Positions 1-64,000 are shown, numbered from the stretch's first letter. The stretch: DNA of 64,000 nt from Candidatus Gastranaerophilales bacterium (GCA_944325315.1 CALVAA010000003.1:1-64000), one strand, 5' to 3'. Program-made: numbers and translations. The notes: generated by a model from the letters alone, not told the origin.

Positions 1-50
1 GCAACCATCATCTCAACAAGCGAAAACGCCCATTTGTTCTTAGAATTCAT
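1..50 (-). CDS. Type IV prepilin-like protein, N-terminal fragment
   Basis: Reading leftward from the ATG at 48-50, the first 16 complete codons give MNSKNKWAFSLVEMMV, and the gene then runs off the window. A short basic leader followed by FSLVE at the start of a hydrophobic helix is the class III signal of type IV pilins and pseudopilins. The Glu sits at position +5 after the cleavage site, as the family requires. The residue before the Phe is Ala, not the usual Gly, so processing would be at A/F. A Shine-Dalgarno sequence (AAGGGA) lies just upstream. The class is clear but the specific pilin cannot be told from this stub. Confidence 0.72.
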   Translation of the reverse strand, partial: MNSKNKWAFSLVEMMV

Positions 51-110
51 ATTTTTCCCTTTGTGTTTTATTGTTTATTGTAAAAACCAAGAAATAAAGC
101 CGAAGGAAGT

Positions 111-151
111 ATATTTATAGCATTTAGTTTTTTAACTAATGCTATAAATAT
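111..151. repeat. 14-bp perfect inverted repeat
   Basis: ATATTTATAGCATT at 111-124 is the exact reverse complement of 138-151, with a 13-base loop. It lies upstream of the pilin fragment, so it would be in that gene's leader or be a site for a dimeric regulator. No T-run follows it closely, so a simple terminator is less likely. The remainder of 51-312 is AT-rich with no ORF that I can support. Confidence 0.5.
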
Positions 152-272
152 GCCTTGAGACAGTATTCTTTATTATTTGTGTTTTGTTTGGCATTTGTAA
201 ATATAAATGCTGTTAGTAGCATAATATCATATTTTAAAATGTTTGCAAAAAAGATAGTCTATTTGTTTTAGT

Positions 273-306
273 TTTTGGCCCTGATAGTGTAATATCAGGG
301 CCAAAA
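273..306. terminator. Strong GC-rich hairpin past trpB
   Basis: TTTTGGCCCTGATA and its complement TATCAGGGCCAAAA form a 14-bp stem with a 6-base loop, starting 6 bases past the trpB stop. It is probably the end of the trp transcript. In the trpB direction the downstream side is A-rich. The T-tract (about 309-320) lies on the plus-strand side, so a canonical intrinsic terminator is better formed for plus-strand transcription. Confidence 0.6.
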
Positions 307-312
307 CGTTTT

Positions 313-1500
313 TTATTTTTTAAGATTAAGTATGAAATCTATGTCCTTGTCGCCTCTTCCTGATAAATTTATGAGAATTTTTTGATTTTTATTTTGAATT
401 GAATCCTTTATGGCATAAGCGACTGCGTGCGAACTTTCAAGAGCCGGTATAATCCCTTCTGTTTTTGATAGTTCAAAAAAGGCGCTTAAAGCTTCTTTGT
501 CATCTATGGTTTTATATTTTACTCTTTCAATCTTTTTTAAATAACAGTGTTTAGGACCGACTCCGGGATAATCAAGCCCGCTTGCAATAGAATAAGCATT
601 TAAAATATTGTCTTTATCGTCTTTTAAAAGGAGACATTTGAATCCATGGAGAATTCCTGTTTTTCCGTATGTAAGACTGGCAGCATTTTGTCCCGGTTTA
701 GCGCCTTTTCCTAACGGTTCTATTCCGTATAGCTCTACATTTGAATCGTCCAAAAAAGCGCTAAATATTCCGATTGCATTTGAGCCTCCGCCAACACATG
801 CTATTACCTTGTCCGGTAAAGTTTCTGTCATATCTAAAAATTGTTCTTTTGCTTCTTTTCCTACAATTGATTGAAAATATTCAACAATCATTGGAAAAGG
901 GTGCGGCCCTACAACTGAACCTATAGCGTATAGAGCTGTTTTGTATTCTTTTTTGTATGCTAAAAATGCTTCATCTACAGCTTCTTTTAGGGTTTTAGAA
1001 CCGCTTTTTGCGCTTATAATATTTGCTCCTAAGATTTTCATTTTTTTTACATTGGGCTTTTCTTTTTCTATGTCTTTTTCACCCATATAAATATCGCACT
1101 CAAGTCCCAATAATGCTGCAGCTGTTGCAGTTGCAACACCGTGTTGACCTGCGCCTGTTTCTGCTATAATTTTCTTTTTGCCCATGGATTTTGCTAAAAG
1201 CGCTTCTCCTATGCAATGATTAATTTTATGTGCGCCTGTGTGATTTAAATCTTCTCTTTTTAAATAAATTTCGCTTCCATATTTTTTTGAAAGGTTTTTT
1301 GCAAAATAAATGGGGCTTGGTCTTCCTACATAGTGTTTTAAAAGATATTCGTATTCTTTTTTAAAATTATTATCATCTTTGAGTTTTAAAAAAGCATCCG
1401 TAATTTTATCAAATTCGTATTTTAGCTCATCCGGCAAGAATTGTCCTCCAAATTCACCATAAAAACCTTTATTGTCAGGCATTGTTATAACATTATTCAT
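313..1500 (-). CDS. trpB: Tryptophan synthase beta chain
   Basis: Condenses indole with L-serine to L-tryptophan using PLP. The 395-residue length is normal. The PLP lysine is Lys92 in the GAHKIN motif, followed by [11 protein letters not shown], and a CVGGGSNA glycine loop binds the PLP phosphate. This is the TrpB1 type. It overlaps the end of trpR by 8 bases, so the two are co-transcribed and probably translationally coupled. No trpA or other trp gene lies next to it: the next feature downstream is a hairpin and then an unrelated prepilin gene. That arrangement suggests use of free indole rather than channelling from TrpA, but a trpA elsewhere in the genome cannot be excluded. Confidence 0.95.
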
Positions 1501-1783
1501 TTTTTTCTCCTTTTAAATATTTGGCTGATATTCCGTTTTTGTTTTTGAGGATTTTTGCTCCCCTTGTAATCTTGCAAAGGCTTACATTTAACTCGCCCGC
1601 TATTTCTCTTTGGGTTTTACCTTTGCTTAAAAGGGTCAAAATTCGCCATCGCTTGGATAGATCTATAAGTTCCGAATCAGTCAATATTTCAAGTAAAAAA
1701 TTTGATATTTCATTTTTATCCAGTCCCTCAAGGAGTATTGAAATTTCTTTCAAGATCTGTATTTTTTCATTGTTTCTATTCAT
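1493..1783 (-). CDS. trpR: Trp repressor (TrpR family)
   Basis: A 96-residue all-helical DNA-binding protein of the TrpR/YerC superfamily. The helix-turn-helix region (about residues 54-80) reads [20 protein letters not shown], matching the TITRG recognition helix of enterobacterial TrpR, and an RWR segment upstream corresponds to the tryptophan pocket. It is the first gene of a trpR-trpB operon. No ribosome-binding site precedes the ATG. Instead a TTGACA-N17-TATTTT promoter ends 6 bases before the ATG, which lies inside a 20-bp palindrome. The arrangement implies tryptophan-dependent autorepression and a leaderless or nearly leaderless mRNA. YerC-like function is the alternative, but the trpB neighbour favours TrpR. 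Confidence 0.88.
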
Positions 1784-1790
1784 AGAAACA
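1771..1790. promoter_or_regulatory. Candidate TrpR operator 1, overlapping the trpR start codon
   Basis: TGTTTCTATTCATAGAAACA is a 20-bp inverted repeat with 9-bp arms (TGTTTCTAT/ATAGAAACA). The trpR initiation codon is in its centre (1781-1783), and one arm encodes residues 2-4 of TrpR. A near-identical copy lies 36 bp away. Assignment to TrpR is inference from position. Confidence 0.75.
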
Positions 1791-1818
1791 AAATAACTTA
1801 AAAAAATGTTTCTGTCAA
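1790..1818 (-). promoter_or_regulatory. trpRB promoter (TTGACA-N17-TATTTT)
   Basis: On the minus strand a perfect -35 TTGACA (1813-1818) is separated by exactly 17 bases from TATTTT (1790-1795). Six bases then precede the trpR ATG, so transcription should start at or within a base or two of that ATG. The -35 lies inside the upstream palindrome and the -10 abuts the downstream one, so both core elements would be covered by bound repressor. Confidence 0.8.
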
Positions 1819-1826
1819 TAGAAACA
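1807..1826. promoter_or_regulatory. Candidate TrpR operator 2, overlapping the -35
   Basis: TGTTTCTGTCAATAGAAACA has perfect 7-bp arms (TGTTTCT/AGAAACA) and matches operator 1 at 17 of 20 positions. It contains the -35 box. Centre-to-centre spacing from operator 1 is 36 bp, between three and four helical turns. Confidence 0.72.
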
Positions 1827-1901
1827 AGGATTATTTTTTAAAGAGGTTTGATTGATTGGTTATACTAAAAAGCTTAAGCGCTGCCTTTATTTTGATTAAC
1901 G

Positions 1902-1934
1902 TTGTTAAGATCCAAAAACAAGTTCATAATGACA
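1902..1934 (+). repeat. Short dispersed palindromic repeat, copy A
   Basis: A 33-bp unit containing AGATCCAAAAACAAGTTCAT and ending in AATGACA. It is identical over all 33 bases to copy B at 2064-2096 and related to the inverted copy at 1968-1996. The layout (AGAYCC...TTCA...TGACA) resembles a small REP-like element seen in many bacterial genomes. It lies in the noncoding gap 1827-2250, which contains no credible ORF. Confidence 0.7.
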
Positions 1935-1967
1935 TTTGATAGTTTTTTCGGCTGATTCACTTTACTC

Positions 1968-1996
1968 TGTCACCCTGAATTTATTTCAGGGTCTTA
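1968..1996 (-). repeat. Short dispersed palindromic repeat, inverted copy C
   Basis: TGTCACCCTGAATTTATTTC continuing to AGGGTCTTA. Its arms ACCCTGAA (1972-1979) and TTCAGGGT (1985-1992) form a perfect 8-bp hairpin. Read on the minus strand it gives AGACCCTGAAATAAATTCAG, aligning with copies A and B, so it is the same element in opposite orientation with a better-preserved stem. Confidence 0.68.
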
Positions 1997-2063
1997 CAAA
2001 GTATAAGATAAATGATTTCATTTTATACTTTAATAGTGTTTAGTTTCTTTCTATCAATTATCA

Positions 2064-2096
2064 TTGTTAAGATCCAAAAACAAGTTCATAATGACA
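2064..2096 (+). repeat. Short dispersed palindromic repeat, copy B
   Basis: Identical over 33 bases to 1902-1934. The forward-inverted-forward arrangement of the three copies within 195 bp could fold into a larger cruciform or RNA structure. No transposase or coding sequence accompanies them. Confidence 0.7.
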
Positions 2097-2222
2097 GCGT
2101 TTAATTATATTTTTCCGACTAAAGTTGCTAAGATGCTGAAATGCACGCTTATAGAGAGATTTTTAACTCATTAAATACTCTTTAAATTCCGGGAACTTCT
2201 ATACAAATAAATCCTTAACTTT

Positions 2223-2244
2223 AAAAGCCTCAATTGAGGCTTTT
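2223..2244 (-). terminator. Terminator for the CoA-enzyme activase gene
   Basis: A perfect 22-bp palindrome, AAAAGCCTCAATTGAGGCTTTT, lies 6 bases past the activase stop at 2251. An A/T-tract on each side means it could work in both directions. Confidence 0.75.
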
Positions 2245-2250
2245 AAAAAA

Positions 2251-3261
2251 TTAATTTATGTCCCATCTTCCGCATGTGCCGCCCCAGCGGGCAATGATGT
2301 TACCTTTTATATCCGTTATCTTTTTAATTTCGTCTCTGTTTTGCTCTTCCTTGCCTTCTAAAATTGTAATTACTTCGCAATTATTGGAACAGCCCGTACA
2401 GTTACAGGTGATTGAGTGGAATTCTAAGTCTTTTATTGTCCATCCTTTGAATTTTGTTTTTTGATTTGTAAATTGATGGTTTTCCATAGCAAGCATTGCA
2501 GCGCCTATTGCACCCATTGTTTGATGATGATTTGGAACGATAATTTCATGACCCAATTCTTCTTCAAAAGCTTTTACCATGCCTTTATTTGTTGCAACAC
2601 CACCTTGAAAAGAGATTTTCGGAAGCAAATCTTTTCCGAGTGCAAGGTTGGAAATGTAGTTTCTAACGAGCGCTTGGCATAAGCCATAGAGCAAATCTTC
2701 AACAGCATAGCCCAGTTGTTGTTTATGGATTAAATCGGATTCGGCAAAAACGCCGCATCTTCCGGCAATTCTGGCAGGAGACTTAGATTTAAGTGCTATA
2801 TCTCCAAAATCTTTAATATCCACATTTAATCTTTGCGCCTGGTGGTCTAAAAAGCTCCCTGTACCCGCTGCACAGACAGTGTTCATTGCAAAATCCGTAA
2901 CTATCCCGTCCCTTAAAATGATTATTTTTGAATCCTGTCCGCCAATTTCCAGAATAGTTTGGACACCTTCAATGGCGTTGGAAGCAGCAACAGCGTGCGC
3001 CGTAATTTCGTTTTTTATAACATCAGCCCCAATTAAAGCCCCCGCAAGGTTTCTTCCGGAGCCTGTTGTGCCCGTAGATAAAACCTCGTATTCTTTGCCG
3101 TTACTTTGAAGTAATAAATTGTCCAAACATTTTTGAACGGCCATTACAGGCTGCCCTGCTGTTCTTGTCATGTAACTGTCTACATAATTTCCGTTTTCAT
3201 CAACCAGAGCTATTTTTGTAGTAACGGAACCTACATCTATTCCTAAGTAAACTTTCATCAT
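2251..3261 (-). CDS. CoA-substrate-specific enzyme activase (HgdC/BcrA/BadF family)
   Basis: An ASKHA-fold ATPase that injects an electron into 2-hydroxyacyl-CoA dehydratase-type enzymes through a bridging [4Fe-4S] cluster. With the start at 3261 it has 336 residues. Visible are GIDVGSVTTK (phosphate 1), GGQDSK (phosphate 2), the bridging cysteines Cys130 (NTVCAAGTG) and Cys169 (GRCGVFAESD), and the adenosine-side GGVATN. An extra C-terminal cysteine group (286, 288, 291, 295) with Cys330 may hold another metal centre. A longer reading frame to 3450 runs into the divergent gene and is rejected. No dehydratase subunit is nearby, so this looks like a solitary activase whose client is unknown. 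Confidence 0.88.
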   Translation of the reverse strand: MMKVYLGIDVGSVTTKIALVDENGNYVDSYMTRTAGQPVMAVQKCLDNLLLQSNGKEYEVLSTGTTGSGRNLAGALIGADVIKNEITAHAVAASNAIEGVQTILEIGGQDSKIIILRDGIVTDFAMNTVCAAGTGSFLDHQAQRLNVDIKDFGDIALKSKSPARIAGRCGVFAESDLIHKQQLGYAVEDLLYGLCQALVRNYISNLALGKDLLPKISFQGGVATNKGMVKAFEEELGHEIIVPNHHQTMGAIGAAMLAMENHQFTNQKTKFKGWTIKDLEFHSITCNCTGCSNNCEVITILEGKEEQNRDEIKKITDIKGNIIARWGGTCGRWDIN

Positions 3262-3312
3262 GTCTTTAAAATAGCACAAAAATATATTTTTAAAAGATTT
3301 TAATATTTTTGA

Positions 3313-3318
3313 TATAAT
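3313..3318 (+). promoter_or_regulatory. Extended -10 (TGA-TATAAT), leaderless start
   Basis: TATAAT is preceded by TGA and followed by exactly 6 bases before the ATG at 3325. There is no Shine-Dalgarno sequence. Transcription is predicted to begin at the ATG. Confidence 0.72.
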
Positions 3319-3324
3319 CAATAT

Positions 3325-4701
3325 ATGAAAAAAACAGAGATTAAATTTGGCACTGACGGCTTTAGAGGTATAATTGCAAAGGATTTTACCTTTGAGACTG
3401 CAGAAAGAATAACAAAGGCAATCAGTCTTTATATAAGGAATCTTAATCAAAAAAAGAACACTATAATTGTAGGGTATGACCCAAGATTTATGGCAAAGGA
3501 TTTTGCAAAGTTTTGTGCTGAAATTTTAAAAGACTGTGGTTTTAATGTGGTTCTTTCATCAAAAGTTGTTCCGACTCCGATTGTGGCTTATTGTGCAAAA
3601 CATTATCCGGATTCAATCGGAGCTGTTATGCTTACAGCTTCGCATAATCCTAAAGAATATCAGGGAATTAAATTTATTCCAAACTACGGAGGTCCTGCCG
3701 AAAAAGAAATAACAGATGAAATATTAAAATATTTAGATAAGGATATTTTAAAGCAAAACACAGGAAAGATTACGGAGAAAGATTTAGAAAACGACTATTT
3801 TTCCCATCTTGAAAGAATAATTGATTTTGAAGCAATTAAAAAAAATCCTCCAAAAATAATTTATGACGGACTTTATTCTGCTTCCATAGGTTACTTTGAC
3901 TGTCTTTTAAAAAAACACAATATTCCTTTTGAAGGATATAGGCTGTACCATGACCCTGACTTTGGCGGTGGTTTACCTGAGCCTAAAGATAAATTTATTA
4001 AATATAGAAAAAAAGGTTTTATTACTCTTGCAAACGATGGCGATGCGGACAGATTCGGCGTTATAGATGAAGAAGGAAACTATATCAGCCCGAATATTAT
4101 TCTGGCATTGCTTTTAAAGTATTTGGTTTTAAAAGGTAAAAAAGGAAAAATGATAAAAACAACAGGAGTATCTAATATTGTTGATATAGTTTCAAAGAAA
4201 CTAAACGTTGAAACTATTACAACTCCTGTCGGATTTAAATGGCTTTCAAGTGAAATGAGAAAAAATGAGACAATTTTAGCCGGAGAAGATTCTGGAGGCC
4301 TTTCAGTCGGCGAACATATTCCTGAAAAAGATGGTTTGTTTGCAAACTTTTTAATTCTTGAAATGCTTGCAAAAGAGAATAAACAGTTAAGCATTTTAGC
4401 AAAAGAAATTAAAGAATACGCAGGATGCGAGTTTTTTGCAGACAGAATTGATATTAAAGCGGAGAATGATACAAAAGCTAATCTTTTGGAAGAAAAATTT
4501 AATCAATATACAAAAATTGCGAATTTTGATATCAAAGAAAAACTGACAATAGATGGTTTAAAACTCTTTTTGGAAGATGGTTTGACATCTCTTTTAATAA
4601 GAAAAAGTGGCACAGAACCTCTTTTGCGTTTTTATATAGAATCTTGCAATAAAGAAAAACTTGAAAAAATTAAAAGTTTTGTAATTGATAATGTAAATTA
4701 A
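3325..4701 (+). CDS. Phosphoglucomutase/phosphomannomutase-family phosphohexomutase
   Basis: Interconverts hexose 1- and 6-phosphates through a phosphoserine intermediate. The 458 residues contain all four family loops: TASHNP (active Ser106), the metal-binding DGDADR (238-243), the sugar-binding GEDSGG (320-325) and the phosphate-binding RKSGTEP (426-432). The sugar loop is GEDSGG rather than GEMSG, favouring glucose/mannose over GlcN substrates, so PGM or PMM is likelier than GlmM. It fits the glucan genes GH57 and GH77 in the window. Its stop codon overlaps that of the convergent HDOD gene by four bases (TTAA). Confidence 0.9.
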   Translation: MKKTEIKFGTDGFRGIIAKDFTFETAERITKAISLYIRNLNQKKNTIIVGYDPRFMAKDFAKFCAEILKDCGFNVVLSSKVVPTPIVAYCAKHYPDSIGAVMLTASHNPKEYQGIKFIPNYGGPAEKEITDEILKYLDKDILKQNTGKITEKDLENDYFSHLERIIDFEAIKKNPPKIIYDGLYSASIGYFDCLLKKHNIPFEGYRLYHDPDFGGGLPEPKDKFIKYRKKGFITLANDGDADRFGVIDEEGNYISPNIILALLLKYLVLKGKKGKMIKTTGVSNIVDIVSKKLNVETITTPVGFKWLSSEMRKNETILAGEDSGGLSVGEHIPEKDGLFANFLILEMLAKENKQLSILAKEIKEYAGCEFFADRIDIKAENDTKANLLEEKFNQYTKIANFDIKEKLTIDGLKLFLEDGLTSLLIRKSGTEPLLRFYIESCNKEKLEKIKSFVIDNVN

Positions 4702-5522
4702 GGAGACATCATTTCTTTTAAAAATATTGATGCTTTGGCTAAAATTGTCTCTCTTAGTGCTATAGGGTCGTTTATTGAAAATTCTAACTTGTTCATAACT
4801 TTTGGACTTAATATTGGAGTCGGAACATTGTTTTGTACGAGCCTGTCTGCACAATAAATTACTCCGCATACAGTAGGAAGCGAACTTTGAGCAGGGTCAT
4901 GGTGATACCTTATGCAGTTTGTAAGTATTACGGGCAATTGCCATTTTTTAGATATCAAAGCCCCTAAAACGCAATGGTTAGTGCCGAATTGTGCATCTTC
5001 AACTTCAATTAAATCTACATTTCCCTGAGAGGCCAGATATCTTACTTTTGAATATTTTAAAGGGTTTTTGGTATTTAAAAGAATTTTTCCGATATCGTGT
5101 AAAAACCCTATTACAAAAGCATCGTCAGGATTAATTACTTTGTATTCTTTTGCCAAAATTTCTGATGCAACAGCACATTTTATGGAATGCTCCCACAATT
5201 CCCTGCTGCCTTGGGCTGTCATCATTTGCTTTAAAGCAAGACTCATGATAATATTTTTGGCTTTCATCATCCCCAAAACAACAAGAGCCTTGTTTATTGA
5301 GGTAATTTGTTGCCTGAAACCATAGAAAGCAGAATTCACAAGACTTAATGTCTTTGTTGAAATGGCTTGGTCTATTTGCATAATTTTTGCAAGTTCAGCT
5401 ATGCCTGTTGTCGGGTTTTTAATAACGCTCAGCGCCTTAACCATTACATTTGGCATGGGGGGAATATCTTTGAATTCCGCCACTACTTGTTGTGGATCTA
5501 ATTTATTATTGTTATTCATCAT
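4698..5522 (-). CDS. HDOD-domain signalling protein
   Basis: A 274-residue protein consisting of one HDOD domain, an HD-related fold used in chemotaxis, cyclic-nucleotide and stress signalling. The N-terminal LPPMPNV-like segment, the LVNSAFYGF motif and the later FLHDIGKILL helix are characteristic. It ends a six-gene operon, 7 bases after ftsX, linking it to cell division and envelope genes by transcription. Either of two adjacent ATGs (5522 or 5519) could be used. No output domain is present, so it probably acts by protein-protein contact. Confidence 0.85.
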   Translation of the reverse strand: MMNNNNKLDPQQVVAEFKDIPPMPNVMVKALSVIKNPTTGIAELAKIMQIDQAISTKTLSLVNSAFYGFRQQITSINKALVVLGMMKAKNIIMSLALKQMMTAQGSRELWEHSIKCAVASEILAKEYKVINPDDAFVIGFLHDIGKILLNTKNPLKYSKVRYLASQGNVDLIEVEDAQFGTNHCVLGALISKKWQLPVILTNCIRYHHDPAQSSLPTVCGVIYCADRLVQNNVPTPILSPKVMNKLEFSINDPIALRETILAKASIFLKEMMSP

Positions 5523-5529
5523 ACTTATT

Positions 5530-6444
5530 CTATACCTGTAAATGTTTTTTTATGCTCAGAAAACTTCCGATTGAGCCAAATGCGACTCCTAATGTTAATA
5601 TACTAAATAGTACAGTAAACTGTGCTAAAGGGTCAATCGGAATCATAAAAAATTGATTTATTTTTATGATATATCCCTGTACTACATCAATAGGAACTAT
5701 TGCAACCAATGCGCCCAAAAAGCCGTATATTGCTCCTTGCAATACAAGAGGAGTTTTGATGTACCAGTTTGAAACCCCCATTAAACGCATGATTTCTATT
5801 TCCTCTTTTCTTGATTGAATTACAAGTTCAATTGTGTTATTTATTATTGCTATTGTTAAAATGCACACTATTACAACAAACACAAGGGTTGCAGTATTGA
5901 TTATTGTGTTAATCATTTCAAATTTTTGCACTAAATCTTTGGCATAACTTGTGTCATTGACGCCTTCTATCTTTTTTAAATCCGCCATGACGGAAGAAAT
6001 GTACTTTGTGTCATCAAGCTTAACATGGAGTGTATCCGGTAAGGGGTTTGAAATATCCGGTACGTCAATTTCTTTTTTTAATTGTATCCAGGAATCTGTT
6101 TTGGATATGAAAGAAACTTTTTGAACATGTTCAAGAGAGCGGACTTTTTCAATTGTGGAATTAACATCGGCATCTTGAGACAAATAAGCACTTACTTCAA
6201 GGGCTGAGCCCATAGATTTTACGAAAGAATTAACGGCAAGTGTAACCCTAAAGACAGAACCAAAAATTGTTAAAATTGCGGCAATTGTTGTAATAATCGC
6301 AATATTAACAAGACCTGTTTGGGCTATACCTTTTATGGTTTCCATAATTATTCTGTATGTTATTCTAAATTCGGATAACCAGTCTTTAGGAATTCTTGAT
6401 TTTACCTTTTGTTTTAAATTTTGATTTTTATACTTTTTAGTCAT
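5530..6444 (-). CDS. ftsX: Cell division protein FtsX
   Basis: Membrane partner of FtsE. The complex controls septal peptidoglycan hydrolases. The 304 residues have the expected topology: a cytoplasmic N-terminus, one membrane helix (about 45-70), an extracytoplasmic loop (about 80-170), then three helices (about 180-205, 230-250 and 270-290). The conserved cytoplasmic segment IQSRKEEIEIMRLMGVSNWYI is that of FtsX permeases. It overlaps ftsE by 8 bases. The basic 30-residue N-terminal extension is longer than in many FtsX proteins. Confidence 0.93.
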   Translation of the reverse strand: MTKKYKNQNLKQKVKSRIPKDWLSEFRITYRIIMETIKGIAQTGLVNIAIITTIAAILTIFGSVFRVTLAVNSFVKSMGSALEVSAYLSQDADVNSTIEKVRSLEHVQKVSFISKTDSWIQLKKEIDVPDISNPLPDTLHVKLDDTKYISSVMADLKKIEGVNDTSYAKDLVQKFEMINTIINTATLVFVVIVCILTIAIINNTIELVIQSRKEEIEIMRLMGVSNWYIKTPLVLQGAIYGFLGALVAIVPIDVVQGYIIKINQFFMIPIDPLAQFTVLFSILTLGVAFGSIGSFLSIKKHLQV

Positions 6445-7111
6445 AAGTTCCTGCTTGTATGTCTCTCACAACTTGTCCGTGGTCAAGAGTAACTACTCTT
6501 TTTCTAAAATAGTTAACCATAGCCTGATCATGTGTTGAAACAAGGATGGTAATTCCTCTTTGGTTAACCTGTTCTAAAATTTGCATAACTTCAAGTGAGT
6601 TTTTAGGGTCTAAATTTCCGGTAGGTTCATCTGCTATCAAAAGCGGTGGCCCGTTTACAATTGCTCTTGCAATTGATACTCTTTGCTGCTCTCCGCCTGA
6701 CAGTTCGCAGGGTTTTGAGCGGTATTTATCTTCCAGGCCTACAACTTTTAAGGCCCCCATTACACGAGATTCTATTTCTCTTGAAGAAATTCCCATTGTT
6801 CTTATAACATAAGCAATATTATCATAAACCGAATGATTCTGAAGGAGTTTGTAATCTTGAAAAACAATTCCCATGCATCTTCTCAAACTCGGGATTTTAT
6901 TTGGAGAAAGATTTCCTATATCAATCCCTGCCACATAAACATTTCCTCGTGTGGGTCTTTCTTCAAGGTATAACATTTTCATTAATGTAGATTTACCTGC
7001 GCCTGATGAACCTACAAGAAAAACAAATTCGCCGGGCTGAATATGTAAGTTTATCCCCCTTAGGGCGTATTTATTTTTGTATTGTTTTACTAAGTCTCTA
7101 ACTACTATCAT
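6437..7111 (-). CDS. ftsE: Cell division ATP-binding protein FtsE
   Basis: ABC-type ATPase of the FtsEX complex, 224 residues. Walker A is GSSGAGKST (about 34-42), the signature is LSGGEQQR, Walker B is LLIADEPTGNLDP and the switch histidine is in STHDQAM. The opening DLVKQYKNKYALRGINL is typical of FtsE. Its start overlaps the stop of the transketolase C-half by 4 bases (ATGA), and its end overlaps ftsX, giving tight coupling. Confidence 0.95.
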   Translation of the reverse strand: MIVVRDLVKQYKNKYALRGINLHIQPGEFVFLVGSSGAGKSTLMKMLYLEERPTRGNVYVAGIDIGNLSPNKIPSLRRCMGIVFQDYKLLQNHSVYDNIAYVIRTMGISSREIESRVMGALKVVGLEDKYRSKPCELSGGEQQRVSIARAIVNGPPLLIADEPTGNLDPKNSLEVMQILEQVNQRGITILVSTHDQAMVNYFRKRVVTLDHGQVVRDIQAGTYD

Positions 7112-8061
7112 TTTACATCCATAAATTTTAATATTTTTTCGTATAATTTTTTATCGCTTAAACCATAAAAGTCCATAAGTTCCCGTTGCTCTCCGGATTG
7201 TCCAAAAGTGTCTTTCGTTCCTATTCTGTATACCTTGCTTGGTGCATATTGGCATAGACTTTCGCAAACAGCAGAACCCAGCCCTCCAATGACACTATGA
7301 TTTTCAACCACAACAACTTTTTTTGTTTTAATTGCGCTTTCTTTTAAAAGATTGTGATGAAAAGGTTTTACAACGGGATAATGTAAAATATCGGCTTCAA
7401 TACCTACTTCTTTAAGTTTTTCTGCGGCATTTAAAACTTCAATTAAAGTTTCTCCGTTTGACACAATGGTTAAATCCTTGCCGTCTTTTAATTTCAGAGG
7501 AGTTTCCGGGTTAAATTTATATTTGTTTTCATCAAAAATATTTGTTAAATTTGTCCTTGGAATTCTAATATACATAGGCCCCGGGGTGTTTGCCGCATAT
7601 TCGATTACTTGTTTTACTTCGCTGCAGTCAGCAGGAACTATGACTTTTATATCAGGAATTGAGCGCATAAAAGAGATATCTTCGAGAGCTTGATGCGATG
7701 CTCCGTCTTCTCCCACCGTAATTCCTCCATGTGTTGCCACAATTTTAACATTTAATTTTGAATAACAAATAGTGTTTCTTATCTGGTCTAAACATCTTGC
7801 GGTTGCAAACATTGCAAAAGTGCTTGCAAAAACAATTTTGCCGCAATAAGCAAGCCCGGCTGCCGTTGTCATCATGTCTTGTTCTGCAATTCCGCAATTA
7901 AAAAACCTTTCAGGAAACACCTTTTTAAATTTTACGGTCTGGGTTGAGCAGGATAAGTCTGCATCCAAGACAACAATATTGGGGTTTTTTGTGCCTAATT
8001 CAACTAAAGTATCGCCATATGTATTTCTTGGAGATTTAATTTCTGTATTTTTTGTTAACAT
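7108..8061 (-). CDS. Transketolase, C-terminal subunit
   Basis: The Pyr plus C-terminal half of a split transketolase, 317 residues, which pairs with the upstream N-half to move two-carbon units between sugar phosphates. Visible are the DADLSCST opening, FFNCGIAEQDM (catalytic Glu of the Pyr domain), GGITVGEDGASHQALEDI and the C-terminal fold from about 185. The split form is usual in many anaerobes. It overlaps tktN by 7 bases and ftsE by 4 bases. DXPS and pyruvate dehydrogenase E1 beta are relatives, but the matched N-half decides for transketolase. Confidence 0.9.
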   Translation of the reverse strand: MLTKNTEIKSPRNTYGDTLVELGTKNPNIVVLDADLSCSTQTVKFKKVFPERFFNCGIAEQDMMTTAAGLAYCGKIVFASTFAMFATARCLDQIRNTICYSKLNVKIVATHGGITVGEDGASHQALEDISFMRSIPDIKVIVPADCSEVKQVIEYAANTPGPMYIRIPRTNLTNIFDENKYKFNPETPLKLKDGKDLTIVSNGETLIEVLNAAEKLKEVGIEADILHYPVVKPFHHNLLKESAIKTKKVVVVENHSVIGGLGSAVCESLCQYAPSKVYRIGTKDTFGQSGEQRELMDFYGLSDKKLYEKILKFMDVK

Positions 8062-8858
8062 AATTCCTCCAAAGCGGCTTTTAATTGTTCGTCGTTTGGC
8101 GCTTTTCCATGCCAGGAAGCATTATTTTCCATAAAAGATACGCCTTTTCCTTTTATTGTGTTTGCAATTATTGCAGTAAGTTTTTTTGATTTTTTAGCTT
8201 CAATAAGCGCTTTTTCTATTTCGTTATAGTTGTGTCCGTCTATTTGAACCGTTTTAAAACCAAATGCTTCAAGTTTTTTATCTAAAGGTTCAAGTGTTTT
8301 AACCTCATCTGTAGCGCCGTCTATTTGCAAATGATTTTTGTCGATAATGATAACAAGGTTATCAAGTTTTTGATGATTCGCATTCATTAAGCTTTCCCAG
8401 ACGCTTCCTTCTTGCATTTCGCCGTCACCCAACAAGACAAATACTTTTGAGTTAATATTATCAAGTCTTAAGGCTAAAGCAATACCAACTGCAATTGAAA
8501 GTCCTTGTCCGAGAGAGCCTGTTGAAACTTCAACACCTGCCAAATTTGCTCTTGAACTCGGATGCCCTTGCAGTTTTGAGCCTAGAATTCTAAAGCCGTT
8601 TAAAAGATTAATATCAAAAAAACCGCAATTAGCTAAAACTGCATATAAAGCAGTGCTTGCGTGCCCTTTTGAGAGTATGAATCTGTCTCTAGTGTTAAAA
8701 TCAGGGGATTTATCCCAATCTTTCGGAATATTTAAAACTTTTTTATACAAAACAGCTAAAATATCAACACACGATAAAGCTCCTCCGGGGTGGCCGGATT
8801 TTGCATTATGTATCATTTTTAAAATATCACATCTCAGCTTGTTGGTGAATGTCTTCAA
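8055..8858 (-). CDS. Transketolase, N-terminal subunit
   Basis: The thiamine-diphosphate-binding half of split transketolase, 267 residues. Key marks are HNAKSGHPGGALS near residue 17, SKGHASTALYA (catalytic His), GSLGQGLS, and the ThDP/Mg motif GDGEMQEGSVWE with its Asn in IIIDKNHLQ. It starts 4 bases after the stop of the glycosyltransferase gene, so it belongs to the same operon. Confidence 0.92.
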   Translation of the reverse strand: MKTFTNKLRCDILKMIHNAKSGHPGGALSCVDILAVLYKKVLNIPKDWDKSPDFNTRDRFILSKGHASTALYAVLANCGFFDINLLNGFRILGSKLQGHPSSRANLAGVEVSTGSLGQGLSIAVGIALALRLDNINSKVFVLLGDGEMQEGSVWESLMNANHQKLDNLVIIIDKNHLQIDGATDEVKTLEPLDKKLEAFGFKTVQIDGHNYNEIEKALIEAKKSKKLTAIIANTIKGKGVSFMENNASWHGKAPNDEQLKAALEELC

Positions 8859-8862
8859 AGTA

Positions 8863-9594
8863 TCAACCCTTCTTTTTTATAATATTTATTATACACTTTA
8901 TTAAAAATATTGGCAAAACAGGAAAAATTCTCTTAAATCTTTCAGGTTGCTTTAGGGTTCTATAAAGCCATTCCAACCCTAATTTTCTCAAAACTGCAGG
9001 GGCTTCTTTTGTATTGTTGGAAAAAACATCAAAACTTCCGCCCACGCCTACCATAACAGTTCCCGAAAGCTCTTTTTTTAATTTTTGAATAAATTCTTCT
9101 TGCTTGGGTGAGCCCAGACCTACAAGAAGAATTTGAGGATTTTGGGTTTTTAATTCCCGTATAACTTCATTGTCATTTTTAAAATATCCGTTTTTGCAAA
9201 ATACGAAATTGAGATTGGGATATTTGGCTAAAAAATTCTCTTTTGCCTTTTGAATGACTTCTTCCTTTGCTCCTAAAAACCCTACTTTGTAATTATTTTT
9301 AGAAGCAAGTTCAATAAGAGCCCTGGATAAATCCACTCCTCTTATTCTTTCCGGTTTGATACCTTTAATTCTAAGTGCAAGCTCTACTCCGACTCCATCT
9401 GTTATATTTAAATCAGACGAATTTATTATTTTGAAAAAATCTTTGTTTTTTTGTGCGTTCATAATCATTTCCGGGTTAATTGTGATTATTTGAAAGTTTT
9501 TGCTTGATTCAATAGCACAAAAAACTAAGTCCAGTACGGTTTTTTTATCGCACAAATCCACTTTACAGTTTAGAACGGTCGTTTTCATACTCAT
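8863..9594 (-). CDS. WecG/TagA/CpsF-family glycosyltransferase (GT26)
   Basis: Transfers an N-acetyl-mannosamine-type sugar to an undecaprenyl-linked acceptor at the inner membrane face. The 243 residues include TINPEMIM (about 39), DGVGVELALR (catalytic Asp region), GFLGAKEEVI, LLVGLGSPKQEEF and GVGGSFDVFSN, in the order expected for GT26. It heads the operon running to the HDOD gene. It has no Shine-Dalgarno. The -10 TAGTAT ends 6 bases before the ATG. Confidence 0.9.
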   Translation of the reverse strand: MSMKTTVLNCKVDLCDKKTVLDLVFCAIESSKNFQIITINPEMIMNAQKNKDFFKIINSSDLNITDGVGVELALRIKGIKPERIRGVDLSRALIELASKNNYKVGFLGAKEEVIQKAKENFLAKYPNLNFVFCKNGYFKNDNEVIRELKTQNPQILLVGLGSPKQEEFIQKLKKELSGTVMVGVGGSFDVFSNNTKEAPAVLRKLGLEWLYRTLKQPERFKRIFPVLPIFLIKCIINIIKKKG

Positions 9595-9600
9595 ACAACT

Positions 9601-9609
9601 ATACTAGCA
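9601..9609 (-). promoter_or_regulatory. Extended -10 (TGC-TAGTAT), leaderless start
   Basis: On the minus strand TGC (9607-9609) and TAGTAT (9601-9606) form an extended -10. Six bases (AGTTGT) separate it from the ATG at 9594. It probably drives the whole six-gene operon, the first of whose genes would have a leaderless mRNA. Confidence 0.68.
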
Positions 9610-9653
9610 TAAACCGCAAAAATTTAAAATTTGAAAATTCAATTAAAACTTGT

Positions 9654-9682
9654 TTGACTATAGGGTATGTGTTTATTAAAAT
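9654..9682 (+). promoter_or_regulatory. Promoter of the Gfo/Idh/MocA oxidoreductase
   Basis: TTGACT (9654-9659), a 17-base spacer, then TAAAAT (9677-9682). The predicted start near 9689 leaves a short leader carrying AAAGGAAG before the ATG at 9714, the conventional architecture in contrast to the leaderless genes. Confidence 0.72.
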
Positions 9683-9713
9683 TTATATTAAAGGACTGTA
9701 AAAGGAAGTATAA

Positions 9714-10706
9714 ATGAATAAGTGTGTAGCTGTAGTCGGTTGCGGCATTTGGGGAAGAAATATAGTTAGAAATTTTTATAATTTAAAAGCTCTGAATTGT
9801 GTTTGCGATTTAGACAGCGAAAATTTGAAAATGATAAAGGAATTATATCCCGAAGTTAACACAACAAGAGATTTTGAAGCAGTCTTATCAAATCCTGAAA
9901 TTAAAGCATTATGTATTGTAACTCCCAGCCATACGCACTTTAATATTGTAAAAAAAGCGCTTTTAAAAGGAAAGCATGTTTATGTTGAAAAGCCGATTTC
10001 AACAAATGCAAATGAAGCAAGAGAATTAAAAGAACTGGCAGAAAAAATGAATGTTAAGCTTCTTGTGGGTCACCTTCTTTTGTATCACCCTGCTGTAAAC
10101 AGACTAAAAATGCTTATTGCGCAAGGAGTTTTAGGGGAAATTAAATATGTTCAATCAGACAGATTAAACATAAATTATTTTAAAAATGACAGAAGCGTAA
10201 TGTGGGATTTAGCTCCGCATGACGTTTCGATGATAGCTTATGTCACGGGAAAAGCACCAAAAAGAGTCTTGAACGCAGTCGGAGCTTGCTGTGAATTTGA
10301 AAATATATTCGATATAACCCATCTTACAATTGAATTCGAAGACGGTATAATAGGACAAGTTTCAGACAGTTGGATACATCCTCAAAAAAGAGTAACGCTC
10401 CTTGTAAGGGGTGATAAGGCTACGGCAATTCTTGATGATACAATTCAGGAAGGAAAACTAAAAGTTTACGATAACAAAAAGAATTCCCAAAACGATATAG
10501 AAGTTTTTGATTATTTGGAAATTGAACCTTTAAAACTTGAGTGTCAACACTTTTTAAACTGTATTGAGCACAACAAAACCCCACGTTCAGACGGCGAAAA
10601 CGGTTATATGATAGTTAATATTCTTGAATGTGCCGAAAATATGATGCTGGGAGCTAAAAAGGAAGCGCTTGATAAGCATGAGTTTAAACTTTCAAGATCA
10701 AAATAA
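9714..10706 (+). CDS. Gfo/Idh/MocA-family NAD(P)-dependent oxidoreductase
   Basis: A 330-residue sugar dehydrogenase-type enzyme. The N-terminal Rossmann fold shows GCGIWGRN (about residues 9-16), followed by the family motif YVEKPIS and a C-terminal alpha/beta substrate domain. WDLAPHDVSMI carries the catalytic-side Asp/His of the family and is close to UDP-GlcNAcA 3-dehydrogenase (WlbA/WbpB-like) sequences. An amino-sugar nucleotide substrate is therefore plausible, though not provable here. A good Shine-Dalgarno precedes it. It runs toward the helicase gene with a 3-base gap. Confidence 0.85.
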   Translation: MNKCVAVVGCGIWGRNIVRNFYNLKALNCVCDLDSENLKMIKELYPEVNTTRDFEAVLSNPEIKALCIVTPSHTHFNIVKKALLKGKHVYVEKPISTNANEARELKELAEKMNVKLLVGHLLLYHPAVNRLKMLIAQGVLGEIKYVQSDRLNINYFKNDRSVMWDLAPHDVSMIAYVTGKAPKRVLNAVGACCEFENIFDITHLTIEFEDGIIGQVSDSWIHPQKRVTLLVRGDKATAILDDTIQEGKLKVYDNKKNSQNDIEVFDYLEIEPLKLECQHFLNCIEHNKTPRSDGENGYMIVNILECAENMMLGAKKEALDKHEFKLSRSK

Positions 10707-10709
10707 AAA

Positions 10710-13040
10710 TTAATCTGCATCAACAGGCTCAACATTAATTAATTTTATTGCATCATACGCTTTTTGTTTTATATCGTCGTTTATGCCTTCTATGATTGTA
10801 AGTTGCCTTAAAACGTCGATTGTGCGTTTAAAAGTTCTTACAACATCTCCTTGGGAATATTCCGTATCGGCAAACATGTTTTCCCAGGCTTCAAGGGGAT
10901 TATTGTCGGGATTCAGGTTTGAGCCTATCCAATATTCAATAAAATAACAAAAATGCGGGTTTATATACATCGGATTTTCAATATTGTGGTCTCTTTCCAA
11001 AAGAAAGATTTTTCTTTTTATGTCTTTTATTTTATTCAAAACTTTTCTTACTGTTTTTGAACACGGTTTTGAAATTTCGTCATTATTGCCCCTTGTATCT
11101 TCACTTATAAGAGCACATATCACACTTGCAAGTTCAATGACACTTAACTCGTCTAAAAGATTAGATAGAATAATTTCGGATAAATAAAGTTCATTTTCAC
11201 ACCTTAGCGCCATTGTTATTTTTCCTTTTTGGGTTGGAAAATCGTCTTCCAAATTGCCGCTAAGTTCAAGTATTGCTTTATGGGATAGAAATTTTTGCCA
11301 GTAAATATCTTTTTGAAATTCAATTTCTTTATCCAGTTTGTTTAAATCTTTTTTATATCTTTGAATGAGCTCGATATTTTTTTTATGTTTTTTATAAGCT
11401 TTGCAGGTATTACAGCCGTATTTTTCAATTTTTTTTTGAAGTTTATGTGCTTTATTGTAATACTCAATAACTTCAGGTGCACTTGAAGGATTTTTATACT
11501 TGCCTTTTGCTTGTCTTTTAAGTGTTTTATAAATTGTTCTTGTCTCAACATAGTATGATTTTAGTTTGTTAAATTCTTCAAAATCTGAATCTTTTAAATT
11601 CCAATTGCACTTAAAAGAAGAAAATTCTTCGACTTCATTAAGTCTTTTTTGTCTTTTTTCTAAAAGCGGGTTTAGTCTTTCAGTGGATGAAAAATAGCCG
11701 AATGTTTTAAATATTAATTCTTTTGCCTCTTCAAGAGAAAATCTTTGAAGCAAATTTAAAACCATGGAATATCCCGGAGAAAATTTACTTTCCAAAGGAT
11801 TTGCATCTGATTTAACTAAATTATACACCTCTTCAGGTGTTTGAAAAGGAGTTCCGATTACGACAACATAGCCGATTTTGTCCATACCGCGTCTTCCGGC
11901 TCTTCCTGACATTTGCAAAAATTCATTTGCACTGAGCATTCTATGGCCCGTGTCTGTTCTTTTGGATATTGAGCTTATTATTGTAGTTCTGGCTGGCATA
12001 TTTATTCCTGCAGCCAGGGTCTCGGTTGCAAAAACAACTTTAATTAACCCTTTTTGGAACAATTTTTCAACCAACGCTTTCCATCCCGGCAACAATCCGG
12101 CATGGTGCGAGGCAATTCCTGATCGTATTAAATCCAGCTGGGGATTGTTTTCCAAATAAGGATTTTTTTCAATATATTCATCTATAATTTTATTAATTTC
12201 ACTCAACTCATCTTTATTTAAAAGTTCAAGTTTTAGGCATTTTTTTGCATTTTCATCGCATTTTTTTCTTGAAAAAGTAAAATATATAGCCGGAAGCATA
12301 TCTTTTGAATCAAGAGCTTGAACAACATTTAATATCGGGTTTTTGATTTTTTCTTTTTTATTGAAATATTTATATTTACTCTCGGGCTTAATTTTTTTAT
12401 TTAATTTGCCGTCAGGTGTAACTAAAGGCAGTATTGTATCGGGTTTAGAACTGTCATAGTAAAAAAATCTCAAAGGAACCGGACGAAAATCCGTATATAC
12501 AAGTTCAGTTGAAGAATGCACCGTATTAATCCAGTCTGTCAGCTGTCTTGAATTTTGAACAGTAGCACTTAATGCTATAATTTGTATATTAACAGGGCAG
12601 TATATAATACTTTCTTCCCATACCGTTCCTCTGGATTCATCATTCATATAATGAACTTCATCTAAAACAACATACTTTACATCTTTAAGATTGTCTTTAA
12701 CAGAACCGAATGTTGTTCCGTATAACATATTTCTAAAGACTTCGGTTGTCATAACAACAATTTGGGCGTCACGATTTATTGTGGTATCACCTGTTAACAG
12801 TCCCGTGTTATCTTTACCGTATATATTTGAAAAATCGTTATATTTTTGATTGGATAAGGCTTTTAGTGGGGTTGTATAAAAAATTCTGCTTCCGTTTTCA
12901 AGTGCAAGATGTATTGCGCTTTGTGCAATACATGTTTTACCTGCGCCGGTTGGAGCGCATACCACTACGCTTTTTCCGTTTTCTATATAGTTTATTGCCT
13001 CTTTTTGAAAATCATCGAGTTCAAAATTAAAACCGTACAT
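10710..13040 (-). CDS. Ski2-like DEAD/DEAH-box RNA helicase
   Basis: A superfamily II helicase of 776 residues resembling the Ski2/Mtr4 type, probably acting on RNA. Motif I is APTGAGKT (about 29-36), motif II is DEVH in VLDEVHYMNDESRG, motif III is SAT, and motif VI is QMSGRAGRRGMDKIGY. The C-terminal half is rich in Lys/Glu helices and carries a Cys-x-x-Cys near 516. It follows dut in the same direction but has its own TATAAA box 6 bases before the ATG. The exact RNA target is unknown. Confidence 0.88.
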   Translation of the reverse strand: MYGFNFELDDFQKEAINYIENGKSVVVCAPTGAGKTCIAQSAIHLALENGSRIFYTTPLKALSNQKYNDFSNIYGKDNTGLLTGDTTINRDAQIVVMTTEVFRNMLYGTTFGSVKDNLKDVKYVVLDEVHYMNDESRGTVWEESIIYCPVNIQIIALSATVQNSRQLTDWINTVHSSTELVYTDFRPVPLRFFYYDSSKPDTILPLVTPDGKLNKKIKPESKYKYFNKKEKIKNPILNVVQALDSKDMLPAIYFTFSRKKCDENAKKCLKLELLNKDELSEINKIIDEYIEKNPYLENNPQLDLIRSGIASHHAGLLPGWKALVEKLFQKGLIKVVFATETLAAGINMPARTTIISSISKRTDTGHRMLSANEFLQMSGRAGRRGMDKIGYVVVIGTPFQTPEEVYNLVKSDANPLESKFSPGYSMVLNLLQRFSLEEAKELIFKTFGYFSSTERLNPLLEKRQKRLNEVEEFSSFKCNWNLKDSDFEEFNKLKSYYVETRTIYKTLKRQAKGKYKNPSSAPEVIEYYNKAHKLQKKIEKYGCNTCKAYKKHKKNIELIQRYKKDLNKLDKEIEFQKDIYWQKFLSHKAILELSGNLEDDFPTQKGKITMALRCENELYLSEIILSNLLDELSVIELASVICALISEDTRGNNDEISKPCSKTVRKVLNKIKDIKRKIFLLERDHNIENPMYINPHFCYFIEYWIGSNLNPDNNPLEAWENMFADTEYSQGDVVRTFKRTIDVLRQLTIIEGINDDIKQKAYDAIKLINVEPVDAD

Positions 13041-13046
13041 CTTACT

Positions 13047-13052
13047 TTTATA
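13047..13052 (-). promoter_or_regulatory. -10 TATAAA, leaderless start of the helicase
   Basis: TATAAA on the minus strand ends exactly 6 bases before the ATG at 13040, inside the 39-base gap after dut. A GGGAAG lies 14 bases before the ATG, too far to be a good ribosome-binding site. Confidence 0.58.
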
Positions 13053-13079
13053 CTTCCCAAAAACTAAATGGACATACCA

Positions 13080-13532
13080 CTATCTCACGCCGGTTGAACC
13101 AAATCCGCCTGCTGCTCTTTTTGTGTCCGATAATTCTTCCTCTACTTTAATTTCCGGTTTTAGTACTTCCATTATTGCCATTTGGGCGATTCTATCGCCT
13201 TTTGATACAGTAAAATCAACATTTGAATGATTAATTAAACCGACACAAATTTCACCTCTGTAGTCTTCATCTATTGTTCCTATTCCATTAACCACCGCAA
13301 TTCCTTTTTTTATTGCAAGTCCTGAACGTGAGCGAACCTGTGCTTCCGTATTATGAGGAAGCTCTATTGCGATACCGGTCGGAATCATTCTGATTTCTCC
13401 TTTTGGAATAATAATATCTTCATCAATTGCCGCAACCAAATCCATAGCGGAAGCTCCTTGAGTTTTGTATTCAGGGAGAGATACGAAATTATCAAGTTTT
13501 TTTATTTTTAATGTTAATTTTTCGCTATTCAT
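13080..13532 (-). CDS. dut: dUTP diphosphatase
   Basis: Hydrolyses dUTP to dUMP, keeping uracil out of DNA. At 150 residues it is a standard homotrimeric dUTPase with all five motifs in order: SAMDLVAA, RSRSGLA, NGIGTIDEDYRGE, GDRIAQM and the C-terminal RAAGGFGSTG arm that closes over the nucleotide. It overlaps coaX by 8 bases and is co-transcribed with it. Confidence 0.96.
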   Translation of the reverse strand: MNSEKLTLKIKKLDNFVSLPEYKTQGASAMDLVAAIDEDIIIPKGEIRMIPTGIAIELPHNTEAQVRSRSGLAIKKGIAVVNGIGTIDEDYRGEICVGLINHSNVDFTVSKGDRIAQMAIMEVLKPEIKVEEELSDTKRAAGGFGSTGVR

Positions 13533-14304
13533 TTTCTTCTCCTTTATTTAAATAGTAGAGTTCTTTTAAGCCGAACAATGTTAAATTCTTGTCAACATAG
13601 TTTAAAACTTCGTTTAATTTTTCGAATAAGACGGTGGAATACCCTCCTGTTGCAATAATTGTCGCCTTTTGTTTGAGCTCTTGTTCGCATTTTTTAATCA
13701 TACCTTCAATTAAACAACAATGTCCGAGAACAATACCCGACAACATAGCATCAACCGTATCTTTTCCTATTGCATTATTTGGCGGTTCAATTTTCAATTT
13801 AGGCAATTTTGATGTAAATTGAGATAAAGATTTTGCCTGTATCTTGAGTCCGGGTGTAATAATTCCCCCTATGAAACAATGGTTTTTATCTACAATATCA
13901 AAAGTAGTGGCGGTACCGAAGTCTATTACAATAGCCGGAAGTTTATATTTAATGGCTGCTGCCGAAGCATTTGCAATTCTGTCCGCACCTATTTCTTTAT
14001 TGTTTTTAAGAGTGAGTTTAACAGGCATTTTGGATTTATAAGATAAGCTTAAAGCTTTAATATTAAGGTACTTTTTGAGCGCACCTTTAAAGACTTCGCA
14101 AAGTTGGGGTACAACTGAAGATATCATAGCACCGGTTATTTTAGAAGTTAGTTTTGTATGGTTTAATATGGATAAAAGAATAATGCCGTATTCGTCTTGT
14201 GTTTTTTTGATATCGGATGAAATTGAAAAAGTATTTGTTAAAATATCTTTTTCAAAAATCCCTATTGATGTATTAGTATTTCCTATATCTATTACCAAAA
14301 GCAT
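13525..14304 (-). CDS. coaX: Type III pantothenate kinase
   Basis: First step of coenzyme A synthesis, phosphorylating pantothenate. The 259-residue ASKHA-fold protein shows the phosphate-binding DIGNTNTSIG at the N-terminus, GADRIANA (about 103) and DFGTATTFDI with the following GGIITPG. The type III enzyme lacks CoA feedback inhibition in known cases. It has no Shine-Dalgarno, and a TACAAT box lies 6 bases before the ATG. Confidence 0.95.
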   Translation of the reverse strand: MLLVIDIGNTNTSIGIFEKDILTNTFSISSDIKKTQDEYGIILLSILNHTKLTSKITGAMISSVVPQLCEVFKGALKKYLNIKALSLSYKSKMPVKLTLKNNKEIGADRIANASAAAIKYKLPAIVIDFGTATTFDIVDKNHCFIGGIITPGLKIQAKSLSQFTSKLPKLKIEPPNNAIGKDTVDAMLSGIVLGHCCLIEGMIKKCEQELKQKATIIATGGYSTVLFEKLNEVLNYVDKNLTLFGLKELYYLNKGEENE

Positions 14305-14310
14305 ATTGTT

Positions 14311-14316
14311 ATTGTA
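14311..14316 (-). promoter_or_regulatory. -10 TACAAT, leaderless start of coaX
   Basis: Minus-strand TACAAT followed by AACAAT and the coaX ATG gives the same -10/N6/ATG spacing as several other genes here. It lies in the 162-bp gap between coaX and the divergent flagellar cluster, in which I see no other clear site. Confidence 0.65.
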
Positions 14317-14466
14317 TTACAGACATGAAATTTTTTTAATATGTAATTTATTTGATGTATTTTTCAATAAAAGCGCTAAAGTTTTTTAATTAATATAGAT
14401 GATGATTAAAAAAACCATGTCATATATTCTAAATGTGTTAATAAAAATTATGGGGATAGGATTTAG

Positions 14467-14910
14467 TTGAAAAGGTTTAAATTTAACCTTGAAAGTGTTT
14501 TGGCGATTCGCAATAAAACACTTAATGATGCAAGGATTGAACTCGCTTCAATAGCTAATGTTTTAAACAGACAGCAAGAAAATCTTGTTCAATTGAACTT
14601 ATCAATAGAAACTCTTGAAAAAGAATCAGAACAGTATCTTTTAAAGAATGTTTTTGATTTTCAGATTATATCTAATTATTCAAGTTATATAAATAAATTG
14701 AGTCAGGATATACAAAAATTGAAAAACGACATAGAAAAAACAAAAGTAATTTTTTCAAAGCAACAACAGATAGTAAAACAAGCTTATATTAAAGTAAAAT
14801 CATTGGAAAAATTAAAAGAAAAAAGAAAAGAAGAATACAATAAAGAAGTTTTACAAGAAGAGTTTAAGCTGATAGACGATATAGTAAATTCAAGAAGAAC
14901 AATAGCATAA
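14467..14910 (+). CDS. fliJ: FliJ-like flagellar export chaperone
   Basis: A 147-residue, almost entirely helical coiled-coil protein. The opening KRFKFNLESVLAIRNKTLND matches the start of FliJ (F-x-L-E-x-VL-x-x-R), the soluble component that couples the export ATPase to the export gate. It begins with TTG at 14467, 6 bases after an AGGA ribosome-binding site. It is first in the fliJ-fliK-flgD-flgE cluster, which supports the call, since sequence conservation in this family is low. Confidence 0.78.
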   Translation: MKRFKFNLESVLAIRNKTLNDARIELASIANVLNRQQENLVQLNLSIETLEKESEQYLLKNVFDFQIISNYSSYINKLSQDIQKLKNDIEKTKVIFSKQQQIVKQAYIKVKSLEKLKEKRKEEYNKEVLQEEFKLIDDIVNSRRTIA

Positions 14911-14918
14911 GGAAAATC

Positions 14919-17498
14919 ATGACAAACGCTTTAGTGCAAAATACAGATAAACAATCAAGTGCAATAGATTTATTACTTCAATCAAATAATACTTTGAATG
15001 CAAGCCGAAACTACAAAAATGAAGACAGCAAATTTTCAAATATTATAAATAATCTTGAAGCAAAAACCAATAAAATGCAAAGCGATATAGAAAAAAGTGC
15101 GCAAAAAACAAACACAAGTTCAATAAACAAAAAAATTTTTGATAATAAGCAAGATGATGCAAAAAGAAATATTGGAAAAGACAAAGAAGCTTTAAGTGTA
15201 CAAAAAGAAAACGTACAAAAACAAGATAAAAAAAATACGCAAACTTTTGAAAAAAATATTATTTCAAAAGAGAAGTCTTCTGTTGAAACAGCAAAAATCA
15301 ATAACCAAAAACAAAACACTACAGCAGATGAAAAGATAGAAAATCAACCGATAAAAATAAAGAAAGAAGATATTTCAAAAGATACGGACATAAATAATAG
15401 CTCACCTGTAGAGTCATCACCTGTTTTTTTAGATGAAAAAACCGATATTGAACCGGATGAAATCCAAAGTGAAACTTTAGATACAGATATAAATATTAAC
15501 GATATTTTAAATCAAATTCAATTAATAGTTCAAAACAATCCGGATATTAAAAATTCGGAAATTAAAGCCGAACTTGAAGAGTTCTTTCAAAGTGAAAAAA
15601 TAAATAGCTCAATTGAAAACTTTGTTGAGGAAATTTCATCAAGTCTTAATAATACCGATTTATCCAACCGGGAAAAACAAGAGGTGTTAACAAATACTTT
15701 AGATGAATTAAAAGATGTTTTTTCGGATATTTTAAATAATTCTGAAACTGTTAAATTTGATGATATTACAACAGAATTAAAAAATCAAATTGCAACTCTG
15801 AAAGAAGATTCGATAAATAAAATTCAAAACAATATTGAAGATATTGTTGAAAAAAACGAAAAAACCGACATAGAAGTTGATTTTACCGCAGATATAAAAG
15901 AAGTAACAGAACAAGTAAATGAAAAACTTGAAAATCTTGCCGATAAAATTGCGGACGTTATTAAAAATGATGATATTGAAAGCTTGGAACAATTGGAAGA
16001 TGAAATAAATTCAATCCTCGATGAAGTTCAAAATAATATAGAAATCTCATTTGATGATAAAAAAACAAAAAATATCACACAAGATGATAAAAGAGAATTG
16101 AATAATATATTGGATACAATTGAAAACCTCTATTTGCAATTAAAAAATATAAAAACCGCATCGGATACAGTTGAAAAAGCTGACTCGAATATAAATGACG
16201 ATGTTATTGAAGTTGACTTTTTAAAAAATATAAATCAAATGACAGATAATTCAAAAACAAATGAAACCGTTTCGTCTAAAACTACAAAAACTGACGATAA
16301 AACTAAAGAAATAGTTGAGCTTTTGGATAATTTGCAAAATGAAAGTGAATTAGAAGAAAATACTTTAGAAACAGATAAAAAAATATCAAGCAGTGAATTA
16401 AAAGATACAGAAGACAATAAAATACAATATCAAACAGATGATTATATAATTGATGATGTGTCGGGTGAAACCGATACAAAAGAATCCCAAAATAATAATC
16501 AAAACAGCAAAAATAATACAATTGATGCAATAGACGGGTTTGAAAATGTTGGCCGTAACAATAACGGTAATTTAAGAAATCAAAACGAAAACAATTTTAA
16601 ACAACAAGGGGATTTTCAAGACAATATACAAGAAGATGTTTTAATAGAAGATACAAATAATATTGATATTGAAAATAATGTGCAAACAGATATTAAGACG
16701 TCTGAAACAAAAACAAAAAACAAAGTCGATATTGATGAAATTGAAGCAAATCTTGAAAAAATTGCAAAAATTAAAAACATTATGCAAGATATGATGCTTG
16801 AAGCTAAATCTTCAACAATATCATACCAATCCGGAGCATTGAGTGTGGCTGATGAGGTTGCAAAACTTGCGATGAATGAAACAACTTCATTAAATCCGGT
16901 AACTTCAGTCCACGGCGCAATTACTTACGACAGTTTAAACAGTGAAACATCAGTCATTAAAAATGCAGCGGGTTTAATGAAGAATTTTAATACTGCTAAC
17001 AGCGAAGAAACCATGAGTGATGTTTTAAATCAATTAACAAATAAAATTAGCCAAATGAAAGATAGTTCCGCTCAAAAACTTACTATGGTTTTAAGGCCGA
17101 ACGATTTGGGAAGATTGTCAATTGAGCTTACAAATACCCATTTAGGACTTTCAACACACATTCTTGCGCAGAATGACGATGTAAGAAGTTATATTGAAAA
17201 AAATATTAATAATTTAAGGCAACAGCTTTCTGACGCAGGAATAAATGTTAACAGTATACAAATTAAAACCATGGGACAGGAAGGCTCAAGTAACTATGAA
17301 GGAAATCAAAGCTTTTTAAAAGATCAAAATGACACACAACACGAGCAGAACAATAAAAATAACCAACAAAATTTTAATCAAAACCGGGATAAAAAAGAAA
17401 CCGAGCAAATGCTTTCTTCAATTTCCAATTACGATATGCATTTTGCAAAAGATTTTTCGAGCATTATAAACAAATCAATGAGTTACATTTTAAACTAA
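14919..17498 (+). CDS. fliK: Flagellar hook-length control protein FliK, very large
   Basis: Controls hook length by sampling it during export and switching export specificity through its C-terminal domain. At 859 residues it is about twice the usual FliK size. Residues 1 to about 640 are Asn/Asp/Glu/Lys/Ser-rich, probably disordered, with no cysteine or tryptophan that I can find, as expected for a protein exported unfolded. The Flg_hook domain lies at about 719-786 (KLTMVLRPNDLGRLSIEL ... LRQQLSDAGINV), followed by a 73-residue polar tail. It is flanked by fliJ and flgD. Confidence 0.85.
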   Translation: MTNALVQNTDKQSSAIDLLLQSNNTLNASRNYKNEDSKFSNIINNLEAKTNKMQSDIEKSAQKTNTSSINKKIFDNKQDDAKRNIGKDKEALSVQKENVQKQDKKNTQTFEKNIISKEKSSVETAKINNQKQNTTADEKIENQPIKIKKEDISKDTDINNSSPVESSPVFLDEKTDIEPDEIQSETLDTDININDILNQIQLIVQNNPDIKNSEIKAELEEFFQSEKINSSIENFVEEISSSLNNTDLSNREKQEVLTNTLDELKDVFSDILNNSETVKFDDITTELKNQIATLKEDSINKIQNNIEDIVEKNEKTDIEVDFTADIKEVTEQVNEKLENLADKIADVIKNDDIESLEQLEDEINSILDEVQNNIEISFDDKKTKNITQDDKRELNNILDTIENLYLQLKNIKTASDTVEKADSNINDDVIEVDFLKNINQMTDNSKTNETVSSKTTKTDDKTKEIVELLDNLQNESELEENTLETDKKISSSELKDTEDNKIQYQTDDYIIDDVSGETDTKESQNNNQNSKNNTIDAIDGFENVGRNNNGNLRNQNENNFKQQGDFQDNIQEDVLIEDTNNIDIENNVQTDIKTSETKTKNKVDIDEIEANLEKIAKIKNIMQDMMLEAKSSTISYQSGALSVADEVAKLAMNETTSLNPVTSVHGAITYDSLNSETSVIKNAAGLMKNFNTANSEETMSDVLNQLTNKISQMKDSSAQKLTMVLRPNDLGRLSIELTNTHLGLSTHILAQNDDVRSYIEKNINNLRQQLSDAGINVNSIQIKTMGQEGSSNYEGNQSFLKDQNDTQHEQNNKNNQQNFNQNRDKKETEQMLSSISNYDMHFAKDFSSIINKSMSYILN

Positions 17499-17512
17499 TA
17501 AGGGAAATAAAT

Positions 17513-18136
17513 ATGACTTCATCCGTACAAAATGAAATAACAAATTTACAAAACAATACTCAAATAAACAAAGCAAGCCAGCCAAAGACCCATTCGGATA
17601 CAATAACAGGGGATGATTTTTTATATCTTTTAACTCAACAGCTTCAATATCAAGACCCTTTGAATCCTATGGACAACACGGATATGCTTGCTCAGGAAGC
17701 ACAGTTTGCTTCATTGGAACAATTGGAGTCGCTTTCATCAAGTTTTTCGCACTTTGCAAATGTTTTTCAGGCAAGTTCTCTTATGGGACAGGTTGTTGAA
17801 GTTCAAGGAAGTGACGGATCTGTTGTGGGTACTGTAGAATACATTGACTACAGAGATGCAAACGGAGCTTGTGTGAGTATTGACGGGCAACTTTATCCTA
17901 TATCAAATATTATGAAAGTGTACCCGGAAGGGACTGATCCTTCCGCACCGACTGACGGAACCGGTGATTTGGGATCTGTAGATGATACAGAAGATGTCGA
18001 TAACAGTCAAGATACCGATAAAACGGAAGATGCCGGCAGTGATTCGACAGCAACTACGAGCGGTCAGGCACTTTTAGAATCAATCAATGAAAATATAAGC
18101 AAAATTGCAAATAAATTAAAAGAATATATCAAATAG
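17513..18136 (+). CDS. flgD: Flagellar hook cap protein FlgD
   Basis: Scaffold for hook assembly, 207 residues. The conserved N-terminal part carries DDFLYLLTQQLQYQDPLNPMD and the TDMLAQEAQFASLEQLE segment. A short beta domain (about 90-140) follows. The usual Ig-like part appears reduced, and residues about 145-185 are an Asp/Thr-rich linker ending in a C-terminal amphipathic helix. The linker is unusual for FlgD. A Shine-Dalgarno (AAGGGAAATA) precedes the ATG. Confidence 0.88.
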   Translation: MTSSVQNEITNLQNNTQINKASQPKTHSDTITGDDFLYLLTQQLQYQDPLNPMDNTDMLAQEAQFASLEQLESLSSSFSHFANVFQASSLMGQVVEVQGSDGSVVGTVEYIDYRDANGACVSIDGQLYPISNIMKVYPEGTDPSAPTDGTGDLGSVDDTEDVDNSQDTDKTEDAGSDSTATTSGQALLESINENISKIANKLKEYIK

Positions 18137-18177
18137 TAAAACGAAGAATGGACAATAAAGAAAGGATGAAAAACTAA

Positions 18178-19587
18178 ATGACCCAGGCACTATTTACCTC
18201 CATGACAGGTTTAAATGCAGGAACTCAACAACTTACGGTCGTATCTGATAACGTTGCAAATATGAACACAACTGCATACAAGACTTCTCGTGTGGATTTT
18301 CAAGACATTTGGTATCAAACCACAACCGGCGGAACGAATTCGACAAGAAACTCCGGCGGAACTAACCCGTATCAAATCGGGGTTGGTGTTAAGTCAGCTT
18401 CAATCACTAAAGATATGAGTGCGTCAAGCATTAATACAACAGGCAGAGCTGGTGATATGGCGATTCAGGGAAATGGTTGGTTTACCGTAGTAAATTCTGA
18501 TGGAGCGGTATTGCTTACAAGAGACGGTACTTTTTCTCTTGATGAAAACGGATATTTATGTACTGCAAACGGATGTAAGGTTTTAGGTATGGATGATAAC
18601 ACTTCTCTTACAAGAAGTGATATACCTATTAAATTTCCGATGTCAATTAAAGTTATTGAACAAGCAACTCCCGCTGACAGGTTCGGAGATTTATTCGTAG
18701 ATGATTTAAACGGAGTCCAATTGACAGGCGGTACTTTTAATACAACGGTAACTCTTGATGATGGTACTACCGTTAAAGTTGCTGTAGATATAGGTGATGT
18801 TGAAGGAAAGGATGTTAACGGAATCGTTGCCGCTATTAATGCTTCAAACATTCAAAACGAAGACGGACAGCAATATGCCGTAAGCGATTATTTCCAAGCA
18901 ACGGTTGTAGACGGCGCAATCCAATTTACACCCAAAAATAATGCAACGTCTATTAAATTCGAATCAGGCGGAACTTCTAATTTTGTTGCTCAGACAAAAC
19001 TTGCAAGTATGCCTCAAAATGAAGACGGTAGCTATACAACAAAAGTAATGAATAAATCCGCAACAATAACTGACGTTGACGATGTTACATCGGATATGAC
19101 AAAAAACTATAAAAGTTTTTCGGTTGGTGTAGACGGACTTGTAACAGTGACTTATTCGGATGGGTCTACGTTAAGTGTTGAGACAAACGAAGACGGTTCA
19201 ACATTTTTTACCTATACCGACTCTGAAGGCTACAAAATTGATGATGATATTCAAAATACGGGAAATGCTTCGTTGTATGTGAACCCGAATATGTTGGTTA
19301 AAGCAAATATGCAGCTTCAAATGGCTAAAGTTACAAATGACAATGGTCTTGTTGCTGTCGGAAATAACCAATATGAAATTGGTGTAAATAGTGGCGAAGT
19401 TATATATTCTGCTGCAAACGTAAACGGTGTTGGTGCTATTGCAACCGGAGCATTAGAAACATCAAATGTTGATCTTGCGCAGCAGTTTTCGAATATGATT
19501 CTTGCACAAAGATTGGTTCAAGCTAACTCTCAAGTATTTTCAAGCGCAAACAGTCTGCTTGAAACACTTGTTTATCTTGGCCAATAA
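18178..19587 (+). CDS. flgE: Flagellar hook protein FlgE
   Basis: Structural subunit of the hook, 469 residues. The N-terminal D0 region shows MTGLNAGTQQLTVVSDNVAN and NTTAYKTSRVDFQD, as in all rod/hook proteins. The C-terminal helix reads ETSNVDLAQQFSNMILAQRL followed by QANSQVFSSANSLLETLVYL. The central domains (about 140-400) are Asp/Thr/Gly-rich beta structure with calcium-loop-like DxDG segments. It follows flgD and is closed by a strong terminator. Confidence 0.95.
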   Translation: MTQALFTSMTGLNAGTQQLTVVSDNVANMNTTAYKTSRVDFQDIWYQTTTGGTNSTRNSGGTNPYQIGVGVKSASITKDMSASSINTTGRAGDMAIQGNGWFTVVNSDGAVLLTRDGTFSLDENGYLCTANGCKVLGMDDNTSLTRSDIPIKFPMSIKVIEQATPADRFGDLFVDDLNGVQLTGGTFNTTVTLDDGTTVKVAVDIGDVEGKDVNGIVAAINASNIQNEDGQQYAVSDYFQATVVDGAIQFTPKNNATSIKFESGGTSNFVAQTKLASMPQNEDGSYTTKVMNKSATITDVDDVTSDMTKNYKSFSVGVDGLVTVTYSDGSTLSVETNEDGSTFFTYTDSEGYKIDDDIQNTGNASLYVNPNMLVKANMQLQMAKVTNDNGLVAVGNNQYEIGVNSGEVIYSAANVNGVGAIATGALETSNVDLAQQFSNMILAQRLVQANSQVFSSANSLLETLVYLGQ

Positions 19588-19621
19588 TATTTTTTCTTTA
19601 TTCTCTTTATTGTCTTAATTT

Positions 19622-19649
19622 AAAAAGCGCTTTGACTAAAGCGCTTTTT
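19622..19649 (+). terminator. Terminator of the flagellar hook operon
   Basis: AAAAAGCGCTTT and AAAGCGCTTTTT form a 12-bp stem around a GACT loop, followed by further T residues: a textbook intrinsic terminator 34 bases after the flgE stop. Confidence 0.9.
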
Positions 19650-19779
19650 TATTTTGGATTGTATGATTTAGTTTGTGGTTTTATAGTGTTTGATAGTTTT
19701 TTTACCCGGTCAATATTTGCAAGATTCAACAAAGTTTTATTCACTATCAAAAAAAAATTATTACCTGTCTTTTAAACTT

Positions 19780-21429
19780 ATGAAAATAAACACAATAAAT
19801 TTAACCCCATTTACGTCATATAAAAATACCGGATTCAAGCAGCTGGGAATAAAAAACAGTCCAAAAGACAACAAACCCAATGTCTCTTTTAGCAAGTATG
19901 ATGCTATGTTTGAATACAACTTTTATGAATATTCAAAAAAGGCAGTTGAAAAAGATATAAGCCAAATAGTGCCAGGAGGGTACGAACTTTTAGACAAACA
20001 GGCAAAAATTATAAATAAAAAGTTACTTAAAGGAACTGTTGAATCATCTTATCTTGAAATGCTTTTAGAGACAGTTAAATCCGATAAACTTCCAACTTTA
20101 ATGTTGTATAATATAAAAAGTGATACGCAATTAAATCAAAATGTAAAAGACGATCTTGATATTTTGTATGATTGTTTTTGTGCTAAAAAAGACCCAAAGG
20201 ATGCATTTTGCGCTGAATTTGATTCAGAGACCGACGCAGATAAAAATACAAAAACCGGTGATGTTTTTGTTTTAAAAGATTGTCCTTTTATTAAAATTAA
20301 GGCAAAAAACGGAATCGAAGAACTTTTTATTACAAAAGATTCTTATCTTGAACTTTTCCCCCCGATTGAAAGATATGCTCCGCTGCAATCCATGAGAGGA
20401 GATTGCTATTTGATTGCCGCTTATAACTCTGTTTTTCAAAATTCTTATTCAAGAGATATGATTTTAAAGATGTTCAGGCAAGATAGCGAAGGCAATATTT
20501 TTGTAAGCTGGGGATATGAAAAAGATAAAAACGGCAATATTTCAACTAAAGGAATTGAAAAAAAGATATACCCTGAAGCTTTGGAAAGCAAGATAGAAAA
20601 AAATCCTTTCTATTATTGTTTTGTCCCGGATGCCCTAAAGGCAATAGAGTTGCTTTTAGATAAGCAAAGGGCTTTTCAAACTTATAAAAAGATAAATGAA
20701 TTTTTTAAAGAAGTTCAAATATCAAACGAATTTAATGAGTTTTGTTATACAACAAGAGAAGTTGAGCTTTTTAAAAAGTTTGCATCGGGAATATTAGCTA
20801 AAGGTTTTAGCGAAAGTGAAGCAGAGAAATTTGCTTCGACAGATATAACAAGAAAGTTTTTTTGCATTAACAAAGATACAACTTCAAGATTTTTGCGTGT
20901 ATTGAAAAAAATTTCAAAAAAAAGAGAAATTCAGCCTGAAAATCTGAAAAAATGCAGTGAAGAAGAAATGGAATATTTGACTTTGGTTTTTGGAAGATAC
21001 TTAAATTATTTTAAAAGCAAAAAAGGCAATTCCAAAAGACTTTTTGAAGAAATTCTACCAATAAACTGCTATAAATATTTATTTGATGACGATTTCATTT
21101 ACAAAAATACCGGAGGAGATCCGAGAGAATTTTATGACAAACTTGATATGTATACGGAATCTTTTTTTGTTAATTCAAAAGAATTCTATAGATTTTTAAA
21201 GAATATAAAAAATAATGAAAATTATAAAAAAGACTATATCTTTACCGCTTCAACAGATACGGAATGCAAAAATAAATTTTTCAGAAAAAATCATACCTAT
21301 AATATAGAATTTGATGAAAACTTTAATTTTAAAGTAACAGATCCGCACAATTGTGCAGCTGTGACAACTCTTAACGAACAAGAGTTTGTTTCTTTGTTTA
21401 CGGTTTTATTTGCAGGCTTTATTCCTTAA
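19780..21429 (+). CDS. Calpain-like (family C2) cysteine protease
   Basis: With the start at 19780 the protein has 549 residues. Residues about 190-240 carry the calpain active-site context: Gln203-x3-Gly-Asp-Cys209-Tyr-Leu, the oxyanion Gln and nucleophile Cys. Near the C-terminus His505 (NHTYNI) is followed by a hydrophobic strand and TDPHN, where calpains have an NPW motif; Asp521 or Asn524 could be the third catalytic residue. No signal peptide or membrane segment is seen. The N-terminal 160 residues are unrecognised. An in-frame TTG at 19690 would add 30 residues but has no ribosome-binding site. It follows the hook operon terminator and overlaps the convergent decarboxylase gene by 11 bases. 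Confidence 0.72.
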   Translation: MKINTINLTPFTSYKNTGFKQLGIKNSPKDNKPNVSFSKYDAMFEYNFYEYSKKAVEKDISQIVPGGYELLDKQAKIINKKLLKGTVESSYLEMLLETVKSDKLPTLMLYNIKSDTQLNQNVKDDLDILYDCFCAKKDPKDAFCAEFDSETDADKNTKTGDVFVLKDCPFIKIKAKNGIEELFITKDSYLELFPPIERYAPLQSMRGDCYLIAAYNSVFQNSYSRDMILKMFRQDSEGNIFVSWGYEKDKNGNISTKGIEKKIYPEALESKIEKNPFYYCFVPDALKAIELLLDKQRAFQTYKKINEFFKEVQISNEFNEFCYTTREVELFKKFASGILAKGFSESEAEKFASTDITRKFFCINKDTTSRFLRVLKKISKKREIQPENLKKCSEEEMEYLTLVFGRYLNYFKSKKGNSKRLFEEILPINCYKYLFDDDFIYKNTGGDPREFYDKLDMYTESFFVNSKEFYRFLKNIKNNENYKKDYIFTASTDTECKNKFFRKNHTYNIEFDENFNFKVTDPHNCAAVTTLNEQEFVSLFTVLFAGFIP

Positions 21430-22870
21430 TTACTTCAATTTTATCGTTTAAAAATAAATATGGCAGATGCTCTTTTTTTATAATTTCGCCCGGCAGCAAT
21501 ACCGAAATCCCGGGAGGGCAAAGTGCAATAACCTCTGAAGATATTCTTCCTATCGCATCTTCTTTTTTTACGAGTTCTTTTGGAGCAAAATAAGCTTCTC
21601 TTAAATTCATTACAATTTCAGGGTCGATCAAGGGCATAATTTTTACATTGTTTTGGGTCATTTCGTATTTTGTATTTGAAATTTCTCTTAAAGAATTAAT
21701 TAAATATTCAAATTCGCACCTTGTGTTTCCTATGTTTGATAAAATCAAAATGCCTTCATCAGAGGCTGATTCCACTTCAATTCTGTAGTTTTTTTCTAAA
21801 ATATATTCCAACTGAAGTCCCGTTAAGCCCTTTATTTTTATGAAAATTTTGGTTATATCAATGTTTTTGTCATCTAATACGGATAAATTTTTAATTGTTT
21901 TAGATTGTTCTCTAAAATAAAGAGCGTTTTCAATTGCATTATTTAGAAGATTTTGTCCGTATTCGCTTGAAAGATTGGCTCTGGCAGCATCCAAACTAGA
22001 AAGCAATAAAAGGCTTGGGCTTGTTGTATGCAATAATTTTAAAGCATGGCACACTTTTTCTTCATCAAATTTTGAATTTTTTCCTAAATGCAGCATTGAA
22101 GCCTGTGTCATAGCACCGCCTGTTTTGTGCAGAGAATGAACAACGGCGTCCGCTCCAAGTTTAAGCGCTGTTGTCGGTAGTTTTGAATTAAAATTCCATA
22201 AGCTTCCATGGGCTTCATCTACAATCAGGGCTGCTTTATATTTTTTGCATATTTCGCTTATTTTTTTAATATCAGACACAACCCCTTCATAAGTTGGATT
22301 CGTAATCCATACAAGTTTTATGTTTCTGTTGTGTTTTAATTTTTCATCAATTTCATCGGCTTCAATATTTCCAAAAATTGCCCAATCGTTGAGTTTTTTA
22401 GGAATTACCCAATTGACTTTTGCTCCTGAAATTATAAGTCCTGTCAGAACAGACCTGTGACAGTTTCTTCCGATAAGAACTTCATCGTTCGGAGAACTTA
22501 AAGCAAAAGCCAAAGCAAGGTTTGCAATTGTTGAGCCTCCTGTTACAAAAAAAGTTCTTTTAGCTCCGTATGTATAAGCCGCTAAGTCCTGAGCTTCTTT
22601 AATTGCGCCACTTTGCGGGTGAAGTGTGCCTAGGTTGTCAAATTCATCTGTAGTATCAATTTGAAGAAGCTCGTTTCCGACTAATTTACTAAACTTTGGA
22701 TGAACCCCTAAGCCTCTATTGTGCCCCGGGATATGAAAACCTGTCATGGGGCTTTTTTTGTAATTAAGCATAGCATCCACCAAAGGAGTGTGGATATTAT
22801 GGTTAAATTTTTGCACCAAAGTATCTTTAATTGATGAAAATGTAATTTTATTTTGAATTGTATCTGTCAT
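21419..22870 (-). CDS. Orn/Lys/Arg decarboxylase-family PLP enzyme
   Basis: A fold-type I PLP enzyme of 483 residues, probably making a polyamine or its precursor by decarboxylating arginine, ornithine or lysine. PGHNRG near the start, TGGSTIANLA, the PLP-nitrogen VDEAHGSLW and the Schiff-base lysine in SLHKTGGAM are all present. The length and the lack of an N-terminal wing domain match the short SpeA/YaaO-type enzymes. The start at 22870 (MTDTIQ) is preferred over 22879, because TGT-AATAAT lies 7 bases before it; substrate preference is not decidable here. Confidence 0.88.
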   Translation of the reverse strand: MTDTIQNKITFSSIKDTLVQKFNHNIHTPLVDAMLNYKKSPMTGFHIPGHNRGLGVHPKFSKLVGNELLQIDTTDEFDNLGTLHPQSGAIKEAQDLAAYTYGAKRTFFVTGGSTIANLALAFALSSPNDEVLIGRNCHRSVLTGLIISGAKVNWVIPKKLNDWAIFGNIEADEIDEKLKHNRNIKLVWITNPTYEGVVSDIKKISEICKKYKAALIVDEAHGSLWNFNSKLPTTALKLGADAVVHSLHKTGGAMTQASMLHLGKNSKFDEEKVCHALKLLHTTSPSLLLLSSLDAARANLSSEYGQNLLNNAIENALYFREQSKTIKNLSVLDDKNIDITKIFIKIKGLTGLQLEYILEKNYRIEVESASDEGILILSNIGNTRCEFEYLINSLREISNTKYEMTQNNVKIMPLIDPEIVMNLREAYFAPKELVKKEDAIGRISSEVIALCPPGISVLLPGEIIKKEHLPYLFLNDKIEVIKE

Positions 22871-22897
22871 AAAAAACATTATTACATAAAAATAAAT

Positions 22898-23569
22898 TTA
22901 TAACAGATTTAAAAATTTATGGACCTGAGGGATGAGCCTTATGTTTTGATATTTTGAATAAAATTTTTCAAAAATATTGTTCAAGTCAATTTCATTATCC
23001 ATAGGCATTTTGGGTTGCAAAACAAGTAAGGTGTTGTGTTTTTTGACTAAATCAATGCAAGTGTTTATTTCATTATCTTCAATGTTTTTGTCAAAGACAA
23101 CCTTGGCAAAAGCCTCTTTTTTTGAAGCTATATTTAAAAATTTTTCATTATCCAAAAAACGGCTGTCTTCTTTTGTCGTACTTTTTAATTTGATATCCAT
23201 TGAGATAATATCAATATAATTTATTATTTCTTCAAGCTCCAAATAAAGCGTTCCGTTTGTTTCGAGGTAGATTTTTTGATTTAATTTTTCTTTATAATTT
23301 TCTAAAAACTCTTTTAAGAAACCAACCTCGCATAAAGGTTCTCCTCCCGTCAGGCTTATAGCTTCAGTGTTTTTGTTTTTTAGTTCATAAAAAAGATTTT
23401 CCGTCGTATATTTTTTTGCTTTTTTATAATCAAAATCCGTATCGCAAAAGCTGCAATTTAAATTACAACCGCAAAACCTCACAAACGTGTGAAATGAGCC
23501 GACATAAGGGCCTTCACCTTGAATTGAATCAAAAATTTCTCTGATATGGGCGCTAGATTGATTGTGCAT
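22898..23569 (-). CDS. queE: 7-carboxy-7-deazaguanine synthase
   Basis: A radical-SAM enzyme converting CPH4 to CDG in queuosine/preQ0 synthesis, 223 residues. The opening FDSIQGEGPYVGSFHTFVRF and the cluster motif CGCNLNCSFC (CxxxCxxC-like) are diagnostic, followed by SLTGGEPL. No other queuosine genes lie beside it. It overlaps the DnaJ-like gene by 17 bases and would be co-transcribed with it. Confidence 0.92.
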   Translation of the reverse strand: MHNQSSAHIREIFDSIQGEGPYVGSFHTFVRFCGCNLNCSFCDTDFDYKKAKKYTTENLFYELKNKNTEAISLTGGEPLCEVGFLKEFLENYKEKLNQKIYLETNGTLYLELEEIINYIDIISMDIKLKSTTKEDSRFLDNEKFLNIASKKEAFAKVVFDKNIEDNEINTCIDLVKKHNTLLVLQPKMPMDNEIDLNNIFEKFYSKYQNIRLIPQVHKFLNLL

Positions 23570-24500
23570 TTTTCTTTTTTGAATTAATTTCTTTTAATTT
23601 TTCATACAATTTGTATTCGTCGTTTGAAATTTCAGATGGTATTTGAATTATAACTTTTGTAATTTGCTCACCTTTTTTGTTTGTTTTTTCATTCAAAACG
23701 CCGACATCAATCAGTTTAAAACTTTGGTTTGATTTTGTCAAAGGCGGAATTTTAATAACGGCTTCGCCCCATAGAGTGGGAACTTTAATATTCCCTCCTA
23801 AAACAGCTGTATAAGGACTTATTTCAACTTCATTATAGACAATCCCGTCTTTAACCGTTAAATCATCTTTTTTTGTAATGTTAACAACAATATATAAGTC
23901 CCCCGGCTGACCGTTGAATTCTCCTTCAGAACCTTCTTGTTTTAGGCGGAGCTTTGTTTTGTCTTTAATTTTTGGCGGAATCTTAACCGTAATTTTTTTA
24001 TTTAGGGTTTTTTCCCCTAAGCCGTTACAGTATGAACATTTTTGACCGTTTGCAAATTTTTTGCCCAAACATTTTGGACAAATTGAAGATTTGGCTATAT
24101 TAACGCTTCTGTATGTTCCAAGGAGTGCTTCCTGGTAGTCTATTTCAACATTTACGGTAATATCGCTTCCTTTTTTTGGCTTTTTTGTTTTTTTATTTTC
24201 TGTTTTTTTGAAAATATCATAAAAACTATATCCGCTTGATTCCGAAGTTTTGTAATTTTGGTGAGGTTTTTTATTGTATACCTCTTTATTTGTGTTTCTT
24301 AATTTGTCATAATTTTTTCTTTTTTCATCATCTAAAAGAATTTCTGCGGCTTTATTTATTTCTTTAAATATATTTTCTGCTTCCAATGATGAATTTATAT
24401 CCGGATGATACATTTTGACGAGTTTTTTGAACTGTTTTTTAATTTCATCTTTGGAAGCGTTTTCGCAAATGTTTAATATTTCATAATAACTTTTCAACAT
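23553..24500 (-). CDS. DnaJ-like co-chaperone with a half zinc finger
   Basis: With the start at 24500 (MLKSYYEIL) the protein has 315 residues. An N-terminal J-domain carries the HPD motif (32-34) that stimulates DnaK. A Lys/Ser-rich linker replaces a clear G/F region. Only two CxxC motifs are present (141-144 and 155-158) instead of the four in DnaJ, so at most one zinc site forms. Two C-terminal substrate-binding beta domains follow from about 165, with GQPGDLYI. It is intermediate between DnaJ and CbpA. A TTG-initiated extension to 24554 is unlikely. Confidence 0.85.
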   Translation of the reverse strand: MLKSYYEILNICENASKDEIKKQFKKLVKMYHPDINSSLEAENIFKEINKAAEILLDDEKRKNYDKLRNTNKEVYNKKPHQNYKTSESSGYSFYDIFKKTENKKTKKPKKGSDITVNVEIDYQEALLGTYRSVNIAKSSICPKCLGKKFANGQKCSYCNGLGEKTLNKKITVKIPPKIKDKTKLRLKQEGSEGEFNGQPGDLYIVVNITKKDDLTVKDGIVYNEVEISPYTAVLGGNIKVPTLWGEAVIKIPPLTKSNQSFKLIDVGVLNEKTNKKGEQITKVIIQIPSEISNDEYKLYEKLKEINSKKKNAQSI

Positions 24501-24597
24501 GGAAATACTCTTTTTTATTACTTTAATTATTTTTTTAAAAAAATCCAATGCCAACTTTAATTAATTACTAAAAGCAAATTTTTTTATTTATAAGCAT

Positions 24598-24603
24598 TAA
24601 TCT
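24598..24603 (+). promoter_or_regulatory. -10 TAATCT, leaderless start
   Basis: TAATCT is followed by TAATGT and the ATG at 24610, a 6-base gap. No Shine-Dalgarno precedes this start. The match to the -10 consensus is moderate. Confidence 0.45.
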
Positions 24604-24609
24604 TAATGT

Positions 24610-25305
24610 ATGAAATTGATTAACAACACAACAAACAGAATTTTATATAAACTGGGCAAGTCAAACGATTCAGAAATTGCAACCGCATCTATTGCGGCTT
24701 TTAAGTTGTTTTTTATTCCTATGGCAGCTTTAGGCGACAAAAAAAGTACAAATGAACAAAAAAAATATGTCATAAAAAGAGATATAATAACAGAAACCGC
24801 TGCGCTTTTAAGTTATATAGGAATAACAAGAGTTATTAAAAATAATTTAACTTCACCTGTTTGTAAAAAGTATTATAAGGATAAGGCAAAAAAACTTGTA
24901 AAAAATAGAAAACTTGATATTTCAAGCGATGATTTTAAGATTCTCACTAATATAGACGGGAAAGCGCTTAAAAACTATGCTGTTTCTGATCTGGCGCAAA
25001 ACGGAAATCTTTTGACAAAAGAACAATCAAAACATATTAAATCTCTTGAAAATGTGGTGTTAAAATTCAAAGATTATCTTCAAAGCCCAAAAGATTTATA
25101 TTTAAACACTAAAAAATCAATTTCACATATTTGCGTGTGTACTCTTGCTTTGAGTTTAATTCCTTTTATGACGAATAAGATTCTCGAGGCTTTAGGTAAG
25201 GCAAATGCGCTAAAAAAAACAAAAACACAAGAAACTTTTAAAATACCTGATATAAATGAATATTTTGCAAAAATAAGCAGAAAGGATAAAAAATGTCCCT
25301 GGTAG
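24610..25305 (+). CDS. Unrecognised protein, first of a tandem paralogous pair
   Basis: 231 residues, no family recognised. A segment around 35-75 (FIPMAALGDKK, then QKKYVIKRDIITETAALLSY) aligns by eye with residues about 30-70 of the next gene. Both proteins have a hydrophobic segment near the C-terminus (here about 185-207, ISHICVCTLALSLIPF) followed by a polar tail. This looks like a membrane-associated family duplicated in tandem. There is no signal peptide. It overlaps the downstream gene by 13 bases. Function unknown. Confidence 0.75.
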   Translation: MKLINNTTNRILYKLGKSNDSEIATASIAAFKLFFIPMAALGDKKSTNEQKKYVIKRDIITETAALLSYIGITRVIKNNLTSPVCKKYYKDKAKKLVKNRKLDISSDDFKILTNIDGKALKNYAVSDLAQNGNLLTKEQSKHIKSLENVVLKFKDYLQSPKDLYLNTKKSISHICVCTLALSLIPFMTNKILEALGKANALKKTKTQETFKIPDINEYFAKISRKDKKCPW

Positions 25306-25808
25306 TTAATTTTTTGACTAATCCAAATACTGCAAATTTTGTGCAAAATTCTTCTCTGCAGGTAATATCTGAAGGATGCTTAAAGGCAATAGGGAGGCCG
25401 GCTTTTACTCTTCTTGATAAAACAGCAGGAGAAAAAGAGAAAAAATATAGTGCTTCAAGGGAACTTATTTACCAATCTCTTTCAATTTTTTCATATTTTG
25501 CATTAATTTTTCCGATAAGAAAAAATACTTTCAGATTGTTAAAACATTTTCCGCAGTTGAAAGATTGCGATGCGGTTTATGCAAAAACAAGTGAAGAATT
25601 CAAAAATAAATTAAAAACTCTTAAAGATAGCGAAGTTAAAACGAAAATAGGCGGCGCACAGGAATTAATGTCAATTATAGCTTCGGGAATAATTTTAGCT
25701 GTTATTGCACCCAGAATAGTAAATAAAATTATACATCCCGTTATGCAAAAATTAGATTTAGAAAAAAAAGATGAGCAAAAAAATACAAATGTGGATATAA
25801 AAATTTAA
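25293..25808 (+). CDS. Unrecognised protein, second of a tandem paralogous pair
   Basis: 171 residues, no family recognised. The central EKKYSASRELIYQSLSIFSY matches QKKYVIKRDIITETAALLSY of the preceding gene in spacing and character. A second hydrophobic helix (about 127-150, MSIIASGIILAVIAP) precedes a charged tail rich in Lys, Glu and Asp. It overlaps the previous gene by 13 bases, so the pair is one transcription unit; an AGAAAGGA sequence inside the first gene serves as its ribosome-binding site. tRNA-Arg follows downstream. Confidence 0.75.
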   Translation: MSLVVNFLTNPNTANFVQNSSLQVISEGCLKAIGRPAFTLLDKTAGEKEKKYSASRELIYQSLSIFSYFALIFPIRKNTFRLLKHFPQLKDCDAVYAKTSEEFKNKLKTLKDSEVKTKIGGAQELMSIIASGIILAVIAPRIVNKIIHPVMQKLDLEKKDEQKNTNVDIKI

Positions 25809-25826
25809 TAAACTAAATTTTTTTGA

Positions 25827-25832
25827 TACAAT
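25827..25832 (+). promoter_or_regulatory. Extended -10 of tRNA-Arg (TGA-TACAAT)
   Basis: TGA followed by TACAAT is placed so that transcription would begin near 25839, a few bases before the mature tRNA 5' end at 25846. No convincing -35 is seen. Confidence 0.5.
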
Positions 25833-25845
25833 TAAATCTAAAAAT

Positions 25846-25919
25846 GCGCTCATAGCTTAATTGAATAAAGCATTGGTCTCCGAAGCCAAAGACTATGGGT
25901 TTGAATCCCATTGGGCGCA
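25846..25919 (+). tRNA. tRNA-Arg (anticodon CCG)
   Basis: A 74-base cloverleaf. The acceptor GCGCTCA pairs with TGGGCGC, the D stem is GCTT/AAGC, the anticodon stem TTGGT/GCCAA encloses loop CTCCGAA with anticodon CCG at 25880-25882, and the T stem is ATGGG/CCCAT with loop TTTGAAT. The discriminator is A at 25919. CCA is not encoded, consistent with the CCA-adding enzyme gene in this window. It reads CGG, probably a rare codon here. The dnaX stop on the other strand begins 7 bases further on. Confidence 0.95.
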
Positions 25920-25925
25920 ATTTAT

Positions 25926-27713
25926 TTATTCAATAATTCTTCCGCTAAATTGCTCAATCATATCCCGAACTTTGGGGCTGTAATATTTTTTTTCTTTTTC
26001 AATTTCCTCTTTTTCTTCGGATGATTCTGCTGAATTTTCGGAAATGTCATCAAAAACAATAGGTGTATTTTGAATATTGTCTATGGAAGGATTAGGTTTT
26101 TTTATAGTATTTGATGTTATTTTTGGCTTAACTTCAACTACTTTTGAATCAGCTTCTATCTTTCTAAATTCAAGACCGTAATCTTTGCAAGTTATATCAA
26201 CGGCACTTTGAAGCTGCGACATTTTAGATGGTGTTTTTGCCTGTAAAAGTGTGTTTTCATGCAAAAAACCTAAAACTATTGTTTTGTTTTTTATCTCAAC
26301 GAGCTTTGCAACCCCTGAATAAAAGGCTTTAGCAGGAAGAGAGGGAATGGAAGAAACTATTTTTGTCCAAAGCTTCGCTTCATTAATTTCTTCATTATCC
26401 TTTGTATCTTCTTTTTGAATGGTTTTATTATTTTGAATGTTTCCAGATAAACTATCCGGTATTGTTTCTTTTAAAATTGGTTTTTCTTTTGTATCTGTTT
26501 TGGGTATTTCAATTTTTTCGCTTGGATTGTCTGTTTTTATATCTATGGTTTCTGATGGTTTAATTGCTTGAATCTTTGTATTTGCTTTTGTTTGATTTTT
26601 TTGGCTATAAATTAAATCTGTTTTGCAAGCTGCAATTGCGGCAAGTTCCATCCAAAGATACGGGTTTGTTGAAATTTTAATTTCTTTATAGTATTCAATA
26701 ATTGTGTCTAAAATTTTTATTATTTTATCTTTGTCAAAATTTAAATCGCAGGCTTTTTTAATATTGTCGTCAGTTAAGGAACTTATTTTTTTAATGCTTT
26801 CTTTTTGCTTTGAATTCAAAATCAAAACAATGTTTCTTAAAAATTCTATGAAATTTTCGGCTAAATTTCTTGGTTCAGACCCTTTTGAATATATTTCATT
26901 GATTGTTATTAAGGCAGATTCAAAAGATTCGCTATAGATGTCTTTTAATAAATTCAATAAGGTGTCAAAATTTATTTTTCCCAAAAGTTCTTCAATTAAA
27001 TCTTTGCTTATTTCATCTTTTACGCCGAGAATGCTTACCTGATCAAGCAGTGCAAGTGAATCCCTCAATCCTCCCGAGACATTGTTTGCAATAGTAAAAA
27101 GAGCTTCGTCTGTAATTTTAATGTTTTCAATATCGGATATCTCTCTTAATCTTTTTACAATATCATCTGTTGTAATTCTTTTTAAATCAAATCTTTGACA
27201 TCTTGAAACAATTGTTTCAAGGACTTTATGCGGTTCTGTTGTTGCAAGAATAAAAATAACATTTTCCGGGGGTTCTTCAAAAGTTTTTAAGAGCGCATTA
27301 AAAGCGTCATTTGAGAGCATGTGTACTTCATCTATTATAAAAATTTTATACTTTCCGTTAATAGGGGCATACTGAACTCTTGAAATTAAATCCTTGGCAT
27401 CTTGTATCCCACGGTTAGATGCAGCGTCAATTTCAATTACATCCAGCCCGGAAGCATTTGTAATATCAATACAACTTGCGCATTTTTGACAAGGTTTTAA
27501 AGTTGGGCCTTCAACACAATTTAAAGATTTTGCAAAAATTCTGGCTGTCGAGGTTTTCCCGGTTCCCCTGGGCCCGCAAAATAAATATGCATTTGCTATT
27601 CTATTTAATTCAATAGCATTAGATAAAGCCTTAACAAGACTTTTTTGCCCTACAACATCATCAAAAGATTGAGGGCGATATTTCCTGAATAAAGGCATGT
27701 AGTTTTGTTTCAT
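25926..27713 (-). CDS. dnaX: DNA polymerase III subunits gamma/tau
   Basis: The clamp-loader ATPase, 595 residues. Walker A is GPRGTGKTSTAR (about 43-54). A four-cysteine zinc module follows (Cys62 in LNC, then CQKCASC), then DEVHML (Walker B) and the sensor region ATTEPHKV with the SRCQRFDLKR arginine finger. Domain III runs to about 370. The remaining 225 residues are a Lys/Glu/Ser-rich tau-like extension with a folded block near 450-520. There is no Shine-Dalgarno; a perfect TATAAT lies 6 bases before the ATG. Confidence 0.95.
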   Translation of the reverse strand: MKQNYMPLFRKYRPQSFDDVVGQKSLVKALSNAIELNRIANAYLFCGPRGTGKTSTARIFAKSLNCVEGPTLKPCQKCASCIDITNASGLDVIEIDAASNRGIQDAKDLISRVQYAPINGKYKIFIIDEVHMLSNDAFNALLKTFEEPPENVIFILATTEPHKVLETIVSRCQRFDLKRITTDDIVKRLREISDIENIKITDEALFTIANNVSGGLRDSLALLDQVSILGVKDEISKDLIEELLGKINFDTLLNLLKDIYSESFESALITINEIYSKGSEPRNLAENFIEFLRNIVLILNSKQKESIKKISSLTDDNIKKACDLNFDKDKIIKILDTIIEYYKEIKISTNPYLWMELAAIAACKTDLIYSQKNQTKANTKIQAIKPSETIDIKTDNPSEKIEIPKTDTKEKPILKETIPDSLSGNIQNNKTIQKEDTKDNEEINEAKLWTKIVSSIPSLPAKAFYSGVAKLVEIKNKTIVLGFLHENTLLQAKTPSKMSQLQSAVDITCKDYGLEFRKIEADSKVVEVKPKITSNTIKKPNPSIDNIQNTPIVFDDISENSAESSEEKEEIEKEKKYYSPKVRDMIEQFSGRIIE

Positions 27714-27719
27714 ACAAAC

Positions 27720-27725
27720 ATTATA
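27720..27725 (-). promoter_or_regulatory. -10 TATAAT, leaderless start of dnaX
   Basis: A consensus TATAAT on the minus strand is separated by six bases (GTTTGT) from the dnaX ATG at 27713, predicting initiation of RNA at the start codon. Confidence 0.7.
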
Positions 27726-27786
27726 ATATAAAAATAAACAATATTAATATTTTAAAGTTTTATCATATTGCCCACTTGGCTAATAT

Positions 27787-27811
27787 CCAAATTAGACACC
27801 AGACTAATTGG
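27787..27811. promoter_or_regulatory. Inverted repeat upstream of the NarL-type regulator
   Basis: CCAAATTAG and CTAATTGG form an imperfect inverted repeat (one extra A) around an 8-base spacer, about 75 bases before the start of the response-regulator gene. It could be an autoregulatory operator. The function is inferred from position only. Confidence 0.4.
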
Positions 27812-27884
27812 CATTTCACCCCTTAAAGGTTAGTATTAATCATAAATAATGATAGCCAACGCAATACAAGAAAGGATTAGGCAA

Positions 27885-28586
27885 ATGGTTCAACAAGCAC
27901 TCAGCAAAAATGCCGCAGAAAAAGAAGTAAGAGTTATTATAGTTGAGGATTATAAGCTAACACGCGTGGGTTTAAGATATGCGCTTAATGAAATTGAAAA
28001 TATAAATGTTGTGGCAGAAGCGCAAAATGCCGAAGTTGGATTGGAATTGATTAAAAAAGAGCAACCTGATGTTGTTTTAATGGATTTAGGTTTGCCCGGA
28101 ATAAACGGACTCGAAGCAACTGCAAGAGTTAAGGGTATAAGTCCGAATACAAAAGTTATAATTTTAACTTCTCATGATAGAGAAGAAGAAGTTGTAGCTT
28201 CCCTTGGCTCGGGTGCAAGCGGATATTGTCTTAAAGATATTGATCCGAATACATTATCAAATGTTATTAAAAATGTTGCAAAAGGTGCTTGTTGGATAGA
28301 TTCCAATGTGGCACATCTTGCACTAAAACTTTTTCCAAAACCGGAAAACATGGAAATTATGAATTGCGCAAATAACGGAGACTCTAAAGCAAAGCTGACA
28401 GAAAGAGAAAGTGAAGTATTGAAGCTGTTGGTGCAAGGCAAGTCTAATACTCAAATAGCACAGGAACTAATTGTTTCAGTGCACACAGCAAAAGCTCATG
28501 TTTGTTCAATTTTACAAAAACTTTGCGTAGATGATAGAGTCCAAGCTGCAGTTAAAGCAATAAAAGAGGGGATTGTTTCAGTGTAG
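27885..28586 (+). CDS. NarL/FixJ-family response regulator
   Basis: A two-domain transcription regulator. With the start at 27885, which has an AAAGGAT ribosome-binding site 7 bases upstream, it has 233 residues; an ATG at 27849 would add 12. The receiver shows the acidic pair Glu21-Asp22, phosphoacceptor Asp67 (VLMDLGLPG), a Thr/Ser in ILTSHD and Lys in CLKDID. A LuxR-type helix-turn-helix lies at about 165-228 (LTERESEVLKLLVQGKSNTQ). No cognate histidine kinase is adjacent. The CHASE2 cyclase gene follows past a terminator. Confidence 0.92.
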   Translation: MVQQALSKNAAEKEVRVIIVEDYKLTRVGLRYALNEIENINVVAEAQNAEVGLELIKKEQPDVVLMDLGLPGINGLEATARVKGISPNTKVIILTSHDREEEVVASLGSGASGYCLKDIDPNTLSNVIKNVAKGACWIDSNVAHLALKLFPKPENMEIMNCANNGDSKAKLTERESEVLKLLVQGKSNTQIAQELIVSVHTAKAHVCSILQKLCVDDRVQAAVKAIKEGIVSV

Positions 28587-28592
28587 TTAATA

Positions 28593-28620
28593 AAAAGCGG
28601 ATTTTATTTTATCCGCTTTT
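28593..28620 (+). terminator. Terminator after the response regulator
   Basis: AAAAGCGGAT and ATCCGCTTTT form a 10-bp stem with an 8-base T-rich loop, followed by a T-rich tract (TATTTTTT), 6 bases past the stop codon. Confidence 0.9.
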
Positions 28621-28652
28621 TATTTTTTAAAAAGTATTATACAATAAGTTGT

Positions 28653-30608
28653 ATGGAGTTTAGGCAAAAAAATATCAAATTTTTATTTCCGGTTTTTACA
28701 TTTATTTTTATTGTTGTATATGTATTAACTTCGTCTTTTTTGCAGTTAAAATCCTATAATATAATGAATAGGTTAACTCTCGAAAAATCTATTTCTTCGG
28801 ACAATGTTGTTTTGCTTGTAATAGACGATAAGTCTCTTCATGATATCGGAAGATGGCCATGGAAAAGAGAATATTATTTAGAAATATTTGACTATATTGA
28901 AAATTATACCGATGCAAAACTGATGGGATATGACGGCCTTATAATGGCGCCTGATTCTGAATATCCAAATAGCGATAAAAAATTTTTTGATTCAGTCGGT
29001 AATTTTAAAAAGCTGACAGCAGGAGTAGCTTTTGCTTATAATGAATTTGAAAAAGGAATAGATAAAAATGAATACAATAAACTTTTAAAATCAAAATCCG
29101 ATATAAAAATAATAGATAAACGACAGGAAAAATACAAAAAAGAAACGGCTTTTAAAAGCTTTACCGCCTTGCAGAAACAATACTTTAAAAATATAAAATC
29201 TTTAGGTTTTGTAAATGTTCCTGAAGATTCAGACGGATACATAAGAAAAGCAAGCCAGTTAATTAACTATAATGGTGATTTTTATCCAAGTTTGGGATTT
29301 GTTATGTATAGCAAATATACCGGAATTAAAGAGTATATTTTAACCGATAATCATATATGGGGTTTTTCAAATAAACACACTTTAAAAATTCCGACATTAA
29401 GTGAAAACGGGTTTATATCCAACTATATTTCGTATTATAAAACAAATGACGGAGTATACTCGCACAAAAAATATTCGGCTTCGGATGTTATTATGTCTTA
29501 TAGGGCACTTAAAAACGGCGAAAAGCCGATTTTGGATAGCTCTGTTTTTAAAGATAAAATTGTTTTTATAGGCGCCAATGCCAATGCCCAAGCGTTAGCT
29601 GATACCGGAAGAACACCCGTTTCAGAGAATTTTTCGGGTCTTGATATTCAAGCTACGAATTTTAATAATCTTTTAGCTAATGATTTTTTCAGAATTGCAA
29701 GCCCTTTGTATAACTTTTTAACTTGTATTTTAATTTTTCTTTCGGTATTTTTACTTGTCTGCATTATGCCTATTGTTCCGGCGCTCCTTTCAAGTATTTG
29801 CATAATGTTTGCTTATGCTTTATTTGCATTCTTTATGTATTCAAATAAAATTGCCGTAAGTTTAATTTTACCGGAATTATTTATTCTTGTTGCAATAGCA
29901 TGTGCTTATTCATACAGATATTTAATCGAGGACAGTAAAAAAGAAAAAATCCAAAACGCAATGGGAAAATATTTGTCTTACGATGTTATGCAAAATGTTG
30001 TTCAAAATATAGACAACATTGAACTTGGAGGAAAAAGAGCAGATATTAGCGTTTTGTTTGCAGATATCAGAAACTTTACCTCAATATCAGAATCAATGGA
30101 CGCTAATTCTGTCACGGATATTTTAAATGAATATTTCAGTGCTCTTGTGCCTATTATTGAACAGACCGGCGGAATTTTAAACAAATTTATGGGCGATGCA
30201 GTTCTTGCCATATTTAAGGATGAAAAAAATAATTCAAACCATGCCCTAAACGCTGTAAAGTGCGCAAATAAAATGCTAAAAAAAGTTAAACATCTTCAAG
30301 AAAAGTGGATTGACGAAGGTAAACCTAAAATTGAAATCGGAATAGGAATCTCATCAGGGGAAGCTTTTATAGGCAATATCGGCTCAAAAGAGCGTCTTGA
30401 ATATACGGTAATCGGAGATACGGTTAATACTGCAAGCAGAATTGAAAATTATAATAAAGTTTATCATACAAATTTTTTAATAAGTGAAACCACATATGAA
30501 CGTGTTAAAAAATATGTGGATGTAATTACAATCAAAAATGTGTTAATCAGAGGCAAAACAAACAGAATAAATATCTACGAAGTAATAAGATTAGTTGATT
30601 TGAATTAA
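28653..30608 (+). CDS. CHASE2-domain class III adenylate/guanylate cyclase
   Basis: A membrane sensor cyclase of 651 residues. The first helix is at about 8-28. A periplasmic CHASE2 domain (about 40-345) contains VLLVIDDKSLHDIGRWPW, the usual CHASE2 opening. Three helices (about 350-430) lead to the cyclase domain (about 455-645). The metal aspartates are in LFADIRNFTS and KFMGDAVLAIF, and the transition-state Asn/Arg lie in GDTVNTASRIE. Synthesis of cAMP is likelier than cGMP by family, but the substrate-determining residues were not resolved. It has no clear ribosome-binding site; TACAAT lies 7 bases before the ATG. recG follows 12 bases later. Confidence 0.9.
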   Translation: MEFRQKNIKFLFPVFTFIFIVVYVLTSSFLQLKSYNIMNRLTLEKSISSDNVVLLVIDDKSLHDIGRWPWKREYYLEIFDYIENYTDAKLMGYDGLIMAPDSEYPNSDKKFFDSVGNFKKLTAGVAFAYNEFEKGIDKNEYNKLLKSKSDIKIIDKRQEKYKKETAFKSFTALQKQYFKNIKSLGFVNVPEDSDGYIRKASQLINYNGDFYPSLGFVMYSKYTGIKEYILTDNHIWGFSNKHTLKIPTLSENGFISNYISYYKTNDGVYSHKKYSASDVIMSYRALKNGEKPILDSSVFKDKIVFIGANANAQALADTGRTPVSENFSGLDIQATNFNNLLANDFFRIASPLYNFLTCILIFLSVFLLVCIMPIVPALLSSICIMFAYALFAFFMYSNKIAVSLILPELFILVAIACAYSYRYLIEDSKKEKIQNAMGKYLSYDVMQNVVQNIDNIELGGKRADISVLFADIRNFTSISESMDANSVTDILNEYFSALVPIIEQTGGILNKFMGDAVLAIFKDEKNNSNHALNAVKCANKMLKKVKHLQEKWIDEGKPKIEIGIGISSGEAFIGNIGSKERLEYTVIGDTVNTASRIENYNKVYHTNFLISETTYERVKKYVDVITIKNVLIRGKTNRINIYEVIRLVDLN

Positions 30609-30620
30609 GGTTTTAAAACT

Positions 30621-33014
30621 TTGAGTTTTGATGAAATTTATGAAAAAATAAAAAAAGCTGTCACACTTGAAATCAAATATCAATACATTGATTTTGACGG
30701 CAAAACAAGCAACTTTTCGAAATTTATGCTTAAGACTCTTTATAGCGTTTTAAAAAATATAAATAAAGTCGAAAAACAAAACATTGCTCATTTAATAAAT
30801 CTTTTTGAAAGTTACCATATAGATAGTATTGGTAATAGGAAATATACAATAGATAAAACACTTGAAACTTTTGCACGATTAAGAAAAATTATAAAACCAA
30901 AAGAAAAAAAAGAAGAGTTAAAAGAAAAAAAAGAATTTATTGAAGATAGTCTTGATGCAGATGTTACGTTTGTAAAAGGTGTTGGGCCTCAAATAGCAAA
31001 AATTTTTAATAAAATGGGAATATTTAAGGTTAAAGATTTAATCGAATACTACCCAAGAAAATATATTGACTACAATTTAAAAACGAACATAAAAAGTCTA
31101 AAATTGGGCGAGCTTGTAAGTATTTACGGAAAAATTATTAAAGTTGGCAGCTATACAACAAAAAGTAAACTTACAATTTTTACTCTTTTAATAAAAGATT
31201 CAACAGGAACAATTCCGATAAACTTTTTTATAAAAACAACCAACAGAAAGCTCATTGAACACTATAAATCTCTCTATCCTTTAAACAGCCTGGTTTTGGT
31301 TATGGGAAAAGTGAAATTTGATGATTTTTTAAGAAAAACAACAATTGAAAAAGCACAAATTCAGCTTATGGGACAATTTGATGAATCTGATGACAGCAAA
31401 AATAAAATTGTCCCAATATACTCTCTTATTGAAAATTTGAATGCAAAGACTCTGGCAAATGCTATAAATAATGCACTAATAAAGTATCAGGATAAAATTT
31501 TTGACCCTGTTTTGGATGATATAAAAAAAGATTTAAGTCTTTTGGATAAAAAGCAAGCAATAATTAATATACACAAACCAAAAAGTAATGAAGAAATAGA
31601 AAAAGCAAGGTTTAGGCTTGTGTTTGAGGAATTGTTTTATTTTCAGCTTAACCTTGCTCTTTTAAAAAAAGAAAGTTTAAAAACTCCTTCCGTAAAACTC
31701 GGAATAAAAAAAGGCGGACTTGTTGACAGGTATATTAAAAGTCTTCCTTTTGAATTGACGGAAGGTCAAAAAAAAGCACTTGATGAAATCATAAAAGATA
31801 TGAATTCAATATCTCCGATGCAAAGACTTTTGCAGGGGGATGTAGGCTCAGGAAAAACTGTTGTTGCTTGTATTGCACTTTTATGTGCAATTGAAAACGG
31901 ATATCAAGGGGCAATTATGGCACCTACTGAAATTCTTGCAAATCAGCATTTTAAAAATTTTTCAAAAGAACTTATTCCTTTAGGTCTTTCTATAGGTCTT
32001 TTTACAGGCAAAATAAGTTCAAAAACCAAAAAAGAAATGTATACTAATTTAAAAAACGGGCAAATGCATATAGCAGTCGGAACTCATGCGCTTATTCAAG
32101 ACGGAGTTGAATTTAATAATCTTGGTGCGATTGTAATTGATGAGCAACACAGGTTTGGTGTAAAACAGAGAAATGCTCTTTTGAATAAAGGCAAAATGCC
32201 CCACATGCTTAATATGACTGCTACTCCAATTCCAAGAACTCTTGCTTTGACGCTCCATGGCGATTTGGATGTAAGTATAATTGATGAGCTTCCAAAAGGC
32301 AGAAAGCCTATAATTACAACTCTCGGGGGTGCAAGTGAAAGAAAAAAAATATATGATTTAATAAAAAAAGAGATTTTTTTTAAACATCAAGCATATATTG
32401 TCTATCCTTTGATTGAGGAATCGGAAGCAATAAGCGCTAAGGCCGCTACTTTGGAGGCTCAAAAACTCCGGGAAGGCGAATTTAAAGATTATAAAATAGG
32501 CTTGCTCCATGGTAAAATGGATGGAGGTGAAAAAGATAAAGTAATGAATGATTTTAAAGAAGGCAAGTTTGATATACTTGTATCTACAACGGTTGTTGAA
32601 GTCGGAATAGATAATCCTAATGCAACCGTAATTGTAATTGAAAACGCCGAAAGATTTGGTTTGTCGCAACTTCATCAATTAAGAGGGCGTGTGGGAAGAA
32701 GCCAAGAACAATCTTATTGTGCGCTTATTAGTTCAAACAGCTCTGCTGAAATTAGAAAAAGACTTGAAATTATGACAAAAACAAACAACGGTTTTATAAT
32801 TTCTCAGAAAGACCTTGAATTAAGAGGTCCCGGAGAATTTTTAGGAACAAGGCAGTCCGGTCTTCCTGATTTTAAACTTGCCAATTTGGTTGATGATGTT
32901 GAAATACTTGAACTTGCAAGAAAATATGCTATAAAATTTGCACAAGAAAAAGACATCAATGACTATCCGCTTTTAAAAAGCGAAGTTGAATCCAACAATC
33001 TTTTTAGAGGATAG
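30621..33014 (+). CDS. recG: ATP-dependent DNA helicase RecG
   Basis: Branch-migration helicase that rescues stalled forks and processes recombination intermediates, 797 residues. An N-terminal helical extension (1 to about 110) precedes the wedge/OB domain (about 115-290). Helicase motifs are [10 protein letters not shown] (I), [10 protein letters not shown] (Ia), DEQHRFG (II), MTATPIPRT (III) and QLRGRVGR (VI), and the C-terminal TRG region is [16 protein letters not shown]. The start is TTG at 30621, with AAGG upstream at long spacing. It is probably co-transcribed with the cyclase gene. Confidence 0.95.
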
Positions 33015-33015
33015 A

Positions 33016-33780
33016 CTATTTAACAAGATATGTTGCGTATAAGTCGTTTTTTGTATCTATTTCAATAATTTTATAAGCGCAATTTTTTGAATAATTTTCT
33101 GTTATTATATGATAAATGCCGTCTATTTTTTCTTCAAAGTTAATTCCATAATGGCCGCTTATTATTGCTTTTATATTATTGTATTTTAAAATTACTTCTT
33201 TGTAGTTTTCGATTTTTGCTGTTTCAAGCCACTTTGATTTTGTAGGTAAAATCGGGAAATGTTGTAAAATTATAATCTCTTTGTCTTTGTTTTTGCTAAG
33301 CACATCATCAAGCCAAACAAGCTCTTTTTTTGAGTAGTATCCGTTTGATGATTGGAAAAATTCTTTAGAGCCATCCATTACAACAAACAGATATCCGTTT
33401 TTTTTGAAAGTGTAGTTCGGTTTTTTGCTGTGAAAAAATTTTACTCTTCTTACTCTTTTTAAATAATATTCTTTGTCTATTCCGCTTGAAGCCAAGACAT
33501 CCGTTGAACCTAAAAGAACATAGCATTTTTTATTTACTTTTTTTAAAAGGTATAAAAAGGTATTCAGATTGTTTATATTTGTTTTTGAAATATTGTTGCC
33601 GCCAAATACAACAAAATCAATATCTTTGTACTGATTAATTTCTTTAATTGTCTCCCGGAGACGATATGCGTTTTTTGTGTTTAAATTAATATCTGTAATT
33701 TGAATAAACTTAACTTCGCAAGCATAAGTACAAGAGCAAATAAAAAGCAGTAAAAATATTATTCTATAAACTTTTTTCAT
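33016..33780 (-). CDS. Degenerate secreted metallophosphoesterase (probable pseudoenzyme)
   Basis: A 254-residue protein with an N-terminal signal segment (about 5-20, LLLFICSCTYA) and a calcineurin-like fold. It aligns by eye with the intact phosphoesterase at 47850-48995. Its metal ligands are largely lost: DxH is Asp30-Ile-Asn32, GD is GlyGlyAsn62, GNHD is Gly-Ser-Thr-Asp94, and GHxH is Gly-His210-Tyr-Gly212. Only the QHFP histidine (174) and parts of the others remain. The frame is intact, suggesting a retained non-catalytic role. A TATTCT box ends 6 bases before the ATG. A Cys in SCTYAC could be a lipoprotein site, though the match is weak. Confidence 0.75.
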   Translation of the reverse strand: MKKVYRIIFLLLFICSCTYACEVKFIQITDINLNTKNAYRLRETIKEINQYKDIDFVVFGGNNISKTNINNLNTFLYLLKKVNKKCYVLLGSTDVLASSGIDKEYYLKRVRRVKFFHSKKPNYTFKKNGYLFVVMDGSKEFFQSSNGYYSKKELVWLDDVLSKNKDKEIIILQHFPILPTKSKWLETAKIENYKEVILKYNNIKAIISGHYGINFEEKIDGIYHIITENYSKNCAYKIIEIDTKNDLYATYLVK

Positions 33781-33934
33781 AGTTTAAGAATAATATAAAA
33801 ATACTTTTTTTAACAATTTTAAAAGTGCAGTTATTTACAAAATGTTAAAATATCTGCTTATTAAATGGCAATTTTCTTTTATTCCTGATAATATAAAACC
33901 TGCCCCAATAAAAAGAAAGGGATTATATTGAAAA

Positions 33935-35431
33935 ATGAATAGACTATTTACTTTATTATTTACGTTGTTTTTGGGTTTACCTTGTGCTAATGCAATGAAT
34001 GTGGACAGTTTTATAGATAAAAACGTAGCTCCGATTTCAGATAAAATTGCAGAAATTATTTTTTATCAAATTAACTTTTTTGGCTCAAAAGTTCCCTTGA
34101 TAATTTTTTGGATTTTATTTGCAGGTATATTTTTTACAATATACTTTAAAGGAATATGCGTATGGGGTTTTAAACACGCACTTGATCTTATAATAAAACC
34201 AAAAGATAACGGGGAAAACTGTGGCGAAGTATCTTCACTCCAGGCTCTTGCAACAGCCCTTTCCGGTACAATAGGCATAGGTTCAATAGCGGGGGTTGCA
34301 ATCTCTATTTCAATAGGAGGTCCGGGTGCTGCTTTTTGGATTTTTGCAGGTGCGCTTTTAGGAATGTCTATTAAATTTGTTGAAGCGACTCTTGCTGTTA
34401 AATACAGAAGATTTAATGAAGACGGTTCTGTATCCGGCGGACCTATGCACTATATTGCCCATGGCTTGACAAGAAAGAAGTTGAGATGGTTAGGCCAACC
34501 TTTGTCTGTTATTTTTGCAATCCTTTGTATAGGGGGAGGTATAACGGGCGGTAATATGATACAAATTAATCAATCCGCTCATCAAATAATATTTATTACA
34601 GGCGGCGCAGAAAGTTTTTTACATGGGTCTACTTGGATATTTGGTTTAATTGTGGCAATTCTTATAGGTTTGGTTACTGTTGGAGGGATTAAAAGTATTG
34701 CTAAAATTACATCAATACTTGTTCCTACGATGTGTGCTATGTATATCATTTCGGGTATAATCGTAATTTTAGCGAATATTACAAATATTCCAAGCGCCCT
34801 TTTGTTGATTTTAAAAGAGGCGTTTCATCCGACAGCAGTAGCCGGCGGGGTGTTCGGAACAATAATTATAGGCCTGAGACGATCCGTCCAGTGTAATGAA
34901 GCCGGAACCGGCGCTGCTGCTATTGTGTATGCAGCGGCACAGACAAAAGAACCTGTTTCGCAAGGTTTTGTTGCTCTGTTAGAAACATTTTTAACGGGTG
35001 TTTTGTGTTTGTTTACTTCTTTTGCAATTATTTTTTCAAATACTTGCACGCAAGCTGCAAAAAATATTTCCGGAATTGAGCTTGCTTCAAATGCATTTAA
35101 ATCTGTAATTCCTTTTTTCCCGATAATTTTATCAATTATTGCAATAATGTTTGCTCTTTCAACCTTGATATCGTGGGCGTATTACGGCCAAAAAGCCTGG
35201 ACGTTTTTATTTGGAGAAGGCAAAAAAAGAGCGCTTGCCTTTAATTTGATATATTGCATTTTTATCGTAATAGGTTCATCCTTAAATGTTAAATCGATAA
35301 TTGAAATAACTGATGCTATGATGATAGCTATGTGTGTACCAAATATTATTGCTCTTTATATTTTGTGTCCCGAAATAAAAAGAGATTTAATTGAATACTG
35401 CCATAAATTTAAATTGACAAAGTTGTTTTAG
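33935..35431 (+). CDS. Sodium:alanine/glycine symporter (AGCS family)
   Basis: A 498-residue inner-membrane transporter with about 11 predicted helices, importing alanine or glycine with Na+. ALSGTIGIGSIAGVA and GGPGAAFWIF, then VSGGPMHYI and QCNEAGTGAAAI, are hallmark AGCS segments. The N-terminus has a hydrophobic stretch (1-20) that looks like a cleavable signal. An AAAGGGA lies 12 bases before the ATG, which is rather far. A terminator follows. Confidence 0.93.
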   Translation: MNRLFTLLFTLFLGLPCANAMNVDSFIDKNVAPISDKIAEIIFYQINFFGSKVPLIIFWILFAGIFFTIYFKGICVWGFKHALDLIIKPKDNGENCGEVSSLQALATALSGTIGIGSIAGVAISISIGGPGAAFWIFAGALLGMSIKFVEATLAVKYRRFNEDGSVSGGPMHYIAHGLTRKKLRWLGQPLSVIFAILCIGGGITGGNMIQINQSAHQIIFITGGAESFLHGSTWIFGLIVAILIGLVTVGGIKSIAKITSILVPTMCAMYIISGIIVILANITNIPSALLLILKEAFHPTAVAGGVFGTIIIGLRRSVQCNEAGTGAAAIVYAAAQTKEPVSQGFVALLETFLTGVLCLFTSFAIIFSNTCTQAAKNISGIELASNAFKSVIPFFPIILSIIAIMFALSTLISWAYYGQKAWTFLFGEGKKRALAFNLIYCIFIVIGSSLNVKSIIEITDAMMIAMCVPNIIALYILCPEIKRDLIEYCHKFKLTKLF

Positions 35432-35446
35432 AATTTATAAAATAAT

Positions 35447-35481
35447 AAAACTCCCTGAAGTAATGAATTTCAGGGAGTTTT
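35447..35481. terminator. Bidirectional terminator between the symporter and rpsT
   Basis: AAAACTCCCTGAA (35447-35459) and TTCAGGGAGTTTT (35469-35481) form a 13-bp stem, flanked by A-rich and T-rich sides. It lies between convergent genes and can serve both. Confidence 0.88.
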
Positions 35482-35504
35482 AAATTAAAATAAGATTAAT
35501 AAAA

Positions 35505-35771
35505 CTATTTAGTTAATTTATTAACCGCTTTTGTTAATCTTGATTTTTTTCTGGCAGCGGTATTTTTGTGTAAAATACCTTTTCCTGCTGCTTTGTCGCA
35601 CAATTGATACACTTTAGACAATAATTCGTCTAACTGTGATTTGTCTTCGCTTTGAGCACAAGCCAAAACTTTTTTAATTGCAGTTTTGATTGATGTTTTA
35701 AAAGCAACGTTTCTTTCAGTGTTTCTTTGAGCAACAAGCACTCTTTTTTTTGCAGATTTAATATTTGCCAT
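35505..35771 (-). CDS. rpsT: 30S ribosomal protein S20
   Basis: An 88-residue basic, helical protein that binds 16S rRNA. MANIKSAKKRVLVAQRNTER, the AAGKGILHKNTAARKKSRL segment and the LTK end are diagnostic. A good AGGAAAAAC ribosome-binding site precedes it, and its leader contains a short hairpin. Confidence 0.97.
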   Translation of the reverse strand: MANIKSAKKRVLVAQRNTERNVAFKTSIKTAIKKVLACAQSEDKSQLDELLSKVYQLCDKAAGKGILHKNTAARKKSRLTKAVNKLTK

Positions 35772-35788
35772 TTTGTTTTTCCTTTCAC

Positions 35789-35810
35789 TAAATAACTATT
35801 AAGTTATTTA
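35789..35810 (-). promoter_or_regulatory. Hairpin in the rpsT leader
   Basis: TAAATAACT and AGTTATTTA form a perfect 9-bp stem with a 4-base loop (ATTA), 17 bases upstream of the ATG and just before the ribosome-binding site. S20 represses its own translation in other bacteria, so this might be a site of that control; the stem is all but A/T and weak. Confidence 0.4.
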
Positions 35811-35908
35811 AGAGGTTTGAGTGAGTTATTTATATAATACGCAAAAATAATTTTTTTTGCAAACGAATATATTTTGCCAAAAAATAAGATATGCTTATAA
35901 AACAAGAA

Positions 35909-35935
35909 CTTGCTTTTGAAATTTTCAAAAGCAAG
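35909..35935 (-). terminator. Terminator of the flagellin gene
   Basis: CTTGCTTTTGAA and TTCAAAAGCAAG form a 12-bp stem with a 3-base loop. On the minus strand TTCTTGTTTT follows. It starts 26 bases after the flagellin stop. Confidence 0.85.
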
Positions 35936-35961
35936 CCTTGTGGAGAGAAAATTGTTAATTA

Positions 35962-36930
35962 CTAGCCGCCTAATAAAGATAATGCCATAGATTGAAGCGA
36001 ATTAGCCTGTGTTAAAACAGAAACGTTGATTTGCTGCATAATTTGCTGTTGAGTTAAGTTAGTGGCTTCTTCAGCTATATCTGTATCAGTATAAACGGTT
36101 TTTGCTGATTCTAAAGATTCAATTCTTGTTGACATCGAATCATAGGAGCTGTCCATTCTGTTTTCATACGCCCCTATAAGCCCTCTGTTGGTTGAAAGTT
36201 GTGAAATTGCGTTTTGAATTTTTTCTATATATGCTCTGCAGTTTTCGTTTGTGGGGTCAAATGTTCTGTCGCAGTCTTCAAGATTGCCGGTAAAAGCGCT
36301 TTGGTCATCTTCGTATACCCAGCCGCCATCTTCACCTTTAACTACCCTTCTGTTTCCGCCTGTAGTATCGATGTATAAATATGGGTTTAATTCATCCGGC
36401 AGTTCAACATCGAATGCTTCAACGTGGCAGTCAGTAAGTGCCGGTGAAATATCTAAAATAGATAGTTCGCTTGCATCAGGACCCATTTGTACAATGATTT
36501 TATCTACTGTACCGTCAAGCATGGTTCTGCCGTTAAAATTTGTTGTGTCAGCTAAACGATTAATTTCGTCCAGTCTTTCAATAATTTCATCAACTGCCGC
36601 AGTTCTTGAATCTTCATCATTTGTATCGTTGGCCATATTAACTAAAAGGTCATTGATACGTTGAAAATGGTCACTGATTGATACCATGCCGTTTTCCGCA
36701 ATGTCTAAAAAGCTTGTAGCAGTTTGAATGTTTTGTTGTGCTTGTTTTGAGCCTCTTATAAGGGCCTCCATGTTTTCCGAAATTACCAATCCTGCCGCAT
36801 TATCTCCGGCTCTGTTAATTTTAAGACCGGTAGATAGCCTCGTTAAGGTGTCCGTCAAATTATTTGTGACACTGTTAAGGTTCATGCGGGTTACAAAGGA
36901 TGGTATGTTTGTTCCCAATGTAATTGCCAT
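35962..36930 (-). CDS. fliC: Flagellin
   Basis: Filament subunit, 322 residues. The N-terminal D0/D1 region has TRLSTGLKINRAGDNAAGL and the C-terminal region has NLTQQQIMQQINVSVLTQAN then SLQSMALSLL. The central domain (about 140-225) is short, giving a small flagellin. The start at 36930 is chosen because GGAGAG lies just before it and because the sigma-28-type promoter would start transcription near 36953; the ATG at 36954 would be at or before the RNA start. It is well separated from the hook cluster and the sigma factor. Confidence 0.95.
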   Translation of the reverse strand: MAITLGTNIPSFVTRMNLNSVTNNLTDTLTRLSTGLKINRAGDNAAGLVISENMEALIRGSKQAQQNIQTATSFLDIAENGMVSISDHFQRINDLLVNMANDTNDEDSRTAAVDEIIERLDEINRLADTTNFNGRTMLDGTVDKIIVQMGPDASELSILDISPALTDCHVEAFDVELPDELNPYLYIDTTGGNRRVVKGEDGGWVYEDDQSAFTGNLEDCDRTFDPTNENCRAYIEKIQNAISQLSTNRGLIGAYENRMDSSYDSMSTRIESLESAKTVYTDTDIAEEATNLTQQQIMQQINVSVLTQANSLQSMALSLLGG

Positions 36931-36959
36931 TTTTTCTCTCCATTTTTTTGACATTAGTA

Positions 36960-36986
36960 ATATCGTTTTTTATTTTTTATACTTTA
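36960..36986 (-). promoter_or_regulatory. Sigma-28 (FliA)-type promoter of flagellin
   Basis: On the minus strand TAAA (36983-36986) is followed by 15 bases and AACGATAT, whose CGATAT lies at 36960-36965. The flagellar sigma-28 consensus is TAAA-N15-GCCGATAT or similar, so six of eight -10 positions match. It predicts an RNA start near 36953 and a leader of about 23 bases. Confidence 0.7.
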
Positions 36987-37012
36987 GTATACGTTTTTTA
37001 TACTTTAGTATA
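36973..37012. repeat. Tandem 19-bp palindromic repeats upstream of flagellin
   Basis: TTTTTTATACTTTAGTATA occurs twice, at 36973-36991 and 36994-37012, a 21-bp period (two helical turns). Each holds the 14-bp inverted repeat TATACT-TT-AGTATA. The first overlaps the flagellin -35. They may be paired operators on one DNA face. They lie in the 194-bp gap shared with rsmE. Confidence 0.75.
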
Positions 37013-37124
37013 ACCAAATGGCTAAAAGTAGTAGTATTATTGTTTTTTGGCGTCTTAAGCGATTTTTTAAAATATCCTCTATATATATTAGAAAATTTTA
37101 ATTTTATGCTAAAATTATACTGTT

Positions 37125-37856
37125 ATGCCGCATTTTTTAATCAGAGAAGAAGAAATAAAAGACAGTATAATAAGACTTGTTGATAAGGAAAATCTTTTTC
37201 ATTTGACAAGGGTTTTGAGAATAAAGCCCAATGAAAAAGTAAAATTTATCGATAAAAATCATATAGTGTACACTTGCGAGGTAAAAAAAACAGATAAAAA
37301 CTGTCTTGAAGCAAAGATTTTATCTAAAGAAGAATCTGCAAGATGCCTAAATATAAACATTGTCCTTGTCCAATCGGTTCTAATGACTGATGCGCAAAAT
37401 CTTTTAATAGCAAATGCAACTCAAACGGGAGTTAAAAAAATATATCCTGTTTTATCGGATAACGTTTCTGTTTCAAAAAAGAATACGGAAAATAGATCGG
37501 AAAAGTGGCAAAAAATTGTGCTTGAAAATTTTAAACAATGCGAACGGGCAGATATGGCTGAAGTTTTAGAAGTCGGTAATTTATTGGATGCGATTAAAAG
37601 ATTTGACAAAAAAAACGTACTTATTTTTGCTGAAAAATATGAAAACAGTACTGTTCAAACAGCCCTTAAAGATGTTGATAAGACTTCAACTATTGCTGTT
37701 GTAATAGGCCCTGAGGGCGGATTTTCAGAGAAAGAATTTGAATATTTCAAAAAAGAAAATTATAAACTTATAACTCTTGGAAAAATGATATATAAAGCTC
37801 CGAATGCAGTTATTGCAGCTCTTTCGAATGTTATATCGAGGTTGGAAGATGTTTGA
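37125..37856 (+). CDS. rsmE: 16S rRNA (uracil-1498-N3)-methyltransferase
   Basis: Methylates U1498 in the small-subunit decoding region, 243 residues. An N-terminal PUA-like domain (1 to about 70, with HLTRVLRIKPNE) precedes a SPOUT domain with IGPEGGFSEKEF (SAM knot) and the C-terminal ITLGKMIYKAPNAVIAALS. The terminal segment replaces the usual LG-x-RILRAETA, keeping the position but not the Arg-Glu residues. It overlaps cca by 8 bases. TAAAAT at 37110-37115 gives an RNA start only two or three bases before the ATG. Confidence 0.9.
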   Translation: MPHFLIREEEIKDSIIRLVDKENLFHLTRVLRIKPNEKVKFIDKNHIVYTCEVKKTDKNCLEAKILSKEESARCLNINIVLVQSVLMTDAQNLLIANATQTGVKKIYPVLSDNVSVSKKNTENRSEKWQKIVLENFKQCERADMAEVLEVGNLLDAIKRFDKKNVLIFAEKYENSTVQTALKDVDKTSTIAVVIGPEGGFSEKEFEYFKKENYKLITLGKMIYKAPNAVIAALSNVISRLEDV

Positions 37857-39162
37857 AAATGACAATGTTTTAAAATCTGCTAAAGATATATTCAAAAACT
37901 ACGAAGTTTATATTGTTGGAGGATATTTAAGGGATTTTTTTATTGAAGGTAAAATATCAAACGACAGAGACCTTGTATGTATTAATAATGCATATGATTT
38001 AGCCGGAGAAATGGCAGAAAAAATTAAGGGAACTTTTATTGAATTAGACAGTGAAAATAAAATATACAGAGTTGTTTTAAAAGATAAAATAAACTATTTT
38101 GATATTTCTCAAGCGTTAAATAACAGCCTTGAAGAAGATATTAAAAGGCGTGATTTTACAATAAACTCTATGTTTTATGATTTAAATAAAAATAAATTAA
38201 TAGATTTAACTTCGGCAAAATCAGACATTGATAATAAAATCATAAGAGCATACAATTTTAATAATTTAATAGACGATCCTTTAAGATTATTAAGAATGTA
38301 TAGGTTTTTGTCTAAAACAGGTTTTAAAATCGAAAAAGAGTTGAATTTATTTGTAAGCCAAAATTTTAACCTTATAAATAATGTTGCAAAAGAGCGAATT
38401 AACTATGAAATAATAAAAATATTTGAAGGTAAATATACAGCAGAAACCCTTTTAAAAATGCTTGAAGATAATACCTTGGAAACTATTTTCCCTTTTGTTA
38501 AAGAAATTAAAAAAGTTCCTTCTAATTCCCATCACCATCTTGATTTGATTCATCATTCAATTGAAACGGTAAGGTTAATTGAAACTGATAATCCAATTTT
38601 AAAAATTGCAGCTTTTTACCATGATATAGGTAAACCAAAAACCTGGACAATAGAACCCTTTGGGCGTCATCGTTTTATAGGACATGATATTGTCGGAAGC
38701 AGGATTGCAAAAGATGAGCTTAAAAATTTAAAGTTTTCTAATAAACAAATTGAATACATTACAAAAATGATAAAATACCACATCTATCCTGCAAGTTTAA
38801 TAAACTGCGAGGATGCAAATAAAGCTTTTGCAAGATTTGTTAAAAAATTAAATAAAGATGCTTTGGATGTTATTAGTCTGTCTAAAGCAGACAGACTGTC
38901 AGCCCAGGGAAAAGCAGTAAGCAGAGAAATGACAGAAAAAGCATTAAATCATCTGGAAAATTTAAAAAATTACTACATAAAAGTTCAGTCAATTATAGAA
39001 AGTCCTAAAAGTTTTGTCGATGGTAATGAAATTATGAAAGTTTTAAATATAAAACCATCTAAAAAGGTTGGGGAGATACTGGATGTTATTAAAGAATTAC
39101 AACTTTCAGGCATGATTTTAACAAAACAGGATGCAATTGATTATATTAAAAATAACTATTAA
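37849..39162 (+). CDS. cca: CCA tRNA nucleotidyltransferase with HD domain
   Basis: Adds or repairs the 3' CCA of tRNAs, 437 residues from the ATG at 37849, which has a GAGG ribosome-binding site. The nucleotidyltransferase head shows IVGGYLRDFF and the metal aspartates in NDRDLVC, then RRDFTINSM and the RNA-binding DDPLRLLRMYRF. A C-terminal HD domain (about 240-360) has HHLDLIHHS and FYHDIGKPKTW. It is needed because the tRNA gene here lacks an encoded CCA. It overlaps the convergent aminotransferase stop by four bases (TTAA). A poly(A) polymerase role is an alternative. Confidence 0.9.
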   Translation: MFENDNVLKSAKDIFKNYEVYIVGGYLRDFFIEGKISNDRDLVCINNAYDLAGEMAEKIKGTFIELDSENKIYRVVLKDKINYFDISQALNNSLEEDIKRRDFTINSMFYDLNKNKLIDLTSAKSDIDNKIIRAYNFNNLIDDPLRLLRMYRFLSKTGFKIEKELNLFVSQNFNLINNVAKERINYEIIKIFEGKYTAETLLKMLEDNTLETIFPFVKEIKKVPSNSHHHLDLIHHSIETVRLIETDNPILKIAAFYHDIGKPKTWTIEPFGRHRFIGHDIVGSRIAKDELKNLKFSNKQIEYITKMIKYHIYPASLINCEDANKAFARFVKKLNKDALDVISLSKADRLSAQGKAVSREMTEKALNHLENLKNYYIKVQSIIESPKSFVDGNEIMKVLNIKPSKKVGEILDVIKELQLSGMILTKQDAIDYIKNNY

Positions 39163-40346
39163 ATAATTTCTCTGATGCTTTCGGCTAAACGCCTGATGCC
39201 TTCTTTAATTGTCTTATCATCCGCATTTGTATAATTTAGACGTAAAGTGTTAACATTATTTATACCGACATAAAAGGGATCTCCGGGAACAAAAGCGACA
39301 TTTTTTTCTATTGCTTTATTAAATAAATCAACCGAACTAACCCCATCAGGAAGACTTGCCCAACTGAACATGCCGCCTTTTGGAATTGTAAAAGTTACAT
39401 TGGAAGGAAATTCTTTTTGCATTGCTTCAACCATGGCTTTGGCTTGAGATTTATATAATTTTTTAATTTTTTCAATATGCTTATCCAAATCATTGTTATA
39501 AAGATAGTCACTTATTAAATATTGTGCAAATATGTTTGAATGCAAATCCGAAGCTTGCTTTGCGGTTTCAAGCATTTTTATTATTTCTTTATTGGCTATA
39601 ATATATCCAAGGCGCATTCCGGGTGTAATAATTTTTGAAAAAGAGCCGAGATATATGTTTTTTTCACTTTCATTTAACCCGATATACGGAAGTCTTTCGT
39701 TATTATCAAAACGGAGTTCTCCGTACGGATCATCTTGAATCAGAATTAAATCTTTATCTTTAATTTGATTAAAAACGCTAATCCTGTTTTGTGCGCTGTA
39801 AGTTAAACCTGTCGGATTTTGAAAATTCGGAATCAAATAAGCCAATTTTGGCTTTTGTTCATCTAAAACTTTTTTTAACTCATTAATATCCAATCCGTCA
39901 TCATTAAGTTTTGTTTGAATAAAATCCGCTCCGTATAAACAAAAAGACTGCAAAAGGCCAAGATAAGAAGGTTTTTCGACTAGTACTTTATCGTTTTTAT
40001 TGATAAAAACTTTTCCTATCAAATCAAGCGCCTGTTGAGAACCTGTTGTTATAATAACATTATCAAGAGTAATATTTTCCATTTTTTGGATAATTTTATA
40101 TCTTTGAACAATATATTCCCTTAAAGACTCTAACCCCATTGTTGTAGAGTATTGATATATTTTAGCTCCAAATTTTTGAGCAATTCTGTTCATGGAAATT
40201 TTTAATTCTTCTTGCGGAAAAGAAATAGGGTTTGGCAAACCTCCCGCAAAAGAAATTATTTCAGGATTTTGTGTTACTTTTAAAATTTCTCTTATAAAAG
40301 AAGAGGGTGTATTTTTGATTCTTTCGGAAAAATATTTTTCAAACAT
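39159..40346 (-). CDS. PLP-dependent class I aminotransferase (LysN/2-aminoadipate type)
   Basis: 395 residues from MFEKYF at 40346, where an AAGGA lies 10 bases upstream; ATG or TTG starts further upstream are possible. PSSFIREILK, SFAGGLPNP, the NFQNPTG motif, DDPYGELRF, SFSKIITPGMRLGY (PLP lysine) and LRLNYTN mark the branch containing 2-aminoadipate and MocR-related aminotransferases. It may act broadly on aromatic or branched amino acids. No biosynthetic partner is adjacent. Confidence 0.88.
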   Translation of the reverse strand: MFEKYFSERIKNTPSSFIREILKVTQNPEIISFAGGLPNPISFPQEELKISMNRIAQKFGAKIYQYSTTMGLESLREYIVQRYKIIQKMENITLDNVIITTGSQQALDLIGKVFINKNDKVLVEKPSYLGLLQSFCLYGADFIQTKLNDDGLDINELKKVLDEQKPKLAYLIPNFQNPTGLTYSAQNRISVFNQIKDKDLILIQDDPYGELRFDNNERLPYIGLNESEKNIYLGSFSKIITPGMRLGYIIANKEIIKMLETAKQASDLHSNIFAQYLISDYLYNNDLDKHIEKIKKLYKSQAKAMVEAMQKEFPSNVTFTIPKGGMFSWASLPDGVSSVDLFNKAIEKNVAFVPGDPFYVGINNVNTLRLNYTNADDKTIKEGIRRLAESIREII

Positions 40347-40400
40347 ATTCTTAATGTCCTTTTTTGTATTAATCATACTACATAAAGCATTATGATACAA

Positions 40401-42026
40401 TCAATCTTGTTTTTTGAAAGCGGAAAATACGCCTGCAAATAAAATCGGAACAATCAAATAGTTTTGATAAATATATCTCAATAACGAAATAGGCCCGAAT
40501 AACACGGTTAAAAACAGGGCGGGGATAATTAAAAGCGGAACAATAATGTTATATTGTTTTTTATAAAAAAGAACAAAAAATGAAAATAAAACAAACCAAA
40601 AGTTAAAAGCCATCGAAAACATTAAAAAACTTACGGGATTTTTTTCAAATGCATTATACAAAAATATGTCATCGTAAATTTTTCTTAGAATCGGATTAAA
40701 ACAGTATGACTTTATGGGAATTCCGTTAATATTATCCCAGCGGTTGTATGTTAGGAGGAAATAGTGCTCTTGCATTGTCAAAAATTTTTTTGGTAAATAC
40801 CAATATGTATGATTGTTCAATAAAAACGCATTTATATAGTCTTTTGGATGCAAAATTCCCCATTTTAAATAAAGCGCAACAAAAAGAAGTGGTTTTTTTC
40901 TTATTGAATTTTCAATAAAATCACTATGCAAACTCGAACTTTTGGGATTTAATTTCATAGAATCGGCACAAAAAGGATGATAATTTAATTCATTGTTTTC
41001 TGAGACGATTTGTCTGAATGCAAGCTTTTCCGTTTTGTTCAGTTCGCTGTCATACCTTACTCTTACAAGACCCATTTGTTGCAGTAAAACACCTATTGAA
41101 GAGGCTATTGGAGGAGGTTTGATTTCAAAAATATTGTTTTTTAATATCGAAAAAGAAAAGTATAAAATTATAGGGGTTAGAAAAACAATCAAAGAACTTT
41201 TTATGTCCTTTTTTAAAAAATATATTAAAAAAGGACATATTAATATATAAGCAACAAAACCGTTATGTCTGAATAAAAACATTAAAAAAATCGTGAAAAT
41301 TAAACAGATTTTATACTTATTATCTTTAATCCGGTTTTGATTGTTAAATAAATCAATCAGAAGCAATATAAAAAGCAAAACAAAAGCACCAAAAAGACTG
41401 TCTTTTGTTGTTATCAGAGAAAACATCTGATTAATCGGATGAAAAGCAAAAAATAAAAGTGCAAAAATTTTTACAAAAGAATTAATTCCATATTTCGAAA
41501 AAATAAAAATACAGTATGAAAAAACACAAGCCAAAACAAGCATTTGAAAAAACACATGTAGAAAAATAGCTATAGTAGACGATTTTAAAAACGAAGATAA
41601 AATCAGAGTTAAATAAACCAAAAAACAATGTGTGATTGGGTGTATTTCGATATAGTCATGCTTTATAAAAAAATCCGCTTCCCAAATAACGTCATATGTG
41701 AAAACACCGGGAAAATATGCTAAAAAAGCCGGTATATAACAAATTAAAATAAAAATTAGACAGTTAAAAAAACATCTTTTTTCGTCCTTGAAGAAAATAT
41801 TTTCAATTTTTTTATATAATTTAACTTTTTCAATTTTATTGTTAAGCCAGGGAAGATATTTTAAAAACAAAAAACATAATAAAAAAGAAAAAATCAAACT
41901 AAAAACAAAAACCCATATATTGTTTGACGTAAAAATATCAAAAAATCTGTCAAGTTTATAGCCAAGAAAAGTTAAAAAGGAAAAAATTAAAGAAAATATT
42001 AATGAATATTTTAAAATTCTCGTCAA
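40401..42026 (-). CDS. Multi-pass membrane protein, GT-C glycosyltransferase-like
   Basis: 541 residues with about 11-12 hydrophobic helices. An FPGVFTYDVIWEADFF segment after the second or third helix, with an acidic residue near the outer face, and HPINQMFSLITTKDS resemble DUF6020/GT-C proteins that transfer sugars from polyprenyl-phosphate donors. The start is TTG at 42026, 5 bases after AGAGG. It directly follows a GT2 gene (1-base gap), which could make the donor. The specific reaction is unknown. Confidence 0.7.
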   Translation of the reverse strand: MTRILKYSLIFSLIFSFLTFLGYKLDRFFDIFTSNNIWVFVFSLIFSFLLCFLFLKYLPWLNNKIEKVKLYKKIENIFFKDEKRCFFNCLIFILICYIPAFLAYFPGVFTYDVIWEADFFIKHDYIEIHPITHCFLVYLTLILSSFLKSSTIAIFLHVFFQMLVLACVFSYCIFIFSKYGINSFVKIFALLFFAFHPINQMFSLITTKDSLFGAFVLLFILLLIDLFNNQNRIKDNKYKICLIFTIFLMFLFRHNGFVAYILICPFLIYFLKKDIKSSLIVFLTPIILYFSFSILKNNIFEIKPPPIASSIGVLLQQMGLVRVRYDSELNKTEKLAFRQIVSENNELNYHPFCADSMKLNPKSSSLHSDFIENSIRKKPLLFVALYLKWGILHPKDYINAFLLNNHTYWYLPKKFLTMQEHYFLLTYNRWDNINGIPIKSYCFNPILRKIYDDIFLYNAFEKNPVSFLMFSMAFNFWFVLFSFFVLFYKKQYNIIVPLLIIPALFLTVLFGPISLLRYIYQNYLIVPILFAGVFSAFKKQD

Positions 42027-42027
42027 A

Positions 42028-42960
42028 TTAACCTCTTGAATTCAGTAGAAGTTCTCTGCTTCTTTTGAACATTTTAATTATAACACTTAAAATCAGCCCT
42101 GTTGAAAACATTAAAATTGAAAATATTGCAAAAAAAATTGAAACAAACAGAGTGGGAAACCTTAAAACCATGCCTGTTTTTAAATATTGAACAAAAACAG
42201 GAGCAAAAAGAACAATTGAAATTAAAAGCAGAATAAAACTTAAAAAAGAAAAAAATTCAAAAGGTTTGTAGTCTTTAAACAAGATAAATATTGTTTTTAA
42301 AACACAAAGACCGTCTTTGTATGTATTTAATTTTGATTTAGAACCTTCAATTCTTTCTTTGTATTCTACCGGAATTTCTTTAATTTTATAGCCAAAATCC
42401 AGCGCTAAAATTGTCATTTCGGTTTCAATTTCAAAACCTTCGCTAACAGGACAAAGCGTTTTAACCGTTCTTTTGTTTAAAAGACGATATCCGCTCATAA
42501 TATCATTTAAATTGGTTTTAAATAAAAAATTAATAAAATTTTTTACCAGATTGTTTCCAAAAGAATGAAACAAACGTTTGTTTTCACTGTGATAGTTTAC
42601 AGAAAGCCTGTCTCCTACAATCATATCCGGTTTTTCATTTAGCATTGCTTCAAGCATGCAAACGGCGCTTTTTGCAGGATATGTGTCATCGCCGTCAACT
42701 AAAAGATAATAATCGGCATCAATTTCTCTGAACATTCTTTTTATTACGTTGCCTTTTCCGACTTTTTCTTCAAAACGGTAATATAAGTTTGGGAGTTTTA
42801 TGCTTTTAACTATCTCGGCGCTTTTATCGTTTGAATTGTTGTCGTAAACATATATTTTGCAGTTGTGGCTTTTAAAAACTTCAAAAAAATCTAAAACTAC
42901 TTTTTTTATTGTTATCTCCTCGCTGTGACAAGGTATCAAAATTGCCAAAGAATAATCCAT
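42028..42960 (-). CDS. GT2 polyprenyl-phosphate glycosyltransferase
   Basis: 310 residues. A DPM1/GtrB-like GT-A domain (1 to about 225) has ILIPCHSEE, VYDNNSNDKS, LLVDGDDTYPA (metal-binding DxD type) and MSGYRLLNKRT. Two C-terminal membrane helices (about 230-255 and 270-295) follow. It probably makes a polyprenyl-phospho-sugar used by the adjacent GT-C-like membrane protein. It has no ribosome-binding site; an extended -10 TGC-TATAAT lies 6 bases before the ATG. Confidence 0.88.
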   Translation of the reverse strand: MDYSLAILIPCHSEEITIKKVVLDFFEVFKSHNCKIYVYDNNSNDKSAEIVKSIKLPNLYYRFEEKVGKGNVIKRMFREIDADYYLLVDGDDTYPAKSAVCMLEAMLNEKPDMIVGDRLSVNYHSENKRLFHSFGNNLVKNFINFLFKTNLNDIMSGYRLLNKRTVKTLCPVSEGFEIETEMTILALDFGYKIKEIPVEYKERIEGSKSKLNTYKDGLCVLKTIFILFKDYKPFEFFSFLSFILLLISIVLFAPVFVQYLKTGMVLRFPTLFVSIFFAIFSILMFSTGLILSVIIKMFKRSRELLLNSRG

Positions 42961-42996
42961 TTGCTAATTATAGCACAGTTAATCTATAATTAAAAT
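42961..42996. promoter_or_regulatory. 36-bp divergent leaderless promoter
   Basis: The whole gap between two divergent genes is 36 bases. Leftward, TATAAT (plus-strand ATTATA at 42967-42972) with a preceding TGC lies 6 bases before the ATG at 42960. Rightward, TATAAT (42985-42990) lies 6 bases before the ATG at 42997, with a TTGCTA at 42961-42966 as a possible -35 (18-base spacer). The two -10 boxes are 12 bases apart, so two polymerases cannot bind at once. Confidence 0.75.
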
Positions 42997-43698
42997 ATGC
43001 AATATAATGCGGCAGATAACCTTGAAGTGATGAAAGAGGCAAAAAATTATAATAATTTTTTGGCTGATTCTTTTTATTTTGTTATAAAACGGTATAACTA
43101 TAAAAAAATATTGGATTTTGGCTGCTCTGACGGATATTTCATTGAAAAAATTCTTGAAAAAGACCCTAAACTTTCAATTGAAGGAATAGAAATTGATGAA
43201 AATTTTATTAAAATGTTGAAAAATAAAGATATAAAAGTCTTTTCTTCCGTAAATGAAACAGAAGAAAAATACGATTTTATATATTCTCTAAACACGCTTG
43301 AGCATATAAAAAATGATGAAGAAGAAGTTTTCAATCTGTGTAACAAATTAAAGAAAGAAGGAAGACTGTTTTTATTTGTACCCGCTTTTGCTTTTTTATT
43401 TTCATCAATGGATGAAAAAACAGGACATTACAGACGATATAGCAAAAAAAAATTAGAACAAATTTTAAATAAAAACAATTTTAAAATAGAAAAAATCGAA
43501 TACTGTGATGCTTTAGGTGCAATTTTTACGCTTTTATATATCATTAAAGACAAATTTTTAAACAATAAAGGAAATATTAATAAAATTCAGATAAAAGTTT
43601 TTGATTTTGTTTTTCCTTTTGGTGTTCTTTTGGATAAAATTATTTTTTCGAAATTTTTTGGTAAAAATTTAATGGTTTTGGCAAAAAAAATGTATTGA
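42997..43698 (+). CDS. Class I SAM-dependent methyltransferase
   Basis: 233 residues, Rossmann-fold methyltransferase. The SAM-binding ILDFGCSDGYF (about 32-42), the acidic GIEIDENF, and SLNTLEHIKNDEE (motif post II) are clear. HYRRYSKKKLEQILNKNNF is seen in small-molecule or polysaccharide methyltransferases of the UbiG/Methyltransf_11 group. It is divergent from the GT2/GT-C pair, so a lipid-linked or surface-sugar substrate is possible. Confidence 0.83.
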   Translation: MQYNAADNLEVMKEAKNYNNFLADSFYFVIKRYNYKKILDFGCSDGYFIEKILEKDPKLSIEGIEIDENFIKMLKNKDIKVFSSVNETEEKYDFIYSLNTLEHIKNDEEEVFNLCNKLKKEGRLFLFVPAFAFLFSSMDEKTGHYRRYSKKKLEQILNKNNFKIEKIEYCDALGAIFTLLYIIKDKFLNNKGNINKIQIKVFDFVFPFGVLLDKIIFSKFFGKNLMVLAKKMY

Positions 43699-43755
43699 TT
43701 CAAATTATTAAAGTGCTAATATTTATATCCGGAAGTATTAACAAAAAGAGAAATT

Positions 43756-45162
43756 ATGTTTGACAACCATACAGATGAATTAAAATGGATTATTTTTATA
43801 GTAAGCGCAATCGGCGGCTTTTTAGCCATGATGGATTCTAATACGGTTAATGTTGCATTGTTTGAAATTGCGCAAAATTTTGAAATAAGTCTTTCTCAGG
43901 CTCAATGGGCAGTAACGGCTTATATTTTAATTCTGTCCACATTTTTAACGTTGTTTGGAAAATTGAATGACCTGATTTCAAGAAAAAATCTTTATGCTCT
44001 GGGTTACCTTGTTTTTGCCCTTGGTGCTTTTTTAAATACGCTTTCATTTAATCTTTTAAGCTTAATACTTGCAAGAATAGTCCAGGCTCTTGGCGCAAGT
44101 ATTCTTCTTTCAAATAATTATGCTATAATTTCATCCGTATTCAAAGGAAATAAAAGAGCCCGTGCACTTGGTTTTTCTACTGCACTTATGGCGCTTGCCG
44201 GAATGTCAGGGCCTATGGTGGGCGGTTTTTTGATGCATTATGTGACCTGGAGAGCAATTTTTATTCCGAGTATTGTTATAGGGCTTATTGGTGCTTATTT
44301 TTCAAAAAAATATATTCCTGAAATCGTCCACAAATCAGAATTTAAATTTGATTATCTCGGCATGGTTTTACAACTCGTGGCTATACTTTCAATGCTTTTG
44401 GTTATATCAAAAGGGCATGACTGGGGATTTTTATCAAACAGGGTTATCGCTTTAAGTATTATATTTGTTATTTTCGCAATACTTTTTTATATAAGAGAAA
44501 AATCCATATCTTATCCTGTTGTTAATTTTGAGCTTTTTAAATCAAAGGTATTTACCTACGGAAATTTTGCTCTTTTGATAGCATACTTTGCTCTTTTTAC
44601 AAATGCGCTATTGTTTCCGTATTATACGCAGGAAATTTTAAAAGTCTCTCCTTTAATGACGGCTGTCTTGATTTTGCCTTTTTCTGTTATGTTTATGCTA
44701 ATGGCGCTTTTAAACGGTAAATTAAGCAAAAAACTTCACAGTTCTATTTTAATGACAACAGGAACGGTATTAATTGTATTGGGGTATATTATCTTTACAA
44801 CAATAGGAGAAAAACTTACATATATAAATATAATACTTGCTCAAGCTCTTATAGGTGCAGGTTCCGGTTGTTATCAGCCAAGTGTCAATGCTTTAATTGT
44901 CTCCATTGCGCCTATGGGAAAAATGGGGATTGCTTCGGGAATCCTTGCTATGTTTAGAAATGTCGGCATGCTTCTTGGGATTTCAATATCGGTTAGTATA
45001 TTTGATTTTGCAAAAAACTATTATACAAAACAAGGGTTTAATTATGCAGACTCTTTTATAGCTGCATATCATTGGGCAATATATTGGGCAATAATTTCCG
45101 GTATAGTTTGTATTGTGCTTTCTTATATGTCACACAAGGCTTATAAAAAAGAAAAAGTTTAA
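43756..45162 (+). CDS. MFS drug/metabolite efflux transporter (DHA2/EmrB type)
   Basis: 468 residues with about 14 hydrophobic helices. FLAMMDSNTVNVALFEIAQN in helix 1 (DHA2 motif D1), GKLNDLISRKN (motif A) and LGFSTALMALAGMSGPMVGG (motif C, antiporter) identify the H+-coupled 14-helix export family. A ribosome-binding site (AAGAGAA) precedes it. The substrate is unknown. Confidence 0.9.
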   Translation: MFDNHTDELKWIIFIVSAIGGFLAMMDSNTVNVALFEIAQNFEISLSQAQWAVTAYILILSTFLTLFGKLNDLISRKNLYALGYLVFALGAFLNTLSFNLLSLILARIVQALGASILLSNNYAIISSVFKGNKRARALGFSTALMALAGMSGPMVGGFLMHYVTWRAIFIPSIVIGLIGAYFSKKYIPEIVHKSEFKFDYLGMVLQLVAILSMLLVISKGHDWGFLSNRVIALSIIFVIFAILFYIREKSISYPVVNFELFKSKVFTYGNFALLIAYFALFTNALLFPYYTQEILKVSPLMTAVLILPFSVMFMLMALLNGKLSKKLHSSILMTTGTVLIVLGYIIFTTIGEKLTYINIILAQALIGAGSGCYQPSVNALIVSIAPMGKMGIASGILAMFRNVGMLLGISISVSIFDFAKNYYTKQGFNYADSFIAAYHWAIYWAIISGIVCIVLSYMSHKAYKKEKV

Positions 45163-45184
45163 TACATTAAACCCCTGATATTAT

Positions 45185-45213
45185 TTGCATTATTTATTTG
45201 ATAATAGTAAAAT
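45185..45213 (+). promoter_or_regulatory. Promoter of the sigma-factor gene
   Basis: TTGCAT (45185-45190), a 17-base spacer, then TAAAAT (45208-45213). The RNA start would be near 45220, leaving a leader of about 16 bases without a Shine-Dalgarno, containing part of an inverted repeat (AATCT ... AGATT). Confidence 0.6.
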
Positions 45214-45235
45214 CTAATTATCAGATTAGTATACA

Positions 45236-45913
45236 ATGGTAGCAAAGTTGCAAGCTAATAAATTAAAAGACTATATTGATATAATACAAAAAGTTGCAAG
45301 GGTAGAATACAAAAGAATTCCGTCTCACATGTTGGATTGTGAGGAGCTCGTTTCAATAGGTATCATTGCGCTTCAGGCTTTGTTTAAAAACAAGACTGAT
45401 GAGCAATTAAAAAACTACAATACCTCCTATATTGCAACGGCTGTCCGCTGGGCAATAAGAAATGAACTAAGAAACAGATACAAATGGTACACTCTTAAAC
45501 ATAAAAAAGAAGACGGTGAATACACTGAAGAAGAATACAGTGAAAACCAATCCACTTTAGATGTTTCACCTGCTAAAGTAAGAGAAGCCGTATATGAAAC
45601 TATTTTATCAATAGATTCAATAATGGCAGCAAGTTCAGATAATGATTCCCCGTTTGACTTTATAAAAGATACATCGGCAATGCCTGATGAAAAAGCGGAA
45701 ATTTCGGAATTAAGTAAACTCATCAAAGAGGCGATTGCAAAATTGCCTCAAAAGGATAGAACTATTGTAGAATATCGTTTTTACAGGAATATGCAGGTAA
45801 AACAAATTGCGCAAATGGTCGGACTTTCAAGCTCAAGAATAACAAGAATAGTCCAAGCATCACTCAACCAAGTGCGTGAATATTTGCAAAAAAGAGGGCT
45901 TACAAGTTTTTGA
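45236..45913 (+). CDS. Sigma-70 family factor, FliA (sigma-28)-like
   Basis: 225 residues. Region 2 (about 25-85) has MLDCEELVSIGIIALQAL and AVRWAIRNELRNR. Region 4 (about 165-222) has LPQKDRTIVEYRFYRNMQVK then IAQMVGLSSSRITRIVQ, typical of FliA-like factors. It is shorter in region 3 than E. coli FliA. It is a candidate partner for the sigma-28-type promoter at 36960-36986. It lies next to metabolic genes rather than flagellar ones, so a stress-type sigma remains possible. Confidence 0.75.
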   Translation: MVAKLQANKLKDYIDIIQKVARVEYKRIPSHMLDCEELVSIGIIALQALFKNKTDEQLKNYNTSYIATAVRWAIRNELRNRYKWYTLKHKKEDGEYTEEEYSENQSTLDVSPAKVREAVYETILSIDSIMAASSDNDSPFDFIKDTSAMPDEKAEISELSKLIKEAIAKLPQKDRTIVEYRFYRNMQVKQIAQMVGLSSSRITRIVQASLNQVREYLQKRGLTSF

Positions 45914-45937
45914 TTTAATTAATTTAGGAGAGGAAAT

Positions 45938-47860
45938 ATGCTGTTGGAAAAAAGCACAAAAGAATTATTTTCAAAAGAATATAAAAAAACAATTCAAGAA
46001 GCGCTTAATGTTTTAGGAAAGAAGAATTTTGCCCTTATACTGCAAGGTGTAAGTTTTCCTTCAAATCCGGATGAAAATACGGGATTTGGTACATATAATT
46101 CAGAAGGTGCTAAAGAATTATTTAACTATATTCAGGATGTCTTTAGTGCAATTCAGCTAGGTCCAAGCGGCAAAACAAAATTATCGGATTCTTCTCCTTA
46201 TACGGGAACTGTCTTTTCCAAAAATCCTCTTTTTATAAATTTAAAGGCATTAACAGAGGAAAAATGGAACAGAATTTTATCTCAAAAGACACTGGATAAA
46301 ATTGTCGAGATGAATCCAAACAAAAATATAAACAGAGCAGCTTATGTTTATGCTAATGAAAGTTTTGAATTGGCAAGCAGAGAATTTTATACAAATTTCA
46401 AAAAAAATGCTTCAACGGAATTAAAAAAAGAATTTGAAGCATTCAAAAAGGAAAATGCTTTTTGGCTGGATAAAGATGCTTTGTATGAAGCGCTTGCAAT
46501 TGAAAATAACTCAGATTATTGGCCTCAGTGGAAAAATGAGACCGATAAAAAATTGTTCGGCGATATAGATAAAAAAAGAGCCGAAAAAAGAATAAAAGAA
46601 ATTGAAAAAAAATATTATGACACAATTGAAAGATATAAGCTCGAGCAATTCATAGTTCAAAAACAAAGCGAAGAAACTCTTGAATATACAAAAAGACTCG
46701 GTTTAAAGCTGATTGCAGACAGACAAGTGGCTTTTTCAGACAGAGATAACTGGGCATATCAGTCGCTTTTCTTAAAAGACTGGTGTCTTGGATGCCCGCC
46801 GGATTATTTTTCAAATGACGGACAAGCCTGGGGCTTTAGCGTGGTTGATCCCGATAAACTTTTTAATAAAGACGGGTCTTTAGGGCAAGCAGGAATTTTA
46901 TTAAAAAGATTATATTTAAAAATGTTTAAAGAAAACCCTGGTGGTGTAAGAATCGACCACACGGTAGGTTTAATTGACCCATGGGTATATAAAAAAGGGC
47001 ATTTGCCAAAAGCAGAAGAAGGTGCAGGAAGACTCTATTCTTCTCCAAATCATCCTGAACTTAAAAAGTATTCCATTGCAAAAGAAGAAAATATAAACAA
47101 AACACCAACTGAAGGCAAATTTGTAACTCCTGATGACGAAAAGTGGATTGATAATTTATCCGAAGAGCAAATTTCTTTGTATGGAAGAATGATTGAAAAA
47201 ATCGTTATTGCAGCTGCAGTAGATGCAGGGCTTGACAAGAATTCGATAATAGCGGAAGACCTCGGAACGCTTACTTACCCTGTGGTAAAAGTTATGGAAA
47301 AATATGCACTTCAAGGAATGAAGCTCGTTCAATTCGTTGTGCCTCAGGAATACAATCATCCCTACAGATGCAAAAATATCACCCAAAATTCCTGGGTAAT
47401 GGTTGGAACGCACGATAATGAACCTATCAGAATGTGGGCTTCAAAGTTGGTTAATACGGAAAAAGCAAATCCGTATATTAAAAATCTTATTGAAGATTTA
47501 TGCGCTGAATTCGGAAACAAAGATGAGATTTGGCATAGAATGTATACGGATGAAAAATTCTTTGCTTTTATGAAGCTTGTTGAATGTTTTGCATCTAAAG
47601 CACAGAATGTTCAAATATTCTTCACTGATTTCTTTGGAATAAACGAGGTGTATAATGTTCCCGGCACTTCCGGTGATCCCAACTGGACACTTCGTTTAAA
47701 CGCTAATTTTAAAGAACTTTACAGAGAAAAACTAAGAAGCGAAGAAGCTTTGAATCTGCCTTTGGTTATGATATATGCAATGAAAGCAAGGGGCTGGGAA
47801 TTTTATAAAAACCATCAGGAATTACTGGATAAACTGGAACAGCTTGTAAATGAAAAATAA
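45938..47860 (+). CDS. malQ: 4-alpha-glucanotransferase (GH77)
   Basis: Transfers alpha-1,4-glucan chains between acceptors, in glycogen or maltodextrin metabolism. 640 residues; the GH77 core shows the nucleophile Asp340 (GGVRIDHT), acid/base Glu439 (IIAEDLGT) and stabiliser Asp492 (GTHDNE), plus the 3-D signature FFGINEVYNVPGTSGDPNW. Residues 1 to about 40 differ from common MalQ starts. It starts with an AGGAGAGG ribosome-binding site. Its end overlaps the following phosphoesterase by 11 bases. It works with the GH57 enzyme and phosphohexomutase in this window. Confidence 0.92.
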   Translation: MLLEKSTKELFSKEYKKTIQEALNVLGKKNFALILQGVSFPSNPDENTGFGTYNSEGAKELFNYIQDVFSAIQLGPSGKTKLSDSSPYTGTVFSKNPLFINLKALTEEKWNRILSQKTLDKIVEMNPNKNINRAAYVYANESFELASREFYTNFKKNASTELKKEFEAFKKENAFWLDKDALYEALAIENNSDYWPQWKNETDKKLFGDIDKKRAEKRIKEIEKKYYDTIERYKLEQFIVQKQSEETLEYTKRLGLKLIADRQVAFSDRDNWAYQSLFLKDWCLGCPPDYFSNDGQAWGFSVVDPDKLFNKDGSLGQAGILLKRLYLKMFKENPGGVRIDHTVGLIDPWVYKKGHLPKAEEGAGRLYSSPNHPELKKYSIAKEENINKTPTEGKFVTPDDEKWIDNLSEEQISLYGRMIEKIVIAAAVDAGLDKNSIIAEDLGTLTYPVVKVMEKYALQGMKLVQFVVPQEYNHPYRCKNITQNSWVMVGTHDNEPIRMWASKLVNTEKANPYIKNLIEDLCAEFGNKDEIWHRMYTDEKFFAFMKLVECFASKAQNVQIFFTDFFGINEVYNVPGTSGDPNWTLRLNANFKELYREKLRSEEALNLPLVMIYAMKARGWEFYKNHQELLDKLEQLVNEK

Positions 47861-48995
47861 AATATATAAATTATTATTATCCGTATTTGTTGTATTGGCT
47901 CTGATATTAAGCGCTGAAGCGTTTTCTTTCAGAAATATGACTTTGGATTTTATCCAAATTTCTGATACACATATAACAAATAGAACTGATACAAGTTATA
48001 AAGCGCTCGGATCTTCAAAAGAACTTTTAGCTGATGCAATAGAACAGATAAATCAGATAAAAGGATTGGATTTTGTGCTTTTTACGGGTGATTTAGTAGA
48101 TTTTCCCACAGAAGAAAATTTTTATAATTACTATAAACTCTTAACAAAGCTTCAATATCCCTCATTAAATACTTTCGGAAACCATGATTTATATACGGGC
48201 GAAATGGATAAAAGCCAAATACTCGAAACAGTCAAAAAATATAATCCTAATTATATTTTTAATGATACATACTTTGCTTTTAGTCCAAAAACCGACTATA
48301 GGATAATTATTCTTGATGCGAATATTGAAAACGAACGCACCTCAAACGGCCAGCTAAGTGAAGAACAGCTCAGATTTTTAGACAATGAACTAAGCCAAAA
48401 TCAAGACAAGGTGGTTGTTATTGCAATGCATCATGCCTCGCTTGAGCCTTTTATTGCAAAAGAGCATTCGCTTCTAAATGCAAATGAATTTAATGAAATT
48501 TTGTTAAAATATAAAAATCCGATAATAGTGTTGTCGGGTCATTACCATGCAGCTAAAATACGCCATTTTGGCAACCTTGTTTTTGTGTCAACTCCTTCAA
48601 TGGTGACTTATCCTATGGCATTTCGCCACATTAAAATTACAAACTACAAAGATAGAGTAGTTTATAAGTTTGATTTCCATCAAACAAATTTAAGCGATGT
48701 CCTTGAGCAAAACAGGCAAAACGTTATTTCTTACGCAACACTGGCAGGAAGCGAAAGAGACAGAAATCTTGAATTTACATATCACAAAAAACATCCTAAA
48801 TCAGTACGCTATAAAAGAAATAAAATCAAAAAGGCACTCAAGGAATCAAAAACAAGTAAAAGGGAAATAAAAAAATTAACAACCCCAAAGAAAATCAAAA
48901 CCAAAAAAGAAAAGAAAACTAAAATTAAAAAAGAAAGAAAAATTTTCAATTTTAAAAAACAAAAAAAACAACAGCTATCACCGGAAGAAAATTAA
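47850..48995 (+). CDS. Secreted metallophosphoesterase (intact) with basic tail
   Basis: 381 residues with a signal peptide (about 5-25). The calcineurin-like domain (about 32-275) has all metal motifs: DTH (39-41), GDLVD (Asp81), GNHD (110-113), AMHH and the GHYH motif. Residues about 310-381 are an extreme Lys-rich tail (KIKTKKEKKTKIKKERK), probably an envelope- or nucleic-acid-binding extension. It overlaps malQ by 11 bases. The gene at 33016-33780 is a shorter, degenerate paralogue. The substrate is unknown. Confidence 0.85.
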   Translation: MKNKIYKLLLSVFVVLALILSAEAFSFRNMTLDFIQISDTHITNRTDTSYKALGSSKELLADAIEQINQIKGLDFVLFTGDLVDFPTEENFYNYYKLLTKLQYPSLNTFGNHDLYTGEMDKSQILETVKKYNPNYIFNDTYFAFSPKTDYRIIILDANIENERTSNGQLSEEQLRFLDNELSQNQDKVVVIAMHHASLEPFIAKEHSLLNANEFNEILLKYKNPIIVLSGHYHAAKIRHFGNLVFVSTPSMVTYPMAFRHIKITNYKDRVVYKFDFHQTNLSDVLEQNRQNVISYATLAGSERDRNLEFTYHKKHPKSVRYKRNKIKKALKESKTSKREIKKLTTPKKIKTKKEKKTKIKKERKIFNFKKQKKQQLSPEEN

Positions 48996-49007
48996 GGATT
49001 ATATCTT

Positions 49008-49934
49008 ATGGAAAAGAACGATAAAGATTTTATTATAAAATTCAGAGGAACAAGGGGTTCTTATCCTACAGCTAAAGTAAATTATTTGACTTTTGGAGGA
49101 AACACCGCAAGTACTGAAGTCAGATGCGGTAAACAGCTGATTATACTTGATGCGGGAACAGGAATTATTGATATTGGAATAGATGAAATTAAAAATTCAA
49201 TAATTTCTACTGAAAAAAAACCTCACCAGGCAACAATAATTTTAAGCCATATTCACCAAGACCATATCCAAGGTCTGCAGTTTTATAAACCTTTGTTTGT
49301 TCCAAGCTCAACAATTAATTTGTTTGGACAAAACACAAACGAAGAAGATTTAAGAGACACTTTAAAAACCGTTCTTTTTGATAAAGTTTTCCCTTTGGGA
49401 TTGGATGAAATAAGAAGTAATTTTAATATAAATAATTTTTCCCAAAACGATATAATTAAGCTTACTCAAGAAGGAGAAATCAGTGTTTATGACAGCCTTA
49501 AACAAGATATTGAATTCAAAGAAGATGATATATTAATAACAGCATACAAAACAGCTGCTCATCCGAAAAACGGCTGTTTATGTATAAAAATAAAATATAA
49601 TTCAAAAATGCTTATCTATGCAACAGACAAGGAAAGTTATATAGGAGCGGATAAAAAATTTATCCAATTTGCTCATAATTGTGATTGTTTAATCCATGAT
49701 GCGCAATACACTTATCAGGATTATATTAATCCGATTCAGCCTAAACAAGGTTTCGGGCATTCTACTTTTGAAATGGCAATTGAAACAGCTCAGTTGGCAA
49801 AAGCTAAAAAATTATTTTTCTTTCATTATGACCCTGATTATGATGATGATAAATTGAAAATGCTCGAAGGGGAGTTTTCTAAAAACAGTGACACAATATT
49901 TTTTGCAAAAGAAAACCATGAAGTTGTATTGTAA
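49008..49934 (+). CDS. MBL-fold metallohydrolase
   Basis: 308 residues. The opening FRGTRGSYP is typical of a broad MBL group that includes cyclic-nucleotide phosphodiesterase-like enzymes, and the zinc motif is SHIHQDHIQG (His81, His83, Asp85, His86). A second histidine (HPKNGC) and Asp in YATDKES complete the metal site, and HSTFEMAIETAQ follows. A phosphodiesterase role for cAMP is attractive because a CHASE2 cyclase is encoded here, but this is inference. It has a good ribosome-binding site (AAGGAT). Confidence 0.8.
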   Translation: MEKNDKDFIIKFRGTRGSYPTAKVNYLTFGGNTASTEVRCGKQLIILDAGTGIIDIGIDEIKNSIISTEKKPHQATIILSHIHQDHIQGLQFYKPLFVPSSTINLFGQNTNEEDLRDTLKTVLFDKVFPLGLDEIRSNFNINNFSQNDIIKLTQEGEISVYDSLKQDIEFKEDDILITAYKTAAHPKNGCLCIKIKYNSKMLIYATDKESYIGADKKFIQFAHNCDCLIHDAQYTYQDYINPIQPKQGFGHSTFEMAIETAQLAKAKKLFFFHYDPDYDDDKLKMLEGEFSKNSDTIFFAKENHEVVL

Positions 49935-50490
49935 AATTTTGCTTTTTGCTTTTGGTTTTTTGTTTTTGGCGGCTTATGCTCTGCCAAAATCCAACCATGG
50001 AATAGACGGTTTTGAACAAGTTGAAATAAATGCAGCAAAAAATGCTCAAAAACATTGTAATTTGGGTAATATATTTTTTAGTGAAAAAAACTACATAGCA
50101 GCCCTTAAAGAGTATGAAATTGCTTTTAATTTGACTAAAAATACAAATAGTTCTCACACTTATTTATATAACATTGCAAGATGTTATATTGAGCTTAATA
50201 ATTACTATCTTGCAAAAAATGCACTATTGGGAGCTATTAACAAAAATTATATGAATATAACATACTACGATAGTTTAGTTGATTGTTTTTTTAAATTAAA
50301 TGAAGAAAAATCACAGCTTAAAAGATTGGTGAACGACAACTCAAATCCCTACAACAGAATAATCATAGGACTTATTTATCTAAAAAGCGGACACAAAAAA
50401 GAAGCAAGAACAATTTTTGATGAATTTATAAATGAAAATCCGGATATGACAATCAATCAGGATGTTAAAGCGCTTTTAAAAAAACTATAG
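49918..50490 (+). CDS. Secreted TPR-repeat protein
   Basis: 190 residues from the ATG at 49918, which lies inside the end of the MBL gene (17-base overlap). A signal peptide covers about residues 1-25 (LLFAFGFLFLAAYA). Residues about 38-175 form 3-4 TPR-like helix pairs (CNLGNIFFSEKNYIAALKEY then YLYNIARCYIELNNYYLAKN), so it is probably a periplasmic scaffold. Its 3' end overlaps the convergent ABC gene by 6 bases. Function unknown. Confidence 0.78.
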   Translation: MKLYCKILLFAFGFLFLAAYALPKSNHGIDGFEQVEINAAKNAQKHCNLGNIFFSEKNYIAALKEYEIAFNLTKNTNSSHTYLYNIARCYIELNNYYLAKNALLGAINKNYMNITYYDSLVDCFFKLNEEKSQLKRLVNDNSNPYNRIIIGLIYLKSGHKKEARTIFDEFINENPDMTINQDVKALLKKL

Positions 50491-52200
50491 TTTAATATTT
50501 GAAAATTCAACTATCTTTTTAAAGTTTTTATATTTTTTTTCTAAATTTTTAATTGTATCAACATCAATAATTCTGTTTTCATCCATAAAAACTGCTTTTG
50601 TTGAATGTTTTAGAATTTGCAGACGGTGAGAAATTGCAATTATTGTTTTTTTGCCTTTTATTTCAAGCAATATTTTATTAATCTCATTTTCAGATATAAC
50701 ATCTTGACAGCTTGATACTTCATCTAAAATTAAAACTTCTTTATCTGACTTTAACATATTTAAAAAAGCCGCTCTTTGTTTTTGCCCAAAGGAAAGTTCT
50801 TTAACGCTTTTTTCTCTGTCCAGTTCTAAACGTTTCAAAAACTCATCGTTTTTATTTTGTATATCATCATACAAAAAAGCAAAATCCTGGCTTAAAAGAG
50901 AAATATTGTTCTGCCATTTTTTAAAATTTGTATTATCTATTTTTATGCCGTCAATTAAAAGCTCTCCTTTATCAGGCTTTATAAGAGCAGCTATAATTAA
51001 AGAAAGAGTAGTTTTGTATTGTCCTGATTTTCCTATAATTCCTATAAAATCTCCTTTTTTAATTTCTAAATTAATGTTATTAATGCCTTTTTTGTTCTCG
51101 TATGAAAATGAAATATTTTTAAGTTCAATCTTGTCTTTAAACGGAAGCTTGAGTTTTGTTGTTGTATAGTTGAAATTATCTTTAAATTTTTTATTAAATT
51201 CTATTAGTTCTTCTGCAATCATTTTATTGGAATTCAGTAAATACAATGCACTTTGTGCACGATTTATCGAAGGGGTAATCCTTAAAATTATTGCACAAAT
51301 AGTGGCAATTGAAGCTAATAAAACACTGCTGTTTAATTTTGTTGTATAAAAAAGAATACACAAAACTACACCAAATACAATCATTATTGAGATTTCGCCA
51401 AAATAAATATGGAATATACTGTTTAAATTTTTGTCTTTATTTAAAAAAGCATATCTTTTGTATGTTTTTATAACTTTTTTTAAAAAATCGTCTTCAAGTG
51501 ATTCAACTCTTATTTCTCTTACATTTGAAACAATTTTCAAAAGAACGGTATTAACATTATCAAAGCTTTTTGAATAATTGTCATTTTGAAAGCGTGATTT
51601 TTTCTTCAGATAAAAATATTCAATATAAAAAAATAAAGCAAGGAAACAAAGCGCACAAAAAGCGGCAAGTGTAAATTTAACAAAAAGGCATAATACAAGA
51701 ATTAAAATTATTCCAAAATTTGCAAAAAACTCAATGCATTTTTGGCAATATTGCCAAACAACAATTGTAATTTTATAAACAGTATTTAATATTTTTTCTT
51801 TTTCAATTGATTTTACAAGTAAATAATCTTGGAAAAGAATATCCTTAAATATTTTTGCGGCAATTTTTACGGATAAATCTTCGAGGGTAGAATTGTTTAT
51901 CTTGGTAAAAATAAACAGATAAATATTTTTCAAAATATAGATAAATGCAATAGCTAAACCTAAAACTAAAGTAACTTTTTGTGCATCTGATGAGCTAAAG
52001 CTGTCTTTTAAATAAAAGAAGCTTTTGGGCAGATATTCACCTGAAGGATTTGACAAAAAAAGTACGAACCGATAAATCAAAACAAGGCCCAAATATTCAA
52101 AAAAACCTGCGAATAAAGCAAGTATAAATAAAACGTAGAATCTAAATTTATGTTTTTTATAGTAAATATCGATTATATTTTTAAGTACAAAGAAATTCAA
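50485..52200 (-). CDS. ABC exporter (PglK/MsbA-like) with an atypical Walker A
   Basis: 571 residues, TTG start with an AAGGAA ribosome-binding site. The transmembrane domain (1 to about 325, about six helices) opens like PglK-type lipid-oligosaccharide flippases. The nucleotide-binding domain (about 355-571) has Walker A GKSGQYKTT (390-398), where Tyr395 replaces the Gly immediately before the conserved Lys396; signature LSFGQ (469-473), Walker B LILDE and switch His525 are kept. The helical subdomain between Q-loop and signature is short. It may move a lipid-linked sugar, given the nearby glycosyltransferases; catalytic efficiency is uncertain. Confidence 0.83.
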   Translation of the reverse strand: MNFFVLKNIIDIYYKKHKFRFYVLFILALFAGFFEYLGLVLIYRFVLFLSNPSGEYLPKSFFYLKDSFSSSDAQKVTLVLGLAIAFIYILKNIYLFIFTKINNSTLEDLSVKIAAKIFKDILFQDYLLVKSIEKEKILNTVYKITIVVWQYCQKCIEFFANFGIILILVLCLFVKFTLAAFCALCFLALFFYIEYFYLKKKSRFQNDNYSKSFDNVNTVLLKIVSNVREIRVESLEDDFLKKVIKTYKRYAFLNKDKNLNSIFHIYFGEISIMIVFGVVLCILFYTTKLNSSVLLASIATICAIILRITPSINRAQSALYLLNSNKMIAEELIEFNKKFKDNFNYTTTKLKLPFKDKIELKNISFSYENKKGINNINLEIKKGDFIGIIGKSGQYKTTLSLIIAALIKPDKGELLIDGIKIDNTNFKKWQNNISLLSQDFAFLYDDIQNKNDEFLKRLELDREKSVKELSFGQKQRAAFLNMLKSDKEVLILDEVSSCQDVISENEINKILLEIKGKKTIIAISHRLQILKHSTKAVFMDENRIIDVDTIKNLEKKYKNFKKIVEFSNIKL

Positions 52201-52246
52201 AATTAATTCCTTGAAAAAAGTTCCTTGTTTAATTATACTCTTAATT

Positions 52247-52873
52247 ATGCAAAGCTTGTCAAGTAAAGAAAATTTTTTTATAGGCTTGTCACTATCAAAC
52301 TCATCCAGCTATGATAGCTCTGTTTGTATACTGGACAGGAATTCATCCATTGTTCTTATAGATAAATTTTATTTTGTGCAAGATATTGACTATTTTTTTG
52401 AAAATTCTCCTTATATAAATTCCTCCGTTGTTTGTATTTCAATTCCATATGATAATAAACTCCTGGAGGGTAAATGGAGAATACATTCAAAAAACTACAA
52501 AGCTCTTGGAGATTATTTTAAAATTAATAAAGACGATTGGACAAACAGAATTTCCAAAAGATGTTGTGATACTTTTAAAAAGCTCAAAGCCAAGGGGATT
52601 AAAGTTATAAGATGCGATATAAATCAGCTCAGAACATCCTATGGGATATGTCCGCATTATCAGTCCAGAACAAGTATAGACTGTAAAAATCTTCAAATTT
52701 CTCTTAAGATAAAATACGGCTTTTCTCAAATGCCCGAAAATATGCTTCCGGCTTCAAGCTTGGAAGCGATAATCTGCGCTATGTTTGCAATGGAAAATGC
52801 AAACAATATTGAAACAACTAAAATTTTTGAAATAGAAGATATTCCGGTTTTAACAAGAAATAAATATGATTGA
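52247..52873 (+). CDS. Unrecognised protein, possibly RNase H-like fold (DUF429-like)
   Basis: 208 residues from the ATG at 52247, which lies 7 bases after TATACT with no ribosome-binding site; a TTG at 52211 would add 12 residues. FFIGLSLSNSSSYDSSVCIL near the start, then SVVCISIPYDNKL and KVIRCDINQLRT, then ASSLEAIICAMFA at the C-terminus, recall the alternating strands and late acidic helix of DUF429-type RNase H-fold proteins. Catalytic residues are not obvious. It is divergent from the ABC gene and convergent with GH57. Confidence 0.6.
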   Translation: MQSLSSKENFFIGLSLSNSSSYDSSVCILDRNSSIVLIDKFYFVQDIDYFFENSPYINSSVVCISIPYDNKLLEGKWRIHSKNYKALGDYFKINKDDWTNRISKRCCDTFKKLKAKGIKVIRCDINQLRTSYGICPHYQSRTSIDCKNLQISLKIKYGFSQMPENMLPASSLEAIICAMFAMENANNIETTKIFEIEDIPVLTRNKYD

Positions 52874-55369
52874 TTAGACTTTTCCTGTTAGTGAATCAAT
52901 TTTTTCTTTATAGAAATTCATATTTATATTTAGTTTTTGTCCGATTTCAATAAAACACAATAATAATTTTCTTAAATTATTATGCTCTTTTTGATGAAGT
53001 TTGTTATAAAAGCCGTGGAAATCTTTGCAGAACATATCATAAAAGATGTTTTGAGCACTAGAAATTTGGGTTTCGATGTTTAGTTTTTCAAGTAAATCAA
53101 AGAATCCGGATAATTCTTTTGCATTTTTGTCATTGGGATTGCTTTTTAAATTTTCAATCAGAGAATCCAGTTTATTGGATAAAATTTCACGAACTTTTTC
53201 TATTCCGAGTTTTATATTGAATCTGTCCGTTAATTGTTTTGTTTTGAGCAGACTGTCTATTTTTTTGTTGTCCAGACAGCTTGTCATGCTTTTAAGATCT
53301 TTAATAAAAGTCGACAACAATGTATACTTAGCACAAACCCTGAAGCCTTCCGGAATATCCATACCAAGATCGTTTAAATAGCTGATTGGTGTAAGCAGAC
53401 TTTCGTATAAGTCTTTATATGTTTGGCTTGCCTTTTCAAGACGTGCAATAATAAGGTTTTCTAATATTATTTTTCTTCTGTCTATGGGAATATCCTTGAG
53501 AGAATAGAATTTGCTTCCTAAATACAACTCAATTGTCTGCAAGGTGTCTAAGATATTTCCTTTTTCAAAAACCTTTAAGATTTCTTTCTTTTCAATGTTA
53601 AAATCATCGCTACAGCTAAATTCCTTAACGGCGCAATAAAAATCGCTGTTTTGGGTTTGAACCATAGCGTAGCACATTTCTTTTTTTTCAAGAGTAATAT
53701 TTGATGTTACTTCAACTTTACCAATTGTTAAAATATTATTTAAACTGTTATACTGTTTTGAATAAGATTTTTTCATGGAAAAACAGTACAATTTATCGTT
53801 GTTTAAATTCTCAAAAGATGATTCTATGGCATATTGTGCCGTAATTTTATCAAAACCTATAGTAGCAGGCTTCACCCAGCGGTTATATATATCTTTTCCG
53901 TTTCCGAATTCAACAATATTGCTTTTGGCTTTTTGAAGAATGGAAAGAAAAGTTTTTTCCAGGTCCTCTTTGGAAAATTCACGTGATAATTCGATTGCCC
54001 TTGCAGCGTATTTTAAAATTTGCGTTGTTTCGATTCCTGAAATATCTGCAAAGAACCACCCGCAGCTTGTATACATCAACTGCGCAAAGCGTTGTATTTC
54101 CATTAGTTTTATTGCTTTAACTTTTTCTTGATGACTAAGCTGTTTTTTTGTATTTAGCCTAAAAAACTCTTCAATGCTTTCGGTGCTTCTGTCTAATATT
54201 ACATCTATATAGTTATTTCTTGCCTTCCAAAAATCTTCATAATATTTTGCTCCCCATACAGAACAGATTTTTGCAAGTTCGTCTCTCAGATAATCAAGAG
54301 CTTGCCTTAAAGGCTTTCTCCACTTTTGGTTCCAATGAGGCTGAGCGCCGGTAGAGCATCCGCAATCATCCATCCATCTTCCGACACCATGGGAACAGCT
54401 CCAAGCCGAAACAGGCTTTATATCGACTTCGTATACCGGCGGAAACATTTCAAGATACTGTCCGTAATTTGTAATCGTAAAGCCTAAGTCTTTTGCTCCT
54501 ACTCTTAAAACGTATGCTAATGCCATATCGCCGAATTTTGTATGGTGACCGTAGCTTTCCCCGTCCGTTGCAATGTTTACAAGCTGAGGGTGGTTTCTTG
54601 ATGCAACATAGCCTTCATTTAACCTGTATGCAAATTTTTTACCATCTTGTAAAAGATTATCAAATGCTACAGATTTTGAAATTGAACCGTCATAGAAAAA
54701 TAAATCAATATATTTTTGCTTATCTGTGCCTTCGGCAAAATACCTGTATGCTTGCGAAGGGTCTATTGTACCCCAAGAAACATCTTGCCAGTTGTTTTGT
54801 CCGATTTTATTTATGCATTTTGCCTGATGAGGGGAAAGTACGGTAAATTTTACACCATAATCAATTAAAACCTCGAGTGTTTGGGCATCTACTGCAGTTT
54901 CGGCAAGCCAAATTCCTTCTGCGTTTCTGTTGAATCTTTTTTGAAAATCTTTTAAACCCCAGATAACCTGTGTAATTTTGTCATTTCTGTTTGCAAGAGG
55001 CATTATGATGTGGTTATACACCTGTGCCATAGCGCAGCCATGACCATTGTATAATGAACGGGAATTTACATCTGCTTGAATTATTCTTTGATAGGCTTGA
55101 TTATCATACTTTTCCATCCAACTTAAAAGCGTCGGGCCGAAATTGTAGCTCATATATTGATAGTTGTTTGAAATTTCTATAATGGAATTATTCCCGTCAA
55201 CAATTCTCGATGCTCCGTTTGGTCCATAGCATTGCCAAGAAATTTTTTCATTCCAGTCATGATTAGGTGCAGCGCTTTGCTGTATTTCAATTTCTTCTAT
55301 CCAGGGGTTTTCTCTTGGCGGCTGGTAGAAATGCCCATGGATTGTTAAAAATTTCCTGTTTTCGCTCAT
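52874..55369 (-). CDS. Glycoside hydrolase family 57 protein with DUF3536 region
   Basis: An alpha-glucan-acting enzyme (amylase or 4-alpha-glucanotransferase type) of 831 residues. The N-terminal HGHFYQPPRENPW is the GH57 start. Glu157 in GIWLAETAVD is the likely nucleophile, and ATDGESYGHH contains the acid/base-side acidic pair. The DUF3536-like region (about 290-830) is helical. Its presence beside GH77 and a phosphohexomutase in the window supports glycogen or starch metabolism. A clear ribosome-binding site is not seen. Confidence 0.85.
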   Translation of the reverse strand: MSENRKFLTIHGHFYQPPRENPWIEEIEIQQSAAPNHDWNEKISWQCYGPNGASRIVDGNNSIIEISNNYQYMSYNFGPTLLSWMEKYDNQAYQRIIQADVNSRSLYNGHGCAMAQVYNHIIMPLANRNDKITQVIWGLKDFQKRFNRNAEGIWLAETAVDAQTLEVLIDYGVKFTVLSPHQAKCINKIGQNNWQDVSWGTIDPSQAYRYFAEGTDKQKYIDLFFYDGSISKSVAFDNLLQDGKKFAYRLNEGYVASRNHPQLVNIATDGESYGHHTKFGDMALAYVLRVGAKDLGFTITNYGQYLEMFPPVYEVDIKPVSAWSCSHGVGRWMDDCGCSTGAQPHWNQKWRKPLRQALDYLRDELAKICSVWGAKYYEDFWKARNNYIDVILDRSTESIEEFFRLNTKKQLSHQEKVKAIKLMEIQRFAQLMYTSCGWFFADISGIETTQILKYAARAIELSREFSKEDLEKTFLSILQKAKSNIVEFGNGKDIYNRWVKPATIGFDKITAQYAIESSFENLNNDKLYCFSMKKSYSKQYNSLNNILTIGKVEVTSNITLEKKEMCYAMVQTQNSDFYCAVKEFSCSDDFNIEKKEILKVFEKGNILDTLQTIELYLGSKFYSLKDIPIDRRKIILENLIIARLEKASQTYKDLYESLLTPISYLNDLGMDIPEGFRVCAKYTLLSTFIKDLKSMTSCLDNKKIDSLLKTKQLTDRFNIKLGIEKVREILSNKLDSLIENLKSNPNDKNAKELSGFFDLLEKLNIETQISSAQNIFYDMFCKDFHGFYNKLHQKEHNNLRKLLLCFIEIGQKLNINMNFYKEKIDSLTGKV

Positions 55370-55415
55370 CTTTTTCGCTCAATATCCTATCTTTCAGTTA
55401 TATTTGTGCCTTGTT

Positions 55416-55922
55416 TTAATTTTTGGCTTCTTCTTTTTTTGCTTTTTTTATAATTTTTAAATCATTAACATCCAGCCAAGGATCATTTAAAGCTGTTGAA
55501 AAAACAGTTGCGCTGAGTTCAATTTTATCTCCCGCATCTAAATCTATGTGTTTTTCAGCTAATTCTTTTTTTAAAAAAAGCTTCATTTCGGATAAGGGAA
55601 TACTATGATCTATGACATCATCCCTTTGAATTAAAATTCCTATATATTTGTTGCTTGGCCTTAAGGCTTTTTTGTAATCAAGCCCCAGTGTTGAAAATTT
55701 ATCGAATGTTGCCTGCATTTTTACTGTTTTGTTTAGGTATTTGTGAGGATTGTTAACAACAGCTAATGGCGAAACATTGATTACTTTTTGGGCTGTTTTT
55801 GCCTGTTGAAGCTGTTTTTTTTGGATAGAATTATTTCCTTTGCTCAACGCTTGATTAAAAATCCCGCATGATAGACCGATTACAAGAGCCAAGGATAGTG
55901 TTGATATAAATTTTTTGTTCAT
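55416..55922 (-). CDS. Secreted protein of unknown function, OB-like
   Basis: 168 residues, with an N-terminal signal peptide (about 5-27, LSLALVIGLSCGIFNQALS). A mid-section resembles OB-fold proteins (NPHKYLNKTVKMQATFDKFS, then KIELSATVFSTALNDPWLDV). The C-terminus is Lys/Glu-rich. A GAGGAAAAA ribosome-binding site is present. It lies 46 bases upstream of the GH57 gene. No catalytic motif is visible. Confidence 0.7.
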   Translation of the reverse strand: MNKKFISTLSLALVIGLSCGIFNQALSKGNNSIQKKQLQQAKTAQKVINVSPLAVVNNPHKYLNKTVKMQATFDKFSTLGLDYKKALRPSNKYIGILIQRDDVIDHSIPLSEMKLFLKKELAEKHIDLDAGDKIELSATVFSTALNDPWLDVNDLKIIKKAKKEEAKN

Positions 55923-55965
55923 TTTTTCCTCTACAATATATTATTTCAAAACAAGTTTAACATAA

Positions 55966-56862
55966 TTATTGTTTATTTAAAATATCAATCTCGACAGTGT
56001 TCAGATTAAGATATTTTATTGGATTTAAAAAAGCAAATTGTTTTATATCTTTTTTTGATATAAAATCGGTTTTTAGTAAATTTAGGCAAATTTCATCAAG
56101 AGTTTTATTTGAGCCTGCAATTGTACCGTTTTCATCTTTTCCTTCTTTAATTTTCTTATTACAAAATACAATTTCTCCCTCAAAATTACTTGAAGGCAAG
56201 CTGTCACTTACTAAAATTATCCTGTCTTTTGGTTTGGTTTTCAAAACAAGTTTTAAAATATCCTTAGATAGATGTATAAAATCAGCTATTATTTCACAAT
56301 AAATTTTATCATTAATAAGTCCTTCAAGTGCCACGGAAGCTTGTCTGTGGTAAATCGGATTCATTGCATTAAAATGATGTGTGGTTGCATGACAATTCTT
56401 TAAGGAAAAAAAAGCTGTATGTCCGGCTTGGGTTTTAATGTTTTTTTCATTCAGATAATTAATTAAATCAACATCAACCTCGGGGGCAACAGTTACAATC
56501 TTTACAATATCACTGTAGTTTCCGACTGTTTTTTTAAAATTTTCAATCGTTCCTTTTTTGAATGTTTTTTTATCCTGAATCCCTGCCTTGTCAGGGCTTA
56601 AAAACGTGCCTTCCAGATGTATTCCTATTATAAATGCTTCTTTTTTAACACTGTTTAATTGTTCTTGTTTTATTTTTTGAAAAAGAGCAAGCTGTTTTTG
56701 AATGTTTTTATCATTTTCGCCAACCAGCGTCGGGCAAATTCCTCTAATATTTCTTTTATAAAATTCTTTTAAAACAAATTTTATTTCGTCGTAATTTGCA
56801 TAATTAAAGTTAATCCCGAAAGAGCCATGGGTATGATTATCTATAAAAAATAAATCTTCCAA
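55966..56862 (-). CDS. Short N-acetylglucosamine-6-phosphate deacetylase-like amidohydrolase
   Basis: 298 residues, versus about 380 for NagA. It starts at the metal-binding His-x-His (DNHTHGSFG), with no N-terminal beta-sandwich domain. GIHLEGTFLSPDKAG carries the metal Glu, and HTAF and HHFNAMNPIYHRQAS carry the histidines. VSDSLPSSNFEGE contains the catalytic Asp, and NGTIAGSNKTLDE is the usual NagA late motif. The TIM-barrel core is complete, so activity is possible, but the small domain is missing. It begins with TTG, after AGGAAAAA. Confidence 0.8.
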   Translation of the reverse strand: MEDLFFIDNHTHGSFGINFNYANYDEIKFVLKEFYKRNIRGICPTLVGENDKNIQKQLALFQKIKQEQLNSVKKEAFIIGIHLEGTFLSPDKAGIQDKKTFKKGTIENFKKTVGNYSDIVKIVTVAPEVDVDLINYLNEKNIKTQAGHTAFFSLKNCHATTHHFNAMNPIYHRQASVALEGLINDKIYCEIIADFIHLSKDILKLVLKTKPKDRIILVSDSLPSSNFEGEIVFCNKKIKEGKDENGTIAGSNKTLDEICLNLLKTDFISKKDIKQFAFLNPIKYLNLNTVEIDILNKQ

Positions 56863-56953
56863 TTGCTTTTTTCCTAAATTTCATTAAAACTACAACATAC
56901 ATTATAACGTGAATTTATGAAATTGTTAAATATTGTTAAGAAAAAAAAGAATA

Positions 56954-56985
56954 ATACTAAAGAATTAATACTTTGTTGTCGTATA
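56954..56985 (+). promoter_or_regulatory. Possible sigma-28-like promoter of the first MGLxASQ gene
   Basis: ATACTAAAG (56954-56962) is identical to the -35 region of flagellin (36982-36990, minus strand). After 17 bases comes CGTATA (56980-56985), where flagellin has CGATAT after 16 bases. The predicted leader (about 26 bases) is close to that of flagellin. The -10 match is incomplete, so this is tentative. Confidence 0.45.
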
Positions 56986-57017
56986 AAAAAATATCAATAC
57001 AAAGGAAAGGTGACAAT

Positions 57018-58043
57018 ATGGGATTAGCAGCAAGTCAAGCTCGCTTTCTTGGTTTAACTGCAAGGAAAAGTAATGTTGAATATCAAGGGCAACAAATAAA
57101 CCAACAAAGGGTAGCATTATCCAATGAAGTTATGGGACTATACAGTGAATACAACAATCTTGATGTTCCTGTGCCTCCTTCGGTTAATGACTATGTAAAA
57201 ACAGTTTATACACTTGATTCTACGTATGAAGATTACGAAATATCAAGCTTTTCAAAAATACAAGAAGGCGAATATCAAGGATACTATGATGTTGTATTAT
57301 CATATCAAGACAGTGTAGCGCAAGCATACACATATTCCGCACGTGACAGTGTAATTACGGCCGAAAAGGGTGAAAACGGATATTCGTATTTAAATTTTCA
57401 ATTCGGCACAGAAAACTATACATATGATGAAAACGATCCTGATAATTCAACCATAACAAAAATCACGGGTGACTATGAAAGATATCAGGGATTAAGCACA
57501 ATTATGAACAGCCAAGGGCTAAGTGAAGGTGTATTTTATATGTATATGAGAAACGGTACAGCTTACTATACATCTGAAAACGACCTTGATTCTACCGCTT
57601 TTGAAACGGTTGACGGAAAGCAAATGTATTATGGTACTTATAATTTTGACTATCAAGGCTCAAAATCCGTTTCAAAAAATGTTCAGGCAAAAGCCTCGCT
57701 AACCCAAGGCTCTGACGGTAGATTGACCTCAATACAAATACTAAGCTCGCCCGATGCTCCGGATATTGAAGGTTATTCTTACTCTATTACTACAAGCTCT
57801 ACAGAAGATGAGTCAGCTTATGACGATGCTATGAATAAGTATTACTATGAAAAGCAGGTATACGAAAGAGAAGTTGAGAGAATCAACCAAAAAACAAAAA
57901 CTCTGCAAGAAGAAGACAGAAGTCTTGAATTGCAATTAAACCAGCTTGATACCGAGCAAAATGCTATTGCAACCGAGATGGAATCAGTTTCTAAGGTTAT
58001 TGAAGATACAATTGATTCGGTCTTCAAAACATATAGCAGCTAA
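57018..58043 (+). CDS. MGLAASQ-family coiled-coil protein (axial-protein-like)
   Basis: 341 residues; the ATG at 57018 has an AAAGGTGAC ribosome-binding site, and the in-frame TTG at 56973 is rejected. The N-terminal helix opens MGLAASQARFLGLTARKS and continues amphipathically to about 45. A Tyr/Ser/Asp-rich beta middle (about 60-270) is followed by a C-terminal helix (about 280-341) ending in ESVSKVIEDTIDSVFKTYSS. Only the terminal helices resemble the paralogue at 60823. It has no signal peptide and, as far as I can see, no Cys or Trp. Conserved terminal helices around a variable middle are the plan of flagellin, hook and needle proteins, but no known family is recognised. Confidence 0.8.
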   Translation: MGLAASQARFLGLTARKSNVEYQGQQINQQRVALSNEVMGLYSEYNNLDVPVPPSVNDYVKTVYTLDSTYEDYEISSFSKIQEGEYQGYYDVVLSYQDSVAQAYTYSARDSVITAEKGENGYSYLNFQFGTENYTYDENDPDNSTITKITGDYERYQGLSTIMNSQGLSEGVFYMYMRNGTAYYTSENDLDSTAFETVDGKQMYYGTYNFDYQGSKSVSKNVQAKASLTQGSDGRLTSIQILSSPDAPDIEGYSYSITTSSTEDESAYDDAMNKYYYEKQVYEREVERINQKTKTLQEEDRSLELQLNQLDTEQNAIATEMESVSKVIEDTIDSVFKTYSS

Positions 58044-58071
58044 AATTTTATTTCATTATTCCTTTGTATTT

Positions 58072-58097
58072 ATCCCCCGGTTGTTTTACCGGGGGAT
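58072..58097 (+). terminator. Terminator after the first MGLxASQ gene
   Basis: ATCCCCCGG and CCGGGGGAT form a 9-bp GC-rich stem with an 8-base loop (TTGTTTTA), followed by TTTG and a mixed A/T tract. It starts 28 bases past the stop. Confidence 0.85.
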
Positions 58098-58170
58098 TTT
58101 GTTAAAAATTTAAAAGTGTTTTCAATTTTATTTATATTTATAATAACTCTAAAAGGCCTTAATTGTATTT

Positions 58171-58680
58171 TTAGCCGATTACAGGTGCAACGTATGTTCT
58201 TTGAGCCAGTTCTTTATCTAAAGCCAAAAGTGCGTTTTTATCGTCGCCGATAAGTTCAAGCTGAGCTAAAACTCCGCCAACATTAGCCTCTTCTTCAACC
58301 TGTTCTTTTAAGTACCAATTTAAAAATATTATTGCTGCTCTGTCTTTTTCGCTTTCCGCTACATCTAAAAGTGCATTAATTCTCGATGTAACATATTCTT
58401 CATGTGCTAATACCGCTTTAAATACATCTAAAGGACTGTTCCAATTATTTTGCGGTTTTTCTATTTCAAAAAGTTCAATTTTTCCGTTTCTTTGTATAAC
58501 ATAATCAAACATTCCCATAGCATGGGCATGTTCTTCTTGAACTTGAACATCCATCCAATTTACAAAACCTGCTAAATTAAGGTTTGCAAAATATGCTTTC
58601 ATGGATAAATAAAGATACTCGCTGAATAATTCTTTGTTAATTTGTTCCAAAAAGGCTTGCTGCATTTTTTCACTTATCAT
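58171..58680 (-). CDS. ftnA: Ferritin (bacterial non-heme type)
   Basis: Iron storage shell subunit, 169 residues. INKELFSEYLYLSMKAYFAN supplies Glu17-type ferroxidase ligands, and EEHAHAMGMFDYVIQR supplies Glu49/Glu50 and His53-type ligands. LKEQVEEEANV supplies the third site. These are the FtnA-type ligands. A strong AGGAGGAAT ribosome-binding site precedes the ATG. Confidence 0.95.
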   Translation of the reverse strand: MISEKMQQAFLEQINKELFSEYLYLSMKAYFANLNLAGFVNWMDVQVQEEHAHAMGMFDYVIQRNGKIELFEIEKPQNNWNSPLDVFKAVLAHEEYVTSRINALLDVAESEKDRAAIIFLNWYLKEQVEEEANVGGVLAQLELIGDDKNALLALDKELAQRTYVAPVIG

Positions 58681-58836
58681 AAATATTCCTCCTGTTTATA
58701 TAATTTCAATTTAGCATAAATATAAATATTTAAATTAATTTGCAAGATAAATTTATCAGAATTTTTATATTAATATAGTGTTATAAAGTTTTTTGTATAA
58801 AATAATAATTACATAGACTATAAAAAGAAGGAGCAT

Positions 58837-60264
58837 ATGAAAAAAAATTTAAATAAAAGGACAAAAATAGTTGCTACAATCGGGCCGGCAACAGAAAGCG
58901 AACAAGCAATTGAAAATTTGATTAAAGCAGGTGTCAATGTTTTTAGATTAAATACATCCCATGGCAGTGAAGAGGACCATGAAAAAAAATTTGACTTAAT
59001 AAGAAGTGTCTGCAAAAAAATGGATGTTTATTGCGCAATAATGATAGATTTACAAGGGCCGAAAATAAGAGTCGGAAATATCAGACAAAATATTGAACTA
59101 AAAAAAGGGCAAGAAGTAATATTTAAACACAGTACAGAAGAAGACGGCATTATTCCGGTTGATTATAGCGGAATTGCAAATGATGTAGCGGAAGGAAGTA
59201 AAATTCTGCTTGATGACGGCAAAATCCATGTTGTTGTGAATAAAGTTGAAGATAACAAAGTTTATGCAACCGTTACAAACGGCGGAACTTTAAAACCAAG
59301 AAAAGGGTTAAACATTCCGGGCTCTACAAACAGTCTTAAAGCAATCAGTGAAAAAGATATTGAATTTATTAAATTTGCAATAAGAAAACAAGCGGACTAT
59401 ATAGCTCTTTCTTTTGTAAGACAAAAAGAAGATGTCTTATTAGCTAAAAAATATATTAATGACTTTGGCTCAGATATTCCTGTGATTTCAAAACTTGAAA
59501 AACCCCAGGCAATAGAAAATCTTGAAAGCATAGTAAATGTGTCTGATTGTATAATGGTTGCAAGAGGAGATTTGGGAATCGAACTTTCTCCTACTGAAGT
59601 TCCGATTTGTCAAAAGAAAATTATAGCGGAATGTAATAAACAAAAAAAGCCTGTAATCGTTGCAACGCAAATGCTGGAGAGCATGATAGATAATCCTATT
59701 CCGACAAGGGCGGAAAGCTCTGATGTTGCAAATGCAATATTGGATGGTGCGGATGCTGTGATGCTGAGTGCTGAAACTTCCGTAGGTTCTTTTGCAATTG
59801 AAGCGGTTGAAACTATGTCAAATATTGCAAAAACAACGGAAAATAGTGAATTTTACTTTTTCGATAATGATTTTCAGATATCCGAACAAATTGCCCTTAC
59901 AAGACAAGCAATTGTATTTGGGGCGGATAAAATGCTTAAATATGTAAATGCAAAAGCAATTTTAAGCTTCACAAGACACGGATATTCTACAAGATTAATG
60001 TCAAAATTAAAACCTTCCGTTCCTATAATTATGATTTCGGATGATGAAAGCACTTGCAGAAAAATGACACTTTGTTGGGGAGTTTTTCCTTTTCAAAAGC
60101 TTTGGAATGATACTTTAGAGAAGGATTTATTGATAAATATAGATAACTTTTTGACAAATGAAATAGGTTTAAATAAAGGAGATTATGTAATTATTACAGG
60201 TTCTTCCCTAAATATTATTTCAGGAAGAACAAACTTTGTCAGAGTACATAAAATCGGCACATAA
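58837..60264 (+). CDS. pyk: Pyruvate kinase
   Basis: Last step of glycolysis, PEP plus ADP to pyruvate plus ATP. 475 residues with TKIVATIGPATES, FRLNTSHGSEEDHE, the K+/Mg2+ sites DLQGPKIRVG and ARGDLGIELS, and VATQMLESM. The usual B domain (about 70-170) and C-terminal regulatory domain (about 350-475) are present. The ribosome-binding site AAGGAG is strong. No partner glycolytic genes lie beside it. Confidence 0.96.
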   Translation: MKKNLNKRTKIVATIGPATESEQAIENLIKAGVNVFRLNTSHGSEEDHEKKFDLIRSVCKKMDVYCAIMIDLQGPKIRVGNIRQNIELKKGQEVIFKHSTEEDGIIPVDYSGIANDVAEGSKILLDDGKIHVVVNKVEDNKVYATVTNGGTLKPRKGLNIPGSTNSLKAISEKDIEFIKFAIRKQADYIALSFVRQKEDVLLAKKYINDFGSDIPVISKLEKPQAIENLESIVNVSDCIMVARGDLGIELSPTEVPICQKKIIAECNKQKKPVIVATQMLESMIDNPIPTRAESSDVANAILDGADAVMLSAETSVGSFAIEAVETMSNIAKTTENSEFYFFDNDFQISEQIALTRQAIVFGADKMLKYVNAKAILSFTRHGYSTRLMSKLKPSVPIIMISDDESTCRKMTLCWGVFPFQKLWNDTLEKDLLINIDNFLTNEIGLNKGDYVIITGSSLNIISGRTNFVRVHKIGT

Positions 60265-60360
60265 AAAGTTAAACCGAAACTTTATTTTCAGTATATAGCC
60301 GCACAAAAGAAATGAAAACATTTAAATTGGCGGCTTTATATCTATATTTAAATGCATATA

Positions 60361-60391
60361 CTTTCCTGAAATTACAAAAATTTCAGGAAAG
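60361..60391 (+). terminator. 13-bp hairpin after pyk
   Basis: CTTTCCTGAAATT and AATTTCAGGAAAG form a perfect 13-bp stem with a 5-base loop, 96 bases after the pyk stop. No clean T-run follows (CGGGTATATA), so it may be a terminator, an RNA-stability element or part of a larger fold with the nearby CATTTAAAT/ATTTAAATG and GCCGC/GCGGC repeats. Confidence 0.55.
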
Positions 60392-60481
60392 CGGGTATAT
60401 ATTATTAAACAAATTTTTCTTTTGTTGTTTTGAATTTATTCTGCCTATGATAACCGACGGCGAATCAAATTATTAAAAAAA

Positions 60482-60510
60482 ACGGCTAATTTGTGAACAA
60501 ATTAAGCCGT
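60482..60510. repeat. Hairpin-forming inverted repeat in the pyk downstream region
   Basis: ACGGCTAATTTGT and ACAAATTAAGCCGT pair apart from one bulged A, with a small loop. It is not followed by T-rich sequence, so it is not an obvious terminator. It lies about 45 bases upstream of the small ORF at 60553-60576. Confidence 0.5.
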
Positions 60511-60552
60511 GATGGATAGAATTAGTATTACGGAGTTTATAGAGGAGTTTAC

Positions 60553-60576
60553 ATGCTATTTAATGTGTGTGAATAA
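60553..60576 (+). CDS. Possible 7-codon leader peptide MLFNVCE
   Basis: ATG CTA TTT AAT GTG TGT GAA TAA, with a strong GAGGAG ribosome-binding site 5 bases upstream. It lies within a 558-base noncoding stretch after pyk, about 245 bases before the MGLSASQ gene. Chance occurrence is quite possible in a region of this size. No attenuator-type terminator follows it directly. Confidence 0.3.
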   Translation: MLFNVCE

Positions 60577-60660
60577 AAATTGTTGCTAATTTTACTTTAA
60601 ATTGTCAAATTATTTTACAAAAGTTAACATATATAAAAAACCTTATTACATCTTGTTTTT

Positions 60661-60690
60661 TTGACATTGTGTATATAAAAAGTATATAAA
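60661..60690 (+). promoter_or_regulatory. Promoter and direct repeats upstream of the second MGLxASQ gene
   Basis: TTGACA (60661-60666), then TATATA (60683-60688, N16) or TATAAA (60685-60690, N18). A 10-bp direct repeat (AAATGTAAAC or a close form, twice, 60690-60709) overlaps the predicted start. The leader is about 125 bases with an AAAGGTGG ribosome-binding site before the ATG at 60823. Of 60265-60822, the rest is AT-rich with only the hairpins and small ORF listed. Confidence 0.65.
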
Positions 60691-60822
60691 AATGTAAACA
60701 AATGTAAACAATACAAATGAAAAAAGTTATTTAAAATTTGAAAGTGGAATTAAAAAATTAGTTAAAAGGATTATAAAACTCAAATAAAATCTGCAAGTAA
60801 TTTAAAAGTAAAGGTGGTAAAA

Positions 60823-62103
60823 ATGGGATTATCGGCAAGCCAAGGCAGAATGCTCCTGCTCACTGCAAGAAAGAGTGACTTAGAATACAGGGCGCAACAA
60901 ATTTCTCAAAAGAGATTAGTTTTATCTCAACAACTTGAATCAATCAGCACTGAATACGAAGAGGCTACATCAAACAGGCAAATGAAAATTACATTGTGGC
61001 AAGACGGTGTTGCAACAAGTAGTGATGATGCTGCAAGAAGAACAACAAATTTGACTTATGCCGCATTGGTAAGCGGTACGGTAAGAAGTGTTAATCCTAA
61101 TGATTCAGGCATTCAAGGCTACGACAGAACAGAAGGTCAAGATTATACAAGTTCTACTTTTTACAGACTAGTTGATGCTGACGGGGCTATAGTTGTATCA
61201 AGCGAGGATGAAATTCCTGCAAATGCAAGAACAACATCTTCTACAATTACTACAACCGATGCTCTGGATAGTAAAGACGGTGCAACAGATGGTATATACA
61301 AAGTTGGAACATATGATTCCGAAGGCGGTTTTACTCAATCAGGAGCTTCATATATTGCTTTGAGCGATATACCAAACTACAAAAATACTGCTTTGTATAA
61401 AGCCTTATATGAAGATAAGAATTCGAGCGATACATCAAAAATAGATTTAGAAGTCGATGTGACAAACGGAATGATAAAAATTGTCTCAAAAGATGATGAA
61501 GGTAAAGAAGAAACAAGATATTTTAACTATAAAACAGGTGAAGAAGATACTAAAAATAATAAATTTAAAAATTGCGAATTGAAAGCAAATGTTGTTGAAA
61601 ACAGTTCTGAAGTCCCTGCTTCAACCAGAGAAACAACTTCATCCGGCGATACAATTAAATCCGGCGGCGATAATAAATATACGCTTTATGATAAAAACGG
61701 CACAGTTATTGCAAGATATGTTGTAGACCCTGCTTTAGCAATGGGTACAAGCGATGTTAACGGTACGACTGATGGCCCTAACTATCTTCAGGATTGTATA
61801 AGGAACGGAAAATATTTAATTCAAAAAGGCGAAAAAGATACAGACGACGGTGATAAATTTAAATGGAAGAATTTGTCTTGGGATTGCGCAGCAAATATTC
61901 AAGATGGCTATTATCAAGATGACGATGATAAAGCAAAAGCAAAATACGATAGATTGCAAGGACAAATTCAGGCACAAGATAAAAAACTTGAACTTGAACT
62001 GGATAATATTCAAACACAAAGATCTGCGGTTACCACAGAAGAAGAGTCCGTTAAAAAAGTAATCGATGAAAATATTGAAGGTTCATTCAATGCATTTGCA
62101 TAA
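60823..62103 (+). CDS. MGLSASQ-family coiled-coil protein (axial-protein-like), second copy
   Basis: 426 residues from the ATG at 60823 (AAAGGTGG ribosome-binding site), rejecting GTG at 60814. The N-terminal helix opens MGLSASQGRMLLLTARKS and matches that of the 57018 gene at about 60% of its first 38 positions by eye. The middle (about 60-365) is Thr/Ser/Asp/Gly-rich and unlike the other protein. The C-terminal helix (about 370-426) ends ESVKKVIDENIEGSFNAFA, matching the pattern ExESVxKVIxxxIxxxF. There is no signal peptide. It is about 85 residues longer than its partner, all in the middle. Function unknown. Confidence 0.8.
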   Translation: MGLSASQGRMLLLTARKSDLEYRAQQISQKRLVLSQQLESISTEYEEATSNRQMKITLWQDGVATSSDDAARRTTNLTYAALVSGTVRSVNPNDSGIQGYDRTEGQDYTSSTFYRLVDADGAIVVSSEDEIPANARTTSSTITTTDALDSKDGATDGIYKVGTYDSEGGFTQSGASYIALSDIPNYKNTALYKALYEDKNSSDTSKIDLEVDVTNGMIKIVSKDDEGKEETRYFNYKTGEEDTKNNKFKNCELKANVVENSSEVPASTRETTSSGDTIKSGGDNKYTLYDKNGTVIARYVVDPALAMGTSDVNGTTDGPNYLQDCIRNGKYLIQKGEKDTDDGDKFKWKNLSWDCAANIQDGYYQDDDDKAKAKYDRLQGQIQAQDKKLELELDNIQTQRSAVTTEEESVKKVIDENIEGSFNAFA

Positions 62104-62141
62104 TCTACAAAAACCCACATTCCGCTTAACTTAAATTACTT

Positions 62142-62166
62142 AAATGCAAGCATTTTGCTTGCATTT
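62142..62166 (+). terminator. Terminator after the second MGLxASQ gene
   Basis: AAATGCAAGCA and TGCTTGCATTT form an 11-bp stem with a TTT loop, followed by TTTTTAATTT. It reaches the stop codon of the opposite-strand histidine kinase-like gene. Confidence 0.9.
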
Positions 62167-62169
62167 TTT

Positions 62170-62862
62170 TTAATTTAGAGGTATTGCGAATCCAAAAATA
62201 TTAATATTATCAGGAAAGCTTTTTACAATCATTGTTCCGTAGTGGGCGTTTATTATCTCTCCTGAAAGGTAAAAACCTAATTCTTTTACTGTTTTAGACA
62301 TTACGGATGTGTTTGATTTATTTTTTCTAAAACATTCATCCATCAATTCAACATCAATATAAGGGCTTTTGCTTTTAATTTCAAAAACCAGAAAGTTTTT
62401 GTTTTGAGATATATTCAGTTCCATTGTGCTTTTTTTAAACGCCTGATTGATGCTTTCAATAACAAGATTTTCTATTACTTTTTTAATTTTATTTTTATCC
62501 GCATTTATTATAATTTCGTTTTTAGGTAAGAATGCAATATTAATTTCGTAGTATTTTAATAAAATTGAAAATTCTTTTAAACAATTTACTATAAGGTCAT
62601 TAAAATCAAATTTTTCATAATTCAGTCTCAGATTTTCATAATTTAATTTATGCACAAGGGAATATATTTCCGTCAGATTTTGAATGTGTCTGCAGGAATT
62701 AAGTGTAAGCTCTATTAAGTCTTTTTCTTCCGTGGAAATTTTTTCTCCTGCCGTTACAAGGAAAGATTTAAGTGCATTAATTTGTGCTAAGGCCGGTGTT
62801 TTGAAACTGTCTATTATTTTAACAAGATAGTCATCTTTTTTTAGAAGATCTGGTTTTGCCAT
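62170..62862 (-). CDS. Histidine kinase-like protein lacking the phosphoacceptor histidine
   Basis: 230 residues with HisKA-like (about 8-75) and HATPase-like (about 110-230) layout, no sensor domain and no membrane helix. The usual H-E-L-R-T-P is Asp18-Ser-Phe-Lys-Thr-Pro, so the phosphoacceptor is lost. The N-box Asn is Glu136 (NLVIES). No D-x-G-x-G motif is visible, but a LGFYLSGEIINAHYG segment keeps the late ATP-lid shape. It is probably not an active kinase and may dock with a real kinase or regulator. A GGAGCA ribosome-binding site is present. Confidence 0.68.
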   Translation of the reverse strand: MAKPDLLKKDDYLVKIIDSFKTPALAQINALKSFLVTAGEKISTEEKDLIELTLNSCRHIQNLTEIYSLVHKLNYENLRLNYEKFDFNDLIVNCLKEFSILLKYYEINIAFLPKNEIIINADKNKIKKVIENLVIESINQAFKKSTMELNISQNKNFLVFEIKSKSPYIDVELMDECFRKNKSNTSVMSKTVKELGFYLSGEIINAHYGTMIVKSFPDNINIFGFAIPLN

Positions 62863-62938
62863 TAAAATGCTCCGTAATATTGTTAGTATAATTTTACTAC
62901 AAAATTAAAAAAATGGAAATATAATTTATATATTATAT

Positions 62939-63532
62939 TTATTTTGAAATTACAAAAATTACTTCCTGGGAAAAGAAATTTGCAATATTTTTTATTAAAA
63001 AACCGCTTCTTGACTTGTTTCTTGTTAAATATACGGATTTTTCTATTTTTATATTTCTTTTTTTACAAAATTCAAAAAAATCAGCTATTGTAAGTAAATG
63101 TACATTTGGAGTATCGTACCATTCATAGGGCAGCATTTTTGATTTTGGCATTTTTCCTTTAAAAAAAAGATAAAACCTTACTCTCCAGTATGCAAAATTT
63201 GGAAATGAAACAATAGACTTTTTAGCTACTCTGAGCATTTCCCAAATTACAAATTCGGGGTTTTTTGTTGATTGAAGTGTTTGATTCAAAATCGCATAAT
63301 CATAGCTTTTGTCTTTGAATTCTCCCAGACCTTTATCTAAATCTCCCTGAACAACACTTAAACCCTTTTCCAGTGACGCTATTACACTGTCTTGATTGAT
63401 TTCAACACCCAAACCGACTACATTTTTTTCTTTTTTTAATATTTCAAATAAAGTCCCGTCAGATGAGCCTAAGTCTAATATTTTTGAATTTTCTTTTACT
63501 AAATCGCACACAATTTTGTAGTTGAGATTCAT
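62939..63532 (-). CDS. metW: Methionine biosynthesis protein MetW
   Basis: A SAM-methyltransferase-fold protein of 197 residues, acting with MetX in homoserine acetylation. ILDLGSSDGTLFEIL is the SAM loop. YDYAILNQTLQSTKNPEFVI and the LPYEWYDTPNVHLLTIADFF segment are MetW-specific. It begins 2 bases after the metX stop, with an AGAGGAT ribosome-binding site. Confidence 0.9.
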   Translation of the reverse strand: MNLNYKIVCDLVKENSKILDLGSSDGTLFEILKKEKNVVGLGVEINQDSVIASLEKGLSVVQGDLDKGLGEFKDKSYDYAILNQTLQSTKNPEFVIWEMLRVAKKSIVSFPNFAYWRVRFYLFFKGKMPKSKMLPYEWYDTPNVHLLTIADFFEFCKKRNIKIEKSVYLTRNKSRSGFLIKNIANFFSQEVIFVISK

Positions 63533-63534
63533 AT

Positions 63535-64000
63535 TTATCCTCTTAAGAAACTTTTTATAATTTTTGTTTGTTTTTCAAATTCCAATAAAAACGCATCATG
63601 ACCGCACTTGCTTTCCAATTCAACAAAAGATACATCTTTATTCAGTTGTATTAGGGCACTTGCAATCTGTTTGGATTGAGCTGTTGTAAAAAGCCAATCG
63701 GTTGAAAAAGATATTATTAAAAATCGAGAAGCACTGTCTTTAAGGGCATTTTCAAGAGAACCGTACTCTTTTATAGGATCATAATAGTCAAGAGCTTTTG
63801 TTATATATAAGTAACTGTTCGCATCAAATCTATCCACAAAAACTCTCCCCTGATGCTCAAGGTAACTTTCGACTTGAAAATCTATTCCAAAATCAAAGCT
63901 GGGTTTTTCTTTAAATTCTCTTCCGAATTTTTTATACATTGCTTCTTCGCAAAGATATGTTATATGCCCTATCATTCTTGCAATTGCAAGTCCTGATTCA
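63535..64000 (-). CDS. metX: Homoserine O-acetyltransferase, C-terminal part
   Basis: The gene enters from the right edge and is partial: 154 complete codons (about 155 residues of an enzyme of about 370) are visible. SEGLAIARMIGHITYLCEEA just inside the edge, FGREFKE, FDANSYLYITKALDYYD, the catalytic Asp region SFSTDWLFTTAQ, and the catalytic His in SKCGHDAFLLE identify an alpha/beta-hydrolase acyltransferase of the MetX family. With MetW it forms the classic metXW pair. The frame is open to the edge. Confidence 0.93.
   Translation of the reverse strand, partial: ESGLAIARMIGHITYLCEEAMYKKFGREFKEKPSFDFGIDFQVESYLEHQGRVFVDRFDANSYLYITKALDYYDPIKEYGSLENALKDSASRFLIISFSTDWLFTTAQSKQIASALIQLNKDVSFVELESKCGHDAFLLEFEKQTKIIKSFLRG

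Follow-up and report, generated by a model that had tools for sequence, protein, structure and literature searches.

The question raised by this locus is whether a member of an enzyme family that has lost much of its active site can be kept for a job other than catalysis. The window, i.e. the whole stretch of 64,000 nucleotides that was analysed, lies on contig C3 of a 1.81 Mb genome from the Gastranaerophilales, non-photosynthetic relatives of Cyanobacteria that are found in animal guts. A sequence-only reading of the window had pointed to two genes, here called A and B, as paralogous phosphoesterases, and proposed that A is catalytically dead and under selection for a non-catalytic function. 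It had located both genes correctly, in coordinates as well as in strand. The features needed here are:

33016-33780, minus strand: gene A (P0001), a probably secreted metallophosphoesterase-fold protein of 254 aa with a degraded active site (PF00149, E-value 5.7e-13)
33718-33780, minus strand: probable Sec signal peptide of gene A, residues 1-21, from the sequence, the helix at 2-14 and the lower pLDDT at 11-20
33685-33693, minus strand: motif I of gene A, DIN for DxH; Asp30 kept, His32 replaced by Asn
33595-33600, minus strand: motif II of gene A, GN for GD; bridging Asp62 replaced by Asn
33499-33510, minus strand: motif III of gene A, GSTD for GNHD; Asn92 and catalytic His93 replaced, Asp94 kept
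33259-33261, minus strand: motif IV of gene A, His174 kept at the position of a second-metal ligand
33145-33153, minus strand: motif V of gene A, GHYG for GHxH; His210 kept, His212 replaced by Gly
33935-35431, plus strand: agcS-like Na+:amino-acid symporter gene, divergent from gene A, its family named by reading its sequence
47850-48995, plus strand: gene B (P0002), a paralogous metallophosphoesterase of 381 aa with intact motifs (PF00149, E-value 7.8e-16)
48687-48992, plus strand: Lys-rich C-terminal tail of gene B, about residues 280-381, beyond the catalytic domain, from the sequence

Both proteins belong to the calcineurin-like metallophosphoesterase superfamily, with PF00149 scores of 50.2 bits for A and 59.5 for B at a cut-off of 21.5. 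They align at 28% identity with an E-value of 1e-23, and given this alignment and the two family scores the paralogy is no chance likeness. The best NCBIfam match is CpdA (NF008359) for A and B alike, and neither reaches the equivalog cut-off of 225 bits for the 3',5'-cAMP phosphodiesterase CpdA (47.7 bits for A, 76.0 for B). Orthologs of B have a Lys-rich C-terminal tail that is alike in kind and varies in length and sequence.

A signal peptide and a promoter had also been proposed for A. The first is plausible: the N-terminus has a basic start followed by a hydrophobic helix at residues 2-14, and position 20, near the likely cleavage site, is Ala or Ser family-wide. The second is not supported, as the region holds 8 sigma-70-like matches against 6.9 +/- 2.5 in shuffled sequences, i.e. 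no excess.

Next, we consider the nine positions of the active site. From general knowledge of the superfamily we take site 1 to be formed by Asp30, His32, Asp62 and His212, and site 2 by Asp62, Asn92, His174 and His210, with His93 as the catalytic residue. B has the full motif set of a competent dinuclear enzyme (D-x-H, G-D, G-N-H-D/E, H and G-H-x-H), and all nine positions are canonical. In contrast, A reads D-x-N, G-N, G-S-T-D, H and G-H-x-G, and its nine residues are Asp30, Asn32, Asn62, Ser92, Thr93, Asp94, His174, His210 and Gly212, the changes being exactly those that had been claimed. A is therefore without His32, Asp62, Asn92, the catalytic His93 and His212, in agreement with its description as dead. 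However, it retains Asp30, Asp94, His174 and His210, which that description did not mention; in a phmmer alignment His210 falls on the first His of the GpdQ/Rv0805-type motif V. Judged by its residues, A has lost only half of its metal site, namely site 1 together with the catalytic His, whereas the site-2 His pair is invariant. From the residues that are missing we infer that A would be unable to hydrolyse.

Structure prediction had been named as one check on this, together with a codon-based test of selection and a search for frame loss in relatives. The AlphaFold2 model of A, based on an alignment of 74 rows, has a mean pLDDT of 95.0 and a pTM of 0.89, and it contains the complete alpha-beta-beta-alpha metallophosphoesterase fold; the model of an intact A ortholog has a pLDDT of 93.2. 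Rv0805 and GpdQ are the nearest solved structures for A and for the intact ortholog alike. By VIA-align, A matches GpdQ with Z 28.0 at 1.9-2.0 Å over 221 residues, and Rv0805 with Z 27.2. In the model, the fold is undamaged by the loss of the site.

In the genus of the window each species is represented by one draft assembly of MAG type, and an A ortholog with an open frame and no internal stop is present in 28 of 28 genomes, at 55-72% identity to the window protein. The open frame that had been noticed in the window is thus general, and frame loss is not seen in the genus. The site is degraded in all 28: none has the catalytic His or His212, and His32 is found in a single one. Ser, Asn, Thr or Gln stand in place of the catalytic His. 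Asn62 is found throughout and position 92 is often Ser, which indicates a weakened metal site. Asp30, Asp94, His174 and His210 are each present in 28 of 28. Further, some positions that vary among intact A proteins are the same in all 28, for example Trp184.

To describe selection we use omega from the GY+F3X4 codon model, calculated for the mature part of the protein. For A in the genus omega is 0.038, compared with 0.032 in the intact sister clade and 0.030 in the large intact A clade; B of the same genus has 0.029. By tree lengths synonymous change is saturated, and most pairs have a dS close to saturation; these values are therefore rough and only their sign is certain. The closest A pairs have dS of 0.57-1.08 and dN of 0.039-0.075, giving dN/dS of about 0.04-0.11. 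On the codon evidence, A is under strong purifying selection that is relaxed only slightly relative to its intact relatives. Together with the open frames and the complete fold, this comparison supports the proposal of selection on a non-catalytic function. The walls of the pocket in A show only a trend towards conservation within the genus, with an entropy of 0.78 against 1.00 (P 0.077).

The two genes have separate neighbourhoods. The agcS-like gene is adjacent to A, and divergent from it, in 27 of the 28 genomes, and B sits between malQ and an MBL-fold gene, in the order malQ-B-MBL at loci throughout the genus, these two genes likewise being named by reading their sequences. The motifs of B are intact at all 25 genus loci that were read. 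A tandem second B occurs in G013 (L142) and G025 (L143), both of the genus; the second copy of G025 is degraded and reads EENNKDHLH at the nine site positions.

Where A comes from is best seen in the wider set. The search took in 146 genomes of the family, with DNA from a sample of these, while other families in the order were lightly sampled. All close relatives of gene A in a DNA search are from Candidatus Gastranaerophilales. In most genera the nine positions of A are canonical, in others they are degraded, and one more degraded A (L236) is located outside the family, in another one. We calculated a maximum-likelihood tree of 116 rows from which the nine site columns were left out. Here A of the window's genus and intact A from four further genera form a group with support 100/98. 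By this tree, A is an old gene and has intact enzymes of sister genera as its orthologs. The homology to B holds, but a recent origin of A as a dead copy of B is rejected, the two being old and separate lineages.

On the tree the degraded state corresponds to 11 changes, at least 8 of which are forced by well-supported branches, and rows that lack nothing but the catalytic His to 6 changes, although such parsimony counts carry no direction. Since B is intact, as are nearly all A-like proteins in the order's other families, loss is the economical reading. When all 35 degraded A rows are forced into one clade the cost is 413 log-likelihood units; one ancestral loss common to all degraded A is rejected with p-AU 4e-72, for a group defined by residue state after the tree had been seen. 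We found no earlier description of such recurrent loss in this family in the open-access literature.

The catalytic His is absent in 63 of 123 A rows. His174 and His210 are retained in every one of these 63, and Asp94 in 62, with Glu in the remaining row; among the other degraded A outside the genus Asp94 is retained in 24 of 24. For His32 and His212 both are lost in 51 of the 63 rows, both are kept in 11 and they are split in 1. In phylogenetically independent pairs the two residues go in the same direction in about 7 of 9 and in opposite directions in 0 (sign test, about 0.016). The 11 rows that have no catalytic His but keep His32 and His212 suggest that the catalytic His is often the first to go. 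Many lineages have Lys or Arg at its position, with 7 changes on the tree. At B loci from degraded-A genomes of other genera, B is intact in 21 of 21.

Stops are found in a few A copies. In another genus, the second A copy of genome G123 (L078 and L245, on G123:C1) is interrupted by three in-frame stops, and its GHxH motif reads GHFW; by its sequence this copy is truly decaying, unlike the open frames of degraded A. An A of an otherwise intact clade (L128, G093:C51:6011-6778) has one internal TAA, which is an error or a recent loss.

Several known proteins resemble A in part. MPPED2, a mammalian metallophosphoesterase-domain protein, has Gly where a conserved catalytic-site His is expected, and this Gly stands, as it does in A, at the final His position of GHxH. 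With Gly252 for His, MPPED2 binds AMP and GMP tightly and has low cyclic-nucleotide hydrolysis (PMC6627064). Compared with MPPED2, A has lost four further positions, is from a different kingdom and is no ortholog. Certain enzymes of the superfamily are active without the His of GNHD (PMC6627064). GpdQ of Enterobacter aerogenes, Rv0805 of M. tuberculosis and CpdA are class III cyclic-nucleotide phosphodiesterases, and A shares their fold along almost its entire mature length; it differs from them in being, by its predicted signal peptide, secreted and in having lost five site residues, including the equivalent of Asn97 in Rv0805. Replacement of this Asn by Ala inactivates Rv0805 (PMC3776917; PMC13001264), and catalysis-independent effects of Rv0805 are seen with the N97A mutant (PMC3776917). 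By analogy, the pocket of MPPED2 and the effects of N97A indicate that a non-catalytic role of this kind would be possible, not that A has one.

Other relatives appear in the fold search. Plasmodium GAP50 (PDB 3tgh), which has a purple-acid-phosphatase-like fold, matches A with Z 19.1. It is the membrane anchor of the glideosome complex (review PMC8949495). However, GAP50 is larger than A, has an unrelated biology and is also reported as an acid phosphatase. Chain F of Pol zeta (7s0t_F), the B-subunit of a eukaryotic B-family DNA polymerase, is also among the matches. The B-subunits of these polymerases are inactive subunits derived from phosphoesterases, but they are nuclear replication proteins and distant from A in sequence, and we know of no tendency to repeated loss among them.

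We think that A is probably a secreted pseudo-phosphoesterase, i.e. a protein that no longer hydrolyses and that selection maintains for a non-catalytic function. A pseudoenzyme is characterized by an enzyme fold that lacks conserved catalytic residues and by purifying selection, and the sequences together with the model place A in this class. The His174 and His210 pair kept in all rows without the catalytic His, the paired loss of His32 and His212, and new invariants of the genus such as Trp184 argue that this is not random decay. The protein would be located in the periplasm or envelope, with the class III phosphodiesterase / metallophosphoesterase fold and with hydrolysis gone. Its retained pocket (Asp30, Asn62, Asp94, His174 and His210) may still bind a ligand, which could be anionic and phosphorylated or could be one metal ion. 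In the envelope A may serve in binding, sensing or regulation, and its target or neighbour there might be an active phosphoesterase, for example B.

A different non-catalytic role would be that of a partner subunit, heteromeric, allosteric or scaffolding, of B or another envelope phosphoesterase, in which case the pocket residues would have a structural part only. Wherever B was read in degraded-A genomes it is there with its motifs intact, and among solved relatives GAP50 is described as an anchor, as would fit such a role. On the other hand, A and B are neither adjacent nor in one operon and each keeps its own conserved neighbourhood; further, B accompanies intact A as well, so its presence is not specific to the dead form. 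We regard a partner subunit as unlikely. The chance is smaller still that A is a slow or re-specialised enzyme, with weak or altered hydrolysis by a single-metal site made of Asn62, position 92, His174 and His210. Such an enzyme would agree with a site-2 His pair and an Asp94 that are invariant in every degraded lineage, and with MPPED2, where low hydrolysis and tight nucleotide binding go together in the Gly252 protein (PMC6627064). Lineages that have lost only the catalytic His may well remain active. In A of the window, however, five metal or chemistry positions are replaced together, among them the bridging Asp and the Asn whose loss inactivates Rv0805 (PMC3776917; PMC13001264).

That A is a slowly decaying pseudogene is hardly credible. 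Loss of the active site alone is what one would expect early in decay, and real decay does occur elsewhere, as in the second A copy of G123 with its stops. However, at 55-72% identity the frames are open in all 28 genomes and omega is far below 1, which refutes decay for the genus as a whole; the invariant Trp184, His174 and His210 and the divergent place beside agcS, kept in 27 of 28, speak against it as well.

If A is a pseudo-phosphoesterase, the order-wide pattern may have a broader meaning. Tentatively, and with rather less confidence than for A itself, we suggest that a secreted phosphodiesterase of Gastranaerophilales became a non-catalytic receptor at least 8 times independently, always losing site 1 and the catalytic His, always keeping the site-2 His pair and Asp94, and often acquiring Lys or Arg in place of the catalytic His. 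This would be a predictable route from a hydrolase to a protein that binds a phosphate ligand or a single metal. Dead members of enzyme families are common, and to our knowledge most of them arose once and are isolated examples; here, a small secreted family has apparently made the step from enzyme to pseudoenzyme many times within a single bacterial order. Intermediates in which the catalytic His alone is lost, and intact sisters, are natural controls, so the order of steps in the loss of catalysis and what selection retains are open to direct test. It should also be noted that all of these proteins pass the cut-off of PF00149 or of a closely related family and would be labelled phosphoesterases in annotation.

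Gene order gives no partner of A that is shared across genera. In other genera (loci L047-L145) its neighbours, named by reading their sequences, include a CNNM/CorC-like gene at 34 loci of an intact clade, an ArnT-like glycosyltransferase at 20 loci with intact and degraded A, a HAD phosphatase in the degraded g34 and g40, and a response regulator in the intact sisters of the window's genus.

Finally, the same genome has a third phosphoesterase outside the window (L246, G000:C9:13047-13859). It is YaeI-like with an N-terminal hydrophobic stretch and reads GETD for GNHD, while its remaining motifs look intact. Among YaeI-like proteins of the genus one group has GNHD at this motif, while other groups have GNED, GEND, GETD or GQQD, and by these motifs the catalytic His is being lost in the YaeI-like family as well.
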